DNA from: a virus
Reading direction: 5' to 3' (one strand)
DNA length: 63,196 nucleotides
IMG/VR virus record: IMGVR_UViG_3300046171_000106
Location: 1-63,196 of that record
How positions within the stretch are numbered: position 1 is the stretch's first letter; each line of letters opens with the position of its first letter. The notes under the pieces are model-generated. The model saw only the letters and a program-made list of their open reading frames with translations, made no database searches and was not told where the DNA came from. Shown here piece after piece: positions 1-63,196 of this stretch. Both the position numbers and the translations under genes were made by a program.

Positions 1-188
1 GCATTTCTATCCATCCATCCCACACCAGATTTACGAGTTTTATGTTCTTCAAATCCATCATCACCACCACCAATTTGTCCAAAACTTAATTCAGATTTTT
101 CTAAACCCAACTGTATAATTTCATTACATATATCTGGTGATATTGCACGAGACTGTATGATTAAAGGTTCTGGAAGAAATGAGGGCAT
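1..188 (-). CDS. 2OG-Fe(II) oxygenase, N-terminal part (runs off the left edge)
   Basis: About 62 residues are visible from ATG at 188 reading off the window. After a short lead (ISPDICNEIIQLG) comes HKTRKSGVGWMDR at the edge. This resembles the segment that precedes the jelly-roll core in prolyl-4-hydroxylase-like 2OG-Fe(II) oxygenases. The iron ligands (HxD...H) would lie outside the window, so the catalytic part is not seen. The start lies six bases after the uvsY stop, so it is probably co-transcribed with uvsY. No strong Shine-Dalgarno is visible. Oxygenases of this type are common auxiliary genes of marine T4-like phages; the substrate is unknown. Confidence 0.55.
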   Translation of the reverse strand, partial: MPSFLPEPLIIQSRAISPDICNEIIQLGLEKSELSFGQIGGGDDGFEEHKTRKSGVGWMDRN

Positions 189-194
189 AATGTA

Positions 195-644
195 TTAACC
201 AGCTGGGTTAGTAAATTTTAACCAATCAATTGCATTCTTTATTGATTGATGTCTCCATGTGATAATATTTAGTATCTCTTTCAAAGCATCTACACACTCT
301 GTAAGATATTCGACTTTTAGTTTCATATCAGACAAATCTTTATCTGCATTGAAGTAATAACTATAATCAGACTTTAAAGGTTTGTTGTACCCATCAAATG
401 GGTCGTAAGACCACCCTAAGTCATCTATTTCCTCTTTAGATAACTTATCAGTGTACCACATCCACTTAGTCTTTAAAAGTTGATTATACTTGACCTCATA
501 CGATTTAAGAGATAGTCTCTTTTCGTTTAGGAGTTCTAGATATTTTGCATGTAGAGAGGGTGTCTGTAAAGATGCCTTATCTAAATCGATTTGGTCGATT
601 ACAGAATCTTCCTTCCACATAGATTGTATTTGTTCTAATGTCAT
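195..644 (-). CDS. uvsY: UvsY recombination mediator
   Basis: 149 residues, close to the 137 of T4 UvsY. The N-terminal helix pattern (LEQIQSMWKEDSVID), the central tyrosine/lysine region and the NADKDLSDMKLKVEYL segment near residue 100 follow UvsY, where ADKDVLK occupies the same place. UvsY loads UvsX recombinase onto gp32-coated single-stranded DNA. It lies between the tail-tube paralogue and the partial oxygenase, as in other marine T4-like phages. It has its own sigma70-like promoter just upstream and no Shine-Dalgarno. Identification rests on recalled family pattern, not on an alignment. Confidence 0.82.
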   Translation of the reverse strand: MTLEQIQSMWKEDSVIDQIDLDKASLQTPSLHAKYLELLNEKRLSLKSYEVKYNQLLKTKWMWYTDKLSKEEIDDLGWSYDPFDGYNKPLKSDYSYYFNADKDLSDMKLKVEYLTECVDALKEILNIITWRHQSIKNAIDWLKFTNPAG

Positions 645-650
645 ACTATA

Positions 651-678
651 ATTATACCATTAAACTGGTATTTGTCCA
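651..678 (-). promoter_or_regulatory. Sigma70-like promoter of uvsY
   Basis: On the minus strand TGGACA (678..673), a 16-base spacer and a perfect TATAAT (656..651). The uvsY ATG begins 7 bases after the -10 box, so the expected start site falls on or beside the A of the ATG. The promoter lies in the short gap after the tail-tube paralogue stop at 685. Confidence 0.6.
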
Positions 679-684
679 CTTATT

Positions 685-1266
685 TTATGATGTGGATGCT
701 ATTTCAAAGTTTGTAAATTGGAAAGATGCAGTACAAGTTACATATGATAAACCACCTGCTACAGTAGTATCCATTGTAATTTCACCTAACGATGTAGGAA
801 ATGCACCTTCTATTCTTATATATCTATTGGGATTATTTGCAGCTGTAGTCACTACGATTGTCATATCTGAATACAATGCATCGTAATCACCACTACCATC
901 ATATGGTAAATCTGCTCTTCTATTTGCACCTACAAGACTTCTAAACTTCTCTGGGTCTGTAGAACTAGTAAGTTGAGACATCCATGTGTATAACTCAGTC
1001 CAGTTTTCCATATTTTCATCAACAATAAAAGTAACAGTTATTTCACCTAGATTAAGTTTATCGCCAGGAATTTTTACATTTAAACCCAGATTAGTAGGTT
1101 GTTGTATCTCTGCAACAGCTACAGATGGTACATTAACACCAGTTGAAAAGTATTTTGTATTAGGTAGTTTTTTAACTAATAGTTCAAATTGAGTTGGTGC
1201 AAGATAAGATAAATTATCTGGAAGATTACCAGCCCACGATGCAGTTGTTATTTGTCTATTTGTCAT
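685..1266 (-). CDS. Tail-tube (gp19/gp54 fold) paralogue
   Basis: 193 residues. The opening YLAPTQFELLVKKLPNTKYF followed by PSVAVAEIQQPT, GDKLNLGEITVTFIVDE and NWTELYTWM is the pattern of the tail-tube-like virion proteins of marine T4 phages. These share the gp19 fold: N-terminal strands, a GDxLxxGExTVTFxVDE strand pair, then a helix. A second copy (gp19 proper) is at 7119-7616 and a gp54-like copy at 55731-56342. The role could be a tube-terminus or neck protein; which one cannot be decided here. The late promoter TATAAATA is five bases before the ATG and there is no Shine-Dalgarno. Confidence 0.7.
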   Translation of the reverse strand: MTNRQITTASWAGNLPDNLSYLAPTQFELLVKKLPNTKYFSTGVNVPSVAVAEIQQPTNLGLNVKIPGDKLNLGEITVTFIVDENMENWTELYTWMSQLTSSTDPEKFRSLVGANRRADLPYDGSGDYDALYSDMTIVVTTAANNPNRYIRIEGAFPTSLGEITMDTTVAGGLSYVTCTASFQFTNFEIASTS

Positions 1267-1271
1267 ACTAG

Positions 1272-1279
1272 TATTTATA
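1272..1279 (-). promoter_or_regulatory. T4-type late promoter, leaderless spacing
   Basis: Perfect TATAAATA on the minus strand, then CTAGT, then ATG of the tail-tube paralogue at 1266. T4 late boxes are centred near -10, so +1 should be the A of the ATG. Confidence 0.7.
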
Positions 1280-1280
1280 C

Positions 1281-1308
1281 AAATAAGAAAGGGAGTTTTG
1301 ACACTCCC
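1281..1308 (-). terminator. Intrinsic terminator after the 54-aa gene
   Basis: Stem GGGAGT (1291-1296) pairs with ACTCCC (1303-1308) around a six-base loop. On the minus strand it is followed by TTTCTTATTT. It lies between the stop of the small gene (1319) and the next late promoter (1279). Confidence 0.6.
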
Positions 1309-1318
1309 CTTCCATTAA

Positions 1319-1483
1319 TTATGCAACATGTCTAGTTCCACGATAGATTCCTTCTTTAGAACCTTTCGAAGATACTGACTTGATTGCATCATGTTTGACA
1401 CCTCTGTAAATTCCAGATTGAGGTTTTGATTTCTCAATATGTAAATTTTCTTTGGTGACTTTGATACCTCTATAAGTAGTCAT
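1319..1483 (-). CDS. 54-aa basic protein with three YRG repeats
   Basis: ATG at 1483, TAA at 1319-1321. GGAGG stands five bases before the ATG and TATAAATA (1508-1501) 17 bases before it. The protein has three related segments: TYRGIKV near the N-terminus, GIYRGVKHDA in the middle and GIYRGTRHVA at the C-terminus, linked by lysine/serine-rich spacers. The YRG(V/I/T)x(H/Y) motif resembles the short motif of cyanobacterial and phage DUF4278 proteins; that resemblance is only suggestive. With its own late promoter, ribosome site and terminator it is a complete one-gene unit between gp23 and the tail-tube paralogue. That points to a late product, perhaps a minor virion or DNA/RNA-binding protein. 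Function unknown. Confidence 0.75.
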   Translation of the reverse strand: MTTYRGIKVTKENLHIEKSKPQSGIYRGVKHDAIKSVSSKGSKEGIYRGTRHVA

Positions 1484-1500
1484 CACTGCCTCCAGTTTTC

Positions 1501-1508
1501 TATTTATA
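1501..1508 (-). promoter_or_regulatory. T4-type late promoter of the 54-aa gene
   Basis: Perfect TATAAATA on the minus strand, 17 bases before the ATG at 1483, leaving room for a short leader that contains GGAGG. Confidence 0.7.
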
Positions 1509-1513
1509 ACAAT

Positions 1514-1542
1514 AAAAAAAGGGACTCCGAAGAGTCCCTTTT
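1514..1542 (-). terminator. Strong intrinsic terminator of gp23
   Basis: Minus-strand hairpin GGGACTC-TTCG-GAGTCCC (1521-1538), extended by A-T pairs and followed by seven T. The loop is C(UUCG)G, an unusually stable tetraloop. It sits just after the restored gp23 stop (1565). Confidence 0.85.
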
Positions 1543-1564
1543 AGAAAAGTCTACGACTTTAGGT

Positions 1565-2880
1565 TTATAGAATATTTTCTACTTCAACCTTTCTGTAGTA
1601 GAAGTTTGAACCAGCTGAAGCTAGACCATCACTAGGAGCGCTTCCACGAATGGGTTAGATATCATTCCATATCTTGTTTTAAAACCAATCTTAGGTTGGA
1701 AAGAGTTTTCACCAATTGCACGAACCATTTGTAATGGAACATATGGGCAATAGAAAACACCAGCGTCATATGGGTTTGAACCTCTATAACCGACTGTCAT
1801 GTAACCTTCGTTGTTGTGACCACTTACTGGGTCAAGAGTGTAATATGGGTCAATGTACACTTTGTACTTACCATTTAGAACACCAACAAAAGTGTTACCA
1901 GCATCGTCAACTGTTAATTCAGTGTTAAGTGCTGGAGCATAGTCAAGCATTCCTGCCATTGACAATGCAGAAGCTACATCAGAAGAACAAAGGATAAAGT
2001 TACCTTTTCCTCTTCTTGACTCTCTTGCGATTACATTAGCATCTCTCTCAATTTGGAAAAGCATGCCTTTGAACTTCTCAACTGACCATCTACCAGATGA
2101 ATCAACATCTAGGTCGAATCTACCTGCGTTAGCAACACCAGTTTGAGCACCAGCTTTTGCTTGCAAGTTAACAGTTCTTACAACTTCTCTGTTGATTTCA
2201 GCTAAGATTTCAGCAGATAAGATATTTGCAAGTTCTGTTTCAGCGTCAAGACCATGAATTGCTTTAAGGTCTTGTGCAAGTTCGATTGTGTATTCAGCTT
2301 TAAGAGCTCTAGACTTAGCAGTAACAGTTGCTTTCTCAATTGTGAAAGCCATAGATGCAAATGCGTTTGACGCACTGTCACCTTTTGCTTCTGCCGCACC
2401 AGTAGTCATACCAGTACCAGTTGCATAAGCAGCTGCATCACCGAATGGGTCTGTACCTGCTTGGGCTCCTGCTCCAGAGAAATCTGAATCAGCTTCGTTA
2501 AATAATGCTTCTGACATTGCAAGTCTTGAAGTATTATCGTTATATCTAGCCTTCATACAGAATACTAATCCTGTAGGGCCAGTCATTGGTTGCACACCAC
2601 AGATGTCGTATGCGATTAGGTTTGGAAGAGACCTACGAACTAAAGAAATTAGAATAGGATTCCAGTTGTCTACACCTGTTCCACCAACAGCGCCACCAGC
2701 GTTGTTGATTGGTGCATCCTCAGTTAATCCTTGGATTCCATTTTCTTCGTTAAAGGCTCTTTCTTGGTTCTCAAGAACCACAGAAGTTACAGCTTTTTTG
2801 TATGGGTCAGTGATTTCTGGTAAATCTGGATGACTCAATACTGGCTGCCACTTCTCTTGTAAAGTTTCTGACATAAACAT
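1565..2880 (-). CDS. gp23: Major capsid protein gp23 (frameshifted near the C-terminus)
   Basis: The uninterrupted frame runs 2880 to 1621 (419 aa) and ends abnormally after ISNPFVE. The expected tail (SAGSNFYYRKVEVEN) continues one frame over to TAA at 1565-1567, so one base is missing around 1639-1641. gp23 forms the hexamers of the T4-like head. The N-terminus carries a probable gp21 cleavage site, LTE at residues 52-54, comparable to T4 E65. The start is ATG 2880 (MFMSETLQ) or the third codon (MSETLQ, 2874). GGGGATAC precedes both at usable distance. It lies directly after the scaffold gene and before a strong terminator, as expected for the most expressed late gene. Confidence 0.93.
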
Positions 2881-2928
2881 TTTATGTATCCCCTTAATTT
2901 TTAAAAAGTGTTAATATTTAAAATTGAC

Positions 2929-4011
2929 CTATCTATATTTGTTAGGGTCAACTTTTCCTAATGCGGCAGAATATGCAGCCATACTTGGGTCAAGGTTTAC
3001 CTTGGTCGAAGTATTTTCATCGCTATCACTAACCACTTCCTCATCTAACTGTAAAGTCTCTTTAGAGTCATTAAAGTAAGATTCCTTAATTGTTTTAACA
3101 TTAGACTCAAAATTTTCATCTTGGTCGATGTCTTCAATTAACTTTGTAAGTTTCTCGACTTCACTTTCAGTGAGGTCTTTAGAAACCTGTCCAACCACTT
3201 GTGTTCTAACAAGTTCATCTCTTTCTTGAGATAAATCGATGTTTTTAGAAACTTCTTCATTTAGTTTAGCTTCTACTTCTTCGATTTTACTTGCAAGTTC
3301 GTCAACAACATCTAATTTGTCGTCTGGAACTTCAACATAATGGTCTTCAAATAATGATTTAAGTCCTTGTATAAAGTTTTCTGTTAACTCAGACTTAAGT
3401 CCTCTTTCGATTGCAAGTTCGTTATCTTTTACCCACTCTTCTGCAACATAACCTAAGAATGAATCAACTTTATTAACTAATTCTTCTTTGATTTCGTTAG
3501 ATACTTCAACAACTTCGTCTCTCTTTTGAGATTCTAGGTCTTCTTTGATTTCACTAACTTTTGCAGATACAGCTGCTTGGAAAACTGTTCTTGCTTTTGA
3601 TTTGAATTCTTCTGAAAGGTCTTCACCACCAACTAGAGCATCGATGTCGTCTGACATATCGTAAGATTCTGATTTTTCATCTTCGTCTTCGTCTTCGTCT
3701 TCGTCATCTTTTTTGGATGCCATCTTCATAGATGCTTCATCCATCTCTTCTTCGTCTTCATCTTCTTCATCATCTTTTTTAGATGTTTCTAAGATTGCAG
3801 CTAAAGATTCTTTCACAACTTCTTCGTCCTCTGATTTGAAATGTTCAGCAATTTTCTTTAGAAGGTCAGCCTTTGTTGACTCAGATTTTTCATCTTCATC
3901 TTCATCGTCTTCATCTTCGTCATCTTTCTTCATCATTTCATTGACTAAGGACTGGATGTCTTCCTTTTCAAAACCTTTGAGTTCCTCGATAATTTTCCTA
4001 AGAGCTTCCAT
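2929..4011 (-). CDS. gp22: Prohead core scaffold gp22, C-terminal fragment
   Basis: 360 residues, very acidic, with several DEDED runs (about residues 30-45, 80-95 and 100-115) and long heptad-like Glu/Lys helices. This is the composition of T4 gp22, the scaffold removed by gp21 proteolysis. Translation of the bases between 4011 and the 78-aa frame upstream continues without a stop (SYKEDTDSEEEVVVEDL), so the ATG at 4011 is internal. The true gene starts at 4265 and is broken by a missing A at 4111-4121. The intact product would be about 445 aa. It lies between gp21 and gp23 as in T4. Confidence 0.85.
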   Translation of the reverse strand: MEALRKIIEELKGFEKEDIQSLVNEMMKKDDEDEDDEDEDEKSESTKADLLKKIAEHFKSEDEEVVKESLAAILETSKKDDEEDEDEEEMDEASMKMASKKDDEDEDEDEDEKSESYDMSDDIDALVGGEDLSEEFKSKARTVFQAAVSAKVSEIKEDLESQKRDEVVEVSNEIKEELVNKVDSFLGYVAEEWVKDNELAIERGLKSELTENFIQGLKSLFEDHYVEVPDDKLDVVDELASKIEEVEAKLNEEVSKNIDLSQERDELVRTQVVGQVSKDLTESEVEKLTKLIEDIDQDENFESNVKTIKESYFNDSKETLQLDEEVVSDSDENTSTKVNLDPSMAAYSAALGKVDPNKYR

Positions 4012-4028
4012 CTTAGTTAAATCTTCAA

Positions 4029-4265
4029 CTACGACTTCCTCTTCACTATCTGTATCTTCTTTATAAGAAGCTGATAATTTCTGAGGTGCATCTTTCTTAT
4101 CTTGGTCACCTTTTCTTTTTTACTAGGTTTAGTAGCATCACCTGCTTTATCAACAGATGCAAGAGAAGACTTCTCTGGGTCTTTTTCTGGAGTAACAACA
4201 CCCTTATTAGCAACAGGAGCTGACGCTTCCATTACTTCGTCTTGATTTTTAATTTCATCTGACAT
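4029..4265 (-). CDS. gp22: Prohead core scaffold gp22, N-terminal fragment
   Basis: The frame opens at ATG 4265 (MSDEIKNQDEVMEA) with GGGGAT upstream and a late promoter at 4339-4332. The first 45 or so residues (to KPSKKE) look genuine. The remainder to 4029 is lysine-rich nonsense produced by a frame change inside AAAAAAGAAAAGG (4109-4121, minus strand). A -1 change there, or one added A, joins it to the acidic scaffold frame. A tandem AAA AAA codon pair makes programmed slippage conceivable. Sequencing error in an A run is more likely, given similar lesions elsewhere. Confidence 0.7.
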   Translation of the reverse strand: MSDEIKNQDEVMEASAPVANKGVVTPEKDPEKSSLASVDKAGDATKPSKKEKVTKIRKMHLRNYQLLIKKIQIVKRKS

Positions 4266-4331
4266 GTGTTTATCCCCTATGTAAATTTCTATAATTACAA
4301 ATTAAGAACGAATTATTTGTTCTTTACTATG

Positions 4332-4339
4332 TATTTATA
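4332..4339 (-). promoter_or_regulatory. T4-type late promoter upstream of gp22-gp23
   Basis: Perfect TATAAATA on the minus strand just after the gp21 stop, 66 bases before the gp22 ATG. Confidence 0.65.
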
Positions 4340-4343
4340 ACTT

Positions 4344-4994
4344 TTATAGTTTAGAGAAGAAACTTTTCATAATTTCTAATTTCTTCTCATCCAATTGGCG
4401 CTGTTTGGTTTGTCGAATCTGGTCTTTCCATGATTCAATCTCTACGGCTTTAATTACACCGCTTTCATTTATCCACTCAACACCTTCCATAATACCATCT
4501 ACAAAAGCATCTGGTGCAGAAGGGTCTGCCACGATATCAGCTGCAGTTGCAAGCATGAAATCTTTCTGGACATATTGTGCATCGTTTTTCTGGGCTACTG
4601 ACCCCATACCCCTACTGGACACGCCTAGTTTAGCACCATCATTCAACAGTCCTTTAACTATATTACCCATTGGAGTATTCATTATTTTTGCCTTACCGAC
4701 AAAATTGTTACCATCTTTCTCTAAAGAAGTAATCAAATGACTAACTCTTTCTAAATTGATGGTAGGGCCTTCTGGATGACCCAGTTCCCCATATGCACGA
4801 TTCTTCTTAATGAATTCTTTATTGTATCGATTTACCTCATTTTCCATGATATCCATTGGGTAAACACGACCATTTCTGTTTTTTAAATTTGTTTGAAGAA
4901 AAACACCTTCAATGAAAGTATCCTTACCACCATTTTTATTAACCTCAGTAATAAGATTTACTTCTTCTGATTGTTGTTCTGAAATTAAAAACAT
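4344..4994 (-). CDS. gp21: Prohead core protease gp21
   Basis: 216 residues, matching T4 gp21 (212). The herpesvirus-assemblin-like serine protease pattern is clear: NRNGRVYP near residue 40, GELGHPE with the catalytic histidine at about 73, and GVSSRGMG with the nucleophilic serine at about 126-127. It matures the prohead by cleaving scaffold and gp23 after (L/I)xE. It lies between gp68-like and gp22 as in T4. GGAGAAG precedes the ATG. Confidence 0.93.
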   Translation of the reverse strand: MFLISEQQSEEVNLITEVNKNGGKDTFIEGVFLQTNLKNRNGRVYPMDIMENEVNRYNKEFIKKNRAYGELGHPEGPTINLERVSHLITSLEKDGNNFVGKAKIMNTPMGNIVKGLLNDGAKLGVSSRGMGSVAQKNDAQYVQKDFMLATAADIVADPSAPDAFVDGIMEGVEWINESGVIKAVEIESWKDQIRQTKQRQLDEKKLEIMKSFFSKL

Positions 4995-5002
4995 GTCTTC
5001 TC

Positions 5003-5374
5003 CTATTTTATAGTTGCAATCTTTTCTGCAACATCGTTGTAGGTTTGATTACCTTTCAAACCATTCGAGAACCCAAGAGTATCTTCTATCTTCGGTTCAT
5101 CTAAAACTTCTTCTATAAAATCACTAAGGTCTTCTCCTAATAATTTTATTAACTCTTTTGCATTCTTCCTTGCTAACTTTTCATTATTGTAAACTGCAAG
5201 TTCTTGCCCATCTACATAAACTTTATATTTATTAGATTTTTTTGCAATAACGATAGGTACTTTCTTTCCTTTTGCACCTTTTTCCATGTAGGAATCTACC
5301 TCTTGTTCACCACGAGGTAATTTGAATTTTTTCACTTCATCTAATGATTGAACTAATTCTTTAAATTTCTTCAT
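5003..5374 (-). CDS. Prohead core protein, gp68-like by position
   Basis: 123 residues, lysine-rich at the N-terminus (KKFKELVQSLDEVKKFKLPRG) with an acidic C-terminal half. The middle (VPIVIAKKSNKYKVYVDGQ) predicts beta strands. It occupies the slot of T4 gene 68 between gp67 and gp21 and overlaps the gp67 frame by 14 bases, indicating translational coupling. Sequence similarity to T4 gp68 is not obvious by eye, so the name is positional. Its charge pattern suits an internal core protein. Confidence 0.6.
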   Translation of the reverse strand: MKKFKELVQSLDEVKKFKLPRGEQEVDSYMEKGAKGKKVPIVIAKKSNKYKVYVDGQELAVYNNEKLARKNAKELIKLLGEDLSDFIEEVLDEPKIEDTLGFSNGLKGNQTYNDVAEKIATIK

Positions 5375-5543
5375 TTGCTGGTTGTTCCTGTTTGTTTAAC
5401 CAATCCAGTTGAACATCCAATCTTTTAGTATCGATTGCTTCTTTTTGTTTATCAACCATAGCTGCACTAAAAGCGTTAGATGCACTAACATTATCACCTG
5501 CTTCAATTGAATCTATTACTTTTTTAACATCTTCTCTTGCCAT
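5361..5543 (-). CDS. gp67: Prohead core protein gp67
   Basis: 60 residues. The helix VIDSIEAGDNVSASNAFSAA followed by MVDKQKEAIDTKRLDVQ parallels T4 gp67 (IEAIKSNDLVAARKLFAEAM... IDLIKEEKIAIA). The acidic C-terminal tail of T4 gp67 is much reduced here. It lies directly after the portal gene, 13 bases away, as in T4. gp67 is an internal scaffold-core component cleaved by gp21. Confidence 0.75.
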   Translation of the reverse strand: MAREDVKKVIDSIEAGDNVSASNAFSAAMVDKQKEAIDTKRLDVQLDWLNKQEQPANEEI

Positions 5544-5556
5544 AATATTTTACCTC

Positions 5557-7083
5557 TTACATGTCAAAGGAGTCCTCTCCTTCCCCATCTTCGTTATTTT
5601 TTTCGTCTTCGATTTGTCCATCAATCATTTCTATTTCTTCTTCGGATTGTCTAAGAACATTCTTTCTAATCCATTGTTGAGAATAGTATTTACCAACAAA
5701 CTCATCCAACTCCCTTAATGAAGTTACCCTTTCTCTTAAGATTTCGGCATCCTTCATTTCTACAAAATGAGAATCTTTTTGATAATCGAACCTAATGTTC
5801 TCTTTCTCAAGTTCCCATTCTTCAATTGGCATAATTCCTTTCAGTGCCAACTGAGTTCGTAATATATCCATAAACATACTACTAAACTTCATTCTGAGTC
5901 TATCTACAAATCGTGAGAACTTAACCTCATCTCTTGATATCTCAGTTGTCCTACCTAAAGAGAAACCACTTTCAGTTTCTAACCTAGAGATAGGTACATT
6001 TAAACTTCGGAACAGTTTTCTTTGGAAGTATATAATATCTTCTATTTCACCTAGGTTCTGACCGCCAGGCAAGGTGGTAATCTCTGTTCCTCTTCCACCT
6101 TCTCTTCTTGGTAACCAGAAATCTTCCAACATACTCATATGTTTTCTATCATCTCTGACTTCACCTGTATCTGCATTGTAGACTAGTTTATTCTTATATC
6201 TAGTCATAGTATCTGCAAGATACTGTTCTGCTTTTGCCTTCGGAAGATTACCTACATCAATGTAGAATATTCTTCTTTCTGGAGCTCTTGATATTCTGTA
6301 AATAACAAGTGCATCTTCCATCATTCTTAATTGGTTAGCTGCTTTCAATCCTTTGTGCATATAACCGATGATGTTTCGTCTGTTTGCATCCATCATTCCA
6401 GAGGTAGTGTAAACAACTGCATCTGGTGATATCATAAGGGTCTGACCACCCTGTCCACCATAGGACTGGTTTTTCTCAAAACCACTTTGATTATAAGTGT
6501 AGAACTCTTTTACTTTGTCTACAATTTCTACACCATTCTTATCTTTTTTCTTACTAACTTCTCTGACCTTTTTCATTTGAAGAGGGTCAATCATTCTTAA
6601 CCCAACGATACCTTTTTTAGGACTCTTTGGGTCGACTAGTAAGTGGAAGTACATTCTTCCATCTACATACCACTTTCTGAATATTTCAGAAGAGGTCTGG
6701 TTGAATCTCAAAAGTCGTAAGACCTCTGAGAATTCATCCCTAACCTTGGATTTAATTGAATCTGAAAGTTTAGTTGCATCTAGATTGATACCAACCTGTG
6801 CATCTAAATCATTAGAAGAAATTGCTTCTTGAACGATATCGTCAATTGCCATATCAACCTCTGGTATCAATGACATTGTTCGGTATCTTAGAATCAAGTC
6901 TTGTTCAGACTTAATTCCACCTTCCATGTCTACGAATGTCCCTTGGGCCATTCCGCCACCTATTGCATAACCACCTTGCCCAACTTCTAAAACTTGAGCT
7001 CCATCGTCATTAATAGGAGCAACAAAGGATGGTGCTAGTTCCTCTGCGTCTTTCCTCTTTATTTCAAATCCAAATATTTCCAT
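5557..7083 (-). CDS. gp20: Portal vertex protein gp20
   Basis: 508 residues, the usual size for gp20 (524 in T4). Recognisable family segments are RYRTMSLIPEVDMAIDDIVQEA near residue 65, VVYTTSGMMD and GYMHKGLKAANQLRMMEDA near residues 225-260, APERRIFYIDVGNLPK, and FSLGRTTEISRDE with FVDRLRMKF. It forms the dodecameric DNA gateway at the head vertex. The C-terminus is acidic. A late promoter sits six bases before the ATG with no Shine-Dalgarno. Confidence 0.96.
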   Translation of the reverse strand: MEIFGFEIKRKDAEELAPSFVAPINDDGAQVLEVGQGGYAIGGGMAQGTFVDMEGGIKSEQDLILRYRTMSLIPEVDMAIDDIVQEAISSNDLDAQVGINLDATKLSDSIKSKVRDEFSEVLRLLRFNQTSSEIFRKWYVDGRMYFHLLVDPKSPKKGIVGLRMIDPLQMKKVREVSKKKDKNGVEIVDKVKEFYTYNQSGFEKNQSYGGQGGQTLMISPDAVVYTTSGMMDANRRNIIGYMHKGLKAANQLRMMEDALVIYRISRAPERRIFYIDVGNLPKAKAEQYLADTMTRYKNKLVYNADTGEVRDDRKHMSMLEDFWLPRREGGRGTEITTLPGGQNLGEIEDIIYFQRKLFRSLNVPISRLETESGFSLGRTTEISRDEVKFSRFVDRLRMKFSSMFMDILRTQLALKGIMPIEEWELEKENIRFDYQKDSHFVEMKDAEILRERVTSLRELDEFVGKYYSQQWIRKNVLRQSEEEIEMIDGQIEDEKNNEDGEGEDSFDM

Positions 7084-7089
7084 AATATA

Positions 7090-7097
7090 TATTTATA
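7090..7097 (-). promoter_or_regulatory. T4-type late promoter of gp20, leaderless spacing
   Basis: Perfect TATAAATA on the minus strand, then TATATT, then the gp20 ATG. No Shine-Dalgarno is present in the preceding bases. Confidence 0.7.
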
Positions 7098-7118
7098 ACA
7101 CTAAAGAAGGAACTCTAA

Positions 7119-7616
7119 TTAAAGAGTTCTTTCCCAGTGTGAATAACTGAATGTTACATCAAAAGTCTGTATTTCATCAGAAGTATCGTATGATAAATCA
7201 ATTTGTGCAAGTGTTTGAGGGTACATATTGTACAACTCATATGTTGCAATGATACTATCGTCTCGATTCAACTGTGATATAGTAGCTCTTGAAGCTAGAT
7301 ATTCTAGGTCTGTTGCACCAACACCACTATCTAACTCTTGTATGCTTTCCATCCATTGTTCACATGCTGTTCTAGCAGTGAAGTTTACATCGTTAATTAC
7401 TGTAACTGTCCAATCTTCGAAAGTTCTATCCCCAGCTATTTTGAGTTTATGTCCTCTAAATGGGACTTCAACTACTGGAAGGGTAGAGCCAGGAATTGCG
7501 GCAGTCTTGCACATAAATTCTATGTTCTCACCCATTTGAGGAATGTAGACCTTGAACCTGTTGGAACGAACTCCACCAGCAATCAACTGTGACTTAAATT
7601 CATCTATAGTTGCCAT
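7119..7616 (-). CDS. gp19: Tail tube protein gp19
   Basis: 165 residues (T4 163). SNRFKVYIPQMGENIEF at residues 18-34, CKTAAIPGSTLPVVEVPFRG, GDRTFEDWTVTVINDVNF and the C-terminal DVTFSYSHWERT are diagnostic of gp19. Its hexamer rings build the inner tube for DNA passage. It follows the sheath gene gp18 by 10 bases. AAGGAG precedes the ATG. Confidence 0.95.
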   Translation of the reverse strand: MATIDEFKSQLIAGGVRSNRFKVYIPQMGENIEFMCKTAAIPGSTLPVVEVPFRGHKLKIAGDRTFEDWTVTVINDVNFTARTACEQWMESIQELDSGVGATDLEYLASRATISQLNRDDSIIATYELYNMYPQTLAQIDLSYDTSDEIQTFDVTFSYSHWERTL

Positions 7617-7626
7617 GTCTTACTCC

Positions 7627-9657
7627 TTAGTTTCCATATTGGGTATTAGTTGCACCATACACTTCTTCGAATTCTACACCAGACCTAGCTGCAACAAAGT
7701 TTAGTGTGATGAAGTTGATACTTCTATTAGGTTTAACGAATATAGACGCTTGGAATTGATTTGCATCCACAATTGCTTGTGAGTTATTTGTGTCATCACA
7801 AACAACTTGGAAATCTACTATTCCTCGTCTTCCTTTTACTTGTCTCAAGAAAGGTTCAATCGTTGCTCTAAATTGAGCTCTTGTAAATGCATCGTTAAAT
7901 TCGAATAATTGGAATTTAGCTGCAGTTGCGATTGCTTTCTCCATGACAATGAATAATCTTCTAACATTAATTCTATCAAATGCACTTGCACTTGAAAGTA
8001 AAGTTTTATCTCCAAATAAACAAGTCCCTTGGCCAGGGAATGTTACTAATGGATTTACTCTCTTCTTATATAGTGCATCTCTTTCTGCTTGGTTAGGATT
8101 AAAGGATAATTTAGTAATACCTAAAATTTGTCCTCTACTAAATCCTGCTGGTGAGAACCATGCATCCCTATCGGAATCAGTTCTTGCCATTACACCTGCT
8201 GTATGTGAACATGCTGGTATATAACAGAAGTTATCTGTATACTTATCGTACTGATAACACCATGCACTATCCATTACTGCATATGAACTTGAAGTTAATG
8301 TTTCTGCAAATGCAATAACACTTGTTGACTCACTTCCACTGTTGTTTACACAATCAGCTTTACGAGGTGAAATGATTGCCATGCAATCTTTTCGTGCTTC
8401 ACATAATGCGATTAAATTATTTGCTTGAGTTGTTGCTTCTGCAAGTGTAGATACTACACTACCAGATGCATACCCATCTAGTGGGCCTGCAATTATAAAG
8501 TCAACATCTTGAGTTTCAGCATCACCAAAAAATGTGGTGTTTGCTGTGTTTTTTGCTCCAGAAGATAAAGGATATCCATCTACTCCATGTGACAAAGACC
8601 CACCTAAAGGTAAGGTATGTTGGTCAAAAGCTGCTCCAGCTCCTGCGAATGTTTTTCCTGCTTCATCTGTAGCTGAATCGTGGTTTGTCCAGAAAATGTA
8701 GTTAGAGTTGTATCTTATTTTATCAACATAGTAGTTAGAGTTGCCCTCTGAATCTTTAGCATCTGATGCTTGTGACAGTCCTTCAAATACTTCTAAGATT
8801 TCGCCAGGTATACCTGTAATCTTACCATCTTCATCGATAACAATAACATGCACTTCATCTAATGATGAACTATTTGCAAGTGCATCTGGACTAGAGCCAG
8901 GAGCTTTAGTAAAGTTACTTGCAAATTCCCACCCTCTAGCAATGTTTGAACCATTGGTTGGTACAACTTGTAGACCTTGTGAACTATCTGTGTTCAAGTG
9001 GAATGTTATATCATTTGATGATATTGCTGATATTTTGTATACATCTGCTGAGTTCGCAAACTGTATTAAGTCACCAACCACAAATTTAGTACCATCTGCG
9101 ACAGTAATTTGTGTATGACCTACTGAAATACTACTATCGGAAACAGTAGTAACAGAAGCTTGTGAAAATGCATTAGCACTTGTACACATAGATATTTTTA
9201 AACTATTACCAAGAGAACCAACACATCTTGCTGAAAATAATCCAGCACTACCAGCTGCACTACCAGAATGGTAGTTTGACTCATAGTAATGTGTAGGGTT
9301 TTTAATTAGTATTCCAGCTGAACCTGTTGTTGCATTAAGCATTTGCCCAGTTTGACCTGCGGCAATACCATTATGCCCACGAACTATTTTTAAATTATTT
9401 CCATATTTTAAAAAGTTTGCAGCTGAATAAAAGTGTTCTTTCTTCCCAAGTACAGTATTGTAACCATCGCTACCTGCGTCTTTAGGTTCTCCAAACACTC
9501 CTACCAATTCCTTCTCGGATGATATAGTTCTAACTTCATCAACTGGGCCCCAACTAAATTCACCAGCGAATGCACCAATACTTGATGAAATAGCTGGAAC
9601 TACATTTGTAACATCGATTTCTCTGACTTGTACGCCAGGTGATACTTGAAATGCCAT
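7627..9657 (-). CDS. gp18: Contractile tail sheath protein gp18
   Basis: 676 residues (T4 659). The N-terminus VSPGVQVREIDVTNVVPA and the C-terminal domain (NVRRLFIVMEKAIATAAKFQLFEFND, RRGIVDFQVVCDDTNN, SINFITLNFVAARSGVEF) are the conserved sheath core. The less conserved middle forms the outer domains. GGGAGAAAA precedes the ATG. It lies between gp17 and gp19 as in T4. Confidence 0.96.
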   Translation of the reverse strand: MAFQVSPGVQVREIDVTNVVPAISSSIGAFAGEFSWGPVDEVRTISSEKELVGVFGEPKDAGSDGYNTVLGKKEHFYSAANFLKYGNNLKIVRGHNGIAAGQTGQMLNATTGSAGILIKNPTHYYESNYHSGSAAGSAGLFSARCVGSLGNSLKISMCTSANAFSQASVTTVSDSSISVGHTQITVADGTKFVVGDLIQFANSADVYKISAISSNDITFHLNTDSSQGLQVVPTNGSNIARGWEFASNFTKAPGSSPDALANSSSLDEVHVIVIDEDGKITGIPGEILEVFEGLSQASDAKDSEGNSNYYVDKIRYNSNYIFWTNHDSATDEAGKTFAGAGAAFDQHTLPLGGSLSHGVDGYPLSSGAKNTANTTFFGDAETQDVDFIIAGPLDGYASGSVVSTLAEATTQANNLIALCEARKDCMAIISPRKADCVNNSGSESTSVIAFAETLTSSSYAVMDSAWCYQYDKYTDNFCYIPACSHTAGVMARTDSDRDAWFSPAGFSRGQILGITKLSFNPNQAERDALYKKRVNPLVTFPGQGTCLFGDKTLLSSASAFDRINVRRLFIVMEKAIATAAKFQLFEFNDAFTRAQFRATIEPFLRQVKGRRGIVDFQVVCDDTNNSQAIVDANQFQASIFVKPNRSINFITLNFVAARSGVEFEEVYGATNTQYGN

Positions 9658-9658
9658 T

Positions 9659-9760
9659 TTAGTTTTCTCCCATAAAAAGTTTATTTCTATTCTGACAGAA
9701 CCACATTAATTGTTGTTCGTCCATAGTATTTAGTATTTCTTTGATTTTAAAAAGTCCCAT
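9659..9760 (-). CDS. Small 33-aa ORF between gp17 and gp18
   Basis: ATG at 9760 lies inside the last codons of gp17; TAA (9659-9661) is one base before the gp18 ATG. The product MGLFKIKEILNTMDEQQ... ends FMGEN. It is amphipathic and coding-like, filling the gp17-gp18 gap exactly. The gp18 ribosome site GGGAGAAAA is embedded in its last codons, so it could couple translation. An alternative start is Met13. No clear Shine-Dalgarno. It could be a chance ORF. Confidence 0.4.
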   Translation of the reverse strand: MGLFKIKEILNTMDEQQLMWFCQNRNKLFMGEN

Positions 9761-11348
9761 AAGTGTCATCATTATCCACAACTGTCCAAACATCTCCACC
9801 TTCTTTGAATAACTTATCATGACCAGTACCTATAATACCTATTGGGACTATATCGTCTTCGATTTCTTTTTGTTTTTCTGCATATAACATAGATTTTAAG
9901 TCTGCACTTGACATATCTTTAAACAATGGTGTACTAACAAACCATGCAAACATAACACAATTCATCACCATATCGTCATGACAACCACCATCTGCTTGCC
10001 AAGATTGTCCTTTTGATACAAAGGTTGCAAACTCTTGGATAGTGTCTGAGTCTCTTATATAGAGTTTATTCTCTTCCATTATCTCTCTAAGAGCTGCACA
10101 TCCCTGTGCTTTGACCTTCTTGGTCATTCTAACTCCTATTCCATCTGCTTTTACAGAACTAGTCATGAACATATTTTCATATTCTAGTTCGTAATATAAC
10201 TCTCTACATACCATTGTACCTTGATTATTATTCTCTACGATAATAAGTGCATCGTTATATAACTTACCATATTTTGCACATATATCTGGTAATAACATAG
10301 GAGATATCATATTATCTCTAAATGTACATACTTGTTCAAACATATTACCATCATGTATATCAAATATAGTAAATGTTGAGTAGTCTAATCCTTTACCTTC
10401 TGCAACATCAACAGTCATTATATACTCATGATGGGGTTTAGGTTTTTTATAAACCCTACATTGACCATATAATTCTTGAGGATTTTCAGACATTAGTCCT
10501 AAAATTACATTAGATGGTATTAATGTTCTCCCTGTTCCTAAGAACGAATTACCAAATTCTTGTTCAAACTGTAACTCAGATGTATTTGCAATGGTAGTTT
10601 CTTTCCACCTTTCATCTCTGCCTGGCACATCATTCCAGTTAACTTGGTAGTTTGCAAACTCATTTGACCCTGTAACTGAGGATTCCCAGATACGATGGAA
10701 CATATTACCTACTCCATTTGCAGTAGATGTAATAATAACCTTCGAGTTTTTACCAGATGTAATTACTGGATATGTACCAGTATAAAATGGTTCTGCATTT
10801 TCTACAAAAGCAAACTCATCAAGATAAAGAAGGTTAACAGATAAACCACGAATCGATGATGTAGTAGTTGCTGATGCAAGGATTCTAGAATTGTTTTCAA
10901 AATCAATACTTCCTTTGTTTAGTGCTTTAGTGCCAGGCTGTAAAAAGAATGGTACATTTTCCAACATGGTTGTTATACGAGATAACATCTCTCTTGCTGT
11001 AGCACCCTTGTTTGCAAGTATGGCCACTGTTTGTTCTGGGTGGAACAAGAGATACCAAAGAAGGTAGGCACATACTGTGATTGACTTTCCAGATTGTCTA
11101 CAGGCAAGGACAATGTTAAACCTGTTATCATTAAAGTGATTAATAAGATTTTCTTGATATTCATAGAGTTTGAATGGTACTAACCCCTCATCTAGTGATA
11201 TGATTTTTATGTATTTTGATATGAAATAAGCTGGGTCACGAGTACATCTTAAATACTCTTGAACCTTTTGGTCATCCCATTCTTCGGCAACCCCACTTCT
11301 TTTTACTTGGGAATTACCTAGATATCCTTCATTCTTCGGTTTCGGCAT
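9747..11348 (-). CDS. gp17: Terminase large subunit gp17
   Basis: 533 residues. The ATPase has Walker A ACRQSGKS (about residues 82-89), Walker B LLYLDEFAF (about 173-181) and the coupling motif TSTANG. The C-terminal RNase-H-like nuclease shows its acidic triad in TVDVAEGKGLDYS, IIVENNNQG and CHDDMVM. It packages DNA through gp20. Its start overlaps the gp16 stop by 20 bases. T4 gp17 is 610 aa; the shorter form is typical of marine relatives. Confidence 0.96.
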   Translation of the reverse strand: MPKPKNEGYLGNSQVKRSGVAEEWDDQKVQEYLRCTRDPAYFISKYIKIISLDEGLVPFKLYEYQENLINHFNDNRFNIVLACRQSGKSITVCAYLLWYLLFHPEQTVAILANKGATAREMLSRITTMLENVPFFLQPGTKALNKGSIDFENNSRILASATTTSSIRGLSVNLLYLDEFAFVENAEPFYTGTYPVITSGKNSKVIITSTANGVGNMFHRIWESSVTGSNEFANYQVNWNDVPGRDERWKETTIANTSELQFEQEFGNSFLGTGRTLIPSNVILGLMSENPQELYGQCRVYKKPKPHHEYIMTVDVAEGKGLDYSTFTIFDIHDGNMFEQVCTFRDNMISPMLLPDICAKYGKLYNDALIIVENNNQGTMVCRELYYELEYENMFMTSSVKADGIGVRMTKKVKAQGCAALREIMEENKLYIRDSDTIQEFATFVSKGQSWQADGGCHDDMVMNCVMFAWFVSTPLFKDMSSADLKSMLYAEKQKEIEDDIVPIGIIGTGHDKLFKEGGDVWTVVDNDDTYGTF

Positions 11349-11769
11349 TCTGTTTCTTCAATAGTTTCTGCAATTCAGCAGTAGACCCTACAAACAAGTT
11401 TTGATTTGTTGTTTGGTGTTTGGGTTTATCATCTTCTAAATCGTCCATCATCTTTTGTATTTGTAATAACTTTTCAGATGTTTCGGATACTGTTTTAATT
11501 AATTGTCCTGCGACCTCATAGGTTCGCGGGTGTTCACTTTCTTTTGCAAGGTCTAGGATTCCTTCAATAGCATCTTGACCCCTCTCTACAAGTCCATACA
11601 GCGTGTTTCTGGTGTATTTATAGTCAACCTGTTGTTCACCCTTCCTTTCTGCAAAACGACCACCAGAGTCCCTAGGAATGAGTTGTTTATTGGTTTCTTT
11701 AACGACTTCTTCTGCTTCGTTGTTGATGTCTAGAAGTTCATCTAGTTTTTCATCTATAGATTTTTTCAT
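11329..11769 (-). CDS. gp16: Terminase small subunit gp16
   Basis: 146 residues (T4 164). A long central helix pair (YTRNTLYGLVERGQDAIEGI, ARTYEVAGQLIKTVSE-like segment, LLQIQKMMDDLEDD) is the coiled-coil oligomerisation region of gp16. The C-terminus has TTNQNLFVGSTAELQKLLK, the conserved tail seen in marine gp16. It regulates gp17 and DNA recognition. It overlaps gp17 by 20 bases and follows gp15 closely. Confidence 0.88.
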   Translation of the reverse strand: MKKSIDEKLDELLDINNEAEEVVKETNKQLIPRDSGGRFAERKGEQQVDYKYTRNTLYGLVERGQDAIEGILDLAKESEHPRTYEVAGQLIKTVSETSEKLLQIQKMMDDLEDDKPKHQTTNQNLFVGSTAELQKLLKKQNAETEE

Positions 11770-11771
11770 AA

Positions 11772-12596
11772 TTAAATATTGGTTTTATCAGTATTATAGT
11801 CTGAGTCATTCCCATCAAAAAAGTTTATTGTTTCAGTTATATTTAGTGGACTTGTTTCTGGACTTGCACCAGTTGGATTAGGTACTTGTTTAATCTCACT
11901 TTGTCTCCCAGCAGTCGAGTCTACTTGACCATCGTCTGATATGTAGGTTCTTGCACGAACATCTCTAATAATTTCAGAAGATGATATAGAACCATATAGG
12001 TATGTTTTCATTTCAAAATTTAGATTCCATGTAATAACTCTACGAGATTGGAAGTCTCCTTCGTATTCGTCTGTATAAGATACATCTGATAATATAATAG
12101 GTACATCCCTTTTCTCATTAGTGCCTGGCACTGTAGTCATTGTAACTGTAAAGTCTGGTGTAAAGAATGGTAGAATTTGTTCTACAATCTGTAATGCATC
12201 TTCGGTATTTTTTGATAAAATATATAAACCAAAGTTTATATTATAAGGAACTGGTGCAAACTGTGTTCTTAAAACTGTATTGTCACTACTATCATGCAGT
12301 TTGTATTGTTTTAATTTACCAAGTTTTCTTTCTGCATCGTATGTTAATCCTGTAATATCAAATGCAATTCTTGGTAAAGTCATTGCAACCCTTGACTTTG
12401 TATTGTCCATAAGGTCTGCGGCAGAATCTAATCTTGCAATAAACTTTTGTTTAGGGCCATAAGATAAAGGAACTCTTACATTCTGAGTTGCTGACCCATC
12501 AACATCTCTTTGAATATCAATCTCATTGAACATAGTACCAAATACTGATACTGCTCTTTTGATTGCTTCATGATAGAAATGTGCTTTACCTAACAT
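11772..12596 (-). CDS. gp15: Tail sheath stabiliser / tail completion protein gp15
   Basis: 274 residues (T4 272). HFYHEAIKRAVSVFGTMFN at the start, IQRD...RVPLSYGPKQKFIARL, LPRIAFDITGLTYDAERKL, ALQIVEQILPFFTPDFTVTM and RRVITWNLNFEMKTYLYG follow T4 gp15 segment by segment. It caps the tail and joins it to the neck. Its first codons overlap the 82-aa gene upstream by 11 bases. Confidence 0.92.
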   Translation of the reverse strand: MLGKAHFYHEAIKRAVSVFGTMFNEIDIQRDVDGSATQNVRVPLSYGPKQKFIARLDSAADLMDNTKSRVAMTLPRIAFDITGLTYDAERKLGKLKQYKLHDSSDNTVLRTQFAPVPYNINFGLYILSKNTEDALQIVEQILPFFTPDFTVTMTTVPGTNEKRDVPIILSDVSYTDEYEGDFQSRRVITWNLNFEMKTYLYGSISSSEIIRDVRARTYISDDGQVDSTAGRQSEIKQVPNPTGASPETSPLNITETINFFDGNDSDYNTDKTNI

Positions 12597-12834
12597 TTTT
12601 GATTCCTAATACATAATTCTCTGCAGCTGATTCTGCATATACTTCACTATGTCCTTTATATATTTCATCTGTTACCCACATCTTGTCTTCGAAGAATCGA
12701 ACACCCCAATGTCCTTGAACACTTTTATATACTTCTGCTCTTCGATTACTTTGCCAATAATCGTGATACTTTTGGTCAAAATCTTTCATTCTTTTTTCAT
12801 CTTCTTGTAACATATTCAAATACCATATTGCCAT
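12586..12834 (-). CDS. Conserved 82-aa protein between gp14 and gp15
   Basis: Rich in aromatic and charged residues: MAIWYLNMLQEDEKRMKDFDQ at the start and WGVRFFEDKMWVTDEIYKGHSEVYAESAAENYVLGIK at the end, which looks like a small alpha-beta fold. Function not recognised. Its place in the neck cluster suggests a virion or assembly role. TATAAATA lies five bases before the ATG and overlaps the stop of gp14. There is no Shine-Dalgarno. Confidence 0.75.
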   Translation of the reverse strand: MAIWYLNMLQEDEKRMKDFDQKYHDYWQSNRRAEVYKSVQGHWGVRFFEDKMWVTDEIYKGHSEVYAESAAENYVLGIKNVR

Positions 12835-12839
12835 AATTA

Positions 12840-12847
12840 TATTTATA
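12840..12847 (-). promoter_or_regulatory. T4-type late promoter, leaderless spacing
   Basis: Perfect TATAAATA on the minus strand, then TAATT, then ATG at 12834. The box overlaps the gp14 stop codon. Confidence 0.65.
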
Positions 12848-13760
12848 GGTTTCCAAATGGGTTACTTTCACTAAAGTCTATGATATTAGAACCTGCTGTT
12901 TCAAAGTCTTTATTATCTGCAAGTGGGTCATTAGGCATTGTATATTGGTCTGGTGCAGTTGTAATTACTCTGGTAGCATTAGAAGTTGCACCTACAATAT
13001 TACCAGCACCTGCTTGTGCAGATAATACAAACATAGTACTACCAGTTGGTACATCTGTATCACTAAATGTAATATTATTAACTTTAAGTGTTTTAGAAGT
13101 TGCACCTTGAGATGAGTAATCTACTACATTACCAGATACAGTTTTACCAGTTGCAACTGTTTGTGTTACAGTTTCACCCACTACAAAGTCTCCAGAACCA
13201 GCACCAAGTGTCATTGATACTTGATATGAGAATTGGTCTTCGATGTTATCTAGTTCTGCAATACCTACATCAATCTCTTCATGTGAGTACTCGAATGTTT
13301 CACATTGTAGTTTGAATACATTAAGTTTACCTAACTGGTAAAATGGGTTCTCATGTTCTACGAACCTTATTTCAAATACTTGGTTTCCAAGAGGGAAGTA
13401 TATTAAATCACCTTCGTTAGGTCTTGTTGTTACTGCAAGATTACTATCTAATGATACAAATCTATCCCATGTTCTTCTTGATAAAACAAAAGTTGCTTGG
13501 TCTCGTACCTCTACACCAAACTTAGATAGTAAGTCTCCCTCACCATCAAATCCTTCGGTATTTTCTATATACATTTCTACTTGATATGCATCACCATACT
13601 TAGATGCTGTATCTTCACCAAAGAGTTCATCCTCATCTACGATTGTTCGTGGTAAGTAAAAACACTCGTGTCCATAGAATCTAAGAGATTCTACTACCAA
13701 GTCTTCATGCAAATTTTGTTCTGATTGAACTGCATGATTAAAATATACATTAGTAGGCAT
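12843..13760 (-). CDS. gp14: Neck protein gp14
   Basis: 305 residues (T4 256). The start MPTNVYFNHAVQSEQNLHED with LRFYGHECFYLPRT, followed by DRFVSLDSNLAVTTRPNEGD, LIYFPLGNQVFEIRFVEHEN and PFYQLGKLNVFKLQCETFEYS, is the conserved gp14 pattern. An extra segment at about residues 185-250 (GDFVVGETVTQ... GNVVDYSSQG) resembles the small beta domain found repeatedly in this phage's baseplate genes and accounts for the greater length. It forms the head-tail connector with gp13. Confidence 0.92.
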   Translation of the reverse strand: MPTNVYFNHAVQSEQNLHEDLVVESLRFYGHECFYLPRTIVDEDELFGEDTASKYGDAYQVEMYIENTEGFDGEGDLLSKFGVEVRDQATFVLSRRTWDRFVSLDSNLAVTTRPNEGDLIYFPLGNQVFEIRFVEHENPFYQLGKLNVFKLQCETFEYSHEEIDVGIAELDNIEDQFSYQVSMTLGAGSGDFVVGETVTQTVATGKTVSGNVVDYSSQGATSKTLKVNNITFSDTDVPTGSTMFVLSAQAGAGNIVGATSNATRVITTAPDQYTMPNDPLADNKDFETAGSNIIDFSESNPFGNL

Positions 13761-13764
13761 AATA

Positions 13765-14580
13765 TTAACCCATCATTAGAGCAGATTCGGTTTGTAATAA
13801 ATTACTTTGTTCTTCTAGCTTTTCAATTTCTGTGTTTGCATCTTCTAGGATTTGTCTACCTTGTAGAGTAACTCCGCCAGGCAACTGAACTCCTTCGAAT
13901 TTAGATAAGTTTTGACCCCATTGTTTTTTAATTAATGCAGTGACATATTTCTTTAACCAAACATCGTTGTATATATCTGTAAATTGTGTTGGGTCTATTT
14001 TTCTATAACAATCTATCAAAATATATTCACCAGATGTAACTGCATTTGACCAATCCATATCTAAGTATAATCTGTTTTGTGCTTTATTAAATCTAATTGG
14101 AACTTGACCGATTAGAATTTCGTCCAGTAATTGAATATGGTTTTGTACCATTTCATATTGTATGATAGATGTAGAAGAAATATCATAAAGGTCATTTAGT
14201 CTTAATTGATATCTTAAGTCGAACATATTAAGTCCAGACTTATCTACAAATGGAAATATTCTTAATACTGATAATACTGATTCTGGAAGAACAACATATC
14301 CTTGTCCTTCTTTAAATGTCATATTAGAAGATATATGTGAACCAGTAGTTGATTGACCTATACTTGCATCCTGTTTTTGGTTTGCAAGGTCGTTATCGTT
14401 AATTTGATGTTTTAAAAATGTACGAATAGTACCATCATAGTGGTACTCTGCAAAATATTGTAATGCATCATCGATGATATCATCAATCTGGTCATCATCT
14501 ACATTGATATCTAACACTGGTTTACCCAGTTGTCTTAGTGCATATTCTTTAAGTGTTGCTTTGCTGTTTGGAGCTGCCAT
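13765..14580 (-). CDS. gp13: Neck protein gp13
   Basis: 271 residues (T4 309). TLKEYALRQLGKPVLDINVDDDQIDDIIDDALQYF at residues 9-43 is the gp13 signature, followed by GYVVLPESVLSVLRIFPF and YDISSTSIIQYEM. It binds the portal after packaging. AGGAT precedes the ATG and a CATAAATA box (near-late) about 40 bases upstream may drive the gp13-gp14 pair. Confidence 0.92.
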   Translation of the reverse strand: MAAPNSKATLKEYALRQLGKPVLDINVDDDQIDDIIDDALQYFAEYHYDGTIRTFLKHQINDNDLANQKQDASIGQSTTGSHISSNMTFKEGQGYVVLPESVLSVLRIFPFVDKSGLNMFDLRYQLRLNDLYDISSTSIIQYEMVQNHIQLLDEILIGQVPIRFNKAQNRLYLDMDWSNAVTSGEYILIDCYRKIDPTQFTDIYNDVWLKKYVTALIKKQWGQNLSKFEGVQLPGGVTLQGRQILEDANTEIEKLEEQSNLLQTESALMMG

Positions 14581-14624
14581 AACATAATCCTATTAGAAAT
14601 TTATTTTCTCTAATACTATTTATG

Positions 14625-14876
14625 TTATTTTTGATTTGAAAGTAAAAAATCGTCTATTTTTTTATTGATGTTATCTAAAGAGTCCATCATTCTTTCCATA
14701 TCTCTTTTTAGGTCTTCTTTAGAAACAAAGTCACGATTCATTTCTTCTCGTGTACGATTTAATAATATTTCTAATCGTTTTGTTTCATTATGTAATTGCA
14801 TTATGAACCACACGAATGGGGCTACTATACCAGTAAGTACTAAATTCCAAAGTAGATGTATTGATTCCAATTCCAT
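14625..14876 (-). CDS. Small membrane protein with one TM helix and coiled coil
   Basis: 83 residues. A hydrophobic helix at about residues 8-28 (LLWNLVLTGIVAPFVWFIM) is followed by a charged heptad region (LEILLNRTREEMNRDF... KRDMERMMDSLDNINKKIDDF). This is the layout of small phage inner-membrane proteins, and a holin or spanin-regulator role is possible but not shown. It opens the accessory island downstream of the oxygenase gene. Confidence 0.7.
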   Translation of the reverse strand: MELESIHLLWNLVLTGIVAPFVWFIMQLHNETKRLEILLNRTREEMNRDFVSKEDLKRDMERMMDSLDNINKKIDDFLLSNQK

Positions 14877-14915
14877 GATTCTCCTAAAATGCCTAGAAAG
14901 GTTGGTTATATAAGG

Positions 14916-15635
14916 TTATTTAGGGAATTCAAGATTTCCATCTGGTAAAACACTAAACTCCATAACATCATTGAAACTTGGTCGTCCACCCAAATCTTTG
15001 TTTATTTCACCAGTTTGTTTACTTTTAAAACTATTATTAAATGCAATAGATATTCTTTCAAAGTCACTACTATGTGGTTCTACATAATGTATCATTGCAG
15101 AAGGAAATAATAATAAATCACCTTCCTGTGGTATAAATCCAAAATTGTCTGCATCTCTTCTAGACATGTGGGTAAAGTCTGACATGTGATGTGCTTGGCC
15201 ACTCTGGAATTGTACCCACCCATCATTTTTAGTTTCTTCTGGTATTTGTACATAGAATGCACCACTGTACCAACAGCCAGGATGTGTATGGGGATTATTG
15301 TATGAAGTATTGTAATTAATATTTACCCAGTAGTTACCATGTTCTACTTCATAATCATTTTTATATTCACCCATGTAATATGGAAAAACTTCATTGTTGA
15401 AAACACTCTCAACACCATTTAATAAAGATTGGAATATAGGTCTTTCATTTACACCATCATCGGACTGCCAACCAGATGCATTATTAGAACGATTCCTACC
15501 AACTGGATTTTCTTTCCTCATGGTATAAGACTCTTTCTTCATTGCATTAAGTTGTTCACGAGTAATGTATCCCTCATCTACGAGATTTGTTCTAAATACA
15601 TTCCATGAAAACATTGGTATAAACATTAGTTCCAC
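14916..15635 (-). CDS. 2OG-Fe(II) oxygenase, TIGR02466-like
   Basis: 239 residues. The Fe/2OG core is visible: NYNTSYNNPHTHPGCWYSGA at about 105-125 with the first histidines, then GDLLLFPSAMIHYVEPHSSD with the distal histidine, and ERISIAFN with the 2OG-binding arginine. These are jelly-roll hydroxylases common in marine T4-like phages; the substrate is unknown. It overlaps the stop of the 295-aa gene by 10 bases. An internal start at Met8 (MFSWNVF) is possible. Confidence 0.85.
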   Translation of the reverse strand: MELMFIPMFSWNVFRTNLVDEGYITREQLNAMKKESYTMRKENPVGRNRSNNASGWQSDDGVNERPIFQSLLNGVESVFNNEVFPYYMGEYKNDYEVEHGNYWVNINYNTSYNNPHTHPGCWYSGAFYVQIPEETKNDGWVQFQSGQAHHMSDFTHMSRRDADNFGFIPQEGDLLLFPSAMIHYVEPHSSDFERISIAFNNSFKSKQTGEINKDLGGRPSFNDVMEFSVLPDGNLEFPK

Positions 15636-16513
15636 TCCTTTTTAGCTGCAAGTTTTTTCCTATAAAAGTGGTCAAATTCTTTTATTCCACCCCTTCCTCG
15701 TTTTTCCATTAAATCTACAATTGGGTCATTCATTCTTTCTAAAAGTTCTTCTTTTGTACGATACTCAATCTTATGTTTCCAAGGATATCTAACAAAAGGT
15801 ACGAGTTGTACTATTGGTGTACCTTTTGGTATAATAAAACTTTTATCTGCCTTTGGATAAAAAATACACATATTATTAGTTGTCAATTGATTAAATTTAT
15901 CAGTATCTATTACTCCTTGCCATGCATGAAAGAATGGATTATTAAATAAAAATGGGTCTAACCAATATGTAGAAGTTCCTTTAGGTGTAGTTATTAAAAA
16001 ATCTAATTTAAATTTAAATGCCATTTTATCGTCATAACCACTACCTCTTGTTTGTGCAGCTGGATGACCACCTACAACATAATTACCTGTTAGTTCCTCT
16101 ACAAGAAGAAGATGTGACATACAATACTCATGTATTCTATCAGTATCATCTAAACTACCAGTCTTATTGAACTCCTTAACCAGTTCTCTAAGTTTTTCAA
16201 ATTTATCTTTTGGAATATCATCTTTTAGTGCAAGTGCAATTGATATCGGTTCATTTTCTTTATCACCTTTACTTAATGCAACAATAACAGTATGTCTATT
16301 TCTAATTAGATAACCCATGTTCATCCAGTCTTGCATAGCTGGACATTTTTTTATGGTTTCAGATGTTTCATCATAATTATCTATATACAAAGGTAATTTT
16401 TTAAACCACTCTGGTCTAACTTTCTTTGCTGGGATGGGTTCAAATAAACTATTTTCTGTGTCTTGAACACATTCAAATAGTATTTCTTGTTCTTTTATTG
16501 GGCATTCGTCCAT
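15626..16513 (-). CDS. Conserved phage protein (DUF6065-like), unknown function
   Basis: 295 residues. Features are a PxxxKKxRPEWFKKLP opening, KKCPAMQDWMNMGYLIR, VVGGHPAAQTRGSG, LDPFLFNNPFFHAWQGVIDT and IPKGTPIVQLVPFVR. I recall this set from a family of phage and marine bacterial proteins labelled DUF6065; the match was not checked. A cupin-like sheet is plausible but unproven. It overlaps both neighbours (DUF2061 gene and oxygenase), so the three are translated as a unit. Confidence 0.7.
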   Translation of the reverse strand: MDECPIKEQEILFECVQDTENSLFEPIPAKKVRPEWFKKLPLYIDNYDETSETIKKCPAMQDWMNMGYLIRNRHTVIVALSKGDKENEPISIALALKDDIPKDKFEKLRELVKEFNKTGSLDDTDRIHEYCMSHLLLVEELTGNYVVGGHPAAQTRGSGYDDKMAFKFKLDFLITTPKGTSTYWLDPFLFNNPFFHAWQGVIDTDKFNQLTTNNMCIFYPKADKSFIIPKGTPIVQLVPFVRYPWKHKIEYRTKEELLERMNDPIVDLMEKRGRGGIKEFDHFYRKKLAAKKEWN

Positions 16514-16731
16514 ATTCGCTCGTGTAAATAATATAATAATAATTTTAAAAAGAAGTCAAAAGTCATGATACCAGCTGCAACCTCAACTGAACCTGTAAGA
16601 AAATAACTAATTAATCCAGTAGTAACTGTTGCAATAATTCTCCATGAAAATGCTTTTGCAATTGACTTACTGTGAGTATCCAAGTTGTCTCCTAATCTCT
16701 GTTGCGGAGATTGATTCTGTCTCTTTATCAA
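16495..16731 (-). CDS. DUF2061 membrane protein
   Basis: 78 residues from ATG 16731. A TTG start (about 16683, LDTHSKSIAKAF) would reduce a 65-base overlap with the preceding gene to 17 bases and gives a more typical DUF2061 length. SIAKAFSWRIIATVTTGLISYFLTG and FFLKLLLYYLHERIW are diagnostic of PF09834, a two-helix membrane domain often found beside APS-kinase genes, as here. Function unknown. Confidence 0.85.
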   Translation of the reverse strand: MIKRQNQSPQQRLGDNLDTHSKSIAKAFSWRIIATVTTGLISYFLTGSVEVAAGIMTFDFFLKLLLYYLHERIWTNAQ

Positions 16732-17455
16732 AAGACTCCTCTTCTATCTTGTACCCCACATCTCTTCCATATGTTATGTTGACAATGTTCGGTACTTTCT
16801 GTATAATATAGTGTACATTTTCTTCGTATCCTTCTCCTAGTAAAAACATTTTAATGTTTTGTTTTACTGTCTTGAAATCAAATGGATTCTTTGCAGTGTT
16901 TTCCATTGCACGAACCATAATTACTACTTGTCCTGTTTTATCAAAACATCTTTTAAATAGTGCATGATGACCATCATGAAAAGGTTGAAATCTACCTAAC
17001 ATTTGTGTAGTAGGTTTATTTTCATCAAACCTTTTATTGTCTGCAAGTATTTCTCTTGCAATAACTTCTGAATGAAGTTCACCATTCTGGTCTTCTACTA
17101 GATAATCTATTTCATTTTTTAAAGGTCTTTGAAATGCTTTATTAGTATCTGCATATCTACCTTTATCAATTGTATCCATAAAGATTATATAATCTGGATT
17201 TAAAATTTGTCGACCTTGAGTAAATGGACATACGAAATCCATAATTGCATATGGTTTTTCGGATTCTCTACATAGGTCTTTCATCCTATGTACTTGTCTC
17301 ATTCTACCTTCCTCTGAGAAATCCCAATCATTGTGTTGGGCTCGGACTGCATCTGCATTGAAATGGTCTGCATCTAAATGTTCAAGTAGACATTTTGAGA
17401 TGTAAGTTTTTCCACTGCCAGGCAGTCCCATAATTAAAATTGTTTTTGTTTTCAT
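16667..17455 (-). CDS. Fusion of APS-kinase-like P-loop kinase and NMNAT-type nucleotidyltransferase
   Basis: 262 residues. Residues 1-120 form a CysC-like kinase: P-loop GLPGSGKT (10-17), the NADAVR motif (33-38) and NDWDFSEEGR (42-51). Residues 150-262 form a nucleotidyltransferase: GRFQPFHDGH (154-163) carrying HxGH, and the C-terminal ISATEIRR, equal to the ISSTxxR motif. NadR has NMN adenylyltransferase first and kinase second; here the order is reversed. It may make or salvage a nucleotide cofactor or an adenylylated small molecule. The neighbours are DUF2061 and two oxygenases. A weak late-like box (CATAAGTA) lies five bases before the ATG. Confidence 0.85.
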   Translation of the reverse strand: MKTKTILIMGLPGSGKTYISKCLLEHLDADHFNADAVRAQHNDWDFSEEGRMRQVHRMKDLCRESEKPYAIMDFVCPFTQGRQILNPDYIIFMDTIDKGRYADTNKAFQRPLKNEIDYLVEDQNGELHSEVIAREILADNKRFDENKPTTQMLGRFQPFHDGHHALFKRCFDKTGQVVIMVRAMENTAKNPFDFKTVKQNIKMFLLGEGYEENVHYIIQKVPNIVNITYGRDVGYKIEEESFDKETESISATEIRRQLGYSQ

Positions 17456-17469
17456 ACTAATACTTATGG

Positions 17470-18387
17470 TTACTCAAAAAGACTACATCGGTCTCCACGA
17501 ACTACCATACTTGTTCGAAAAGGAAATCCATTTTCCTTTGTATATTCAGCTGATGGTGCTGGATGTCTATGTGTTACTGCACCATTCATTACTACCAAAC
17601 GATTAGGTCTATATTGCACTCTACCTACTTCATATTTTTCTTCATCTTCTGGAATACCTGTTATATTATGGTCATGATATTCTCTATTGTAAAAAATTAA
17701 ATCACCACCCCAGTCTTCTTCCCACTTTTCTTGGTCGTAATATAGAAATGATAAATTATCAAGAGCAGATTCATTTAAGTGTGTATCTTCATGCACTGTA
17801 CCATCTTGACCTATTGTTTGTCCATTCCATCCACAATATTGAAAGTATTCCCAATTAAATCTAAAATCTTGTCTTAATTTATGGATAAACCAATCAGTAT
17901 GAACATCCCTATATCCTTCGTGATTTCTTGCTTGAACATTTTCTTTCCAACTAGATGTTAGGAATCTACGATTATTAAAATTGCGTAATGCATAACTAAC
18001 CATCTTACCACTACCATATGCATTTTTTAAACAAGTTCCACTTCCACCTGTTTCTGCAATATTAATGTATACAGCTTCACCCCAATAGAGATGTTGGAAT
18101 TCTCCATCTCTAAAGACTTTATTTTGTCGTCCCCAGTTTATTTGTGCATCTCTCCATTGTCTCCATGAACTCCATATGGCTGGTGATAGATAATTATCAA
18201 TTACCCATACTTGTTGGAAAGGAAGAGATTTTATTGGTTTGGGTCTATCTAGGTATTCAATGTTAAGAGGATGTTCTAACCATGCATAGTTATCCAGATA
18301 TTCATCATAGTTATCTTCTTGTAAACCATTAACTAGTTTAGACTGCTTTTTTGTCTTCACCCAATTTATCCTCACCACCATTAACAT
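17470..18387 (-). CDS. 2OG-Fe(II) oxygenase (prolyl-hydroxylase type)
   Basis: 305 residues. TVHEDTHLNE at about 197-206 gives HxD, LSFLYYDQEKWEEDWGGDLIFY follows, NRLVVMNGAVTHRHPAPS carries the distal histidine and FRTSMVVRG the 2OG-binding arginine. This is a different subgroup from the 14916-15635 enzyme. A GTG start at about 18360 (VKTKKQSK, with AGGAT upstream) would cut the 50-base overlap with the preceding gene to 23 bases. Substrate unknown. Confidence 0.85.
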   Translation of the reverse strand: MLMVVRINWVKTKKQSKLVNGLQEDNYDEYLDNYAWLEHPLNIEYLDRPKPIKSLPFQQVWVIDNYLSPAIWSSWRQWRDAQINWGRQNKVFRDGEFQHLYWGEAVYINIAETGGSGTCLKNAYGSGKMVSYALRNFNNRRFLTSSWKENVQARNHEGYRDVHTDWFIHKLRQDFRFNWEYFQYCGWNGQTIGQDGTVHEDTHLNESALDNLSFLYYDQEKWEEDWGGDLIFYNREYHDHNITGIPEDEEKYEVGRVQYRPNRLVVMNGAVTHRHPAPSAEYTKENGFPFRTSMVVRGDRCSLFE

Positions 18388-18706
18388 CTAATGTATCGGT
18401 ATTAAATCTTTCATCAATCGGTGAGTCATCCATGAAATGTCCTACTCTAGGAATTTCTGCAAGATTATTTAAATAATGACTAAAGTCTTTGCAATCTTCA
18501 TCTAAAGTTTGTGTTAATTCTTCAACTAGTCTTTCACATAAACCATGTGCAAAGTCACACCACTCCATAATTCTTCTTGCAACTTGTCGTCTAGGGTCTT
18601 GAGAACCTTCTCTACCAGCAATAACCAGAGCAGTTACATCACTCAAATCCACATATACCTCTTGTAAATTCCTCATGAACATAATCGATTTTATCAATTG
18701 TTTCAT
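18338..18706 (-). CDS. Hypothetical protein, helical, acidic C-terminus
   Basis: Up to 122 residues. The first ATG gives a 68-base overlap with the upstream gene, so Met11 (18676, MRNLQEVYVDLSD) is the likelier start. PRRQVARRIMEWCDFAHGLCERLVEELTQTL predicts a long amphipathic helix; the tail is acidic (GGEDKLGEDKK). No family recognised. It is part of the overlapping accessory gene string with the oxygenase. Because of the overlap a frame error joining it to its upstream neighbour cannot be excluded. Confidence 0.6.
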   Translation of the reverse strand: MKQLIKSIMFMRNLQEVYVDLSDVTALVIAGREGSQDPRRQVARRIMEWCDFAHGLCERLVEELTQTLDEDCKDFSHYLNNLAEIPRVGHFMDDSPIDERFNTDTLDVNGGEDKLGEDKKAV

Positions 18707-18977
18707 TTCTTAAATCTTTTATATACTGATTAGCAAGTGTTAAACTTAGAGGTGGTTCTAAAAGGTTTAAATATTCTAGAATTTCAGATTTTTGTTCATC
18801 TGTTATTATAGAAGTTTCTTCACCTAATTCTATTTCAAATAACTCATCTTGTTCTATATAGAATAAAAAATCGTAGTCAAATGAAAATTGTGGTTTGTCT
18901 GCTTTGTCATAATTCCAACGAAGTCCTCTTTCATTGGTAATGTGTAAAACATTGTCGTGGTCATAAATTAATAACAT
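18639..18977 (-). CDS. Hypothetical protein, acidic
   Basis: 112 residues, starting MLLIYDHDNVLHITNERG, rich in Asp/Glu and Phe/Tyr (FSFDYDFLFYIEQDELFEIELGEE is split here by description: residues about 32-55). No family recognised. GGAG lies eight bases before the ATG. The 3' end overlaps the next gene. First gene of the accessory string after the repeat protein in transcription order. Confidence 0.6.
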   Translation of the reverse strand: MLLIYDHDNVLHITNERGLRWNYDKADKPQFSFDYDFLFYIEQDELFEIELGEETSIITDEQKSEILEYLNLLEPPLSLTLANQYIKDLRNETIDKIDYVHEEFTRGICGFE

Positions 18978-19018
18978 AATAACTCCATAATATAAACTGT
19001 ACTAGTATATAGTAAGGT

Positions 19019-20710
19019 TTAAGGCCAAGGTTTATTCAAATCACCATCCCATGTAGATACTGGTCGAGTCGATGGTCTTGTACTTGGTCTAGTAGAAGGT
19101 CTAGTCGATGGTCTATTTGCTGGTCTAGTCAATGTCACTTCATAGTTGGCAGGTCTACTGATAGTCTGTTCAAAGTTAGCAGGTCTATTGTTTTGCAACT
19201 GAGTTGGTCTAGGAATAGTCTGTTCAAATGTTGAAGGTCTACTAATAGTCTGTTCAAAGGTTGCTGGTCTACTAGTTTGATAGTTAGTAGGTCTACTATT
19301 TTGTAACTGAGTTGGTCTAGGTATAGTCACCTCATAGTTAGCAGGTCTATTAATAGTTTGTTCATAGTTGGCAGGTCTGTTAATAGTTTGCTCATAGTTA
19401 GCAGGTCTACTAGTTTGATAGTTAGTAGGTCTAGGTATTGTTTGTTCATAGTTAGCAGGTCTGTTAATAGTTTGCTCATAGTTAGCAGGTCTATTAATGG
19501 TTACCTCATAGTTAGCAGGTCTATTACCTTGAGTTTGGTAATTTTGTGGTCTAGTAGAATGTCCTTGAGTTTGGTAATTCTGTGGTCTAGTTGCATGACC
19601 AGTAGTCTGATAATTTTGTGGTCTAGTTGCATGACCTTGAGTTTGGTAATTCTGTGGTCTAGTTGCATGACCTTGAGACTGGTAAGTAGTAGGTCTACTA
19701 TTCTGTTGTTGATAATTATAAGGTTGCTGAGTATTTATCTGATTTGGAGACCATGGGCCTACTGGTTGGAAAGCTGGTGAAGCTGTACCACCCCAAATCA
19801 TCTGAGCATTAGGAAACTGTTGGTTTGTTGCACCAGCACCAAACTTAGGGTTTGCCGCAGTATGAAAATTCACTTGGTATGTTTGTTGGTTATTAACTGG
19901 TCTAAAACCATGAGCCCCTGTTTGATAATTAGCTGGTCTATGATTCTGAATCTGATAGTTATACTGTTGTGGTCTATGATTCTGTATTTGATAATTATAC
20001 TGAGCAGGTCTATGATTTTGAATCTGATAGTTATACTGTTGTGGTCTATGATTCTGAATCTGATAGTTATACTGTTGTGGTCTATGATTCTGAATCTGAT
20101 AAGTTGTAGGCCTAGGTATTGTTTGTTCGTAAGAAGTAGGTCTTGGTATAGTTACCTCATAACTTGTAGGTCTTGGTATAGTTACCTCATAACTTGATGG
20201 TCTACTATTCTGTACCTGTGTTGGTCTAGGAATAGTTACCTCGTAAGAAGTGGGTCTAGGTATAGTCACTTCGTAAGAAGTAGGTCTAGGAATAGTCTGT
20301 TCAAAGTTAGCAGGTCTAGGAGTTTGGAAATTAGCAGGTCTACTATTCTGTACCTGTGTAGGTCTTGGAATAGTTACTTCATAAGAAGTAGGTCTTGAAA
20401 TAGTTTGTTCAAAGTTAGCAGGTCTTGGAGTTTGAAAAGTAGTAGGTCTAGGTATAGTCACCTCATAAGTTGTAGGTCTACTAATAGTTTGTTCATAGGG
20501 TTGTTGATACCCTTGTTGAAAAGGTTGTTGAAATGGTTGTTGAAATGTCTGTGTAAAAGGTTGTTGCACCTGTATAGTTCCAGTCTGGAATTCCCATCCA
20601 GTTGGAGTCTTTCTTTTTACATCAACTACTTTCTTCCAGCCAGCTGGAGTTTTAACTCTCCATCCATTGGTTTCATTCCACCCAGCTGGGGTTTTTACTT
20701 TTGAACTCAT
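19019..20710 (-). CDS. Arg-Pro/aromatic repeat protein, putative fibre or adhesin
   Basis: 563 residues. Residues 1-45 carry three KTP(A/T)GW motifs, the small Trp hairpin seen at the start of phage tail adhesins. Then come Gln/Pro/Phe repeats, and from about 75 to 260 and 330 to 545 dozens of RPxx(Y/F) units with a period near 10 (such as IPRPTSYEVT and INRPANYEQT) or 12 (QIQNHRPQQYNY). A non-repetitive core at about 262-330 separates the blocks. The C-terminus is (RPST)n followed by WDGDLNKPWP. Acidic residues are few and the composition is that of an extended, low-complexity shaft. It lies distal to the fibre operon, so a virion surface role is likely but unproven. Confidence 0.8.
   Translation of the reverse strand: MSSKVKTPAGWNETNGWRVKTPAGWKKVVDVKRKTPTGWEFQTGTIQVQQPFTQTFQQPFQQPFQQGYQQPYEQTISRPTTYEVTIPRPTTFQTPRPANFEQTISRPTSYEVTIPRPTQVQNSRPANFQTPRPANFEQTIPRPTSYEVTIPRPTSYEVTIPRPTQVQNSRPSSYEVTIPRPTSYEVTIPRPTSYEQTIPRPTTYQIQNHRPQQYNYQIQNHRPQQYNYQIQNHRPAQYNYQIQNHRPQQYNYQIQNHRPANYQTGAHGFRPVNNQQTYQVNFHTAANPKFGAGATNQQFPNAQMIWGGTASPAFQPVGPWSPNQINTQQPYNYQQQNSRPTTYQSQGHATRPQNYQTQGHATRPQNYQTTGHATRPQNYQTQGHSTRPQNYQTQGNRPANYEVTINRPANYEQTINRPANYEQTIPRPTNYQTSRPANYEQTINRPANYEQTINRPANYEVTIPRPTQLQNSRPTNYQTSRPATFEQTISRPSTFEQTIPRPTQLQNNRPANFEQTISRPANYEVTLTRPANRPSTRPSTRPSTRPSTRPVSTWDGDLNKPWP
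19050..20530. repeat. Degenerate tandem repeats inside the Arg-Pro repeat gene
   Basis: On the plus strand GCAGGTCTA, GTAGGTCTA and GGTCTATGATTCTG units recur every 24-36 bases. Runs at 19930-20100 (36-base period) and 19300-19520 (30-base period) are nearly identical. Such a stretch invites recombination and misassembly, so repeat number may vary between related genomes. Confidence 0.8.
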
Positions 20711-20742
20711 TAATCAATTTCCTCATTCATTATATATGGTTA

Positions 20743-23034
20743 CTATGAGTATGTTATCCAGATATCACCTACTGCTCCATCAGTACCTTGTGGGGCAGAA
20801 CTGTGTATAAATGTATTTCTGAATGCCTTTGCACTAGAACCTATTGTTGTATAACTTGTTGTTGCAGCTCCTGTAACTCCTAGTGTTCCACCTACTGTTT
20901 GGTTACCACTAACTGCAAGTGAACTCAATGTTCCAACACTTGTAATTGCAGATTGAGCTGCACCTGTAACTGTAGCTGCACTTCCAGAGACATTGCCTGT
21001 AACATTACCTTCTATGTTTGCAACTAATGTTCCAGTAGTTACTGTTAAACCACCTGTTGAAGAACCTGTTGCAGTAGTTGTTCCCATAACAAACTTATCT
21101 GCACTCTCGTCCCAACCCATAAATGCATTGTTACCTGTTGAACCTCTTTCAAGTATAAGACCTAAGTCATTACTGTTTGAACCAGTATTACCAGAACCAA
21201 GTTCTATTAATGCATCTTCAATTGTTGTGTTTGTTGAACTGTTTGTTACAGATGAACCATTAACTGTTAGGTTACCAGTAATTACAACATTACCACCAGC
21301 AGTTATATCTGTTGCAGCTATATCTGCAAAGGTTACATCTGAGGATGTTGATACATCCTGTCCAATACTAATTGCAGGCTCCCATCCTTCACCAGCACTA
21401 CCACTTACAGTAACACCAGTTCCACCAGTAACATTGTCTACATAGTTTCCAGATGTTCCAGAACCTAATGCAACTGTTCCTACTGCTAGGTCAATTGTAT
21501 TGTCTGCATCTTGATATGTTACAGTAATACCTGTTTCAGTATTTGAAGTGAACATTGCACCTACTGTGTCGGATACTGCTTCTGCAAAGTCTGATACTTG
21601 AGATGAAGGCATACTAATGTCTACACTAGATGCACTTGTTATTCTACCTTTTGAATCTACTGCTACTTGAGCAACACTATTTGCATCACCATAAGTTGCA
21701 GCTGATACACCAGAGTTTGCAAGTGTGATTGGTAATGCAACATTTCCTGTTCCATCAAATGATTGTGATGAATCTGTAGTTGCATCTCCACTTACTGTAA
21801 AGTTTCTTGACGATGCAAGTGCAGTTGCAGTTGCAGCGTTTCCTGTTGTACTTCCAGAAGTACCACTTACATTACCTGTAATATTTGCAACTAATGTACC
21901 TACAGTATATCCTGTTCCAGATGTATTAACTGTTGTTGAAGGTTCTACTTGTGTATCTGTAAATAATCTAAATGTATTATCTGTTGATGCATCGTAGAAT
22001 AAACCACCATATTTTGTTGTAGATGATTCTACATATTTACCATAGAAACCAAAGTCTGTTGCATTTCCAGAGTTTGCATCTGTTAAACCTGTAAAGTTTG
22101 AATCTGTAACTGTTGAACCAGTGTTAGTTGTTGTACCACTAACTACTAAGTTACCACTAACTGTTAAGTCATTTGCAACTGTAACATCAGCAGGTAATCC
22201 ATATGTAATTGTTCCAGAACTTTCTGTAACATCTACTTCACCACCTGTTCCAGCAAATGTTATTGTTCCACCCAATGAAGTTGCAGTTGAACTACCAGAT
22301 GTAGCAACTGTTATACTTGAATTTGCAAGTTTACTATTTGCAATAGAACCTGCTAACATACTATTTTCTACAGCACCAGATGCTATTGTTAATGCAGTTG
22401 CAGTATTACCTAGATTGGTCATTGTTGCTGAACCAGTCACATCTCCTGTGAAACTAAGTACTGGGTCTGCAACATTAAAGTCTAAAGTACCATCTGAGTC
22501 ATCATATGTTACTGAAATACCACTTTCTGTGTTAGTTGTTACCATTCCACCAACAACATCTTCGACTGATTCTTCAAAGTCTGAGATGGTTGATGCAGTT
22601 GTGTTTATTACTAAATCTATTGTTCCATCACCATCTTCATAAGATGCAGTAATACCTGTTTCAGTATTTGAACTGAACATTGCACCTATTGTATCTTGAA
22701 TAACTTCTGATAAGTCAATGTTTGCACTACCATCAAATGATACACCATGAATTGTTCTTGCAGTTGCTAATGCTGTAGCTGTTGATGCATTACCTGTTAA
22801 TGCACCTGTGAATGATGTTGCTGTAACACCACCTGTTACTGTTACACCACTTGAAGTTGTTTCTAATTTTTTAGAATTATCGTTATATAAATCTACTGCA
22901 CCATCTTTAGTTGCAACAACCATATTCTCAGTACCAGCCATCAATTTAACACTGTCACCATTGGTTTTAAGTATTAAATTTCCATCTGATGTATCTTCAA
23001 TATAACTGTTTGATGCGTCATGGTATAATTCCAT
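20743..23034 (-). CDS. Tail fibre/structural protein, C-terminal fragment
   Basis: 763 residues beginning MELYHDASNSYIEDTSDGNL, which is the interior of the common marine phage fibre repeat FGDGGxLxxYHDxSxSYI. The missing FGDGGGN lies just upstream in this same frame and joins the 23048-24997 frame through an A6 run at 23063-23068 (one A too many). The rest is Gly/Thr/Ser-rich beta repeats (SFTGALTGNASTATALATAR, VVGGMVTTNTESGI) typical of trimeric fibres. The intact gene would span 20743-24997, about 1,418 aa. Confidence 0.8.
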   Translation of the reverse strand: MELYHDASNSYIEDTSDGNLILKTNGDSVKLMAGTENMVVATKDGAVDLYNDNSKKLETTSSGVTVTGGVTATSFTGALTGNASTATALATARTIHGVSFDGSANIDLSEVIQDTIGAMFSSNTETGITASYEDGDGTIDLVINTTASTISDFEESVEDVVGGMVTTNTESGISVTYDDSDGTLDFNVADPVLSFTGDVTGSATMTNLGNTATALTIASGAVENSMLAGSIANSKLANSSITVATSGSSTATSLGGTITFAGTGGEVDVTESSGTITYGLPADVTVANDLTVSGNLVVSGTTTNTGSTVTDSNFTGLTDANSGNATDFGFYGKYVESSTTKYGGLFYDASTDNTFRLFTDTQVEPSTTVNTSGTGYTVGTLVANITGNVSGTSGSTTGNAATATALASSRNFTVSGDATTDSSQSFDGTGNVALPITLANSGVSAATYGDANSVAQVAVDSKGRITSASSVDISMPSSQVSDFAEAVSDTVGAMFTSNTETGITVTYQDADNTIDLAVGTVALGSGTSGNYVDNVTGGTGVTVSGSAGEGWEPAISIGQDVSTSSDVTFADIAATDITAGGNVVITGNLTVNGSSVTNSSTNTTIEDALIELGSGNTGSNSNDLGLILERGSTGNNAFMGWDESADKFVMGTTTATGSSTGGLTVTTGTLVANIEGNVTGNVSGSAATVTGAAQSAITSVGTLSSLAVSGNQTVGGTLGVTGAATTSYTTIGSSAKAFRNTFIHSSAPQGTDGAVGDIWITYS

Positions 23035-23047
23035 ATTACCACCACCA

Positions 23048-24997
23048 TCACCAAAGATAATCTTTTTTATCGTCTCCTAATGTAATGTCTTTGAAGAACA
23101 TGTTTTTGGTGCCAGAAATTAACTGTGCATAGTCATTAGCGGTTGAACCACCAGCGATTGCAAGACCACCAATTAATTGAGTGATTTGACCAAATGTAGT
23201 CCCAGCATCTTTTAAGAATACAGTTCCACCATCTGCATCAACTGTAACATTTCCACCAGCATCTAGTGTTAAATCACTAGCATCAGATATTGTAGAACCA
23301 TCAATAGTAATATCATCTACTGTTAATGAGGTAAGAGTACCTAAACTTGTTATTTGAGATTGAGCTGCATCTACTGATAATGAATGTGCAATACCTTCAC
23401 CAGAAGTTGCACCTGTAGAAGTAAGACCTGTTCCTGCTGTTACTGTCCCTACATAATTACCTGTTGTATCATTACCTAATGCAACTGAGTCTGATTGAAT
23501 TGTTGAACTGATTGATATGTTTCCACTTCCATCAAAGGATGCAGAACCAACTACATCTCCAGATATTGCAATTGTTCTTGCAGTTGCAAGTGCAGAAGCT
23601 GTGGATGCATTACCTGTTAATGCACCTTCAACATTTGAAATTAAAGTACCTGTTGTATGACCTGTTCCAGATGTATCGACTACAGTTGTAGGTTCTGTTT
23701 GGTTTCCATGGAATAATCTAAACTTATCTGATTCAGATGCATCCCATAAAAGTCCTGCGTATTTTGTAGTTGAACCATCAACATACTGACCATAGTAACC
23801 AAAGTCTACTGAATTTGCAGCGTTATCTTTTGCAACTTTAACAGTACTATCTGCTACTGAAAGTGATGTAGATGATACTGTAGTTGTACTACCACTTACA
23901 GTTAAGTTTCCACCTACTGTCATATTACCACTTGTAGAAGCTGTACCACTAACTGTTAAATCACCTGCGACTGTTACATCGTCTGGTAATCCAATTGTTA
24001 CACCTGCGTTTTCTGAACCAGAACCAGATACTTCAATTTCATTTGAAGTTCCAGTTACAGTTGCAACATAGTTTCCTGTTGTGTCTGTTCCTAATGCAAC
24101 ACTATTAGCTGCAATAGTTGTACTGATAGATGTATTTCCTAGGTTCGTCATTGTTGCAGAACCAGTTACATCTCCTGTCAATGAAATTGTAGGGTCATTA
24201 ACATTAAAATCTAAAGTACCATCTGAGTCTTCATATGTGACACTAATACCACTTTCGGTATTAGATGATACCATTCCACCAACAACATCTTGTACTCTTT
24301 CTGTTGTATGGTATTGGTTTGTTCCTTCTGGTACGAATGATGTACTAGATACTGTTCCTACATCTACTCTTGAACCCATACCACTATGATTTGAACAGAA
24401 GTAATATAATGGGTTTGTTGCATCCATAGCTAATGCAACTTCTGTATATGAACCTGCTGAGCCTGGAGTTCCAACTTTGTTGTAAATGGTATATTCACCA
24501 GAACCTATTTCTGAACCATTTGCAGCTGTACCAATTCTTAAAGGATGAGAACTATTACTATTATCTGATTGGTCGAACCTGTATACTACGCCAGGAGAGA
24601 GCTTAGCTACTTGTTGTGTTCCACCATCTAATTGATACTTATTACCACTTTCATTAACTACTGTAACTGTAATCTTATGATAAAATGGTGCAGTTGTGTT
24701 GTTTAGTTGTTGTTCTACTGCAAGGTCGATAGTTCCATCACCATCTTCATAACCTACAGTTATATTTGTTTCAGTGTTGGAACTAAACATAGCTCCCACT
24801 GTGTCTTGAATAAATTCTGCACCTACTGTTGCACTAAAGGTTGCATTACTGTCATTATAACTGAATGATATACCTGTATGTGAACCAGCTGCAAACAGAG
24901 TTGAAATCTGGTCTTGTATTGCCTCAACTGCACCTGTGGAGTCTAGTTCTCCAGATGCATTTAAAAGGTCTGCAAGATATCTTGCTTTTGTTGGCAT
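23048..24997 (-). CDS. Tail fibre/structural protein, N-terminal fragment
   Basis: 649 residues. It starts MPTKARYLADLLNASGELD, a usual start for marine phage fibre proteins, and contains repeats of VGGMVSSNTESGISVTYEDSDG and VTVAGDLTVSG type plus a cupredoxin-like insert near residue 120-200 (HPLRIGTA, YYFCSNHSGMG). The frame ends artificially in DDKKDYLW because of an extra A at 23063-23068; the restored reading is DDKKIIFGDGGGN and continues into 20743-23034. TTAGGAGAA precedes the ATG and a CATAAATA box overlaps the previous stop. Confidence 0.8.
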   Translation of the reverse strand: MPTKARYLADLLNASGELDSTGAVEAIQDQISTLFAAGSHTGISFSYNDSNATFSATVGAEFIQDTVGAMFSSNTETNITVGYEDGDGTIDLAVEQQLNNTTAPFYHKITVTVVNESGNKYQLDGGTQQVAKLSPGVVYRFDQSDNSNSSHPLRIGTAANGSEIGSGEYTIYNKVGTPGSAGSYTEVALAMDATNPLYYFCSNHSGMGSRVDVGTVSSTSFVPEGTNQYHTTERVQDVVGGMVSSNTESGISVTYEDSDGTLDFNVNDPTISLTGDVTGSATMTNLGNTSISTTIAANSVALGTDTTGNYVATVTGTSNEIEVSGSGSENAGVTIGLPDDVTVAGDLTVSGTASTSGNMTVGGNLTVSGSTTTVSSTSLSVADSTVKVAKDNAANSVDFGYYGQYVDGSTTKYAGLLWDASESDKFRLFHGNQTEPTTVVDTSGTGHTTGTLISNVEGALTGNASTASALATARTIAISGDVVGSASFDGSGNISISSTIQSDSVALGNDTTGNYVGTVTAGTGLTSTGATSGEGIAHSLSVDAAQSQITSLGTLTSLTVDDITIDGSTISDASDLTLDAGGNVTVDADGGTVFLKDAGTTFGQITQLIGGLAIAGGSTANDYAQLISGTKNMFFKDITLGDDKKDYLW

Positions 24998-25028
24998 TTT
25001 AAAGTTCTCCTAATTAAATCCTTTATAG

Positions 25029-26339
25029 TTATTTATGTAAATCATCTATTTCGATGAAGTTTTCTCCTGTGATTTGTTCTAATTTACGAATCATCTTTTC
25101 CATATTAACTTTAAACCTTTTACCAGTTTTCACATTTTCTGAATAGTAAATCCATTCACCTTGATTGTTGTGAGGAGAGATTTGGGTAACATTACCTGCT
25201 TCATCTCTTGCAAACAACTCTGCACTACCACTCACATCTTTTGAATATAAAGATGCACGATTAGTGACTCCAGATGGGTCGGATGCAAGTACTTCTAAAT
25301 GCACTGGCCCATCTTGTACATCTACATAAGTAGATGGTTTAAGTACGACTGAATCAGTCCCACTCGAAATTATTTCCTTTCCATTAGTATCTAAATTACC
25401 ACCAAGGAAAGGTACTGTATCTAAGAACAAGTTTACTTCTGGTGTAACAAACCCATAGTCGATAATATCTACAACATAATTTGGGTCTGTAAGTGCTTCT
25501 TCAAAATTAATTTGAGTACCACTACCAGAACTCCATTGTCCTTTTTTAACTAAGACACCATTCACAAATACTTCTGTATACTTGGGAATGACACTTAATG
25601 TTCTATTATTTGCATCTGTTCCACTTATTTGTGAAGTAGAAGCTGCAGTTATATCATATTGAAATCTTGTAAATGGTGCAGAACCAGTATAACTTTTTAT
25701 TATAACTGTGTCATTTACTTGTAGTCCAGCATTGAAAGTTATTGTCGATGCACTTGTTTCAACATAATCTGCACCAGACCTGTTGTCCATAAGAACACCA
25801 TTTAAGAATACTAAAACTTTGCCTGGCGTATATGATAGAGTAACACTATTTTCATCTGAACCAGTTAATACTGTTTGTCCTGCTGTTGCAGTGAATTCGT
25901 AGTTTGATATACCTGTAATTAATCCAGAAGTGACACCAGCTGTCCATGCAACTATTTCTAAGTAGTCAGAAGATTTTGCACCATCATCTAATACAATTGT
26001 TGAACCATTAGTTGCAGTATAATCATCTGGGTCTAAGAATACTCCATTAAGGAATACTGCAACCTGTCCAGAAGTATACGACAAGGAATCACCATTTGCA
26101 TCGGTGCCTGAAAAAGATGTTTGGTTTGCACTACAGTTATAAAGGTAATGTTTCATTGCAGTGATATCAGTAGAAGTATCTGCACCTACCTCAACGATAG
26201 ATTCAGTTCCACCCACACTTTTCTTAATGTATGCTTTACCATCATAGGTGTTCAATGCCAATTCACCTAACGCTAAGTCAGATGTACTTGGAATTGCACC
26301 AGCAGTAGCAGACCTTTTTAATTGGACTGTCTGTGTCAT
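25029..26339 (-). CDS. Tail fibre-like structural protein
   Basis: 436 residues. The N-terminus TVQLKRSATAGAIPSTSDLA followed by LGELALNTYDGKAYIK is the leader motif of many phage fibre proteins. Three related beta modules follow (QVAVFLNGVFLDPDDYTA, KVLVFLNGVLMDNRSGADY, YTEVFVNGVLVKKGQW). The C-terminal EWIYYSENVKTGKRFKVNME and a terminal helix are a conserved tail. It probably contributes to the distal tail or short fibres. Promoter not evident. Confidence 0.8.
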   Translation of the reverse strand: MTQTVQLKRSATAGAIPSTSDLALGELALNTYDGKAYIKKSVGGTESIVEVGADTSTDITAMKHYLYNCSANQTSFSGTDANGDSLSYTSGQVAVFLNGVFLDPDDYTATNGSTIVLDDGAKSSDYLEIVAWTAGVTSGLITGISNYEFTATAGQTVLTGSDENSVTLSYTPGKVLVFLNGVLMDNRSGADYVETSASTITFNAGLQVNDTVIIKSYTGSAPFTRFQYDITAASTSQISGTDANNRTLSVIPKYTEVFVNGVLVKKGQWSSGSGTQINFEEALTDPNYVVDIIDYGFVTPEVNLFLDTVPFLGGNLDTNGKEIISSGTDSVVLKPSTYVDVQDGPVHLEVLASDPSGVTNRASLYSKDVSGSAELFARDEAGNVTQISPHNNQGEWIYYSENVKTGKRFKVNMEKMIRKLEQITGENFIEIDDLHK

Positions 26340-26358
26340 ATGTCACTCACTTTGTCAT

Positions 26359-26399
26359 TAGGGTATATACCCTATACTTTAATCTGTTATATAACAGAT
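26359..26399. repeat. Two adjacent perfect palindromes between fibre genes
   Basis: TAGGGTATATACCCTA (26359-26374, 16 bases) and ATCTGTTATATAACAGAT (26382-26399, 18 bases), both perfect. The second spans the stop codon of the 135-aa gene. On the minus strand no T-tract follows directly, so these may be RNA-processing or attenuation hairpins, or operator-like sites. Confidence 0.6.
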
Positions 26400-26794
26400 A
26401 TTTTTTCTAATGTTGCACTCCATGTTGAAGTGTCTACAGTATATTTGATTCTAATCTGGTCATCTGCATAACCTAATCCTACATAACCTAAACAGTCATG
26501 AGGAACTAATCTGATAACTCTTTGTACATTATCAGACCCAGAATCCCACCAATCTGTTGGGGGCTCTTCACCATTAATCCTAAGTCCTAATGATAATTCT
26601 CTACCACCTTCTGAGTTATCTAACTTCAATTTTGCAGTAAGGTTATCATTATCACTTATATAAACTTTACCATCAATAGGAATGTAAAGTTCTTTCATTA
26701 CCTCTTGAGGTATTTCAATATCAATCAGTCTTTGTTCTACAGTTTCATCTACTATACCAGTATTTACTGAAAAGACTTTCCCATTGTAACTCAT
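26387..26794 (-). CDS. Conserved virion-associated protein, unknown
   Basis: 135 residues. MSYNGKVFSVNTGIVDETVE at the start, then a beta-rich body (KVYISDNDNLTAKLKLDNSEG, GLGYADDQIRIKYTVDTSTW). No family recognised. It is embedded between two fibre-like genes and preceded by GAGGATAAATT. A fibre chaperone or small fibre component is plausible by context only. Confidence 0.65.
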   Translation of the reverse strand: MSYNGKVFSVNTGIVDETVEQRLIDIEIPQEVMKELYIPIDGKVYISDNDNLTAKLKLDNSEGGRELSLGLRINGEEPPTDWWDSGSDNVQRVIRLVPHDCLGYVGLGYADDQIRIKYTVDTSTWSATLEKISVI

Positions 26795-26810
26795 AATTTA
26801 TCCTCTATTC

Positions 26811-28262
26811 TTAATAACTACCACCATCTATTGCAGTAATTGAAACTGCACCAGATGATACTGTAAACTCATTTGAGTTAAAAGATGCAATACCTTTATT
26901 ACTTGCAGTTGCATCTTCGGCTGATAAAGTTATACTACCAGCACCATTGGTTACATCAAGACCTTCTCCAGCAGTAAGAGTTCCTAATTGCATATCTCCA
27001 TTTGAAGTATGACCCATTAGAATCTGTCCATTAGTTGGTGCAGAACCATCTACACTTGTAATTGAACCTGCTAAGTCTAATCCACCAATATCTAAATTAC
27101 CTTTTGTACCAGAAACTATTGCACCAGTATCGGTTGCATCTGGAATAAAAGTAAATTTACCTGTACTATCATCGAATCCGAAGAAACCTAATTTTGCAGA
27201 TGAACCATTATGCCATCTGAACTCCATACCTCTATCTTTGTTATCATCTGAGCTAGGAGCTGAATCTCCACCAACCATAAAGATTGGGTCGTCAACTGTT
27301 ACAGTAGTACTGTTTACAGTTGTTGAAGTTCCATTGATTGTTAAGTTTCCATCTACTGTAAGGTTGTTACCTATAGTTACATTATTTGGTAATCCAACTG
27401 TTATTGTTTGACCACTTGCAGATGTCTCAATCTCGTTTGTTGTACCAGCAATGGTTAATGATTGTGAATCTAAATCGATTGCACCAGTTCCACTGTCACC
27501 AGCAGTATCTAAATCCTGTGCAGTTACATTTGTATCTACATAGTCTTTAACTGCAGCTGATGTTGGAATAGTTGTATCATTATCATTTGAACCAATTCCT
27601 TCACTTTCTATTACTAAGAAAGAATTGTTTAAACTTACTGCACCACTTGATACAGTAAATTGTGAACTGTTAAATGATGCAAGACCTTTATTAGATGTAC
27701 TTGCATCTTCACCAGCTATGGTAATTGTATTATCTGATACTGTTGTATCAATACCTTCACCACCTGTGAATGTTAAGGTCTCACCAGTTGAGAATGAATC
27801 GTTTGACCCACTATCTGCAGCTAATGATAAACTTGATACTACTGTACCAAAACTTAGTTGACCAGAACCATCTGTTCTAAGAAACTGACCACTTGTACCA
27901 TCACCATCTGGTAATGTTAGTGTAGTATCTGAGGTTACTGCATTTGGAGCTTTAAGTGCTACAAAGTTTGTACCATTGTCGGAATCTTCGTATAGTTTTA
28001 CACTACCACCTGTTGAACTTCCATTCCCTACTTTGAAGTCTGCTGGGGTTGGTGTTGAACCATCTAAAATATCTGTATAGTATTTACCACCTAATTTTTG
28101 TATTACTGCTGCTCCACCACTATTCTGTGACTCTACATAAAGGATAGCACCTGCTCCACTATTGGAAGCATCCATTGAATAGGCTAGTTCTCCTTGATTT
28201 AAGTCAGATGTAGTAGGGGCAGAAACACCTGTGCTTCTTTTAATCTGAATTACTGTTGACAT
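26811..28262 (-). CDS. Tail fibre-like structural protein
   Basis: 483 residues. Leader [20 protein letters not shown] followed by [10 protein letters not shown], then beta repeats including two copies of (A/S)SNKG(L/I)ASFNS(S/N)(Q/E)FTVSSGAVS and [20 protein letters not shown]. It ends in TAIDGGSY. The next gene upstream ends in the near-identical NTIDGGTY, suggesting a shared C-terminal tip. Same operon as the neighbouring fibre genes. Confidence 0.8.
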
Positions 28263-28290
28263 TATTTTCTCCTAATTATATCCTTTAGTA

Positions 28291-28503
28291 TTAGTAAGTT
28301 CCACCATCAATAGTGTTTGCGGCTTCGAACTTTCCTGTACTTGCATCAAATATAAGGGTAGTACCACTTTGTAGGGTTGCTGTGGTTGTATCCACATTGG
28401 CCAAATCATTCATATTAATTGAGGATGCATCTACTTTACCAACAGTAACTTGTTTTACTTGTTTGTTTAGTGGACTTGCAACCTTTACTTTTATAGTTGA
28501 CAT
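28291..28503 (-). CDS. Small fibre-associated protein
   Basis: 70 residues: MSTIKVKVASPLNKQVKQVT, a short helix around VDASSINMNDLANVD, then TLQSGTTLIFDASTGKFEAANTIDGGTY. The C-terminal 30 residues form the beta hairpin found at the ends of marine phage fibres. It looks like a minimal standalone tip module. It lies six bases after the stop of the 28510-28846 gene. Confidence 0.65.
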   Translation of the reverse strand: MSTIKVKVASPLNKQVKQVTVGKVDASSINMNDLANVDTTTATLQSGTTLIFDASTGKFEAANTIDGGTY

Positions 28504-28509
28504 TGTTTA

Positions 28510-28846
28510 TTAACTCCTACTTACACTTGGGGTTACAATCAACTGTCCCTCTATCAATCTTGTTTTTATCCCATCACTAGCAGTTTGAATGACATCGTAC
28601 ACATATCTTCCACTTTCTAGTGCGGCTGTTTGAGTATCAGTGAGATTTAAAGTTAAATTTCCACCCTACTCCATCATTTGAGGTATTAAATGTAGCTTTG
28701 ACTGTATTTGAACCATGAGACTTTCTTACTTGACCAAGAAAAGTCGTACTTGCAAGGTTTAAAGCCGAATCAGTGGCATCAGTCAAGGAGACAGTAATAT
28801 TAAAATCACTCCCTTGGTCTACGAATAAATTACTAATACTTGCCAT
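28510..28846 (-). CDS. Small virion-type protein (frameshifted)
   Basis: ATG at 28846 (MASISNLFVDQGSDFNITVS) with AAGGTAG upstream. The frame breaks at a GGG run (28664-28666, minus strand) that carries one G too many. The restored protein continues GGNLTLNLTDTQTAALESGR... to TAA at 28510, about 110 aa. The pattern (sheet, DGVGG turn, AALESGRYVYDVIQTASDG) is that of small beta-sandwich proteins found with phage fibres (BppU/upper-baseplate-like N-domain). Own late promoter at 28887-28880. Confidence 0.65.
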
Positions 28847-28879
28847 ATACAATACTACCTTTTGATGTTATCTAAGTAG

Positions 28880-28887
28880 TATTTATA
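28880..28887 (-). promoter_or_regulatory. T4-type late promoter
   Basis: Perfect TATAAATA on the minus strand, 33 bases before ATG 28846, followed by a leader with AAGGTAG. Confidence 0.65.
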
Positions 28888-28891
28888 CGAT

Positions 28892-29461
28892 TTAAGACTT
28901 TAAACTTTGGATTTCTTCTTTGAGTTCTTTGATAGATTCTACGAGTAATGGTACTAGTAATTCATATCTTACACCTAATGTACCATCTTCTCTTTTACCA
29001 ACTGCCTCTGGAAGTACTTTCTGGACTTCTTGAGCAATGATACCTACATCTGATTTCTTGACAAACATATTATCAACACCACCTCTTGATTCAAGATGAC
29101 TATCTTTCCAATCAAAATTATAACCACCTAGTTGACTTACTTTGTCTAGTGCATTTGATATAGGATTTATGTTTTCTTTTAATGCATAGTCTGAACTATA
29201 GAATGCAGTGATATCACCAGTTGACCTAACTTCTCCAAAAGTCACTGTAGAGTTTGTTGCAACTGCTTGACCAATAGAGAATGTAGTTCCAGATAATGAT
29301 ATACCTGTACCAGCACTATAAGTCGTATTGGTATCAGTATTAGTATCTGTTGAACTAATTGTAAGAGTATTACCACTTCTTGATACAGTAGTTGCACCAC
29401 CACCATTAAATCTTACTGTTTCCCCAGCAGATATGTTATTCGTTTGTACCACCATTTGCAT
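28892..29461 (-). CDS. Tail fibre C-terminal fragment with S74 intramolecular chaperone
   Basis: 189 residues. The last 115 (SSDYALKENINPISNALDKV, VGIIAQEVQKVLPEAV, GVRYELLVPLLVESIKELK) are the peptidase_S74 endosialidase-type intramolecular chaperone, which trims itself off after fibre trimerisation. The catalytic serine is in the SSDYALKENI segment. The upstream part continues the fibre frame at 29436-30839 through an extra A (29443-29445). It is therefore the C-terminus of an 833-aa or so fibre spanning 28892-31395. Confidence 0.85.
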   Translation of the reverse strand: MQMVVQTNNISAGETVRFNGGGATTVSRSGNTLTISSTDTNTDTNTTYSAGTGISLSGTTFSIGQAVATNSTVTFGEVRSTGDITAFYSSDYALKENINPISNALDKVSQLGGYNFDWKDSHLESRGGVDNMFVKKSDVGIIAQEVQKVLPEAVGKREDGTLGVRYELLVPLLVESIKELKEEIQSLKS

Positions 29462-30839
29462 TAAAGTTCCAGTTCGTAGTGTTGGTATCGGTATTAGTAT
29501 CTGTAGAACTAATAACTAATGTGTTAGCTGCATCATTGTATGTTACAGATGTTGCACCAGAACCAGATATCATTGCACCAATAACATCTCTAATCTCTTC
29601 ATCACTTCTTTGTGTATTAGTATCAGTATTAGTGTCGGTTGAACTAATTGTTACTGAACCTGTTGCATCATTGTATGATACAGAGGTTGCACCACCACCA
29701 GATAACATTCCACCAACAATATCTTCGATATGTTCATGGACTAGACTTACTGCACCACTTGATACTGAGAAGTCTGTTGAATTAAACGAGGCAACACCTT
29801 TTGCAGATGTAGTTGCATCGTCTACTGAAAGTGCTAATGTATGTGTTCCACTTGACTCTGAATGTGAAGCATTTAAAGCTCCAGCTGCAGTAATAAAGAC
29901 ATTTTCTGTTTCTGCAACATGTCCTTTATCATTTGAAGCTGTACCAAATTCAAATCCAGAATATGTGTCTACTGATACTTCACTAGCTGCAGTTAATCTT
30001 CCCTGTGCATCAACTGTGAATGTTGGGATTGCACTTGCAGAACCATATGTATCTGCTGTTACAGCAGTGTTGTCTAGGTTTATAGTATGTGCAATACCTT
30101 CACCAGAAGTTGCACCAGTTGATGTTAAAGCAGTTCCTGCTACTAATGTACCAACATAGTTTCCTGTTGTGTCTGTTCCAAGTGCAACTGAGTTAGCTGC
30201 AACTGTAGTTGCAAAAGATACATTACCTAGGTTTGTGACTGTTCCTGTCCCTGTAACATCTCCTGTCAAAGTAATTGAGAAGTCAGCTACATCTAAATCC
30301 ATAGTACCATCTGAGTCTTGATATACTACACTAAGACCACTTTCGGTATTACCAGAGAACATTGCACCAACAATGTCTTCAATCTCTTCTTGAGTTTTAC
30401 CAGATGTATTAATTGTTAAAGTACCAGCTGCATCATCATATGATGTTGTTATGTTTGTACCAGCAGTAATTAATGCATTAACTCTATCGTCAACTCTTTC
30501 GTTTGTATAAAATAAATTTGTATTTTCTGTTAAGTTTGAGGTATTAACAACTCCTGTGACATCTGCTGTTGTTAATGTGACTGCACCTGTTCTACCAAAT
30601 ACACTTGTTACTGGAGCTCCTGCTTGACTAAATGATATGACACCTGTAGAATTATTATATGTGATATCTCCAGATGCACTAATTTGTGTTCTGACACTTG
30701 AAGTAAATCCAGATAAATCAGCTGCAGTAATTTGAGAACCATTAATTTTAATCTGTGAACCAGAGACTAAATCTAAATTACCATTGATGTAAACTTCGTT
30801 TGAAGTTCCACCAACATTTAAATAGATATCATCGACCAT
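29436..30839 (-). CDS. Tail fibre, middle fragment
   Basis: 467 residues of beta-repeat fibre: ATG 30839 reads MVDDIYLNVGGTSNEVYING. It contains VVNTSNLTENTNLFYTNERV and several STDTNTDTNT linkers. Both ends are artificial. The N-terminal side joins 30829-31395 if the extra C at 30834 (GGTCGATG) is removed, giving LESDGDDIYLNVGG. The C-terminal side joins the S74 fragment through an extra A at 29443-29445. Same protein as its neighbours. Confidence 0.75.
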   Translation of the reverse strand: MVDDIYLNVGGTSNEVYINGNLDLVSGSQIKINGSQITAADLSGFTSSVRTQISASGDITYNNSTGVISFSQAGAPVTSVFGRTGAVTLTTADVTGVVNTSNLTENTNLFYTNERVDDRVNALITAGTNITTSYDDAAGTLTINTSGKTQEEIEDIVGAMFSGNTESGLSVVYQDSDGTMDLDVADFSITLTGDVTGTGTVTNLGNVSFATTVAANSVALGTDTTGNYVGTLVAGTALTSTGATSGEGIAHTINLDNTAVTADTYGSASAIPTFTVDAQGRLTAASEVSVDTYSGFEFGTASNDKGHVAETENVFITAAGALNASHSESSGTHTLALSVDDATTSAKGVASFNSTDFSVSSGAVSLVHEHIEDIVGGMLSGGGATSVSYNDATGSVTISSTDTNTDTNTQRSDEEIRDVIGAMISGSGATSVTYNDAANTLVISSTDTNTDTNTTNWNFNANGGTNE

Positions 30840-31395
30840 CTGATTCTAATTGAATTCCATATCCAGCAGCTGGAGTTGTAACAACACCTTGGTCATCTGC
30901 ATTAATAACTACACCAGCAGATGTATCATGATTGTAAATAGAACCAGCACCAGTCTTAGTCCATTGTGTTGTTGCAGCTTGAGTTGCACCAGCAACACCT
31001 TCATATGAACCAGTAAAGGATGTAATTCTTATAACATCTGAGTTAGCTGCAGAAGCAACAAGAGTAACACTTGTACCATTTGTTGCAGAATAATCTGTAC
31101 CATTTCTAAGTAGTATACCATTTTTAAATACTAAAACTCTATTAACTGAATACCTAAGAGTTTCTCCTAAGTTATCTGCACCACTAAATGTCTTGTTTGA
31201 ACTAGCACCATCTGAACCATCAAATTCAAAATCTTGGAAAAAGAAATACTGGTCAATAATACTATTGACTGCATCTACTAATGAACCCTTTTGACTTGTT
31301 CTAAGTGTACCTAATCCACCAACCTCATCTACAAGGTCGTTATAGGAAGTTCTTAAGACTTCTAGTGTATCATTGTTATTAACATTCTTTGCCAT
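30829..31395 (-). CDS. Tail fibre, N-terminal fragment
   Basis: 188 residues: MAKNVNNNDTLEVLRTSYND, then an LGTLRTSQKGSLVDAVNSI helix, a hinge, and the RVLVFKNGILLRNGTDYSATN beta module also seen in the 25029-26339 protein. The frame closes at TGA 30829 only because of one extra base near 30834. The protein should run on through 29436-30839 and 28892-29461, ending in an S74 chaperone domain. It overlaps the coiled-coil gene upstream by 17 bases. Confidence 0.75.
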   Translation of the reverse strand: MAKNVNNNDTLEVLRTSYNDLVDEVGGLGTLRTSQKGSLVDAVNSIIDQYFFFQDFEFDGSDGASSNKTFSGADNLGETLRYSVNRVLVFKNGILLRNGTDYSATNGTSVTLVASAANSDVIRITSFTGSYEGVAGATQAATTQWTKTGAGSIYNHDTSAGVVINADDQGVVTTPAAGYGIQLESDGR

Positions 31396-31591
31396 TACAT
31401 TTATCCAAAATTTGTGTCATCATTACTTTTAATTCTGACATTTCTACTTTTAAAGTTTCTATTTCTTTGTTCTTAGATTGCATAATTATTTTTCTTTTTT
31501 TATACAATGTATATGCATCTCTATCTGTATTTATAACAGCTTGAGAGAATTCATCTTTTATAAGATGGTCTTTTCCTTTAATCTTAGGCAA
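31379..31591 (-). CDS. Small coiled-coil protein
   Basis: 70 residues. Basic N-terminus MPKIKGKDHLIKDEFSQAVI, then KNKEIETLKVEMSELKVMMTQIL, a clear heptad coiled coil, ending CNGKEC. I recall short proteins of this type between wedge and fibre genes of marine T4-like phages. The role is unknown and could be fibre assembly or attachment. It contains an internal TATAAATA (31535-31528) that could fire the fibre gene downstream. Confidence 0.65.
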   Translation of the reverse strand: MPKIKGKDHLIKDEFSQAVINTDRDAYTLYKKRKIIMQSKNKEIETLKVEMSELKVMMTQILDKCNGKEC

Positions 31592-32330
31592 GTGCTAATC
31601 CTCTAAATGCTCTTATAGCACATGGTTGTGTTGTGTCTTTTGACTTCATTACAATCTTAACTGAGAATCCTAAGAACTCTTCTAAGTTATCTGCATCATA
31701 CTCATATGACCTAAACTTACTTGAGTCTGCATCTGGTACATTGTCTGTTGCAAATTCAGTCCAACCAAGTTCTTCTGTTGGTAAAGTATTATCTGCTTTC
31801 AATAATTTAAAGTATGTTCTAATCTCACCTAATGCAGTTCCAGCTGGTTTGAACCCATCAAAGATGACTTTCAATTGTGTTGCTGGGTTTTCTAATTGTA
31901 TTAATCTTGTACAGTAGATTGCAGAGTTATTATCTCCTTCTGGTTCTGTTGATTCAACAAAAGTTGAGTTTGTTGCAATATCATTAGAAGAACTTATTGA
32001 ATCAATTCTATTCATAATAGTATTTGCACCAATAGAACCTACATCAACAACTGGTGATACGAAATCAGAAGTTGTTGTCATGTCAAGTTCTAACTTGAAT
32101 GATTTTGCAGAACCCATTTCATTAGTTTCATTAATTTGTGATGCAATAATACCAGATGTTGTCATAAAGTTATTATCGTTTAAGACAATCGTCTGACTTG
32201 CATTTGCAAATGAATAACTATTTCCAGTTCCCTGTGGTTGATTTGTACTTGTTTTAAATAGTTCTGAACCTAAAGATGTCTTAGGATAAATTACATTAGG
32301 TACTAAAGTATGAACAACATCAAAGTACAT
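31584..32330 (-). CDS. C-terminal part of the giant DUF4815 structural protein
   Basis: 248 residues, MYFDVVHTLVPNVIYPKTSL to AIRAFRGLALA. Reading this frame upstream of its ATG gives GGTDNVTGGGVNIFATEN with no stop until it meets the 1,891-aa frame at CTAGGAAATC (extra G at 32396-32397). It is therefore not a separate gene but the C-terminal domain of the 32320-37995 protein. Body: beta-sandwich with LQVLIFDGFKPAG-like jelly-roll strands and RTYFKLLKADN. Confidence 0.7.
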   Translation of the reverse strand: MYFDVVHTLVPNVIYPKTSLGSELFKTSTNQPQGTGNSYSFANASQTIVLNDNNFMTTSGIIASQINETNEMGSAKSFKLELDMTTTSDFVSPVVDVGSIGANTIMNRIDSISSSNDIATNSTFVESTEPEGDNNSAIYCTRLIQLENPATQLKVIFDGFKPAGTALGEIRTYFKLLKADNTLPTEELGWTEFATDNVPDADSSKFRSYEYDADNLEEFLGFSVKIVMKSKDTTQPCAIRAFRGLALA

Positions 32331-35300
32331 ATTCTCTGTTGCAAATATATTTACACCACCACCTGTAACATTGTCTGTACCACCTAAGATGATTTCCTAG
32401 AGATACATTAATCTCATATGAGTCTAAATCAAATGATTGTATTGCAGTGTGAGTTGTATTAATCTTACTAATTGGTATTCCACCTAAAGTATCTTCTACA
32501 GATGCAACTGTAAATGTTGCAAATGTTGTTGCACCAGAACCACCAACTGCATCTTGTCTAATTGTAATTGTTTCGTTTACTGCATAGTTAAAGCCAGGAT
32601 TATTAATTTTAAGTGAACTTATATTTGTGTTTGTATTAAGGATTACATCAAAAGTTGCACCAGAACCATTTCCACTGGAAACTCCACTTATTCCTGTATA
32701 AGTAGCAGATGCACCTGTTCCAGTTACATTACTAGTTGCAGTTAGGATACCATTATCCTTATCTCCCTCAACACCAGATATGATTACATTTGAATCACCA
32801 TCATACATACCATGTGATTGATGCAATACTCTTACTCTGTCTCTATCACTTGTTCCAACAACCTCGATTGCATTTCTTTTTAATTTCTTATTTGGTATTG
32901 ATTTATTTTCTAGAACTACTTTACCAGATGTTGAACTAAACTTACATCTGTTAATATTGAATTTTAAATCTTGTAATTGTTCTGGAGTCCAAGTTGAACT
33001 GTTTTGTGATTTGAATAATACACCAGCATATGGTTGTCTGTCGATTGGTTCTTTTGTATGAACATCGAAATCACCCATCTGACCAACCCAAGCTAAGTAT
33101 GCATTTGAATTTGATTCAAGTACAAAACAATATTCTGTATTTGGATTCAAGTATACTGGTGCTGGGAAAGTAAACTTAGTAGCTGTTTGTGCATTTGCAC
33201 TTGTTGTAATCTCACTTGGATATAATGTTTTCTCTGCAAAAGGTAATACCTTCTGAGTTGGTGAACCATTTAACATCTGTCTAATAGAACATGTTACTGG
33301 TAATCCACCACCATCTTTTGCACTAAAGAATACTTCAATAGAATTTATAAATACACCCTCTTCTCTTTCTACTAAGAATGATTGTGCAAGTGGGTCAACC
33401 CATCTTGTTGTAGTACTAACATCAACAAGTTGATTTGCTCTACCTTCGTTTACTGTTTCATTTACTACTCTACCATTTCTTGTAGAAATAACTTCTGTTT
33501 GTGTAGAAGTTAATGAACCATTTGCCATGAAGTTTGCAAATGCAGAAGTGGTTGACAATGCACTATCGACTGTATCAGTATCAGTAACTTTTAAAGTTCT
33601 AACACCAGTTTCAAATCTTAAGGTGTCATCGTTTGGTACTGTAAAGGTTGCATTAAGTTTACCTTGATTATCTGTTTTAAGTTTTGTTCCCTTTGAAGTT
33701 CCACCACTTACACCATAAGTTCCAGATGCTGGAGTACAATGTGCATTTACATTGATGTTATCAAAGAATACATTTAATGCAGTATTTGGTTTTAACAATT
33801 CACCAGTTAAGGTAATGTCTATTGTTCTCATGAAGTTGATTGCAGATACACCAACAACTCTATCATTTCTTGTTGTTGAAATATCTTCTACTACATTAGT
33901 TATAATACCACTTCTTCTTTCTCTTGTTGGTATAGTTCTAACCTGTGTAGTTGTAACTGCAACTCTACCTCTACCCCTATTAATTCTTTGTCTTCTTCTT
34001 CTAAATCTTCTACCTCTAAGTAATTCAAACTCTTCTGGTTCGTCACCTAACATATTATTTTCTAAGAAGTTACCTACTTGTTGGGTTACAGTTGGAATAC
34101 CTGCCCATGTTTGTTGCCAATCATTCCATACTGTACCTACTTCAACACCAGCTAATACTGCATCAAAGTTTCCTTCTTGAGATGAAGTAATACTTGGTAG
34201 TTGTTCCATGTCATGCCAAACATCCTTGTCTGGACTTAGTTCCATTCTTCCTACAAAGTTTGCAACATCATATGGGTTAACATTGACTTGTTGTGATGCT
34301 TTGTTAGAAGTGATATGAGCTTCTTCTGTAAATGGTAATGTAAGTAAATCACCACTTTTAGTAATATTAGAAGAGATACCTGTATTGTATTCTAGGTCAA
34401 AATAATTTGTTCTATGTGATGGTCTTGCAATACCTTCTTTTTGGTCTACTGCAATACCATAGTCTGGGTGGAATACATCTCCAACTCCATGACCTTTAAA
34501 TGGGTCGACAACAAAACCAGATTTAAATTTATCAAATCCATCGTCATCTAAAACTTGTAATGTTTCTGTTTTTTCTTCCAACATAGAAAGTGAGACTGCT
34601 GTTTCTAATTGAGTAAGTCTCCTTTGCATACCATCAATATCTCTCATGGTATATCGTCTATGTTGTACTAATTGTGTTTCTATATCTCCTACATCTGGAG
34701 TAAATGCTGGTATGAATACTTCTGCAACTTCAATTGCATTATCAACCTTTGCACCTTTCTTAGGTACATCGGAAGGTTCACCACTTACTACAACAAACTC
34801 TCCTAATGCAGTTAAGAATATTCTATCAAGTCTTGCAAGATAGTGGTCATAGTCTACTGTAATATTTGAACCTATTTTTGCAAGGTCTGGATTGAAAGAA
34901 CCATTCCCTTCAAATGTAGTTGCACTATATGACATTGGTAAAGAACTTATACCAGAAATATTTTGTGGAGATGATATATCATTTGATGGTTGTGTTCCTA
35001 GTAGTCTAGCTGCAACTGGTCTATAGTCAATTGAGTCTGCAAGATGGAATTCACCATCTGCATCAAAGGATGCACTTGGGTCAAATCTATCTGCAACATA
35101 ACTTGGTACTTCGTCAAATGCAAGAGTACCATATGAATTACCAGTAAATACATTACCACCACCAGAGTGAGTAAAGAAGTCAATAATAATCATTAACTTA
35201 TTACTAGGTGCTGGTTTTCCTTTCTTTCTAGTTAATTTAGATATACCATAGTATCCATCTCTTTGACCATCGTCAAACATGAAACTATCTGTAATTTCTT

Positions 35301-37995
35301 TTGAACCATTTGATAAGTTACTAATTGTTCCAGATTTTTCTGAACCATCTATAAAGGTTATTCCTTCTCCATTTTGGAATTTTCCAGAACCCTGTTTGTA
35401 ATAGAAGAAACAAGTGTTAGAGTCATTCTCAATTAGAATACCTCTTGCATTTGAAACACTACCTGTAACTTCAACACCACCATTAGATAATGCATTACTT
35501 CCAGCATCTGCTGTATATGTAAACGATGGTGGTACTGGGTCTGTAGATGCAGTTGCACCACCAGACGATATTGCATTACCACCCTCAAAAACTCCTCTTA
35601 CTGCATATACATCTGACATACCTAAAGTAATATCATTATGTTGATATGACTGACCATAATTTGATGTTGAGTTTGCAGTGTCTACTGATAATACACCACC
35701 TTTGACTAATGTTTTAGTTGATTCTGATACTGAACCTCTTTGTACTGTTACGATAACTTTACAATTTACATTATTAACACCTACATCGATATTTACTGTA
35801 CCAGTGTTTGAACCATTACTAATTGATACATCACTAGAAGCTAATGATATCTTAGCACCATTATCACTTCTTGATGCATGGTAATCATCTTCATTAAATG
35901 CAACGAATGTACCATCTGAGGATGTTACTGTGCATATTCCTGTACCACTTGATTGTACTATTACTTCTCTTCGTACTACTTCTGTTTCGATTGAAATGTC
36001 TTTGATACCAGAGTTAGGTAATCCAGATATTGCAACTGTTTGGTCTGGTTTATAAAATTTTGCTCTTTGTCTTACTACTGAACCATTGAATGATGCAGAT
36101 AAATCAGTTACTATTGCTGTGTCATTATCTGTAACAGAAATTACAGTTGAGTTACTACCATCTGGGAATAATAGTTTATCCCCTTCGATTAATTCAGAAG
36201 TGAACTTAGATGCAACACCTGTTATGGTATCGTTTGCAGAATCACCATCAGCAGTACCAAATGCACTACCTGTTAATGTGAAGTTATCTTCTAATACTAC
36301 ATCTCCACCAAATTCTTGGAATACACCTGTTCCTCTATCTTGATGTACTCTTCTTATTCTACCAATATCAAATATTCTTGTTGCACTGACAGCTACACCA
36401 CCAGATGCATTTTGTATTTTTCTTACTACATCACTAGTATTAAATTGTCCTACAACACTATGTACTAATACTGTTGTTCCACTTGATACTGCTTTTGCAA
36501 CAATACCTGTTGCACCAGAAACAGAACCAACAATTTTTTGTCCTTTAGAAAATGATACTGATGCAGTTGTTAATTTTGTAAACATCTGAACATCAAATAA
36601 ATGTAATGCATCACTTGATGTATCAAAGTTTTCGTATGCTCTTACTCTTGCAAAACCTATTTCACTTCCACCACCATCATCACTTGCAACTGAACCCTTT
36701 GCAGTGTCCATAAGTGTGACTGTTGAGAATGCAGATAAATCTCCAGTATCACCAATATCTGGTAGACCATATACATTATTAATCTTTAAGAAGTTACCTA
36801 TTCTAAATGCAGATGCAACATTATCTTTTGATGCAGTTGTTCTTGCTTTATCGAAAGTTAAAAATGAAGGAGTTTGTTTGTCTACTTCGAATCCTCTTAC
36901 ATAAGATTTACCAGCAGATACTACTGCAATAAATTTGGATTCATCTCCAATTGGAGTTGATGTTGAAGTATAAACACCATTATTTGATAAGTCGTTTAAG
37001 TGTTCTCTAAATGCAAGAGTAAATGGTTGTAAAGTGTAATCACCAGACTCATCGAATGTTCTTCTTGCAAGTGTTTCTTGAATTCTATTATATTCTGTAA
37101 TCTCTTGTTTTCTAACTACTTCACCAGCAGACAATCTCATTAATTCAATAAAGTCTGTTGAGTCTGTTGCAGTTAACGATTTCTTTGCAAGAGTTAATTG
37201 TACTTTTAATCTGTCAGCACCTGGCGCATTTTCATTTGATGAACCCTGTGCATTATCTAGTAAAGTTGTATCCTCTGTATAAGTTGTAAAGGTTTCTGCA
37301 ATATCTACACCAACCTTATAGGATGGAGTATTAGAATACTTTTCTAAAATAATTGTTTGTGCTGGAACTTGTACAAACATACCTCTAGTATAAATGATAC
37401 CTTCTGATATACTTGCAGCTGAACCTACCATAGACCCTACATTAATAGAACCTGCTACTGAAAAAATCTTAAATTGATTATTTGATGATACAGAAGAATA
37501 TCCACCAAGACCATTTGCATCTTGAGTTACTTCATCTATTATTTCACCATCTTGAAATTCTGTAAAGAATGTAGAACCAGAGTTACCTGTTGCTTGATAT
37601 TTAACATGTAATGTTAGATTATCGGTTGTAGTTTTCTGACTTGAGTTTACAACTTTACCTACAACACCAGAGGTTAATCCTTTAAAGAATTTACCTACTG
37701 ATTCTGCACGAAAAGATTCAGTGGCAGACACACCACTTCCATTTGGATTAGTATCTTCAACCCTTACTCCAAAGTATTGATTGTCATAATTAGTTCTTGC
37801 ACCAAGGATGATTGCACCCTCTTTGAACATGTGAGAACCAAATCGTTCAATTTGATTTTGAAGTATTGATTGTAATTGTGTTAGTTCCCTAGCCTGTATG
37901 GCTGCAGATGGTTTGAAGAGGATACGATGAAAACTCTTATCCTCTGCAAAATCATCATAATAAGGACTAACATTAAGGTCTGTTTTTTGAGCCAC
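32320..37995 (-). CDS. Giant virion structural protein with N-terminal DUF4815
   Basis: 1,891 residues in this frame; about 2,137 when joined to 31584-32330. Residues 5-70 (SPYYDDFAEDKSFHRILFKP, then ARELTQLQSILQNQIERFG and FKEGAIILG) are the DUF4815 hallmark. The interior holds many small beta domains (such as FSKGQKIVGSVSGATGIVAK), an RRRRQRINRGRGR basic patch near 1330 and a C-terminal carbohydrate-module-like region (LAQSFLVEREEGVFI, YLNPNTEYCFVLES). The last 20 or so residues (HLRWYRQCYRWWC) are frameshift nonsense. Probably a baseplate-periphery or long-fibre protein in gp10-type position. Confidence 0.85.
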   Translation of the reverse strand: MAQKTDLNVSPYYDDFAEDKSFHRILFKPSAAIQARELTQLQSILQNQIERFGSHMFKEGAIILGARTNYDNQYFGVRVEDTNPNGSGVSATESFRAESVGKFFKGLTSGVVGKVVNSSQKTTTDNLTLHVKYQATGNSGSTFFTEFQDGEIIDEVTQDANGLGGYSSVSSNNQFKIFSVAGSINVGSMVGSAASISEGIIYTRGMFVQVPAQTIILEKYSNTPSYKVGVDIAETFTTYTEDTTLLDNAQGSSNENAPGADRLKVQLTLAKKSLTATDSTDFIELMRLSAGEVVRKQEITEYNRIQETLARRTFDESGDYTLQPFTLAFREHLNDLSNNGVYTSTSTPIGDESKFIAVVSAGKSYVRGFEVDKQTPSFLTFDKARTTASKDNVASAFRIGNFLKINNVYGLPDIGDTGDLSAFSTVTLMDTAKGSVASDDGGGSEIGFARVRAYENFDTSSDALHLFDVQMFTKLTTASVSFSKGQKIVGSVSGATGIVAKAVSSGTTVLVHSVVGQFNTSDVVRKIQNASGGVAVSATRIFDIGRIRRVHQDRGTGVFQEFGGDVVLEDNFTLTGSAFGTADGDSANDTITGVASKFTSELIEGDKLLFPDGSNSTVISVTDNDTAIVTDLSASFNGSVVRQRAKFYKPDQTVAISGLPNSGIKDISIETEVVRREVIVQSSGTGICTVTSSDGTFVAFNEDDYHASRSDNGAKISLASSDVSISNGSNTGTVNIDVGVNNVNCKVIVTVQRGSVSESTKTLVKGGVLSVDTANSTSNYGQSYQHNDITLGMSDVYAVRGVFEGGNAISSGGATASTDPVPPSFTYTADAGSNALSNGGVEVTGSVSNARGILIENDSNTCFFYYKQGSGKFQNGEGITFIDGSEKSGTISNLSNGSKEITDSFMFDDGQRDGYYGISKLTRKKGKPAPSNKLMIIIDFFTHSGGGNVFTGNSYGTLAFDEVPSYVADRFDPSASFDADGEFHLADSIDYRPVAARLLGTQPSNDISSPQNISGISSLPMSYSATTFEGNGSFNPDLAKIGSNITVDYDHYLARLDRIFLTALGEFVVVSGEPSDVPKKGAKVDNAIEVAEVFIPAFTPDVGDIETQLVQHRRYTMRDIDGMQRRLTQLETAVSLSMLEEKTETLQVLDDDGFDKFKSGFVVDPFKGHGVGDVFHPDYGIAVDQKEGIARPSHRTNYFDLEYNTGISSNITKSGDLLTLPFTEEAHITSNKASQQVNVNPYDVANFVGRMELSPDKDVWHDMEQLPSITSSQEGNFDAVLAGVEVGTVWNDWQQTWAGIPTVTQQVGNFLENNMLGDEPEEFELLRGRRFRRRRQRINRGRGRVAVTTTQVRTIPTRERRSGIITNVVEDISTTRNDRVVGVSAINFMRTIDITLTGELLKPNTALNVFFDNINVNAHCTPASGTYGVSGGTSKGTKLKTDNQGKLNATFTVPNDDTLRFETGVRTLKVTDTDTVDSALSTTSAFANFMANGSLTSTQTEVISTRNGRVVNETVNEGRANQLVDVSTTTRWVDPLAQSFLVEREEGVFINSIEVFFSAKDGGGLPVTCSIRQMLNGSPTQKVLPFAEKTLYPSEITTSANAQTATKFTFPAPVYLNPNTEYCFVLESNSNAYLAWVGQMGDFDVHTKEPIDRQPYAGVLFKSQNSSTWTPEQLQDLKFNINRCKFSSTSGKVVLENKSIPNKKLKRNAIEVVGTSDRDRVRVLHQSHGMYDGDSNVIISGVEGDKDNGILTATSNVTGTGASATYTGISGVSSGNGSGATFDVILNTNTNISSLKINNPGFNYAVNETITIRQDAVGGSGATTFATFTVASVEDTLGGIPISKINTTHTAIQSFDLDSYEINVSLGNHLRWYRQCYRWWCKYICNREYVL

Positions 37996-38006
37996 TGTTA
38001 GTTATC

Positions 38007-39443
38007 CTACATTTCAATTATTAGTTTAATATCCTCAATCTGGTCAGCTGCCCTTGCTACTGCACCACGATTTTCTAAGTATACAATGTCACCAGAGTTT
38101 CTTTGTACTTCTGGATACGCTGCACTTACACCATTACTTGAGTTGATAGTACCTTTTTGTGTACTACCTACAAAAACACCATTGCTATTTGCAAATGCAT
38201 TAAAGTTTCCAACTGAATCTACACTTGGTAGATAATAAACATATCTATTAGTTGAATCAACTGATACTACTTTACCTGTTGCAGTTCCACTTGTTATGGA
38301 AGCTGCACTTGCTATTGTAGAGTCAACTGCTGGCATTGTTGCACCAGACTGTAATGTAATTCTATTTAATGCACTTAGTGTTGTTGCACTTGACAAAGTG
38401 TTACCACCAGCATTGGTTGGATTTACAATTAAACCAATTTGTCTAAAGTCGTTATCTGTTGGGAAGTCACCAGAACCCTCTGCATATTCTAATCGAGAGT
38501 TTACGATGACATAGTTTCCACCTAATTCTTCTACTGGGTCTGACCCATGTCCATTTTTAGGACTAATGATTATATCAAAAGCTGCACCAGTTCCAGAAGA
38601 ACTTGTTGCAGTTCTGAGTAATGCATTATCTATACTTGCAACTGAGTATCCACTACCCACTGCATTTACTGTTACTGCTGTAATAGCACCAGAAGACACT
38701 GTTACTTGTAGTTGTCCACTTGCACCATCACCACTAATTGCAACATTGAAGTTACCATCTGAACCATATGAAGAACCACCTGCTGTGACTCTTGCATGTT
38801 CTATAGTACCATCTGTTGCACCATTTTCTACATCCCATTGTGCAGAGTTATCATCTGCAGCTGCAGTTCCTAGTCCACCAACATCACCCTCAACTCCTGC
38901 TTTTGCACCAATAGTTTTTACTGGTATGAAATCAGATGTTACAAATTTAATAACATCGGATGCAGAGATAGAATACATAAATTTCCATTTGTATCCATCA
39001 CCTGTTGTTAAGATGTTTGTTGAAGTACCTGTTGGCATAACTGTTGAGTCTGCACCATTATTATTTGAGATTACTTTATATACATTGTAATCACTGGTTA
39101 CAACATGAAATGTTGATGCCCATAAAGTAGATGCATTACTTGTTGATTTGTTACTTGATGTGTAATTATGCCTATACTCATCATATTTTGTTCCACTTGT
39201 CCAGTCTCTTCGGATAATGGCATGACTTACATCTGTTGATGAAACTTTTTTAAGTGCTGTCATATTTGCATATGCATCATACTCATCATTTAGAGAGTCT
39301 ACTGGAGTCGGCGGGTTTGAATCATCTGTCCACGATAAAGGTCTTCCAATAAACATATACATTGCATTACCAGTTTCGGTTGCACTTTGTTTGAATTCCT
39401 TTGCGTTGTGGAGACGAAATTTTTCGGTAATTATCGCTGCCAT
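38007..39443 (-). CDS. gp8: Baseplate wedge protein, gp8-like
   Basis: 478 residues. AAIITEKFRLHNAKEFKQS, MYMFIGRPLSWTDDSNPPTP, SHAIIRRDWTSGTKYDEY, FHVVTSDYNVYKVISNN and TTGDGYKWKFMYSISASD match the marine phage protein annotated as baseplate wedge gp8. A small beta-domain segment occurs at about 370-400. AGAGGAAAGG precedes the ATG and two late promoters lie 40-57 bases upstream. Confidence 0.75.
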   Translation of the reverse strand: MAAIITEKFRLHNAKEFKQSATETGNAMYMFIGRPLSWTDDSNPPTPVDSLNDEYDAYANMTALKKVSSTDVSHAIIRRDWTSGTKYDEYRHNYTSSNKSTSNASTLWASTFHVVTSDYNVYKVISNNNGADSTVMPTGTSTNILTTGDGYKWKFMYSISASDVIKFVTSDFIPVKTIGAKAGVEGDVGGLGTAAADDNSAQWDVENGATDGTIEHARVTAGGSSYGSDGNFNVAISGDGASGQLQVTVSSGAITAVTVNAVGSGYSVASIDNALLRTATSSSGTGAAFDIIISPKNGHGSDPVEELGGNYVIVNSRLEYAEGSGDFPTDNDFRQIGLIVNPTNAGGNTLSSATTLSALNRITLQSGATMPAVDSTIASAASITSGTATGKVVSVDSTNRYVYYLPSVDSVGNFNAFANSNGVFVGSTQKGTINSSNGVSAAYPEVQRNSGDIVYLENRGAVARAADQIEDIKLIIEM

Positions 39444-39482
39444 TTTATCCTTTCCTCTAAGTTAAAAATTAATACTAGTAAG

Positions 39483-39500
39483 TATTTATATGTATTTATA
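39483..39500 (-). promoter_or_regulatory. Tandem T4-type late promoters, 10 bp apart
   Basis: Two perfect TATAAATA boxes on the minus strand (39500-39493 and 39490-39483), one helical turn apart, upstream of the gp8-like gene. The first overlaps the stop of the gp7-like gene. Confidence 0.65.
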
Positions 39501-42500
39501 CACCAGATTGTACAGAAGCTGGGTAATTTAATATCATTTTCCTACCTACATGTTCCTGTAAATCAGAAACACTTTCATTTGGATATAAAGTACTTATATC
39601 ACTAATTTTAACACCTTCATAAGGTGCTTCTACAAGTACTCTACCTGCCTCATTCTCCATGAGAATATTATCACCATCTTCCTGTGTTATCCTTTCCTCA
39701 AATTTAAGGGATTGAGAGAACCCTATTTTTGCAAGGTCACCTAGTGTTGGGCCAAGTCTTTCGACTGGTTCACCAAATGATATTGCGTTTTCTTGGATTA
39801 CTCTAGTACCATCTTCATATACAAGTGTGTCTTGTAAATCGGATATTATAAAGTATGAACCCAAGTTAAATGACCTTTCAGTCACAAATCTTTCATGTTT
39901 TTCTATATGTGTTGCTTCTTCTAATGCAAGTCTACTATCATCTTCCAGTGTTATTTCTTCTGTTGCATCTACTGTCCACTTGTCTCCAACATAATATTTT
40001 CCATCGGTTGTAGTTAAAGAATTATATCTTTCTGGTTCTGGTTCTGCCATTAAGAATCCATGGTCAATCTCTTCTATTAGATATGAACCATCTTCTGTTA
40101 TGATAAACTCTTCATCGACATTTGCAACTGAGTTAATTCGTTTTGCATCGGATGGAACTAAGTGATTACTATTTCCTGTTGCAAGGTTATTAATTATAGA
40201 ATCTCTATTTGCACTCTTAATTGTTTCACCCCAATCTAATCCACCTGTATATGCAATTGTAGTTGTTGCACCACTACCTCTTAGACCCTGTTGATTTGCA
40301 TCTTCTTTACTATCTGGAACTATAGTTAATGTTCTACCAGATTTAGTATTTGCACTTGCAAAGGTTTGTAGTATTGTAATGTTCTTTCTTTGTTGTCTGT
40401 TTGCACCTTCATAGAATTCAACTGCAATATCTCTTTTAGGGTCAACTGATAATGATGGTCTACTTGGAACTGATACTGGAGAGTTATGACCTATGTCAAC
40501 TTTAACTATTCCCTCATGGACATGATGTTCTTCTACTGTCGTTGCAGTAAAGTGTGTTGTACCACCAGATTCGTTTGTGATTGCCTCAGTTGTAAAACTT
40601 CCTAAGTTTGCACCAAGTAAATCTGCACCTTCCCATACAATAATAAACTTATTAACTGTATCGTGTTCCATAACACGACCTAACTTACCAGAAGATGCAC
40701 CTTTTACATTTTGACCTATTGACAATGCATTGTCTAAAGTGTTATAATAGATTCTGGTATGTGCATAGTGAGGCATTATCTCTAATTCTTTTACAACCTC
40801 ATGACCATGTGCAGTTACATTTGCACGAATAATCCTATCATACAATCCAACATCTGATTCTGTAATATCCTGTCCTATAATAAATGCTTGTCCAGAACCT
40901 TGGTCTGTCTTAGTACTTGCATCTACTACTGTATTAACAATTGCTTTCTTACCAGAAGATGAACCAACAATACCATGGACAAATTCTATATCTGTATCTG
41001 ATTGGTCTGTTTTCCAATCACCATGTGTCTCTTTAAACAAACCAAAGACACCTGCTCTTCCACCTTCGGAAGTTAATTGTTTCATTGCAGTATGGTCTGG
41101 AATAATGTTGTCAATAATTAATGTATTTCCAGATTTAGATACGACTCTACCTGTGATTGTTGCAATGTCTCCACTTTGTGTTTTGAATAAATTCTGTGAT
41201 ACTGTTTCTCCAACTGTAAATGCAGTTGAACCAGCTGGTGCCATATCAGTTGTACTTAATGTTAATTGTAACTTATCATCTGCAAGGAATCTTTCAGTTA
41301 CTACAACACCAGAGTTGTCTTCATAAATTATGTTTTGTTCTTCTGCATAGAATACATCTTCTTCTCCAGATGCAACTGTTCCTTCTTCTAGAATAACTTT
41401 TGCTGGGTCAATCTTAGAACCAATATAAAGTGTTGGTACAAATGACCTTGTAACTCTGTCACCATCGAACCCATCATCGTTAGAACCTGTTCTGTAAGCT
41501 TCTGCACTACCATCTAGATTATTAACAATTGCAACTTCTCCAAAGAATATTGTACCTGCTGGGTTTAATAATTGTTGTACAACTGAACGATAGTTGTTAA
41601 TACTTTGACCAACTTTAATTACATATGAAAAGTCTTGGTAGAATTTTGAATCCTGTATTCTTTGTGCAGTTACAGATGGGAAACCTACATCACTTGTATA
41701 GTTACCATCTACTTTACTAATTGAATTATTTTTTGCACCTACTGTTGCTGGGTTACCTTCTAATATCTGGAATGTTTTACCATCGGATGCAGTTACAGTT
41801 TCACCCTTTCTAAACATACCTTGTGTAGGTTCAATACTTACAAGGTTTTTATCACCATCTACAATCTTAATTGTACCTGTTGCACCAGAAGCTGCACCTG
41901 TAACTGTGGTATCAACTACTGGAATACCAGATGCTCTACCATAAATAAAATGATTTCTAAAGTCTGGTATACCAGAAGATTTATCAAAGTGATTACCTTC
42001 TTCTATAATTCTTAGTTGTCCTATTGAACCAATCTTATCACCATAAGGTAAAAGTTTTGCACCAACACCTGTAGTAAAACTATTTTGTTTGACTGTTGCA
42101 GTTGCACCAGAAGCTGCACCTGTAACTGTATTACCTACACTAAATGTTGTAGTGTCGGTTGTAGTTTGTAGTTTTGCAATGATAAGTTTGTTTGCACCTT
42201 TATCGTGGTCAACTAATCTTCCTGTTGTTGTTCCAGATGTTACTGTTTCACCAATAGTAAAATTAGGTGTTGTTTCTTCTGAGTAGAAAACTTCACCACC
42301 AACAAATGCTTGTGGAAGGGATTGATATCCTACACCACTAGTTAACATTCTAACTCTTGATATTGCACCTGTTGGGTTTGCACCAGATTGGTCAAAGAGT
42401 ACTTTGTTCTCTCCTGTTGACTGCAATCCATCTTCTAAAATTAAAGTTGTTTCTTCTGGGTCTGCAAATACTTCTATCACTGTTCCTGCGTTACCAACAT

Positions 42501-43044
42501 AATTTGCATGTCCATTCTGTGCATAAGTTCCTATAAAGACAATAGAGTTTCCATTGAGACCTATGTTTGCAGCTCCTCGTACTTCTTCAAATACTGAGAA
42601 TGAAACATTACCACCTTGTGCAGTTATGTTCTGTGTTGCAGCTGCTCTTTTAACTCTTACTAATATTTTTTCTGCATCATAAACTAAAAGATTATTATGA
42701 TTATCTTTTCCAGAGAATGTAGTTTGTCCACCTGTTGCAGTGAATTCAAATGAACCAAATGTAGTTCCACTTTCTAAAAGTATATCACCAGATATAGAAG
42801 TAACCTCACCCAATGAAAGTGTTCCACCACTTCCTGTATTATCAAATACAACTAAGTCACCATCTTCGTATCCTGTACCTCTTTGTGATGGGTCTACTAA
42901 AACCTTTTCTACCTTACCATCTTCAATATTACCTACAAGTGTTTTTGCAAATTGACCTACACCAATTTCTGATTGTGGTAAATTAACTGTAACATTTTCT
43001 GATATAGAATACAATGACCCTTTTGAATTTTCTTCGGACTTCAT
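39496..43044 (-). CDS. gp7: Baseplate wedge protein gp7-like, large C-terminal fragment
   Basis: 1,182 residues from ATG 43044, but the same frame stays open upstream (RTPILVRETVNTPLTEAVIGGA precedes MKSEENS) until the CTCTCT junction at 43161-43166. The ATG is therefore internal. It consists mostly of repeated small beta modules (FTIGETVTSGTTTGRL, FSVGNTVTGAASGATATV, FTVGETVSQ, LSIGQNVKGASSGKLGRV) and a C-terminal array of LEDDSRLALEEATH / YEDGTRVIQENA units. Joined to 43155-44312 it gives about 1,605 aa. Assignment to gp7 is by position beside gp6 and gp8. Confidence 0.7.
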   Translation of the reverse strand: MKSEENSKGSLYSISENVTVNLPQSEIGVGQFAKTLVGNIEDGKVEKVLVDPSQRGTGYEDGDLVVFDNTGSGGTLSLGEVTSISGDILLESGTTFGSFEFTATGGQTTFSGKDNHNNLLVYDAEKILVRVKRAAATQNITAQGGNVSFSVFEEVRGAANIGLNGNSIVFIGTYAQNGHANYVGNAGTVIEVFADPEETTLILEDGLQSTGENKVLFDQSGANPTGAISRVRMLTSGVGYQSLPQAFVGGEVFYSEETTPNFTIGETVTSGTTTGRLVDHDKGANKLIIAKLQTTTDTTTFSVGNTVTGAASGATATVKQNSFTTGVGAKLLPYGDKIGSIGQLRIIEEGNHFDKSSGIPDFRNHFIYGRASGIPVVDTTVTGAASGATGTIKIVDGDKNLVSIEPTQGMFRKGETVTASDGKTFQILEGNPATVGAKNNSISKVDGNYTSDVGFPSVTAQRIQDSKFYQDFSYVIKVGQSINNYRSVVQQLLNPAGTIFFGEVAIVNNLDGSAEAYRTGSNDDGFDGDRVTRSFVPTLYIGSKIDPAKVILEEGTVASGEEDVFYAEEQNIIYEDNSGVVVTERFLADDKLQLTLSTTDMAPAGSTAFTVGETVSQNLFKTQSGDIATITGRVVSKSGNTLIIDNIIPDHTAMKQLTSEGGRAGVFGLFKETHGDWKTDQSDTDIEFVHGIVGSSSGKKAIVNTVVDASTKTDQGSGQAFIIGQDITESDVGLYDRIIRANVTAHGHEVVKELEIMPHYAHTRIYYNTLDNALSIGQNVKGASSGKLGRVMEHDTVNKFIIVWEGADLLGANLGSFTTEAITNESGGTTHFTATTVEEHHVHEGIVKVDIGHNSPVSVPSRPSLSVDPKRDIAVEFYEGANRQQRKNITILQTFASANTKSGRTLTIVPDSKEDANQQGLRGSGATTTIAYTGGLDWGETIKSANRDSIINNLATGNSNHLVPSDAKRINSVANVDEEFIITEDGSYLIEEIDHGFLMAEPEPERYNSLTTTDGKYYVGDKWTVDATEEITLEDDSRLALEEATHIEKHERFVTERSFNLGSYFIISDLQDTLVYEDGTRVIQENAISFGEPVERLGPTLGDLAKIGFSQSLKFEERITQEDGDNILMENEAGRVLVEAPYEGVKISDISTLYPNESVSDLQEHVGRKMILNYPASVQSGV

Positions 43045-43154
43045 TGCACCACCAATTACAGCTTCTGTTAAAGGTGTGTTTACTGTTTCTCTAACTAAGA
43101 TTGGTGTTCTACCATGGACTTCGTTATTACTATTGTCTACCTGTGTTCCTTCTT

Positions 43155-44312
43155 CTAATAAGAGAGATTATTGACATCTGGATTTACATTGTCTGTTTCA
43201 GTTTCTAATTGGAATGCTTCAGTATCATCTGATTCAGATGAGAAGAATCCTGTTCCAGTTCCAGACTCAAGTCTGACCATGACATTACTATTGTCTTCGT
43301 CAAGGTCTGAGACTATACCTCTTACTACTGCATTATGAAACTTAAGTTCTGTTTCTCTTGATTGTAATTCTATCTTATCACCAATGTCTAGTGAACCTAT
43401 GTAAGGCTCCATGATTACCACTCGGTAAACATTATCTCCTTCTCCAGAAGTTACTCTGGTGATTGTGTCTGCTTGTATATTTGTTACTACTCTACCTTGT
43501 TCTCTTTTTACAATTTTTCCTTTTGCATATTCGAGTAGATTTTTTTCTGAGAATAAATGTAATACTGTTGATTCTGTCCATTTGGATTCAGATGGTTTTA
43601 CAATGTTATCTCTAGGATATGCAATTTCTATGTCCTCACCATATAATACTCTAAACAAGAAATCATATGATGCCATACTACCTTTTGCAAGATAGATATT
43701 ATTAATGTGTTTTGCAAGTAATCTTTTATCTGCAATTATTTTTGTATCAATCGAAGGCATGAAGTCTTTTCGGAAGTATTCTAAAAAGTCTCCTGTTGTC
43801 TTATCTACATCTGCATAGTCTAACAGATTGTTTGCAGCGAACAATGCACCACCCTCAAAGGAATTAACCTTTGCAGTGTAATTACTGTTCTGACCAACGA
43901 TTGTTTCACCAAGTAAGAATTGTGACTCGGTAAATATTTCACAATAAAGTTTATTAGATGTATTTCCTATAACATCTATTCTTGCAGTTGCACCAGATGT
44001 TGACCCAACTACATATTCACCTATTTCCCAAGAACCAGTTTGTGTAGTTCCTAAAGAATTTTGTTCGTACAAGAATTTTGCTTTATCTAAAGGTGATGGA
44101 GAGAAGGTTGCAGTTTCTTGTAAGACTGAACCCTCTCCATCTTCTAATCCTATTGTCTCAAGGTCTGTACCTTGTTCAAAGATAAGAATACCTTTCTCAA
44201 GAAAGTCGAAGTATGCAGACATGAACTTTTTGAGTCCTTGTCCTTCCTCGTTGACATACTCTGGTAAGAGTTCATCAATCTGGTCTACTATCCTGTCATT
44301 GAGAATTGGCAT
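43155..44312 (-). CDS. gp7: Baseplate wedge protein gp7-like, N-terminal fragment
   Basis: 385 residues. PILNDRIVDQIDELLPEYVN and KKFMSAYFDFLEKG open the protein; YFRKDFMPSIDTKIIADKRL and KHINNIYLAKGSMASYDFLF near residue 190-230 are strongly conserved in marine phage baseplate wedge proteins. Two beta modules (WEIGEYVVGSTSGATARI, FLLGETIVGQNSNYTAKV) lie between. The frame ends early at NPDVNNLSY because of an indel in a CT dinucleotide run. AAGGATAA precedes the ATG. Confidence 0.75.
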   Translation of the reverse strand: MPILNDRIVDQIDELLPEYVNEEGQGLKKFMSAYFDFLEKGILIFEQGTDLETIGLEDGEGSVLQETATFSPSPLDKAKFLYEQNSLGTTQTGSWEIGEYVVGSTSGATARIDVIGNTSNKLYCEIFTESQFLLGETIVGQNSNYTAKVNSFEGGALFAANNLLDYADVDKTTGDFLEYFRKDFMPSIDTKIIADKRLLAKHINNIYLAKGSMASYDFLFRVLYGEDIEIAYPRDNIVKPSESKWTESTVLHLFSEKNLLEYAKGKIVKREQGRVVTNIQADTITRVTSGEGDNVYRVVIMEPYIGSLDIGDKIELQSRETELKFHNAVVRGIVSDLDEDNSNVMVRLESGTGTGFFSSESDDTEAFQLETETDNVNPDVNNLSY

Positions 44313-44324
44313 TACTAATTATCC

Positions 44325-44792
44325 TTATGCAATAGTGTAAGAATTACCACCAATAACAACCCAACCATAAGTTGAACCTGTGTACAACATTTGTACACTG
44401 TCACCAGCTGTATCAAGTTGCACATATGAACCACCAGTAAAAGTACCAGATGGAGTTATTCTTGCATTAGCACCACCATCGGATACTAGACAAAAATATT
44501 TAACTTGACCTGTTGAACCATTTCCTAAAGTTAGGATATCAGTTCCACTTGAACTTGAAGTTATATAATGTCCGAACTTACCTACTGTTGCAGTTGCAGC
44601 GTTTGAACTGAATGTTACAGCTTCAGCTGATTGTGCAAAACCAAGGTAGTCTGGAAGGTTATTTAAAACATTACTGACTGTAACCTTTTTGTTTACTGGA
44701 GTACCAGAAGGGTCGTCAATAACATGAAGCAAGTCTTCACCTGCGATGCCTGTCCCTAAGTCGGACAATGCTGTTACTTTTTTATCTGCCAT
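44325..44792 (-). CDS. Small virion structural protein
   Basis: 155 residues: ADKKVTALSDLGTGIAGEDLLHVIDDPSGTP is split here as residues 2-32, followed by KKVTVSNVLNNLPDYLGF. The C-terminal half is beta-rich (VKYFCLVSDGGANARITPSG, GSYVQLDTAGDSVQMLY). This helix-then-sheet layout occurs in marine phage structural proteins placed near gp6/gp7. GAGAGGAAAT precedes the ATG. Confidence 0.7.
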   Translation of the reverse strand: MADKKVTALSDLGTGIAGEDLLHVIDDPSGTPVNKKVTVSNVLNNLPDYLGFAQSAEAVTFSSNAATATVGKFGHYITSSSSGTDILTLGNGSTGQVKYFCLVSDGGANARITPSGTFTGGSYVQLDTAGDSVQMLYTGSTYGWVVIGGNSYTIA

Positions 44793-44820
44793 TTTTATTT
44801 CCTCTCTAAATTAGCATGTT

Positions 44821-44840
44821 AAAAACCCACAACATGTGGG
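44821..44840 (-). terminator. Intrinsic terminator after gp6
   Basis: Minus-strand hairpin CCCACA-TGT-TGTGGG (44840-44826) followed by TTTTT. A second stem TTCGTG/CACGAA (44849-44866) lies just before it, between the gp6 stop and the terminator. Confidence 0.7.
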
Positions 44841-44873
44841 AATGTTACTTCGTGCATATACACGAATCATAGT

Positions 44874-46745
44874 TTAGGAGTAACTAGATGAGGATGTATA
44901 TCCCACCCCAGCACTCGTATCACCAGAGGCAATGGTGTCTGTTGCACCAGTTACCTTTATCAATGACGAGTTGATGTCTAGAAGATTACTTCTATATGCA
45001 ACACTGTCATATGAATTCGGATTCACTGTAAAGTGAATTGTGTCATCGGTATTATCTGTTTCTATAATGTTAATACCATTTACTGTTATTTTACCATTTG
45101 AATAGTCTACTATCCCTGCTTGGGAATCTGCATAAACTCTTGTTGAACCACTTAGAGAATATCGTCTTAGATTACTTTCTCCATCATCATCAAAATAGAA
45201 TATCTCGGTGAATCCAGATACTTTGAAACCTGTAGTTTCTAAAATACCACCACCATGTTTGTTATGTCCTGTATGTGGATTATAAAATCCATTACCTTCT
45301 CCATAATCTACCTCATATCCTTTGGATTGACCAAAAGTAGGAGTCACAGTTTTTCTAAGTTTGACAGTTGTAATATTCGAAAGAATCGAAGATTCTGCAC
45401 TGTCTATGTCTTTTGCTAGAACTGAGTGCCTAAAGATACTATCAAACCCACTTAGGTAAGTACTGTCATGTGTAATGATTGCAGCTCTTACAAGTGTTTC
45501 TAGTTCAGAGACAGTTTTAGTTGTTGCTCTAGGATTGAACTTAAATGTAGTTGTCACTAGGATATCTATAATATCTGCATCAATTATTTCTGGTCTGACT
45601 GTTAACATATTTAGTCTTCTCATCTTGTCTCTTAATAAAGTTTTTTCAGATGAGGTTAATTTATTTACATTTTGTGAAGGTTTAATTGCAATGAATATCT
45701 TTCCATATTGTGGTGGATTGTTATCTTCACCACCCCAGACTGATATAGAATCTGCGCCAGGATATAGGGTTTGCAATTTAGATTTATAATCATCTACTGT
45801 TACTAATCTGTTTTGTGAGGTATAGAATTTAGAGGCTGCAAATCTTATTGATTCAATTCCTTCTTTATCCTTACCACCAGATGATGCAGTTTTATTAATT
45901 AAAGTTACATCTGAATTACCACCAATTGAATCGGTCATTGAGAATACATTTGCACCTTCTGTATGGGTTGCATTTGTTACTAAGTATGATATAGTTATTG
46001 TATCACCATCTAAAGGTTCTGCACTAATAATACCATCACCAAAATATACTTCAAATAGTCCTTGGTCATTTTCTTGAACATACCATACTTTACTATCTTT
46101 GTCCACTGAACTAATATCTACTGATTGTGACCAAGAAGAAGTAGAACCACCTGTTGATGATACTGTAACTGTAATACTTGTTGTATCAACTAACTCTTCT
46201 GATAATGAAAATCTTTGGTTCTGTATTTGTCCATTGTATGCAAAGATATCAGAGTTCATTGTTCCTTGATATAACTCAAGATTTTCGAATTTAAATACAC
46301 CATTTAATGGAGATATTGTTTGTGATTCTAAAAGAACATATGGAAATACGAATCCATCATAAGTCGTTTTAAATTTGTGTCCTCTATTAAGAGTTAATGA
46401 TGTTGGAACTTCTCCACCAATCAAAGGATTGTTTACCTGTAAATCTATTGTTGCCATAGAGGCAGTTGCACTAGTTGGAGTATATCCAATTTCTTTTGCA
46501 CGAGAAACTACATTCTTTCTTATTTGTGCAGTATCCAAGAACAACTCAGATGCAACCATGTTTGCATTGAAAGCTGATACATGTGAACTGTATGCAAGAA
46601 GGTCTATTAATAAACTAATATTACTTCCTTCAAAGTTGTAGTCTTTAAGAGTTGATTGACCCTTAAGATATTCTTTTAAATTTGATGCAATATCATCGAA
46701 ATCTAAATCGGTGATATTGACTTGTGAACTTTTTACTGTTGCCAT
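44874..46745 (-). CDS. gp6: Baseplate wedge protein gp6
   Basis: 623 residues (T4 660). The start ITDLDFDDIASNLKEYLKGQ followed by LKDYNFEGSNISLLIDLLAYSSH, then NMVASELFLDTAQIRKNVVSRA, VYFGDGIIS-type strands, and RFAASKFYTSQNRLVTVDDYK are the conserved gp6 (J-like) pattern. It forms the wedge ring that dimerises around the hub. Its ATG shares bases with the gp25 stop, so the two are coupled. Confidence 0.95.
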   Translation of the reverse strand: MATVKSSQVNITDLDFDDIASNLKEYLKGQSTLKDYNFEGSNISLLIDLLAYSSHVSAFNANMVASELFLDTAQIRKNVVSRAKEIGYTPTSATASMATIDLQVNNPLIGGEVPTSLTLNRGHKFKTTYDGFVFPYVLLESQTISPLNGVFKFENLELYQGTMNSDIFAYNGQIQNQRFSLSEELVDTTSITVTVSSTGGSTSSWSQSVDISSVDKDSKVWYVQENDQGLFEVYFGDGIISAEPLDGDTITISYLVTNATHTEGANVFSMTDSIGGNSDVTLINKTASSGGKDKEGIESIRFAASKFYTSQNRLVTVDDYKSKLQTLYPGADSISVWGGEDNNPPQYGKIFIAIKPSQNVNKLTSSEKTLLRDKMRRLNMLTVRPEIIDADIIDILVTTTFKFNPRATTKTVSELETLVRAAIITHDSTYLSGFDSIFRHSVLAKDIDSAESSILSNITTVKLRKTVTPTFGQSKGYEVDYGEGNGFYNPHTGHNKHGGGILETTGFKVSGFTEIFYFDDDGESNLRRYSLSGSTRVYADSQAGIVDYSNGKITVNGINIIETDNTDDTIHFTVNPNSYDSVAYRSNLLDINSSLIKVTGATDTIASGDTSAGVGYTSSSSYS

Positions 46746-47164
46746 TATCTTACTCTCTGTAATATTACTTCTAATTCTTGTGGTTCTTTAACACCTACAA
46801 CACCATAATGAAGATTGACATGCATAGTGTTATTCCTACTGTTAGTTAGATATATTTCTTCTACTCTAACTCTAGGTTCTAACATTGTTAATGCATCAAT
46901 TATTTGATTTCTTATTTCTGTTTTTGTCATGTCGTCTGCAAGTTCAAATAGGAGTCCCCTAAGATTTGCACCAAAGTTTGGTTTGAAAGGTCTCTCAAAA
47001 TTGTTGGTCAACATGATATTTCTTACTGACCTTTTTACTGCTTCTTTATCTTGTTTCAAAACTAAATCACCAGACGAAGGGTGTGGTGTGATATTTAAAT
47101 CCATATCTGTATACCACTGTCGTGCAGTAATCTTGTTTTTGTTTTGTAGATAATTGTCACTCAT
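46745..47164 (-). CDS. gp25: Baseplate wedge protein gp25
   Basis: 139 residues (T4 132). DMDLNITPHPSSGDLVLKQD, AVKRSVRNIMLTNNFERPF, GANLRGLLFELAD and ALTMLEPRVRVEEIYL are the gp25/lysozyme-like W family core, including the conserved EPR. It nucleates sheath attachment with gp6. Late-like box CATAAATA lies five bases before the ATG. Confidence 0.95.
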   Translation of the reverse strand: MSDNYLQNKNKITARQWYTDMDLNITPHPSSGDLVLKQDKEAVKRSVRNIMLTNNFERPFKPNFGANLRGLLFELADDMTKTEIRNQIIDALTMLEPRVRVEEIYLTNSRNNTMHVNLHYGVVGVKEPQELEVILQRVR

Positions 47165-47169
47165 AATAG

Positions 47170-47177
47170 TATTTATG
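47170..47177 (-). promoter_or_regulatory. Late-like promoter of gp25-gp6, leaderless spacing
   Basis: CATAAATA (one mismatch to the late consensus) on the minus strand, then CTATT, then ATG at 47164. It overlaps the stop of the 356-aa gene. Confidence 0.5.
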
Positions 47178-48243
47178 CACCTTCAACGACTAGTTCTACA
47201 ACATCTATTTGTTTTGGGAAACCAATTACTGTTAAGAATGTACATAGAGTAAATGGTATTGGTATTTCTACTGGTATAAAGAATTTAATAAGTTCAGTAA
47301 GTTTTGCAAGACAAGCTTCAAATAATATTTGAGGTAGGTCTTTTATAAATGTTTTAAACCTTTCAAATAATCTTTGTTCATCCCACCTAGGAAAGTTTAT
47401 TTCTTTTTTCTCTCTTTTATCTAAGTCAATTAAATCACCTAGGGTCTCTGGTAAGACATCTTCCAGTCCTAACATCTCTGCTGGTATTTCTGATACAAAA
47501 GGTATTTCTGTTTGTTTTAATAACTCAATTAATTCTAATCCTTCTTTCTCTGCTTGTTCTCTTAACTTTCTAAATAATGTATCTGCATCAAACTCATATC
47601 CACCTTTAGGAAAGGATGCAATTAATTCTAAGAAGAATCCTATAGGGTCTGGTAAAGTTTCTATAATAGTTTTTAATGGTTCTTTATCTAATAGTTTTCC
47701 TATTGCACTAAATCCACCAGTCATTACTATTTTTTTAATCTCCTCAATCATTTCTTTCCATGCTTTAGATAATTTAATCTGAGGACTATCAATACCAAAC
47801 TCACCATTCCAATTCTCTGCACTAAAAGTTTCCATAAGTGAGTCTATTGCATCTAAACCTAGACTCTCTTCTAACTCTTGAAGGAGTTCTGCCTTATAGC
47901 CAGGGTCTTCAAATAGTTTTTTACAGTCTACTGTTATTCCAAATGGTGGAACAACAAACTCTAATGGTACTGCAAGAAACTCTGCAATCTTTACCATCGG
48001 ATATAATTTAAATTCTTCGATGATAGCTTGTATTTTACCTTCCCATTCTAGTTCTGGAATGTCTAAATCTTTGGGCCAAGTATGAGATAAAGGAAATGCA
48101 CCTAATAATTCTTCGATGGGTTTAATATATTCCCATCCATAAGTATTACCTATCTCTATTATTATTTTTTCTAGGTCATCGGCACTTGGAATTAATACTT
48201 CTGGACAGTCGACTGCAACTGATTTTTTATTTTCTTCGGACAT
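47173..48243 (-). CDS. Unknown baseplate-cluster protein, helical
   Basis: 356 residues, strongly helical and acidic/lysine rich, with short proline-bounded hydrophobic stretches (LAVPLEFVVPPFGITVDC, LPDPIGFFLELIASFPKGG, IPVEIPIPFTLCTFLTVIGF). It sits between gp5 and gp25. Its ATG overlaps the gp5 stop by one base, so it is translated with the hub spike. No family recognised. Amphipathic helices and paired hydrophobic ends could suit a protein that meets the host envelope, but this is speculation. Confidence 0.75.
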   Translation of the reverse strand: MSEENKKSVAVDCPEVLIPSADDLEKIIIEIGNTYGWEYIKPIEELLGAFPLSHTWPKDLDIPELEWEGKIQAIIEEFKLYPMVKIAEFLAVPLEFVVPPFGITVDCKKLFEDPGYKAELLQELEESLGLDAIDSLMETFSAENWNGEFGIDSPQIKLSKAWKEMIEEIKKIVMTGGFSAIGKLLDKEPLKTIIETLPDPIGFFLELIASFPKGGYEFDADTLFRKLREQAEKEGLELIELLKQTEIPFVSEIPAEMLGLEDVLPETLGDLIDLDKREKKEINFPRWDEQRLFERFKTFIKDLPQILFEACLAKLTELIKFFIPVEIPIPFTLCTFLTVIGFPKQIDVVELVVEGA

Positions 48244-49067
48244 TAATCAAATGCAGTACCATTTAATGATACTTTACCTTTTATTCTAATTGCTTTATCT
48301 GGATTAGTTGTAGTTAAATCAATATTTCCACCATGTGCAGTGAATTTAATTGAACCACCATCTTCTGATTTACCTTTATATGCATTTATATTATAATTAC
48401 CATTAGATAATTCAATATCTGCACTACCAGCTATTAATACTTTTTTATCTTTTAATATTATTTCGTAATTATTATTTGCAACCTTCATAGTCATGTCACC
48501 ATCTCGGAGAAATTCTATTCTACTACCAGTTCGGTGATATAAATGTATTCTTTCTGCATTTGGAGTATCATCTAGTTCTAAAACATGACCAGATTCACTC
48601 TCAATCATTTTATTAAATGGATAACTAGGAGAAACACTTAAACGAGTCGGTTCTTTGACTGATGTACCTTCATGTTTTATAATAACATCATTCGGATAGG
48701 TTGCACTTGACCCAGTAATTGCATTTTCATTGACATCAGACTTAGATTCTGAGGAATATGAGACTCTAGGATACCTTTCACCAGATTCTTTCGGTTCTAT
48801 AGTCGTACCTTTTCCATCAACTGGGTTATTTAAGGTTAAAGTCGGTCTTCCCAGTGGTGCAGTGTCTAATGCACCTATTAAACTAAAGTTTCTACCATTG
48901 GCAGGTTTATCACTACTTGTTTCATAGTCAGTTTGAGTCCCTCGTCTGGGGTCGTTGAAACCTTCATCGGCACTACGGCTTATTTTTTTGGTTACATCAT
49001 TGTTCGGTATCTTATAAGAGTCGTTTGGTCGTCCAAAAAGACTACCCATAACGACAAAATCTTGCAT
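48243..49067 (-). CDS. gp5: Baseplate hub/spike gp5, C-terminal fragment
   Basis: 274 residues. The frame continues the OB-fold N-terminus as GEDMQDFVVMGSLFGRPNDS after a one-base loss at about 49071-49076. FNKMIESESGHVLELDDTPN then ERIHLYHRTGSRIEF is the VgrG/gp5 motif before the beta-helical spike (SADIELSNGNYNINAYKG, GNIDLTTTNP). There is no room for the lysozyme domain found in T4 gp5. The complete protein (48243-49327) would be about 361 aa. Confidence 0.88.
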   Translation of the reverse strand: MQDFVVMGSLFGRPNDSYKIPNNDVTKKISRSADEGFNDPRRGTQTDYETSSDKPANGRNFSLIGALDTAPLGRPTLTLNNPVDGKGTTIEPKESGERYPRVSYSSESKSDVNENAITGSSATYPNDVIIKHEGTSVKEPTRLSVSPSYPFNKMIESESGHVLELDDTPNAERIHLYHRTGSRIEFLRDGDMTMKVANNNYEIILKDKKVLIAGSADIELSNGNYNINAYKGKSEDGGSIKFTAHGGNIDLTTTNPDKAIRIKGKVSLNGTAFD

Positions 49068-49327
49068 ATCTTCTCATCTCGGAAGAATCCCATGACTGTA
49101 GAACCTTCTACCAGTCCATGAGGAGACAAACCAAGTCCAGAAAGACTCGGAGAAGTGGTCGGCATAAGGATATCAGACCATGGAAGGTCTGGAGTCGGTA
49201 TTAAAAGTTTGTCATCGGTGTGTAAACCATAGACTCGGACACGAACTCGACCCAAATATAGTGGGTCATGTCGGTCTTCGACCACTCCAGTGTAAAAATT
49301 ACTACTTAATCCTGTAAAACCTATCAT
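48992..49327 (-). CDS. gp5: Baseplate hub/spike gp5, N-terminal OB-fold fragment
   Basis: 111 residues in frame, the first 88 or so genuine: MIGFTGLSSNFYTGVVEDRH, PLYLGRVRVRVYGLHTDD, LPWSDILMPTTSPSLSGLG, PHGLVEGSTVMGFFRDE. This is the gp5 OB-fold that connects the gp27 hub to the spike. After FFRDE the frame becomes nonsense (KICKILSLWVV) because one G is missing. Part of the 48243-49327 gene. Confidence 0.88.
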   Translation of the reverse strand: MIGFTGLSSNFYTGVVEDRHDPLYLGRVRVRVYGLHTDDKLLIPTPDLPWSDILMPTTSPSLSGLGLSPHGLVEGSTVMGFFRDEKICKILSLWVVFLDDQTTLIRYRTMM

Positions 49328-49427
49328 TTTCCTTCTCTTTTAACCCTTTTTTATATCCATCCTTCCATATAAAGTACACCATAGGTACTAATACTAACAT
49401 ATGAAAGAATATTACTGTATTACTCAT
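49302..49427 (-). CDS. 41-aa single-pass membrane protein
   Basis: ATG 49427, TAG 49302-49304, overlapping the gp5 start by 26 bases. MSNTVIFFHMLVLVPMVYFI is a hydrophobic helix, followed by WKDGYKKGLKEKENDRFYR, a basic cytoplasmic tail. TTGGGAT precedes the ATG. One of three tiny membrane proteins around panD. Function unknown. Confidence 0.55.
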   Translation of the reverse strand: MSNTVIFFHMLVLVPMVYFIWKDGYKKGLKEKENDRFYRIK

Positions 49428-49460
49428 GTCAATCCCAATAGTTCCCTATAAAGTCGGTCT

Positions 49461-49802
49461 TTAGGGTCGATTATTTTTATTTTCGGTGTATGATTTAGAT
49501 GGAAGAGTCTCATTATTCTCATCATACTGTACATAAGAACAAATAATCAGTTCATCACCTACATCGGTTAAATGGGCACCAGCACCATTGACTGATACCT
49601 CATTTGAACCTCTTGGTAATGGTAGGACATATGTCGTATGTCGGTTACCATTTGTTTTATTATATACATCTACCTGTTCATGGACTAGGAGTCCCACCTC
49701 ATCCATCCAGTTTTCGTCAATTAATATACTACCTTCGTAGTCTAAGTCTACATCGGTGCAGATACAACCATGTATCTTTGCACCTAATAAAGTTCTAATC
49801 AT
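49461..49802 (-). CDS. panD: Aspartate 1-decarboxylase PanD
   Basis: 113 residues (E. coli PanD 126). Every key position is present with E. coli numbering: K9, H11, Y22, the self-cleavage pair G24-S25 that yields the pyruvoyl group, R54, T57, Y58 and N72 (SVNGAGAH). The N-terminus MIRTLLGAKIHG is typical. The enzyme turns aspartate into beta-alanine, the precursor of pantothenate and coenzyme A. It is set among baseplate genes between two membrane microproteins, in the late operon whose promoter is at 50140. A phage copy is unusual. It would feed host CoA synthesis during infection, if the host has PanC. Confidence 0.93.
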   Translation of the reverse strand: MIRTLLGAKIHGCICTDVDLDYEGSILIDENWMDEVGLLVHEQVDVYNKTNGNRHTTYVLPLPRGSNEVSVNGAGAHLTDVGDELIICSYVQYDENNETLPSKSYTENKNNRP

Positions 49803-49805
49803 AAT

Positions 49806-49967
49806 TTATATCCAACACACTGGGTAAACACACCAATAGGGATTAAATATCCCCATCATCCATAAGACTAGGAGTCCCATGAGTATTTGCACCCATAATT
49901 TATCTTTAGACCACTCTCTAAACCTTAGAGCATGTGGTGCTAGTTTATTATATATCCAATTAGTCAT
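49806..49967 (-). CDS. 53-aa membrane protein upstream of panD
   Basis: ATG 49967, TAA 49806-49808, three bases before panD. N-terminal amphipathic part NKLAPHALRFREWSKDKLW, then the hydrophobic helix VQILMGLLVLWMMGIF and a CVYPVCW tail with two cysteines. The close spacing to panD suggests translational coupling. No family recognised. Confidence 0.55.
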   Translation of the reverse strand: MTNWIYNKLAPHALRFREWSKDKLWVQILMGLLVLWMMGIFNPYWCVYPVCWI

Positions 49968-49973
49968 AATATT

Positions 49974-50114
49974 TTAAAACATCCATACTATAATAGATGT
50001 AAAGATTACACCTTTCATAAAACAAAACCATGATAAGGTATATTCATCCATACCAGTAATGTCCATCAAATCGATTAACATTCTTCTATGTGAGTCTATT
50101 ATATTCTTAATCAT
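49974..50114 (-). CDS. 46-aa membrane protein, first gene of the panD unit
   Basis: ATG 50114 with AAGAGGAAAT upstream and a perfect late promoter 18 bases before it. MIKNIIDSHRRMLIDLMDIT is amphipathic; the C-terminus CFMKGVIFTSIIVWMF is hydrophobic. It is followed after six bases by the 53-aa gene and then panD. Promoter, ribosome site and spacing make it a credible gene despite its size. Confidence 0.6.
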   Translation of the reverse strand: MIKNIIDSHRRMLIDLMDITGMDEYTLSWFCFMKGVIFTSIIVWMF

Positions 50115-50270
50115 ATTATTTCCTCTTATTGTTATTTATAGGAGTCCCAGAAGAATATCTAGGAGTCCCATCATAATAAAATAGCTTTTCCTAGGAAAAA
50201 CTGCCCAAGACATTATAGGGGGTAGCAATGCCCGCCCAAAATAAGTCTAGGAGTCCCAAAACACTGTCCT
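50115..50270. other. Leader region upstream of the panD unit
   Basis: No assured gene. It holds the late promoter (50140-50133), three of the CTAGGAGTCCCA repeats and a G-rich/C-rich stretch at 50219-50236 able to form a hairpin. A 25-codon ORF (50213-50136) would encode repeat-derived MGLLDILLGLL; I do not count it as a gene. Confidence 0.5.
50133..50140 (-). promoter_or_regulatory. T4-type late promoter of the panD unit
   Basis: Perfect TATAAATA on the minus strand, 18 bases before ATG 50114, followed by AAGAGGAAAT. Confidence 0.7.
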
Positions 50271-51221
50271 TTAGTATTGTGAGTCTGCTTCCATACCCTC
50301 GAAGGTGTCTGGATTAACTTGGTGTCCATCTGTGGTGCATGAGAGTTGTAATTCTAAGCCATCTCTTGTCCCTGTCCATGTAATACTCTCTACGAGTAAC
50401 TTACCATTATGTTGTAGTTCGTCTCTCTCTCCACCTACTGTAGTGGGTTGTGGTATATCTACATGGATGACCATACCAGCACTTATATTGGTTCTACCAG
50501 ATATCTGGAGATTAACTCTATTCAGTTCGAATAACCTCTCTACTCTACCTCTATTAAACTTGACATGGCTTCCACCACTTGTTATACTATTCCCATCAGC
50601 TTCTGCTTTATTACTAAAGGTATGTGGTACATTATAATCAAAAGAGATAGCCGCTCCAAACCTTTCTGTAATAGGGTCTCCATTCAATGCAGTAGGAGCT
50701 ACTCCCATCACCTCTCCCTCAGCGGCTCCATCGTCTGGTACTCTAATGTTCTCTGCACCTAGTCTAAAGGGTGGTGCAACTGCAAGACCTTTCTTATAGT
50801 TCTTATCCTCTAGTTCAAACTGTTGAGTAAACTGACTAGGGATAACTGTGATTTGTTTGTTGATTGTGTCGTAAGAATGCACTGTGCCTGCATATAAACC
50901 CCCAGAATGACCCAGAAGGGTATCATAGAGGTTCTCTTTATTGTAGGATAGGATATCATTACCTACACCCTTAGAGTAGTCATAGTTCTGAGAGAGCTCT
51001 ACTGAACTATCTCTGGGACTAAACTCTACTGCACCATCCAGATACACGATAGTTTGCATGGTATCTATATTACAGAACCTAAACCCACTTAGAGCAGTCT
51101 GATAGAAGTAGTAAGAATCCCCATAAGGATGACTGTCATCAGCACTGGTGTGGTCTCTCAACCACTCTAAGGTCTTATAGATACTCCAATTAGGACAGAG
51201 AAACCCAGAGACATCTCCCAC
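50271..51221 (-). CDS. gp27: Baseplate hub protein gp27-like, C-terminal fragment
   Basis: 316 residues from an internal ATG. The frame is open further upstream (GNFFSVFDSNVGDVSGF) to the G8 run at 51261-51268. DTMQTIVYLDGAVEFSPRDS, FGAAISFDYNVPHTFSNKA, RGRVERLFELNRVNLQISGR and NGKLLVESITWTGTRDGLEL describe the gp27 hub (gpD-like) beta domains. Codons here are more G+C-rich than in neighbouring genes. The complete gene is 50271-51780, about 502 aa. Confidence 0.78.
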   Translation of the reverse strand: MGDVSGFLCPNWSIYKTLEWLRDHTSADDSHPYGDSYYFYQTALSGFRFCNIDTMQTIVYLDGAVEFSPRDSSVELSQNYDYSKGVGNDILSYNKENLYDTLLGHSGGLYAGTVHSYDTINKQITVIPSQFTQQFELEDKNYKKGLAVAPPFRLGAENIRVPDDGAAEGEVMGVAPTALNGDPITERFGAAISFDYNVPHTFSNKAEADGNSITSGGSHVKFNRGRVERLFELNRVNLQISGRTNISAGMVIHVDIPQPTTVGGERDELQHNGKLLVESITWTGTRDGLELQLSCTTDGHQVNPDTFEGMEADSQY

Positions 51222-51246
51222 ATTACTATCGAATACTGAGAAGAAG

Positions 51247-51780
51247 TTACCGAGTTCCTGCCCCCCCCTTCACACGCGGTTTCAAGAACTTTCCATCACT
51301 CTCAGTCTCAACGAAATTTAATTCTTCCTTACATATTTTATTTAATATATCCCCAGATTTACCTCTAAATACTCTGGATAGTCTCTTAGTTCTTGCCTCA
51401 TATAATAAAGGAGAACAGAAATCTAACTGATAAAGAGTCCTTGAGAGGTCTTCTGAGGTATCTCTAAGGTAAGTAGAGACATTAAATACACGAAATACTT
51501 GATTTATTTGTTCGTCTTCTGGTACTTCTTCCTCATTACCCTGTACACCACTGAAATGTATTCGAATATATTCTTGACCAGTAATATTTAATCGATTAAA
51601 TACATTAATATTGTCTGCAATCGTAATACTACCTGTAAGGAACATCTGATAGATACTCTCAGTAATACTAAAAGAGTCTACAAGGTTACTTACATCTATC
51701 TGATTACCCTCTTGATTACTGATAACTACACTGATTAACCTATAAGAATTAGGTTGATTATTACCTATTGATTGTGCCAT
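51247..51780 (-). CDS. gp27: Baseplate hub protein gp27-like, N-terminal fragment
   Basis: 177 residues. SYRLISVVISNQEGNQIDVS, LVDSFSITESIYQMFLTGSI, INVFNRLNITGQEYIRIHF and LLYEARTKRLSRVFRGKSGD resemble the first hub domain of gp27-type proteins. The frame ends just after a G8 homopolymer that carries one G too many; removal gives VKGGQELGNFFSVFDSN and continues into 50271-51221. gp27 trimer carries gp5 and caps the tail tube. Confidence 0.8.
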   Translation of the reverse strand: MAQSIGNNQPNSYRLISVVISNQEGNQIDVSNLVDSFSITESIYQMFLTGSITIADNINVFNRLNITGQEYIRIHFSGVQGNEEEVPEDEQINQVFRVFNVSTYLRDTSEDLSRTLYQLDFCSPLLYEARTKRLSRVFRGKSGDILNKICKEELNFVETESDGKFLKPRVKGGAGTR

Positions 51781-51781
51781 A

Positions 51782-52510
51782 TTAAGACCTTATGAAGGAT
51801 TTAAACTCTCTGAGTAGTTGTGAGGTATACTCTGGTTTGATGTATCTGATGTTTCTTTTATCGTCATTAAACTTTTGCTCGAAGTCGTGGTTAGTTACTG
51901 GTGTATTACCTGTACTTATGGTAGTTTTATTACCCTCTGAGTCCTCGTAATGATGTGGTGAGTCTGAAAAATTCCGAACCGAATTAATAGTGAAACTCTT
52001 CGAGCTGTTGCTACCTGTGACTGTTTCTCCTACTACGAAGTTGCCTTGTATATCGTTTAATACTAGTTGTTTATTGGTTGGGTCTATGTTAGTGACGAAT
52101 CCGAAGGCCGAACTGGTAGAACCTACTACCTTTTCCCCTTGCAGAAATTTGCTGTCCGAACTGAGTACGATGTCCGACTGCTGTTGACTCACTAATGCTT
52201 TACCAGAATACTTTCTTTTAATGAATTTCTCTAGTACTCTCTGAGACTTGGGCCAATCATTATGTACTGCAAGATGTGGATTAACCATCCAGAATAACCA
52301 ATATAAGGTTGCATCACCATATAACTTGGATGCAGTTACATCTGGTCTATCTTGGTCTTGTATCTGATAGAATTCATACCCTGTAATACCTTCATCTGAA
52401 TTACTTTGAACACGAATACTACGAAAGATATCCTTTGCTTGAATTAAATTACCATCGTTCTTAAGGTCGAAATCAATGGTTGGAAAATGTTTAAAATATT
52501 GTTCTGGCAT
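51782..52510 (-). CDS. gp53: Baseplate wedge protein gp53 with an inserted beta domain
   Basis: 242 residues (T4 196). YFKHFPTIDFDLKNDGN, YEFYQIQDQDRPDVTASKLYGD, and TLYWLFWMVNPHLAVHNDWP are the conserved gp53 core; the C-terminus RNIRYIKPEYTSQLLREF is the usual end. Between, at about residues 107-182, an extra module (FLQGEKVVGSTSSAFGFV, GNFVVGETVTGSNSSKSF) is encoded with quite different codons (TCG, AGC, GGC, GAC). It starts one base before the gp48 stop ends, so it is coupled to gp48. Confidence 0.9.
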   Translation of the reverse strand: MPEQYFKHFPTIDFDLKNDGNLIQAKDIFRSIRVQSNSDEGITGYEFYQIQDQDRPDVTASKLYGDATLYWLFWMVNPHLAVHNDWPKSQRVLEKFIKRKYSGKALVSQQQSDIVLSSDSKFLQGEKVVGSTSSAFGFVTNIDPTNKQLVLNDIQGNFVVGETVTGSNSSKSFTINSVRNFSDSPHHYEDSEGNKTTISTGNTPVTNHDFEQKFNDDKRNIRYIKPEYTSQLLREFKSFIRS

Positions 52511-53943
52511 TATGTTCCTCTTGGTGTATTACCCTGTGCATTTCTTGGTGAACCATCTGGGTTGTGAGTTGCACCATATTTTTTATTCCACTCATTTATT
52601 TGACCTCGAGACCTAACTCTAGACATAGAAGAAGTGGTATTTAATTTAGGTCTTGGTTTAACTGGTTCTGCAGCCTCTGTTGCAGCTTTTTCTGCAGCTT
52701 TAGATGCTTGTTCTCCAAGTCTATTACCTCTACCCAATTCAAAGTTTTCTAACTCAGACATAGTATCTTGACTTTTACCTCTAGCTACAGCTGCTACTCT
52801 ACCGACATATCTAAGTCTATCGATGTTCAATATTTCTTTAAAAGTAAGAGTTAAATTAATACCATTTGGGTAATGTTGTACTTTTAGATTCTTTTTATCA
52901 ATATCACCTACATTGACCTTTCCTTCGTCTATATCTTCTCTAGTTCTTGCATCTGCACCAGCAGACTCAATAAATGACATATCTTTACCACCAGAATAAT
53001 CGACATCTACAGTACTTAAGAAACAATTCTGTGGATGTTCTATGTGACCTAATATAGGGCCTTTGAAGTTAATCTCCCATTCTGCTGGTAATATTGATAT
53101 TCTAGGGTTTTTATTAGATGACATTGGTAGTGACATTAATTTAAACCAGTAAATAACATCTGTTATTTCCTCTGCATCAGCTTCATTATATGGATTTAAT
53201 GAGAATGAATAAGTATGTTCTCTCATTCCGACCCCAGAATAGTTTAAAAACTTAGGATTTGCAACTGCAACACCTTCTTGTTGTGCAGTTGCATTGAGCA
53301 TACTTTCTTTCATACCTCTAAAACCTTCCCTTACTGGGTCAAGTCCCCCAATAAGGCCTCCCCCAGAAGACATTATTTCATTTAATACTGACTCTCCTAA
53401 TCCGATATCTTTGGTCTCGTAATCTACACTTATGGTGTCTTTTACATTGTTAGGAAAGTATAACATAATAGTACATTCTTTCTGGGCTGCAGTCCACTTT
53501 TTCCCACCAAAACCACCTTCTGGTGCATCCATGTTTATACCATGTGCATTCTCATCTACATCATATGCATTACCTGCCATGTGTTCTTGGTCAAAGTTTC
53601 TTGGTATTGTTCTGAAACTAATCCAATTGTCAATAAATCTATCATTAGAGGTTGGAAATCTTAACAATAATCTATTAGATGGTGTCACTCTTGAACCATC
53701 TTCATTAACTCTTTCATCTGGATTCTTAATCTTTTTTCTTCTAGCTTCAGATGCAATTGCAGCTTCTTGAGTAACCTTTGATGGTATATTAGATATATTG
53801 ATACCTGTTTTCATTGCAATAAGGTCATCTAATGCACCTGCTATCTTAGAATTAAATAGTGCTTGTTTTCCACCCAATGCAGAATTCAAGTCTTCCTTTA
53901 TTGACCCTAATATAGACTCTTTAAGATTCTTAAAAAATTTCAT
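52510..53943 (-). CDS. gp48: Baseplate tail-tube cap gp48
   Basis: About 477 residues from ATG 53943 (MKFFKNLKESILGSIKEDLN); the longer frame to 54018 would read through the late promoter and into the gp4 start, so I reject it. SNRLLLRFPTSNDRFIDNWI, GKKWTAAQKECTIMLYFPNN, REHTYSFSLNPYNEADAEEI and LPAEWEINFKGPILGHIEHP with CFLSTVDVDYSGGKDMSF are the conserved gp48 body. It starts tube assembly on the hub with gp54. Confidence 0.92.
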   Translation of the reverse strand: MKFFKNLKESILGSIKEDLNSALGGKQALFNSKIAGALDDLIAMKTGINISNIPSKVTQEAAIASEARRKKIKNPDERVNEDGSRVTPSNRLLLRFPTSNDRFIDNWISFRTIPRNFDQEHMAGNAYDVDENAHGINMDAPEGGFGGKKWTAAQKECTIMLYFPNNVKDTISVDYETKDIGLGESVLNEIMSSGGGLIGGLDPVREGFRGMKESMLNATAQQEGVAVANPKFLNYSGVGMREHTYSFSLNPYNEADAEEITDVIYWFKLMSLPMSSNKNPRISILPAEWEINFKGPILGHIEHPQNCFLSTVDVDYSGGKDMSFIESAGADARTREDIDEGKVNVGDIDKKNLKVQHYPNGINLTLTFKEILNIDRLRYVGRVAAVARGKSQDTMSELENFELGRGNRLGEQASKAAEKAATEAAEPVKPRPKLNTTSSMSRVRSRGQINEWNKKYGATHNPDGSPRNAQGNTPRGT

Positions 53944-53950
53944 ATAAATA
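53943..53950 (+). promoter_or_regulatory. T4-type late promoter of gp4
   Basis: Perfect TATAAATA on the plus strand, 35 bases before the gp4 ATG. Its first base is the first base of the gp48 start codon on the other strand. Confidence 0.7.
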
Positions 53951-53978
53951 CTCTCTATAGATTTAGTTATGTATAAGG

Positions 53979-53986
53979 TATTTATA
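53979..53986 (-). promoter_or_regulatory. T4-type late promoter of gp48
   Basis: Perfect TATAAATA on the minus strand, 35 bases before the gp48 ATG. Its first base is the A of the gp4 ATG on the other strand, mirroring the plus-strand promoter. Confidence 0.7.
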
Positions 53987-54420
53987 TGAGTTACAAGGGA
54001 AGATTCAAACCAAAACAATATAAAAAGTATAAAGGTGACCCCACAAAAGTCATATATCGTTCTATGTGGGAATTGAGGTTTATGAAGTATTGTGATAAGA
54101 ATGATTCTATTCTAGAATGGAGTAGTGAAGAGATTGTGATACCTTATCGTTCTATTGACAATAAAGTCCATCGATATTACCCAGACTTCTGGATTAAATA
54201 CAAACAATATGATGGTAAGATGATTCAAGAGATAATAGAGGTCAAACCTAAGTCACAATGTAAACGACCTAGTAAGAAAGGTAAACACTATGGTAAGTAT
54301 CTTCGTGAGGCAAGAACTTATGCAATCAATGAATGTAAATGGGATGCAGCTAGAGAGTATTGTCTGGATAGAGGATATAAATTTAGAATATTAACAGAAG
54401 ACCACTTAGTACCGAAATGA
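53986..54420 (+). CDS. gp4: Head completion protein gp4
   Basis: 144 residues (T4 150). YKGRFKPKQYKKYKGDPTKV, IYRSMWELRFMKYCDKND, ILEWSSEEIVIPYRS and HRYYPDFWIKYK, then EIIEVKPKSQ are diagnostic. The E...D...ExK arrangement is that of a TnsA/endonuclease-like fold. gp4 (gp50/65) finishes packaged heads before tail joining. First gene of the plus-strand block; ATAAGG precedes the ATG. Confidence 0.95.
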   Translation: MSYKGRFKPKQYKKYKGDPTKVIYRSMWELRFMKYCDKNDSILEWSSEEIVIPYRSIDNKVHRYYPDFWIKYKQYDGKMIQEIIEVKPKSQCKRPSKKGKHYGKYLREARTYAINECKWDAAREYCLDRGYKFRILTEDHLVPK

Positions 54421-54566
54421 TTATATTAAAACTATTATTGGGATTGGGTACTAAGGAAGACTTTGACCCTACACCTATGAACATCTTTATTACTGGATTG
54501 ATTCTTGGTGCAAGTTTTCTTGGAACTGTATCCTTATTGATATATGTAGTATTGTCTATTATATAA
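54417..54566 (+). CDS. 49-aa membrane protein overlapping gp4
   Basis: ATG overlaps the gp4 stop (ATGA), a classic coupling arrangement. MIILKLLLGLGTKEDFDPTP precedes the hydrophobic helix NIFITGLILGASFLGTVSLL and IYVVLSIII. One or two membrane passes. It ends three bases before a terminator stem, so gp4 and this gene form a complete operon. Function unknown. Confidence 0.65.
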   Translation: MIILKLLLGLGTKEDFDPTPMNIFITGLILGASFLGTVSLLIYVVLSII

Positions 54567-54568
54567 TA

Positions 54569-54607
54569 AAAAACCCAGAGGGTTCTTATGTTTCATTCTG
54601 GGTTTTT
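54569..54607 (+). terminator. Intrinsic terminator of the gp4 operon
   Basis: Ten-pair stem AAAAACCCAG (54569-54578) with CTGGGTTTTT (54598-54607), loop 19 bases. The run of T closes the stem in both directions, so it can act on either strand. Confidence 0.75.
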
Positions 54608-54610
54608 AAA

Positions 54611-54690
54611 ACCCACCTCTGGGGAAGGTTGCGAACCTTCAATATCTACCCAAGGTGGGGTCGTGTCTCTTTCGACATCTAGAGACTAAC
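54611..54690. ncRNA. Structured, G+C-rich intergenic element
   Basis: Nested pairing: CCCACCT (54612-54618) with AGGTGGG (54653-54659); TGGG (54620-54623) with CCCA (54649-54652); GAAGGTT (54624-54630) with AACCTTC (54634-54640). An eight-base bulge lies at 54641-54648. GTCTCT/AGAGAC (about 54665-54686) forms another stem. On the minus strand GAAGG-TTCGCAA-CCTTC looks like a tRNA T-arm, but I cannot build the rest of a cloverleaf. Could be a structured RNA, a tRNA relic or a convergent terminator block. Confidence 0.5.
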
Positions 54691-54743
54691 TCGCCGTTAC
54701 TTTATTCTATGTCATTTTTCCTCATACCTCACTTATTAAAATA

Positions 54744-55070
54744 TTATCCCCAAATTCTTTCTACTACATCGAAGTCAAAATCTTGTATTAAACTGTAGTC
54801 ACTTCTTTCACCACATGCAAGTTGAATTAACTCATCAACAGCTCTTTTTGCATCTTTCATATCATCACCCCACAATTTAGGGCCTTTGATTTGAGATTGT
54901 GCAAACATTGGATTGAACTCATTGTGTATATCGTAGTAAGTATAACCCCAACCAGCGTCTCTCTTTCTATGTAAGATAAACCCTTTGTAGATGAACTCTA
55001 CAGTGCTATCAGTCTTAACAACCTTGTTAAAATTCTTTTCGATTTCTTGGTAGTTTTCGTGGTGTCTCAT
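54744..55070 (-). CDS. Unknown 108-aa protein with host-type promoter
   Basis: 108 residues: RHHENYQEIEKNFNKVVKTD, VEFIYKGFILHRKRDAGWGY, YDIHNEFNPMFAQSQ, then MKDAKRAVDELIQLACG. No family recognised; a small alpha-beta fold is likely. AAGGAG precedes the ATG and a near-consensus sigma70 promoter lies 30-60 bases upstream. Unlike its late-expressed neighbours it is probably made early, and it is the only minus-strand gene inside the plus-strand block. Confidence 0.75.
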   Translation of the reverse strand: MRHHENYQEIEKNFNKVVKTDSTVEFIYKGFILHRKRDAGWGYTYYDIHNEFNPMFAQSQIKGPKLWGDDMKDAKRAVDELIQLACGERSDYSLIQDFDFDVVERIWG

Positions 55071-55101
55071 TTTCTCCTTTGTTAACTCACTCTATACATA
55101 T

Positions 55102-55131
55102 ATTATACAAAAAAATGTACCTACTTGTCAA
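55102..55131 (-). promoter_or_regulatory. Sigma70 promoter of the 108-aa gene
   Basis: Perfect TTGACA (55131-55126), 18-base spacer and perfect TATAAT (55107-55102) on the minus strand; the ATG follows 31 bases after the -10 box. Confidence 0.8.
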
Positions 55132-55136
55132 TGTGG

Positions 55137-55144
55137 TATAAATA
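55137..55144 (+). promoter_or_regulatory. T4-type late promoter, leaderless spacing
   Basis: Perfect TATAAATA, then CATAT, then ATG 55150. Only five bases separate it from the opposing -35 box. Confidence 0.7.
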
Positions 55145-55149
55145 CATAT

Positions 55150-55734
55150 ATGGCAGGTAAACTATTTGACAGATTAGAAAGAGAAGCGTTTCGTGGTGGT
55201 ATCCAAGCAAGGACTAAAGAGTCTATGAGATGGTTCAAACAAAGAGTATCCACAATTAAAGGTGTAAGTAGACAAGAACTACTGAGGGATGCAACTCAAC
55301 GAAAAAGACAAATCTTTGGTGATATGTACATGTATATGTACGACCCAAAACACAAAAAAACCTTACCTTATTATGATAGGTTTCCCTTGTGTATACCAGT
55401 AGAACCTGCTAAAGGTGGATTTTATGGATTGAATCTGCATTATTTACCTCACTCATTACGAGCTCAGTTTTTAGATGCATTATATGATACAACAAATAAT
55501 GATAAATATGATGAGACAACAAGATTTAGATTGACATATGATTTACTTAAACAAATAAGAGGTAAACCATTTTATAAAGCATGTTACAAACATTATCTAT
55601 CTTCACATGTAAGAAGTACATTTGCAAAGGTAGATAGTGCAGATTGGGAAATTGCAATATTTTTACCAACAGAGTCATTCAAGAAATCAAGTATGGATGC
55701 AGTTTGGAAAGAAAGTAGGAAAAAAATGGCATGA
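55150..55734 (+). CDS. Conserved T4-like assembly protein, unknown role
   Basis: 194 residues. Basic N-terminus (LEREAFRGGIQARTKESMRW), then FGDMYMYMYDPKHKKTLPYY, FPLCIPVEPAKGGFYGLNLH, YLPHSLRAQFLDALYD and GKPFYKACYKHYLSSHVRS. I recognise this as widespread in marine T4-like phages beside tail-hub genes but cannot tie it to a T4 gene. Its stop overlaps the next start. Promoter spacing predicts a leaderless mRNA. Confidence 0.8.
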   Translation: MAGKLFDRLEREAFRGGIQARTKESMRWFKQRVSTIKGVSRQELLRDATQRKRQIFGDMYMYMYDPKHKKTLPYYDRFPLCIPVEPAKGGFYGLNLHYLPHSLRAQFLDALYDTTNNDKYDETTRFRLTYDLLKQIRGKPFYKACYKHYLSSHVRSTFAKVDSADWEIAIFLPTESFKKSSMDAVWKESRKKMA

Positions 55735-56342
55735 AATTAGAAAGATTTAAGGCACAAATAGATAATTTACAACGAGGTAATAGATACAATGTTGCAATGT
55801 TTGGTACTGGTGCAAAGAATGGTGGTCTTAGTATCAGAGGTATTAAATGTGAATCTGCAACATTGCCTGGCAAAGGTTTCTTTACAGTAGAAGAATCAGA
55901 ATATGGCCCTAAGAGAGCAATACCACATAAACCACAATATGATGCATTTGATTGTTCATTCTTACTAGATAATAGTTTTGAAGATAGAGAATTAATTGAA
56001 TTGTGGATGTCTACTATAAATGGAAATGCAGAAGGTAATTTCCATAGTAGATTTCATGATGATTACACTGGTATTATCATGGTTGAGGCATTAGACAAAC
56101 AAGATAATGTTAACTATAGGTGTGTCATGACCGATGCATTTCCTGTACAACTAGGTGTAGTTAATCTTGGAAATGAAAATGGAGATATAACAAAATTTAA
56201 TGCACAGTTTCGATATAGATACTGGCATGGAGAGTTTACTAATTCTAAACCATCTAACCTGTTTATGGGTTTCATGGATAAACATTTAAGTAAATTCTCA
56301 AATAAAATTAAAGGTAAAATTGAAGACAAAATCTTCGGATAA
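55731..56342 (+). CDS. gp54: Baseplate tail-tube initiator gp54-like
   Basis: 203 residues. NRYNVAMFGTGAKNGGLSIR, CESATLPGKGFFTVEESEYG, then DAFDCSFLLDNSFEDRELIE, VMTDAFPVQLGVVNLG and FNAQFRYRYWHGEF give the tail-tube fold in the gp54 version. It initiates tube polymerisation on gp48. It overlaps the preceding gene by four bases (ATGA). Confidence 0.8.
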   Translation: MKLERFKAQIDNLQRGNRYNVAMFGTGAKNGGLSIRGIKCESATLPGKGFFTVEESEYGPKRAIPHKPQYDAFDCSFLLDNSFEDRELIELWMSTINGNAEGNFHSRFHDDYTGIIMVEALDKQDNVNYRCVMTDAFPVQLGVVNLGNENGDITKFNAQFRYRYWHGEFTNSKPSNLFMGFMDKHLSKFSNKIKGKIEDKIFG

Positions 56343-56359
56343 TCAATAGGAGTATATTA

Positions 56360-57086
56360 TGGCATTACCTAAATTAAATACTGTAGAGTATTTTTGTAAA
56401 CTACCTGTATCTGGTATTGAAGCAAAGTACCGACCTTTAATGTCAAGGAACAAAAAATATTGTTACAGACATTAGAAGATGGAACACCGAAAGCAATATC
56501 AAATGGTATGATGATGTTAATAAGGTCATGTTCAGAACTACAAGATGATAATTGGACAGTTGAGAAATTATCTAATACAGATTTAGAATGGTTGTTTATA
56601 CAAATCAGAATGAAATCTGTAGGTGAATCAACTAAAGTATTATTACCATGTGTTAATCAACAAAATGGATGTGAAGAGAAAACACCAGTCGAAATTGAAT
56701 TCGATAGGATGAAAATAATTGGTGAAATGAATGAACCTAAAGTGCAGATTACTGACACTGTAGGTGTAGTTTTAAGAATACCAAGTTATCTAGACATCCA
56801 AGATTTATATGAAAGTGGTGAAGATATCGATACAGATAACATCTTTAAAGTGTTGAATAAATGCATTGTACAAATATTTGATGCAGATGAAGTTCAAAAT
56901 AGAAGTGACTTTACTGAAAAAGAATTAGATGATTTTATGAACGAATTGTCAACTGAACAATTCAATAATGTGATGGAATGGTTTAATGAACTACCAAAAC
57001 TGGTAAAGAATGTGGAGTTTGAATGTAGTAAATGTAGTACTCATAATGAGGTAAAACTAGAAGGAATTCAGAATTTTTTCGTCTAG
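56360..57086 (+). CDS. gp26: Baseplate hub assembly protein gp26 (frameshifted near the start)
   Basis: ATG 56360 (MALPKLNTVEYFCKLPVSG, then YRPL) with AGGAGT upstream. One A is missing at 56439-56440; restoring it gives RPLNVKEQKILLQTLEDGT and continues in the long frame to TAG 57084-57086, about 242 aa. Cysteine pairs LPCVNQQNGCEE and FECSKC form a probable zinc ribbon. T4-like gp26 acts in hub assembly. The frame ends on the slippery heptamer T TTT TTC, after which a conserved 62-codon frame follows without a start codon. Confidence 0.88.
57074..57080 (+). promoter_or_regulatory. Candidate -1 ribosomal frameshift site at the gp26 end
   Basis: T TTT TTC in exact X XXY YYZ phase with gp26, two codons before its TAG. 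A -1 slip enters the open frame 57080-57268. A lost T in sequencing would look the same. Confidence 0.5.
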
Positions 57087-57268
57087 CCCTTTCTCATGAA
57101 ACACTTGCAAATTACATTCAGACAAACTTTGGTTTAATTCAACACCACAATTGGTCATTGACCGAACTGGATGATATGCATCCTTGGGAAAGGGAGATAT
57201 ATGTCTCTCTACTAGTGTCTCATCTTGAAGATGAAGAATTGAAGATGAAACAACAACAGAACAGATAA
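57080..57268 (+). CDS. gp51-like extension, no start codon of its own
   Basis: 62 codons: RLALSHETLANYIQTNFGLI, QHHNWSLTELDDMHPWEREI, YVSLLVSHLEDEELKMKQQQ. This looks like the short hub-assembly chaperone segment placed after gp26 in T4-like phages. The first ATG in frame is about 90 bases in, past the conserved part, so expression by -1 frameshift from gp26 (or a sequencing error in T6) is required. This layout parallels lambda G-GT and P2 E-E' tail chaperones. Confidence 0.65.
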   Translation, partial: RLALSHETLANYIQTNFGLIQHHNWSLTELDDMHPWEREIYVSLLVSHLEDEELKMKQQQNR

Positions 57269-57289
57269 CAGATAGAATAGGAGAGTATA

Positions 57290-57673
57290 ATGTCTGAGAA
57301 TAGAGAAAGATTCAGTGGTGACATGAGTCGTAATGAAGTTGAAATAGACTTAAGTAAGTTTATGGAAATGGTTACCGAAAACAATGACCTCAAACAACAA
57401 ATATTTGAGTTAACACATGATGATAAGACTAATCCATGGCAAAAATGGATATTCGCTGCAAGAGCAGTAGATAGTTGGAGAATATGGCCTCGTGCATTCT
57501 TAAGTGTATACATATTCTTAATATACTATGTAGTAATGTGGTTCATAGGATTAGAAGCACCAACAATGGAACAATCTGGTCTTATCAGTATTCTAGTTGG
57601 AGCAGGAGCTGCTTGGTTTGGACTATATGTCAACTCAGCTGCAAAAGAACACTCCACTAACAACGACAAATAG
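57290..57673 (+). CDS. Membrane protein, possible holin
   Basis: 127 residues. A hydrophilic N-terminal half with a short coiled coil (FMEMVTENNDLKQQIFELT) is followed by two hydrophobic helices (AFLSVYIFLIYYVVMWFIGL and LISILVGAGAAWFGLYV), ending in a charged tail. I recall the WPRAF...GAGAAWFGLYV pattern from marine T4-like phages, some of them annotated as holin-like. A lysis role is inference. TAGGAGAG precedes the ATG. Confidence 0.7.
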   Translation: MSENRERFSGDMSRNEVEIDLSKFMEMVTENNDLKQQIFELTHDDKTNPWQKWIFAARAVDSWRIWPRAFLSVYIFLIYYVVMWFIGLEAPTMEQSGLISILVGAGAAWFGLYVNSAAKEHSTNNDK

Positions 57674-57680
57674 ATAAATA
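57673..57680 (+). promoter_or_regulatory. Late-like promoter, leaderless spacing
   Basis: GATAAATA (one mismatch), then GTATT, then ATG 57686. Overlaps the stop region of the membrane protein gene. Confidence 0.45.
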
Positions 57681-57685
57681 GTATT

Positions 57686-58258
57686 ATGGCAGACGATATA
57701 AGCAACGAACAAGCAAGTGTATGGTTATCTCAGATTAATTTAGGTATTAGACAACTTAATGAAAATCTAAAATCCAAAGACTCTTTGAATAGTGTTGGAA
57801 ATCTTAAGAAAGCACTCAAAGAATCTAATTTATCAGATGAAGATACACAAAAAGTTATAAGTAAACAAGGTCTTATGGAACTTGGTTATGACTCAGAAGA
57901 TGCTGATATTCGTGTTGCCGCAAATGCTGAACTCAAACGACTTAGAGAGAAGCAAGAACAACTTAATCAACTCCAAGAACAGTTTGGTGGATTGTCTGCA
58001 AAAGACTCAACTACTCAAGAACAGATAGAATTTGACATCGATAGGATGTTAGAGATACAAAAGTTTGGTAGAGAATTAACTAAATTAGACAAAACTTTTC
58101 TAGGTGGTCTTGATAGACTACAAGGTAGTTTACAGGAACAATCTCAAAAGGGTGAAATAGGTTTAAAGGGTGCAATAGGTGGACTTAAGGGTGACTTAAG
58201 GAATGACTTTGATAAAGTAACTGCATTCTTAGGGGCCAGCTGCAACTGCATTGAGTAA
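57686..58258 (+). CDS. Tape-measure / hub protein (gp29 position), N-terminal fragment
   Basis: 190 residues, helical and coiled-coil (ELKRLREKQEQLNQLQEQFG, GLDRLQGSLQEQSQKGEIG). The frame ends in ASCNCIE because GGGG at 58232-58235 has one G too many; removing it gives FLGPAATALSNLPFLG and continues into 58251-59615. Intact length is about 643 aa, near T4 gp29 (590 aa). Placed after gp26/gp51 as the tape-measure gene would be. Confidence 0.7.
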   Translation: MADDISNEQASVWLSQINLGIRQLNENLKSKDSLNSVGNLKKALKESNLSDEDTQKVISKQGLMELGYDSEDADIRVAANAELKRLREKQEQLNQLQEQFGGLSAKDSTTQEQIEFDIDRMLEIQKFGRELTKLDKTFLGGLDRLQGSLQEQSQKGEIGLKGAIGGLKGDLRNDFDKVTAFLGASCNCIE

Positions 58259-59615
58259 CTTACCATTCCTTGGTACTATTGTAAACTTTGGTACTAAACT
58301 AGTAAAACAAGGTGCATTACAACTCTTAAATATTATAAGAGGGTGGAAAGAAGGTAAGAAACAACACAAAGAAAGAGTTAAAATCGAAAATAAAAAAGTC
58401 AAACTATCCAAGAAAGAACAAGAAAGGATAAATCGTCAAAGGGCAAAAGAAGGTAAAGTTCCAGTAAAAAGGGATGGTACACCAGACAAAAGGTTTAAAG
58501 AGAAAAAGACTGATGATGATGGTAATGGATTGTTTGGTGCAGCTGCTGGTGCCATGGCATTAGGTGCTACTGCATCTGTATTTAATCCTATTACTATGAC
58601 TGCATTCGTAAGTGCATCTGCATTAGCAGCTGTTGGTCTTGGATTACTTGGTACTGGTATAGCAGCGTTTATGTCAATGGTTGGATTAGGTGCTGGAGTT
58701 TTAATTTACAAAATAATGCGTGGGTTTGCAAGAGGATTTGCAGAATTTGATGAGACTGGTGCTACCGATGCCCTTCAACGATTAGAAAAACTTGATTTAA
58801 TAAAGATTGCTGGTGGTCTAGCTGCACTTGCTGGAACATCTATGTTGAATTCAATTGCTGGATTACTTGCACTACTGCCTGGCGATGAAGCCCCATATAC
58901 AAAACTAGGTGAAGATGCAGCTGGGTTTGCTAATGCAGTCAATGGTAGTGGATTCTTAAGTATTGACACTGATGCTTTTGCAGCACAAACCTCTGCATTG
59001 TTTGGCCCTTCTGTTAAAAACTCATTTGCTGGTGTATTAGCCTTCTTTAAAGGTGATGCTACACCATTAACTGATTTAGGTGCAGATGCAGCTGGATTTG
59101 CAGAGAAAGTTAAACCATTCGAAGACATGGATGTAGATACCTTTGTTACTAACATTGAGAAAATCAAAGGTGTAATGTCGAATTTTGAACTACCAGAAAA
59201 TAAAGATGGTTTACTTAAGAGTATGTTTGGTGAAGGTGGTGTTGACCAACTAAAAGACCTTGCTGGTATTAAATTTGCAGATGCAGAACTTGGTGGTAAG
59301 TTAGAAAAACTAGGTGATGGTGTAGATATGGTATCTGCTGGTTTAGATAATTTGACTATTGATAAGGCAAAAGCTCTTGGTAGATTAGGTCATGAGATTG
59401 GTAAAAACTTTGATAACTTCAATCTAAACTTTGGTACTATACCACAAACTGCTGGTGCTGGTGCTGATATGACTGTTGCAGAAGGAGAAATGCAACCAAA
59501 TGTAAATGTGGTAAATACTGTATCAAGTCCAACTACAAATACTAATGTAAGAAGAACATACGCTGCAACTGGTGTTCCATTAATGCTTAATAGAGCTTAT
59601 CTGTCTCTACCTTAA
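58251..59615 (+). CDS. Tape-measure / hub protein (gp29 position), C-terminal fragment
   Basis: 454 residues; the ATG is internal to the restored gene. After a lysine-rich stretch (KIENKKVKLSKKEQERINRQ) comes a glycine/alanine hydrophobic region (about 90-150: GAAAGAMALGATASVF, LAAVGLGLLGTGIAAFMSMV), as in tape measures that insert into the host membrane. Two repeated DAAGFA(N/E) modules with an ALLPGD / FFKGD linker follow. The C-terminus is Asn/Thr-rich. Assignment to gp29 is by position and layout. Confidence 0.7.
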   Translation: MSNLPFLGTIVNFGTKLVKQGALQLLNIIRGWKEGKKQHKERVKIENKKVKLSKKEQERINRQRAKEGKVPVKRDGTPDKRFKEKKTDDDGNGLFGAAAGAMALGATASVFNPITMTAFVSASALAAVGLGLLGTGIAAFMSMVGLGAGVLIYKIMRGFARGFAEFDETGATDALQRLEKLDLIKIAGGLAALAGTSMLNSIAGLLALLPGDEAPYTKLGEDAAGFANAVNGSGFLSIDTDAFAAQTSALFGPSVKNSFAGVLAFFKGDATPLTDLGADAAGFAEKVKPFEDMDVDTFVTNIEKIKGVMSNFELPENKDGLLKSMFGEGGVDQLKDLAGIKFADAELGGKLEKLGDGVDMVSAGLDNLTIDKAKALGRLGHEIGKNFDNFNLNFGTIPQTAGAGADMTVAEGEMQPNVNVVNTVSSPTTNTNVRRTYAATGVPLMLNRAYLSLP

Positions 59616-59799
59616 AATCCTTTCTATCGTATTTTGATTTATCTTTATGGACATGAGATTGTCCATGTTTAGGTGTCACTTTGCGTGACTTAACCTTTGG
59701 TTTCTTCTTACCAAATATCTTTTCCCAATTGTCTTGGTATAGTGTTCCTTCTGATGGGCGTTGTTTCGAACCTTTCCCACCATGCCATTGCTTTGTCAT
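59587..59799 (-). CDS. Small basic phage protein
   Basis: 70 residues, very lysine-rich: TKQWHGGKGSKQRPSEGTLY, DNWEKIFGKKKPKVKSRKVT, HVHKDKSKYDRKDFK. I recall the KGSKxRP...NWxKIFGKK pattern from many marine phages; its function is unknown and nucleic-acid binding is plausible from charge. The 3' end overlaps the tape-measure gene on the other strand. It lies downstream of the structured leader and late promoter at 59.8-60.0 kb. Confidence 0.75.
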   Translation of the reverse strand: MTKQWHGGKGSKQRPSEGTLYQDNWEKIFGKKKPKVKSRKVTPKHGQSHVHKDKSKYDRKDFKVETDKLY

Positions 59800-59819
59800 A
59801 AGAAGTTTCCATAATATAA

Positions 59820-59993
59820 AGATGTTAGATTAGCCCCTCGTCTATTAAATAATATCCCGCTACCTAACCGATATCACACTGCCGCATTTGATATCTTACC
59901 ACGATGTATGTACCCAAACCTCAACCAGCCTACTTGGTACATTCTCTGAGTCAAGTGGTTACTCAGCCCCCCTAAGTCAATTCTATTACTGCA
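59820..59993 (-). ncRNA. Structured RNA leader or small RNA
   Basis: A 170-base region without genes and clearly richer in G+C than its flanks. Three well-separated stems: GATATCA/TGATATC (59870-59876 with 59889-59895), ATGTACC/GGTACAT (59908-59914 with 59936-59942), CTGAGT/ACTCAG (59946-59951 with 59961-59966). A run of six C (six G on the minus strand) and a TAGCCCC/GGGGGGCTGA-like pair lie at the ends. A perfect late promoter is placed at its minus-strand 5' end. Could be an sRNA or the leader of the 70-aa gene. Confidence 0.55.
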
Positions 59994-59998
59994 TAATG

Positions 59999-60006
59999 TA
60001 TTTATA
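59999..60006 (-). promoter_or_regulatory. T4-type late promoter of the structured leader
   Basis: Perfect TATAAATA on the minus strand just after the gp32 stop. The only nearby ATG (four bases on) opens a three-codon frame, so the transcript starts as untranslated RNA. Confidence 0.65.
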
Positions 60007-60034
60007 ATTCAAATAGATTAGGAATTGACAATCC

Positions 60035-60928
60035 TTACACATCATTTGCAAGTTTTTGGAAATATGAGAGTGACTCATCTTCCTCTACATCTGTTGATAC
60101 AGTAGTAGGTTCTGCAACTGTTGGTTCTGGACTTGGATATGCAACATCGTCCATATCAGATGCAACCGAAGCTGCAGTTGATGTAGATGCTGTCATTCCT
60201 AAAACTCTGTCGAGTTTTTGTTTCAGTTCATCGTAAGATTTAAACTGGTCTGCACCAATAACATCTTTTAATGAATGTTGACTATTCCAGACTGCTTCCA
60301 TTCGTGCCTCATCATCTGATAATGGTTTTGGAGTTGCAAACTCTGATTTATCATAGTTCCAGTATCCATCTACTTTACGAACTTTGATTTTAAAGTCTGC
60401 ACCTTCCCATAAATCAAAAGGATTTACTGGTGTTTCATCTTGAAACTGTGGTTGCATTTTGTCTTTCAACATTTCGAAGATTTTCTTCCCATATCTAAAT
60501 AGGAATACTTTACCTTCATTCTCTGGATGTGTAGGGTCAGAAACTACAAGAATGTTTGACACATAGTGCAACCTTCTTTTCTGTTTCCTTGCTATATCCT
60601 TGTTTGACTCAAGACCAGAGTTCCACAATTCAGTATTGTGTTCTGATACTGGGTCTTTCTCATTAAGAGTCGTTAAAGACTTCTCAATGTACCATCCACC
60701 TGGCCCTTGGAAACCATGGTCAAAGTATTGAACCCAAGGCATATCCTCGTTCTGTGATGCTGGTAAGAATCTTACAACTGCATAACCATTACCAGTCTTA
60801 TCTAAGTCGATTTTCCAGTATCGGTCATCATTGTATGATTTAGTTTCAGTTCCACTAGATGATTGTTCTAGTGATTTCTGTAAGGTGTCGAATCCACCTC
60901 TAGATTTTTTTAAGTCTTGAAATGACAT
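60035..60928 (-). CDS. gp32: Single-stranded DNA-binding protein gp32
   Basis: 297 residues (T4 301). Basic N-terminal cooperativity arm (SFQDLKKSRGGFDTLQKSLE), OB core (YWKIDLDKTGNGYAVVRFLP, MPWVQYFDHGFQGPGGWYIE, KQKRRLHYVSNILVVSDPTH, KVFLFRYGKKIFEMLKD, NPFDLWEGADFKIKVRKVDG) and an acidic C-terminal tail (DVEEDESLSYFQKLANDV). I do not see the His-Cys3 zinc site of T4 gp32. It is the partner of UvsY, gp59 and the replisome. CGAGGATAAAAT precedes the ATG. Confidence 0.95.
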   Translation of the reverse strand: MSFQDLKKSRGGFDTLQKSLEQSSSGTETKSYNDDRYWKIDLDKTGNGYAVVRFLPASQNEDMPWVQYFDHGFQGPGGWYIEKSLTTLNEKDPVSEHNTELWNSGLESNKDIARKQKRRLHYVSNILVVSDPTHPENEGKVFLFRYGKKIFEMLKDKMQPQFQDETPVNPFDLWEGADFKIKVRKVDGYWNYDKSEFATPKPLSDDEARMEAVWNSQHSLKDVIGADQFKSYDELKQKLDRVLGMTASTSTAASVASDMDDVAYPSPEPTVAEPTTVSTDVEEDESLSYFQKLANDV

Positions 60929-60948
60929 AATTTTATCCTCGTATTAGC

Positions 60949-60977
60949 ATTGTATTGCATTTTATTATTGTATTCAA
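60949..60977 (-). promoter_or_regulatory. Sigma70-like promoter of gp32
   Basis: TTGAAT (60977-60972), 17-base spacer, TACAAT (60954-60949) on the minus strand, 20 bases before the gp32 ATG. The -35 box overlaps the stop of the upstream gene. Confidence 0.5.
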
Positions 60978-61780
60978 ACTAAGTATCCTTCCAATGGAGA
61001 TATACTTAATTCGTCCTTCATTATATAATAGTCTATGTTTTGGAATCTGTCAACTAAAATCTTTAGTTGTTCTGTCTGGGATATCCAACCTTGGTCACCA
61101 GTCTCAACAAGTCTGTTGTTCTCTGGGTCGTCTTCTGTCCCATAACATCGAGTTCCAGCATAGATGTTATTATATTTAGTCGAATCGTAATTCCAAATAG
61201 AATCAAATCCAACAAAAACTACATTATCGTAGTCATGGTTCATAGATGCCATTGCAGCTGCAGTAGTACCTGCGAACCAATTCTCAAATAGATGGTAGTC
61301 TTCGACTGGGCCACCTATCTTTGAAATCTTATAGTCATCCTCTATTCCTATTGCTTGCATTTCTAGGATACCTACATTCCCATTACCCTTTCCATGCATA
61401 GTCACTTTAGAATGACTTGGGTCTATCCACTCTCTTACTGGTACACCCATTGTTCCTTTAATCACATTGTATTCTTCAAATCCTAATGGGTCTTCCCATT
61501 CTCCAGAAAAATAACATTTGTTGTATTTTGGATATCCTGCTTGACAACATTCACCCATGATACTGACATCTATAATGGTGAGATAGTCTGGTGTATAGTC
61601 ACGATATAGTGCATTACACCCCCATATGTCTCCATTAAGAGTCGTTAGGTCTAATCCTATCCTAGACTGACCATTACCTATAATGTATGCAGTACGACCC
61701 TCTGAGAGGTTTAAATACGACATTGCATTATCAATTTCCATCATTTCTTCTAATGTAGGTTCATGTGTTTCAAGAGTCAT
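60974..61780 (-). CDS. Rossmann-like protein related to MAF/DUF115 or GT42 enzymes
   Basis: 268 residues. The core begins TAYIIGNGQSRIGLDLTTLN, then DIWGCNALYRDYTPDYLTII, close to the GNGPS...R/GxNxxxR...DY pattern of DUF115/MAF and sialyltransferase-like enzymes that bind a nucleotide sugar. Later FAGTTAAAMASMNHDYDNVV and FVGFDSIWNYDSTKYNNIY form a second half. It might modify DNA, a glycan or a protein; none can be shown. It overlaps the gp59 end by 11 bases and precedes gp32, an unusual insert in this replication group. Confidence 0.65.
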   Translation of the reverse strand: MTLETHEPTLEEMMEIDNAMSYLNLSEGRTAYIIGNGQSRIGLDLTTLNGDIWGCNALYRDYTPDYLTIIDVSIMGECCQAGYPKYNKCYFSGEWEDPLGFEEYNVIKGTMGVPVREWIDPSHSKVTMHGKGNGNVGILEMQAIGIEDDYKISKIGGPVEDYHLFENWFAGTTAAAMASMNHDYDNVVFVGFDSIWNYDSTKYNNIYAGTRCYGTEDDPENNRLVETGDQGWISQTEQLKILVDRFQNIDYYIMKDELSISPLEGYLV

Positions 61781-62358
61781 ATATTTCTAATACCTTCTTT
61801 TTCAATATATCGTTATTGTATCCGATAAAACCTTGAGTCTTTTGCAATCTCTGTTTAACCTCAGGCCCAAACATATTGTTCTGATATTTTTACGCGGGAA
61901 CTCCATCCAACAAGGGCATCAAGTAATACTCCTGTTCCAAAAGATATGGATTTGGATAAAAGACACTGGAGAATGATAGGATGACTAGAATCGTTATTAT
62001 CAAATAGATTGTCCAGTTTTCCTTCAAGTGAGTTAAGGTGTCTGATATCTTTCTCGAAAGAGTAGAGAAGGGATTGGTTATACTTCTTCCACTCTGTATA
62101 GTTTTGTTTTGCTTCTTCACCAAATAAATCTCCTACCCAAAAATCCTTGTACATGAAGTTTGCAATATAGAAATCCTTAAGTTGTCCATTGTGTTGTTTC
62201 CTAAGTTTTGCAAACTGGAACTTATCATTTCTTTTGAGATAACTCTCAAATGATGCACTAACTTTTCCATTGTATCTATTAAAATCATAATCTGAATTAT
62301 AATGTAGTTTAATCCCTAGATATAATTTGTATGATTCATATCCAAATCTTGCATCCAC
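61770..62358 (-). CDS. gp59: Helicase loader gp59 (frameshifted near the C-terminus)
   Basis: YESYKLYLGIKLHYNSDYDF, SFESYLKRNDKFQFAKLRKQ, FYIANFMYKDFWVGDLFGEE, KYNQSLLYSFEKDIRHLNS follow T4 gp59. The frame closes at 61861 with EQYVWA because of one extra A in the A5 run at 61887-61891. Restored, it ends NMFGPEVKQRLQKTQGFIGY...LEIYDS at 61770, about 195 aa (T4 217). gp59 places gp41 helicase on gp32-coated forks. It lies four bases after bS21. Confidence 0.88.
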
Positions 62359-62361
62359 CTA

Positions 62362-62637
62362 TTAATACCTATTGGTTCTTTTGTAAGCTTCCAATGCTTG
62401 TTCTTCACGAATCTTATCAATCTTAATCTTTCGTTTCCAACCATTCATTTTCTTTTGTCTCTTTGCACATGGTTTTTCATAGTATCGTCTTTCACGAACC
62501 TCTGCAATGATACCATCCCTCTCTACCTTTTTCTTAAATCGTCTCATTAAGACATCAAATGGTGGTGGCCCAGATGGTTTCTTTGGTTTTCTATCCCATT
62601 CCTTTTGTCTTTGTGGTGTACGATTAAATTTCTTCAT
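62362..62637 (-). CDS. rpsU: Ribosomal protein bS21
   Basis: 91 residues. Core FDVLMRRFKKKVERDGIIAE, VRERRYYEKPCAKRQKKMNG matches bS21 (LRRFKRxxEKAGxLxExRRRExYEKPxxKRKRK). The N-terminal extension (NRTPQRQKEWDRKPKKPSGP) is longer than usual and the C-terminus is a basic helix. bS21 is added last to the 30S subunit and helps pair mRNA near the Shine-Dalgarno; phage copies may replace the host protein. It overlaps gp33 by four bases and is followed by gp59, so it belongs to the early/middle operon. Confidence 0.93.
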   Translation of the reverse strand: MKKFNRTPQRQKEWDRKPKKPSGPPPFDVLMRRFKKKVERDGIIAEVRERRYYEKPCAKRQKKMNGWKRKIKIDKIREEQALEAYKRTNRY

Positions 62638-62864
62638 ATTGGTAATTTACCTTTTCCTTTCTTTGTGTTTGGTTTTAATAAGTTGTAAGATAATGCATCA
62701 CTCTCTATCTTTTGTTTAAGAGGTGGAGTAATTAAGTTCTTTACTGATTCTGGGTCAAGATGTTGAGTCTCACAATAATACACGATTGCATCAATGTAGT
62801 TTAATCCTTTTTGTAAGACAAGAGTCTCAATTGCTTCTGTAAACCTTTTTTTGGTTAAAATCAT
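62634..62864 (-). CDS. gp33: Late-transcription co-activator gp33
   Basis: 76 residues. FTEAIETLVLQKGLNYIDAI, VYYCETQHLDPESVKNLITP and LKQKIESDALSYNLL follow the helical core of gp33 in marine T4 phages (xxYxxAxxxYCExxxxDPExxxxLI). gp33 links the gp45 clamp to RNA polymerase bound by gp55 at TATAAATA promoters, consistent with the many such boxes here. Shorter than T4 gp33 (112). Preceded by a sigma70-type promoter. Confidence 0.82.
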   Translation of the reverse strand: MILTKKRFTEAIETLVLQKGLNYIDAIVYYCETQHLDPESVKNLITPPLKQKIESDALSYNLLKPNTKKGKGKLPI

Positions 62865-62893
62865 ATAATCACTTTTATTTTCATTACTATACT

Positions 62894-62921
62894 AGTATAC
62901 TACCGAACTGGTATATGTCAA
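62894..62921 (-). promoter_or_regulatory. Sigma70 promoter of the gp33-bS21-gp59 operon
   Basis: TTGACA (62921-62916), 16-base spacer, TATACT (62899-62894) on the minus strand. The -35 box contains the stop codon of the upstream gene; the gp33 ATG is 30 bases further on. Confidence 0.7.
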
Positions 62922-63196
62922 GTCTTTTTCCACTCACATTGTATATTTTTATCAAATATTTTTAAATATGTATGAAAGGGTTTTTCTGGTTCGTACCAAT
63001 CTCTGTCATATTTCAACCCATAGTATTCGAAGTTTGTAGCTTTGTAGATTGTCCCACCTTTGTCTTCTTCTGCAGCTGTGACTAAAACTTTAGGGTCTAG
63101 TAATTTGATTGCACGAGATAAGAACCATGATGTTATATTATGTTCGTCCTGTGGTTCTACTGCAAGTCTAGCTAACTCATAAAACCCTTCACATGT
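62918..63196 (-). CDS. Mom-like DNA-modification protein, C-terminal part (runs off the right edge)
   Basis: About 92 residues are visible, entering at the edge and ending at TGA 62918-62920. CEGFYELARLAVEPQDEHNI, TSWFLSRAIKLLDPKVLVTA, AEEDKGGTIYKATNFEYYGL follow the pattern ELxRLxVxD...NxxSxFLxxxLRxL...VxSyADxxxGHxGxIYQATNFxYxG of Mu Mom-type GNAT proteins. Those act in adenine hypermodification that shields phage DNA from restriction. The N-terminal half is outside the window, and the activity is inferred from pattern only. Confidence 0.6.
   Translation of the reverse strand, partial: TCEGFYELARLAVEPQDEHNITSWFLSRAIKLLDPKVLVTAAEEDKGGTIYKATNFEYYGLKYDRDWYEPEKPFHTYLKIFDKNIQCEWKKT

Follow-up and report, generated by a model that had tools for sequence, protein, structure and literature searches.

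The nearest described counterpart of the protein analysed here is the needle of T4 gp37 (domain D11), whose chain runs out and back as antiparallel strands with the receptor-binding tip at the turn. This needle contains HxH iron sites and an antiparallel register with small-large complementarity, and its inter-subunit contacts G921-F970 and H929-G964 give the residue sums 1891 and 1893 (PMC6957217). Eight HxH motifs occur in T4 gp37, seven of them from residue 883 on. We analysed a gene on a 63-kb virus record (63,196 nucleotides, referred to as a whole as the window), whose 563-aa product appears to resemble the needle in its outgoing and returning antiparallel arms, its tip at the turn and its near-constant register sum, and some of its relatives also carry HxH motifs. 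In contrast to the Gly/Ser/Thr-rich trimer of T4 with its iron sites, the window protein is far longer, lacks HxH, and consists of Arg-Pro/aromatic units that match in length and complement each other in type, without detectable sequence relation to gp37. Judged by these features, the gp37 needle is the nearest mechanical analogue, but both the sequence and the HxH pattern speak against membership in its family.

Other known systems share single aspects. The gp38 adhesins of T2 and S16 are tip adhesins with a conserved frame and a variable part, and their gene also lies directly after a distal fibre gene. However, gp38 is a Gly-rich polyglycine-II sandwich, whereas the arms described here are not Gly-rich and follow a grammar of period 2 instead of 3. 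In Trp-zipper and other designed beta-hairpin peptides, cross-strand aromatic pairs hold a two-stranded hairpin together; these are short and synthetic, while the present case is natural, Arg-aromatic and hundreds of residues long, with a pairing code. The composition recalls Arg/Tyr-rich phase-separating proteins and mussel foot repeats, which combine Pro, Tyr and a basic residue in decapeptide-like repeats, but these are taken as disordered and unpaired, whereas here the arms covary in register. By analogy only, RNA or DNA stem-loops also show antiparallel complementary partners, compensatory two-sided changes and a loop at the tip, although here a polypeptide with about four unit-pair types takes the place of base pairs. 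Usual repeat proteins stack neighbouring units, whereas here distant units pair by length and type; a search of the open-access literature found no precedent for a paired-arm repeat protein, which is weak evidence of absence.

The ORF at 19019..20710 (minus strand, as for all coordinates within this gene) begins with an ATG and encodes 563 aa. The protein starts with three KTPxGW motifs, contains a unique core at about residues 270-338 and ends in (RPST)4 RPVSTWDGDLNKPWP. It has 45 Arg-Pro dipeptides, which hold 45 of its 47 Arg residues and follow each other at spacings of only 10, 12, 8 or 4 residues, plus a single gap of 69 at the core. Pro accounts for 13% of the residues, and the protein is rich in Arg, Tyr and Gln, with a strong positive charge from Arg; Gly is found at only 19 of 563 positions, and the arms have no repeated Gly-rich motif. 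An earlier note had described such an Arg/Pro/aromatic repeat ORF with a KTPxGW head, a core and an (RPST)n end, which we confirmed both in the sequence and in its relatives. It had further proposed RPxx(Y/F) units in two phases; 34 of the 45 Arg-Pro dipeptides indeed have this form, but the arrangement is better put as two mirrored arms.

From IMG/VR, we obtained 22 distinct full-length relatives. In the larger contigs examined, all matches to the window protein fell within one gene, and among the first 19 full-length proteins the first Arg-Pro was at residue 78 in every case, with 45 to 47 in total. The MAG labelled Synechococcus sp. CPC35 has a 99%-identical copy on one of its contigs. The contig L084 (NYUU01000002.1) is binned in a Synechococcus sp. 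MAG, although its phage region shows about 98% DNA identity to the window, and it is probably a mis-binned phage contig. Homologs were intact in many separately assembled contigs. Because intact frames, with the same head, tail and grammar, recur in independent assemblies from many metagenomes, the repeat number and the reading frame do not stem from faulty assembly, which the earlier note had named as a refuting outcome. Together with the low dN/dS of the arms given below, we regard the ORF as a real gene under selection. No Pfam or PHROGs family described the window protein, and neither collection gave a convincing tail-fibre match; the matches to phrog_34266, XRN1_D2_D3, Keratin_B2 and Extensin were set aside as weak or compositional. 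The Keratin_B2 cut-off was passed by relatives L082 and L083 over repeats of similar composition, which we read as compositional, with the window protein remaining below it. A profile search of PDB chains yielded no solved relative, and tblastn with the protein, its head and its repeats gave no match in 50,697 phage records, which may in part reflect masking of the repeats by the low-complexity filter. Phage proteins that lack Arg-Pro repeats (L053, L055 and L070) also carry KTPTGWKES-type motifs at their C termini, which may mark the Trp motif of the head as a module common to phages in general.

The Arg-Pro sites divide the protein into two arms. Arm A (residues 78-269; 19904..20479) has intervals of 8, 10 or 12 residues between these sites, and arm B (residues 339-528; 19127..19696) is its mirror image in interval length, with complementary unit types. 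Read from the core outward, the intervals are 12,12,12,12,12,10,10,10,10,8,10,10,10,8,8,10,10,8,10 in arm A and 12,12,12,12,10,10,10,10,8,10,10,10,8,8,10,10,8,10,10 in arm B, and the two lists become identical once one core-adjacent interval is dropped. The mirror match of 18/18 compares with a mean of 9.7 and a maximum of 15 after shuffling, and it was lost when one arm was shuffled or read in direct order. Mirrored intervals were found in all of the first 19 homologs, while the actual pattern varied, with 18 distinct patterns in 23 proteins; these are a fairer measure of independence than the counts given here and below, which come from related proteins and are not independent events. Intervals between Arg-Pro sites inside the arms were even in 827 of 828 cases in the first 19 full-length proteins, and the interval around the core ranged from 29 to 72 residues across relatives without a break in register. 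Paired units had equal length in 381 of 381 cases, a count favoured by the definition of the paired set, which contains only units whose flanking Arg-Pro sites find partner sites; the mirror-interval test is free of this bias.

The two arms also change together. In pairwise comparisons of homologs over aligned paired units, all 1326 changes in length affected both arms and none was confined to a single arm, and relative L083 carries four extra units on each of both arms. The suggestion that the repeats allow fast change in length is thus at odds with the data: the 19 closest proteins keep 45-47 Arg-Pro dipeptides and 532-569 aa, and more distant relatives alter both arms symmetrically, each change being matched on the other arm. 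In L002 (L002:6001-7707), we observed an extra 10-residue unit in arm A only, without a partner in arm B, which is possibly an uncompensated intermediate in arm evolution, and L019 contains an exceptional single 11-residue interval near the tip. The inner intervals of L039 (12/13, 28/29, 12/13 and 20/21) make arm B one residue longer per unit, which could represent regular beta-bulges. Two origins of the mirror at the DNA level were dropped by reasoning: with inverted repeats, the DNA itself would be reverse-complementary, but only the order of the protein units is mirrored, and gene conversion between the arms would copy the order instead of reversing it.

For a register test, residue i was set to face residue S-i, and each S was scored by the Arg-Pro to Tyr/Phe contacts across the arms. 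One value of S stood out in each protein. For the window protein, this was S=601 with 41 contacts, followed by S=591 with 26, and the contacts were reciprocal, with Arg-Pro sites of arm A on Tyr/Phe of arm B and Tyr/Phe of arm A on Arg-Pro sites of arm B. In the set of 23 proteins, an aromatic residue was opposite 927 of the 1009 Arg-Pro sites at S, as against 10 at S-2 and 51 at S+2, and 632 and 519 after slips to S-10 and S+10, respectively. The rule also applied to the divergent relatives L082 (36/36) and L083 (44/44), and to L100 and L102, which were found after it had been fixed (36/36 each). In addition, 1049 of 1072 Pro residues lay on one strand face. The sequence alone thus suffices to read a register spanning more than 200 residues. 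A constant summed side-chain volume of facing pairs was considered and dropped, as the commonest pairs differ widely (R-Y vs. G-I or A-T).

At the exact symmetry centre, these four relatives (L082, L083, L100 and L102) contain a Gly-flanked Lys-Asp/Asn/Glu-Gly turn, the four sequences being GGGK|DGGG, QEK|NGGG, GFK|NGGG and GEK|EGGG. All four also show 51-residue His-rich segments (HLHH, HQHQ, HFHH) at mirrored positions on both arms; in L082 and L083, the mirrored 51-residue segments are free of Arg-Pro. HxH motifs lie opposite each other at the register of L017 (193+402=595) and L083 (196+443=639 and 217+422=639), and facing HxH motifs are also present in L082. In L017, the His motifs occupy both partners of one unit pair, HQH being opposite HVH. 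The facing motifs of L082 and L083 could possibly form four-His metal sites. The window protein itself has no HxH motif.

Beyond their length, paired units follow a code of types. Complementary types (EQ/EV, V8/Y8, I10/T10 and N12/Q12) made up 355 of 381 pairs, whereas 2000 length-preserving shuffles of the B units gave 199.7±8 with a maximum of 226. YEQTI was paired with YEVTI 178 times, VQN-type with YQT-type 8-mers 67 times, YQIQN with YQTQG-type 10-mers 59 times and YNYQIQNH-type with YQTQGHAT-type 12-mers 49 times; self-pairs numbered 24 of 381. The orientation of a pair is free, as the V8 unit is split almost evenly between arm A (35 cases) and arm B (32), and close relatives swap arms jointly, as seen for 12-mers between L006 and L009 and for one 8-mer pair between L008 and L010. 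The unit code fixes the register, because sliding one arm of the window protein by a single unit reduces the complementary pairs from 17/18 to 5-6. This accounts for the way in which near-identical repeats in a very long hairpin could be kept from slipping, and the pairing grammar provides a testable rule for programmable protein duplexes.

The ladder extends to both termini, which differ sharply from the core in their rates of change. The head (residues 1-47; 20570..20710), with its three KTPxGW motifs 14 residues apart, is assigned to the hairpin base and shows about 90% identity in relatives. In the adjoining residues 48-77 (20480..20569), an aromatic residue at every fourth position (F52, F56, F60, F64, Y68 and Y72) continues the register ladder, each facing, at i+j=601, an Arg-Pro from the (RPST)n stretch at the C terminus. 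Conversely, residues 529-550 (19061..19126) read RPAN(RPST)4RP, with Arg every four residues, opposite the QQPF-type base segment. The C-terminal tail VSTWDGDLNKPWP and stop codon (19019..19060) are near-invariant in the alignment of relatives, and W562 of the tail is opposite W39 of the head, again at i+j=601. Head and tail together retain about 90% identity among main-clade relatives, whereas the core (residues 270-338; 19697..19903), which would be the hairpin tip, is the fastest-evolving part by identity and substitution counts, with a mean identity of 41% and a minimum of 12%. When the window is compared with L001, 7 substitutions in the tip are nonsynonymous and 1 is synonymous, as against about 23 and 42 in the arms (Fisher p=0.007), corresponding in this one pair to dN/dS values of 1.8 vs. 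0.14; the arms generally show values of about 0.14 to 0.22. Two other related pairs have a nonsynonymous excess in the tip that is not significant. With regard to a gp37-like receptor tip at the turn, the antiparallel register is strongly supported, and the evidence pointing to a receptor role is that of the rates.

We consider it likely that the protein is an antiparallel hairpin of about 220 residue pairs, most plausibly a beta-ribbon, in which a single chain folds back on itself. The N-terminal arm would run out from the base to the core at the tip, and the C-terminal arm would return in exact register, placing residue i opposite 601-i in the window protein. Nearly every Arg-Pro would then meet a Tyr or Phe of the other arm in a cation-pi/proline-aromatic zipper, joined by the complementary pairs YEQTI/YEVTI, VQN/YQT, YQIQN/YQTQG and YNYQIQNH/YQTQGHAT. 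The variable placement of types on the arms and the unit lengths of 8, 10 and 12 would act as a bar code, fixing the register and stopping slippage by whole repeats, while the Trp head and the C-terminal tail would meet to anchor the base. What the sequences show directly is the antiparallel register with its matched lengths and complementary types, the conservation of the base and the variability of the tip. Even spacing and Pro on one parity suggest strands whose side chains alternate between two faces, and the Pro positions would be sites where the backbone NH points outward in such an alternating ribbon. Fully extended in beta conformation, the shaft would measure roughly 70 nm and present the variable tip, which would probably contact the host receptor. 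On balance, we lean towards a natural single duplex of hundreds of residues, with a base-pair-like code, a unique register and both arms evolving together. If true, it would add a new class to the known protein fibres, and its way of encoding a fold would be a new sequence grammar. Counting against the hairpin are the unmatched arm A unit of L002 and the 11-residue interval of L019; moreover, neither strand face is strongly hydrophobic, which would make a two-stranded ribbon of this length, standing by itself, unusual. AlphaFold2 gave no usable model, either for the full-length protein, for which 18 sequences were aligned (pLDDT 33), or for a 115-residue tip fragment of L082 (pLDDT 39); covariation makes plain a fold that structure predictors can miss.

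The main rival to the single-chain hairpin, which we regard as a serious but distinctly less probable alternative, is a trimer of hairpins forming a six-stranded needle like the T4 gp37 tip, in which some or all of the i+j pairs would join different subunits. Phage fibres are usually trimeric, and the HxH motifs facing each other in L017, L082 and L083 recall the T4 needle, where HxH iron sites go along with an antiparallel inter-subunit register and small-large complementarity (PMC6957217). The window protein, however, has no HxH, motifs on both arms would amount to four His per hairpin vs. two in T4, and gp37-type profiles give no sequence match. Arg and Tyr are also large for a tight needle core, and about two Pro per 10-residue unit would occupy positions that an adjoining chain would need for outward hydrogen bonding. 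If such a trimer were correct, the fibre would be of a known kind but with a new pairing grammar. The register rule by itself is equally compatible with intra- and inter-chain pairing, and hence with an antiparallel homodimer, in which arm A of one chain lies on arm B of another to give a double-length rod that has a head at each end and the cores at its centre; we consider this improbable. The Gly-rich turn at the symmetry centre of four relatives is expected at the tip of a hairpin but not where a strand runs through the centre, favouring one chain that folds back over two that pair, and the core interval varies from 29 to 72 residues while the register holds.

Two readings without paired strands fare worse. 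A bundle of polyproline-II or PGII-type helices, the architecture of gp38 adhesins, would suit the Pro content and the location of the gene immediately after the distal fibre gene, which is the position of gp38 in T-even phages. Yet such helices repeat every three residues, whereas the spacings here are 4, 8, 10 and 12 and almost invariably even, Pro keeps one parity and the arms lack Gly-rich motifs, which makes this highly improbable. The disordered sticky tether or condensate-forming Arg/Tyr coat proposed in the earlier note is in line with the Arg-, Tyr- and Gln-rich composition and the very low AlphaFold2 confidence, but it leaves the mirrored intervals, the even spacing, the ladder at one register and the complementary types without any reason, and we give it hardly any credence. 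The find itself was remarkable, but its sequence looks like that of a register-locked single-chain duplex rather than a loose sticky polymer. With regard to function, the strong positive charge could indicate an Arg-rich protein that is internal or directed at the host, binding nucleic acids or membranes for instance, and lies after the fibre genes by chance. This is rather unlikely given that the gene directly follows the long fibre gene in every relative and combines an invariant base with a fastest-evolving tip, as in receptor-binding fibres.

The neighbourhood of the gene is conserved. The long fibre gene that directly precedes it is represented in the window by two ORFs of 763 and 649 aa (20743..24997, minus strand) and is a single ORF of 1286-1421 aa in every relative spanning the region; the broken frame in the window is either a true break or an assembly error. 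The placement of the repeat protein at the end of a fibre operon, as the earlier note had it, is borne out by this position. Directly behind follow two overlapping ORFs of 122 and 112 aa (18338..18977, minus strand), which correspond in every relative, the 98%-identical L084 among them, to a single gene of 207-212 aa. Its product matched no PHROG or Pfam family and, going by position, is possibly a dedicated chaperone. The order of these three genes is kept in all relatives spanning the region, the divergent ones included. Because the protein combines an invariant base, a constrained shaft and a fast tip with a place behind the long fibre gene, we suggest that it is a virion fibre whose tip contacts a host receptor. 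The data thus point to the probable host-contacting tip of a marine T4-like phage group.

A cluster further downstream (14916..18387) is also syntenic in relatives. It encodes a weakly 2OG-Fe(II) oxygenase-like protein (17470..18387), a kinase/cytidylyltransferase-like protein (16667..17455) and two further proteins (15626..16513 and 14916..15635). Hydroxylation of the Pro residues by the oxygenase-like protein, for which no significant solved relative was found, was considered and dropped: its gene adjoins in all relatives, as does the whole cluster. A photosystem reaction-centre gene was absent from a 146-kb relative, so a cyanobacterial host is mildly disfavoured. The window, whose sheath and baseplate proteins match PHROG families, belongs on this evidence to a contractile-tail, T4-like marine phage, and its baseplate protein (38007..39443) is closest to that of Pelagibacter phage Mosig, with 41.5% identity.

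Follow-up and report, generated by a model that had tools for sequence, protein, structure and literature searches.

Why would a phage carry the gene for an aspartate decarboxylase, PanD, among the genes for its baseplate? The question is raised by a 63-kb IMG/VR record (IMGVR_UViG_3300046171_000106; its whole 63,196 nucleotides are called the window here) whose head, neck, tail and baseplate proteins are T4-like. The answer depends on where the gene sits in related phages, on whether its product is still an enzyme, and on what the likely host is able to make for itself.

The panD gene and its slot

ORF analysis of the record places panD at 49461-49802 on the minus strand, where the initial annotation had reported it; the plus strand of this interval is rich in stops and has no open frame. 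The 3' end of the gene has to be corrected. Alignment with three relatives (L002, L003 and L005) reveals one extra base near 49500, because of which the frame is lost over the last ~12 residues. Read in the correct frame, the gene would end with a stop at 49424-49426, within an ATGA that also starts the next small ORF. The PanD proteins of relatives are mostly 125-137 residues long, 125 being usual, and end in ...KIKIIDPKDRLYRELLGL, with the common tail HxPKIKIIDPKDRLYRELLGL.

This frameshift is most likely a sequencing indel, which explains it better than decay of the gene would, since the neighbouring genes are equally broken and further frame switches occur along the record. The hub and gp5 genes are frame-broken here, yet nearly every relative that covers them has each as a single ORF. 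Compared with intact relatives, as judged against the 146-kb relative G001, the frame switches abruptly at ~1650, ~18690, ~28665, ~32395, ~49050, ~49500, ~51267 and ~61865. The record probably carries many single-base indels, and the ORF ends in it are therefore not to be trusted. The features of the locus are collected in Table 1.

Table 1. The panD cassette, the genes that border it and the repeated element within it (window coordinates).
Feature	Position	Strand	Remarks
gp27-like baseplate hub gene, upstream border of the slot	50271..51780	(-)	phrog_350; broken at ~51267; 498-522 aa in relatives
GGGACTCCTA copy 1	50248..50257	(-)	~14 nt past the hub stop
GGGACTCCTA copies 2 and 3	50139..50169	(-)	50160-50169 and 50139-50148; 11 nt apart, before sm46
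TATAAATA	50133-50140	(-)	overlapped by GGGACTCCTA copy 3
sm46, 46-aa ORF, first gene of the cassette	49974..50114	(-)	hydrophobic C-terminal stretch; present wherever the slot is covered
sm53, 53-aa hydrophobic ORF between sm46 and panD	49806..49967	(-)	in part of the clade
GGGACTCCTA copy 4	49869..49878	(-)	within sm53
panD, open frame in this record	49461..49802	(-)	113 aa; homology over residues 1-101, then ~12 in the wrong frame
panD, inferred full extent	49424..49802	(-)	~125 aa in relatives; alignment with L002, L003, L005
Gly24-Ser25 codons, expected self-cleavage site for the pyruvoyl group	49728..49733	(-)	ORF position; invariant in 39 sequences
GGGACTCCTA copy 5	49686..49695	(-)	within panD codons 36-39; GGA CTC synonymous sites invariant in 35 distinct relatives
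sm31, 41-aa ORF directly 3' of panD	49302..49427	(-)	hydrophobic N-terminal stretch; in part of the clade
gp5 hub / OB-domain gene, downstream border of the slot	48243..49327	(-)	phrog_430, Gp5_OB; frame-broken; ~350-400 aa in relatives

The position of panD within the baseplate cluster, as first described, is borne out: the hub gene lies upstream and gp5, gp25 and gp6 lie downstream. The same arrangement is found in other public records. A first scan gave 41 panD loci (L002-L042), and the later addition of L047 and L131 brought the total to 43. The order in the 41 loci is hub - sm46 - (sm53) - panD - (sm31) - gp5 - 356-aa gene - gp25 - gp6, within the reach of each contig, and panD is arranged in the same way in the two added records. 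These shared junctions rule out a chimaeric contig at panD, the artefact that the initial annotation had allowed for.

The identity of each record's gp6 to that of the window provides an independent yardstick, for which only records that span the slot were counted. By this measure panD is present in 23 of 23 records whose gp6 is at least 82% identical, where hub and gp5 are spaced 634-1128 bp apart, and in none of the 28 whose gp6 is at most 72% identical. An empty site, in which the hub stop and the gp5 start overlap by 1-31 nt, is found in 27 of these 28 panD-free records. The nearest sister, L191 (gp6 72%), has a different ORF of ~67 aa in the slot.

Isolated phages give a similar picture. 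The pelagimyophages HTVC008M and Mosig and the methylophage Melnitz share the T4-like backbone, with the order gp53 - hub - (slot) - gp5 and gp25 - gp6. Peptide deformylase is common to them and the panD clade, and curli-like genes are common to the panD clade and Melnitz. Unlike the window clade, all three phages are without panD. The slot of Melnitz holds ~11 kb with tRNA genes; that of Mosig holds a 111-aa ORF, which was considered as a relative of PanD and rejected as unrelated. Among relatives, then, the slot may be empty, filled or occupied by a foreign ORF, so it is a place that accepts insertions. Because of this, the baseplate neighbourhood says little about what panD does.

A wider scan found further phage panD genes. 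One set belongs to a second marine T4-like clade (L127-L130 and L278-L302 in IMG/VR) which, like the window clade, carries panD at one fixed locus. The order there is DUF6433 - panD - 78-aa ORF - PhoH, near ribonucleotide reductase and outside the baseplate genes. Most members have a panD lineage of their own, different from that of the window. In four of them (L127-L130) exactly this slot, between DUF6433 and the 78-aa ORF, holds a panD that belongs to the window's lineage and is 76-77% identical to the window's. Judging by these sequences, one panD lineage has taken over the site of another, whichever of the two came first. Such a replacement argues that what is kept is the activity, not a part of the virion.

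This bears on a suggestion of the initial annotation, that a small, stable barrel was taken into late functions. PanD would then serve in the baseplate hub, either in the virion or in assembly, and throughout the clade panD does have a hub gene on either side and probably shares their late transcript. The idea is opposed by the 27 of 28 sister records in which hub and gp5 overlap with nothing between them, by the unrelated ORFs in the slots of L191, Mosig and Melnitz, and by the second clade, where panD lies beside PhoH, away from baseplate genes, and one lineage has been swapped for another. The residues that serve processing and catalysis alone are also invariant. Nor does the gene accompany the hub genes throughout the T4-like relatives, as that of a virion protein would: it is absent from 28 of 28 records with gp6 at or below 72%. 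Structural recruitment is thus very improbable, and should be dropped unless virion proteomics contradicts this.

Annotated panD genes also occur in the Gordonia/Rhodococcus phage Jace and in Achromobacter phage 2-1. These are phage-borne like that of the window but belong to unrelated phages, are 30-39% identical, and lie beside exonuclease/ParB or DNA polymerase genes. A third, unrelated set of phage panD genes resembles that of Jace; it comprises high-GC contigs (L303-L310) and Jace itself (L241), and adjoins ParB-like genes. One of these contigs, L303, also has a protein resembling CoA-transferase family III. No paper on panD in pelagiphages or marine phages was found in the open-access literature.

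Two further genes of the window may be mentioned. At 16667-17455, adjoining neck and tail-fibre genes, a protein with kinase and cytidylyltransferase-like parts (PF01467 above cut-off; motif GRFQPFHDGH) is 90% identical in G001 and is perhaps a NadR-like enzyme of NAD salvage. At 19019-20710, beside tail-fibre genes, a 563-aa protein is built of short RPTTYEVTIPRP / QNHRPQQYNYQI repeats.

Identity of the protein

By Pfam, PDB sequence, fold comparison and invariant residues, the window gene reads as a genuine PanD. It matches Pfam Asp_decarbox (PF02261) with 117.1 bits (E 4.9e-34), the curated cut-off being 25 bits, and E. coli PanD (1ppy) with E 1.7e-25 in a comparison with PDB sequences. Against the NCBIfam equivalog TIGR00223 the window copy, with its frameshifted tail, reaches 103.5 bits versus a cut-off of 106. 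Intact relatives pass it (L002 106.9, L027 110.9, L127 109.7, L281 124.2), and two others, L034 (102.5) and L298 (104.0), fall slightly under.

The catalytic and self-processing residues that had been described as intact are indeed all present in the window. They comprise the Gly24-Ser25 processing site with His11, Tyr22, Thr57, Tyr58 and Asn72, and the substrate-binding Lys9 and Arg54; all nine are invariant in 39 phage and cellular PanDs. Modelled in AF2 with an alignment that included cellular PanDs, the intact relative L002 reaches a pLDDT of 89.8; AF2 given no alignment reached 37. The best 40 matches of the L002 model in the PDB are all aspartate decarboxylases, and Foldseek aligns it with 1ppy at E 1e-14 as a double-psi beta-barrel.

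Bacterial PanD (PF02261, TIGR00223; E. coli 1ppy/1aw8) and the phage protein are thus alike in length, barrel, cleavage site and active-site residues. They differ in sequence, the phage protein being ~40% identical to that of E. coli, in the phage protein's own tail (the one given above), and in its being phage-borne. The window-lineage phage PanDs form one phage-only clade (support 100/98, 100/100) on a long stem, apart from all cellular PanDs sampled. By identity, alphaproteobacterial PanDs come closest among the cellular ones, at up to 57%. Taken together, the sequence comparisons suggest that phage PanD is probably an active aspartate 1-decarboxylase.

The median dN/dS of panD is 0.09 over 480 pairs, a value that points to strong purifying selection. 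With its presence in 23 of 23 records of the clade, it marks panD as a gene kept by selection, and the T4-like baseplate flanks and the 146-kb relative mark it as a metabolic enzyme gene within a bona fide viral genome. A passenger gene, recently acquired and drifting or brought in by a chimaeric contig, might look like the window's copy, frameshifted at its 3' end. That frameshift, however, is one of several indels in the record, the frames of relatives are intact, and the 43 other records are alike. With the same slot in all of these, the low dN/dS and the presence in 23 of 23 against 0 of 28, passenger DNA is refuted and retains hardly any probability.

A PanD precursor that stays uncut or inactive might instead act as a decoy or regulator, binding CoA-linked regulators such as PanZ/PanM. 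PanD of enterobacteria is regulated by PanZ, and the PanD-PanZ complex 5ls7 is among the fold matches. Against such a role, the self-processing residues are intact and three Pelagibacter genomes have a score of 0 for PanZ (PMC7142369), and we give it the least credence of all the alternatives, close to none.

A repeated nucleotide element

The cassette also contains a short repeat. The sequence GGGACTCCTA occurs in 6 copies in the window, where 0.06 are expected; 5 lie in the stretch from the hub stop to panD codon 39, all of them in the sense of transcription. The element GGGACTCCT(A) is found in the window at 49686-50257 and 46949-46958, and also in loci L002-L042 and L311-L400. Throughout the clade the layout is one copy after the hub, two copies spaced 9-11 nt apart before sm46, and one copy in panD.

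TGGGACTCC is nearly invariant in 105 distinct contexts. Within panD, codons 34-38 (GAT GAG GTG GGA CTC) have zero codon variation in 35 distinct sequences, and CTC makes up only 4% of the leucine codons in G001. Many IMG/VR contigs of unrelated phages also have pairs of the motif.

A hairpin can form from copies 2 and 3, and the fold looks strong in this clade. Covariation is weak: the arms do not vary, a single flanking pair covaries in the clade, and no flank covariation is seen in 93 pairs from other phages. No known RNA family in Rfam matched in the window.

The host and its pathway

Among isolates, those closest to the window are T4-like phages that infect Pelagibacter or OM43 methylotrophs, and SAR11 or similar streamlined marine bacteria are taken here as the likely hosts. 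The window's gp6 is only 42% identical to that of Melnitz (OM43 host), 40% to that of Mosig and 39% to that of HTVC008M (Pelagibacter hosts), which weakens this assignment; its gp23 DNA is ~75% identical to pelagiphages over a short stretch. G001 encodes a peptide deformylase and an aspartyl/asparaginyl beta-hydroxylase domain, both among the pelagimyophage core proteins named in PMC7029224.

G001 also has an alternative oxidase (L143:7212-7820; PF01786, E 3e-70) that adjoins a tRNA-Ala gene. The oxidase is found in 58 of 147 SAR11-order genomes, 53-67% identical to the phage copy, which is 66% identical to that of another alphaproteobacterium. Among named phages it has a relative only in Phage C48C1. 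Neither the oxidase nor the tRNA genes, none in the window and two in G001, are decisive for the host. One 30-kb phage contig, 96% identical (L047, NYUU01000001.1; see also L152-L153), is binned in the genome of the GTDB species Synechococcus sp. CPC35. This is probably a binning error and possibly a hint of the host; a Synechococcus host is not trusted on a single binned contig.

What SAR11 can make for itself was surveyed in 147 genomes, many of them incomplete, of the order to which genome G220 belongs. G220 was recognised as SAR11 by exact matches to three 16S sequences that we take to be the probes SAR11-441R, -542R and -732R. PanC is above cut-off in 128 of the 147 genomes and PanB in 112, whereas PanD is above cut-off in none, a difference from PanC that is not explained by incompleteness. 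The PLP-dependent decarboxylase family PF00282 is likewise above cut-off in 0 of 147, so that the order lacks both aspartate decarboxylase families searched (PF02261 and PF00282) and yet keeps PanB and PanC. In the control genome, Synechococcus elongatus, PanB and PanC were matched and PanD was not.

The survey agrees with Table A2 of PMC7142369, in which three Pelagibacter genomes have KPHMT 1, PS 1 and ADC 0. The initial annotation had noted that Pelagibacter genomes are described as lacking complete pantothenate synthesis and had proposed a check of the host for panB and panC. The first point holds for PanD; panB and panC are kept in most genomes of the order. The Pelagibacter host assumed there is a likely one. 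Should SAR11 be the host, what the phage brings is exactly the missing step.

We therefore consider it reasonably probable, from these comparisons, that phage panD is a gap-filling auxiliary metabolic gene, a working decarboxylase that feeds beta-alanine to the PanC of the host. The precursor would fold as a double-psi beta-barrel tetramer and cut itself between Gly24 and Ser25, the serine becoming the pyruvoyl cofactor, and the processed enzyme would convert aspartate to beta-alanine and CO2. Knowledge of the family suggests these steps of self-cleavage, pyruvoyl chemistry and beta-alanine formation. The host survey suggests the next ones, in which the host's own pantothenate synthetase (PanC) would use the beta-alanine for pantothenate and then coenzyme A in the infected cell. 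The phage would in this way supply a single step missing from the host, not a duplicate of a host gene. The gene may have entered the insertion-prone slot between hub and gp5 once, at the base of the clade, and been kept since. The identity of the host, the activity of the enzyme and the benefit to the phage are what we infer.

Several points count against gap filling. The window's gp6 is distant from that of isolates on known hosts, one near-identical contig was binned with Synechococcus, and no other CoA-pathway gene was recognised in the scanned ORFs of G001. The gene is among late structural genes, which is late for a metabolic benefit, and SAR11 may cover its need by uptake of beta-alanine or pantothenate. 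The metabolic reading first proposed is supported and can be sharpened to the sole missing PanD step in SAR11; the loss of a whole pathway does not stand.

An active PanD could also serve a need other than CoA, through beta-alanine (for instance as a solute or a substrate for transamination), the removal of aspartate or the consumption of protons. The catalytic residues, all kept, and the late-operon position are compatible with this, as is the fact that no other CoA-pathway gene was recognised nearby or among those ORFs of G001 that were scanned. PanD, however, is usually a slow, low-flux enzyme. Of PanB, PanC and PanD, moreover, only PanD is missing in SAR11, so that the simplest sink is the CoA route. 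A use outside CoA synthesis is thus unlikely, although it deserves more weight than the other alternatives.

A fuller version of the gap-filling reading is possible, and we put it forward tentatively. The core panD of a lytic marine clade may be the single enzyme that its host lineage lost, so that a beta-alanine-dependent SAR11 cell, once infected, would no longer depend on outside supply for pantothenate and CoA. The conserved repeat may be tied to expression of the cassette, one copy of which lies in the codons of panD.

Most metabolic genes of phages duplicate genes of the host. Here the step is apparently missing from the route to coenzyme A in the most abundant bacteria of the ocean, which retain the flanking steps, and this match to a hole in the likely host's pathway raises the interest of panD above that usual for an auxiliary metabolic gene. 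The pattern in two clades, with panD swapped at one locus, is natural evidence for selection on activity. If the proposed role is true, the supply of CoA or pantothenate would limit phage production in streamlined ocean bacteria, and the dependence of SAR11 on vitamin B5 would become testable through its phages.
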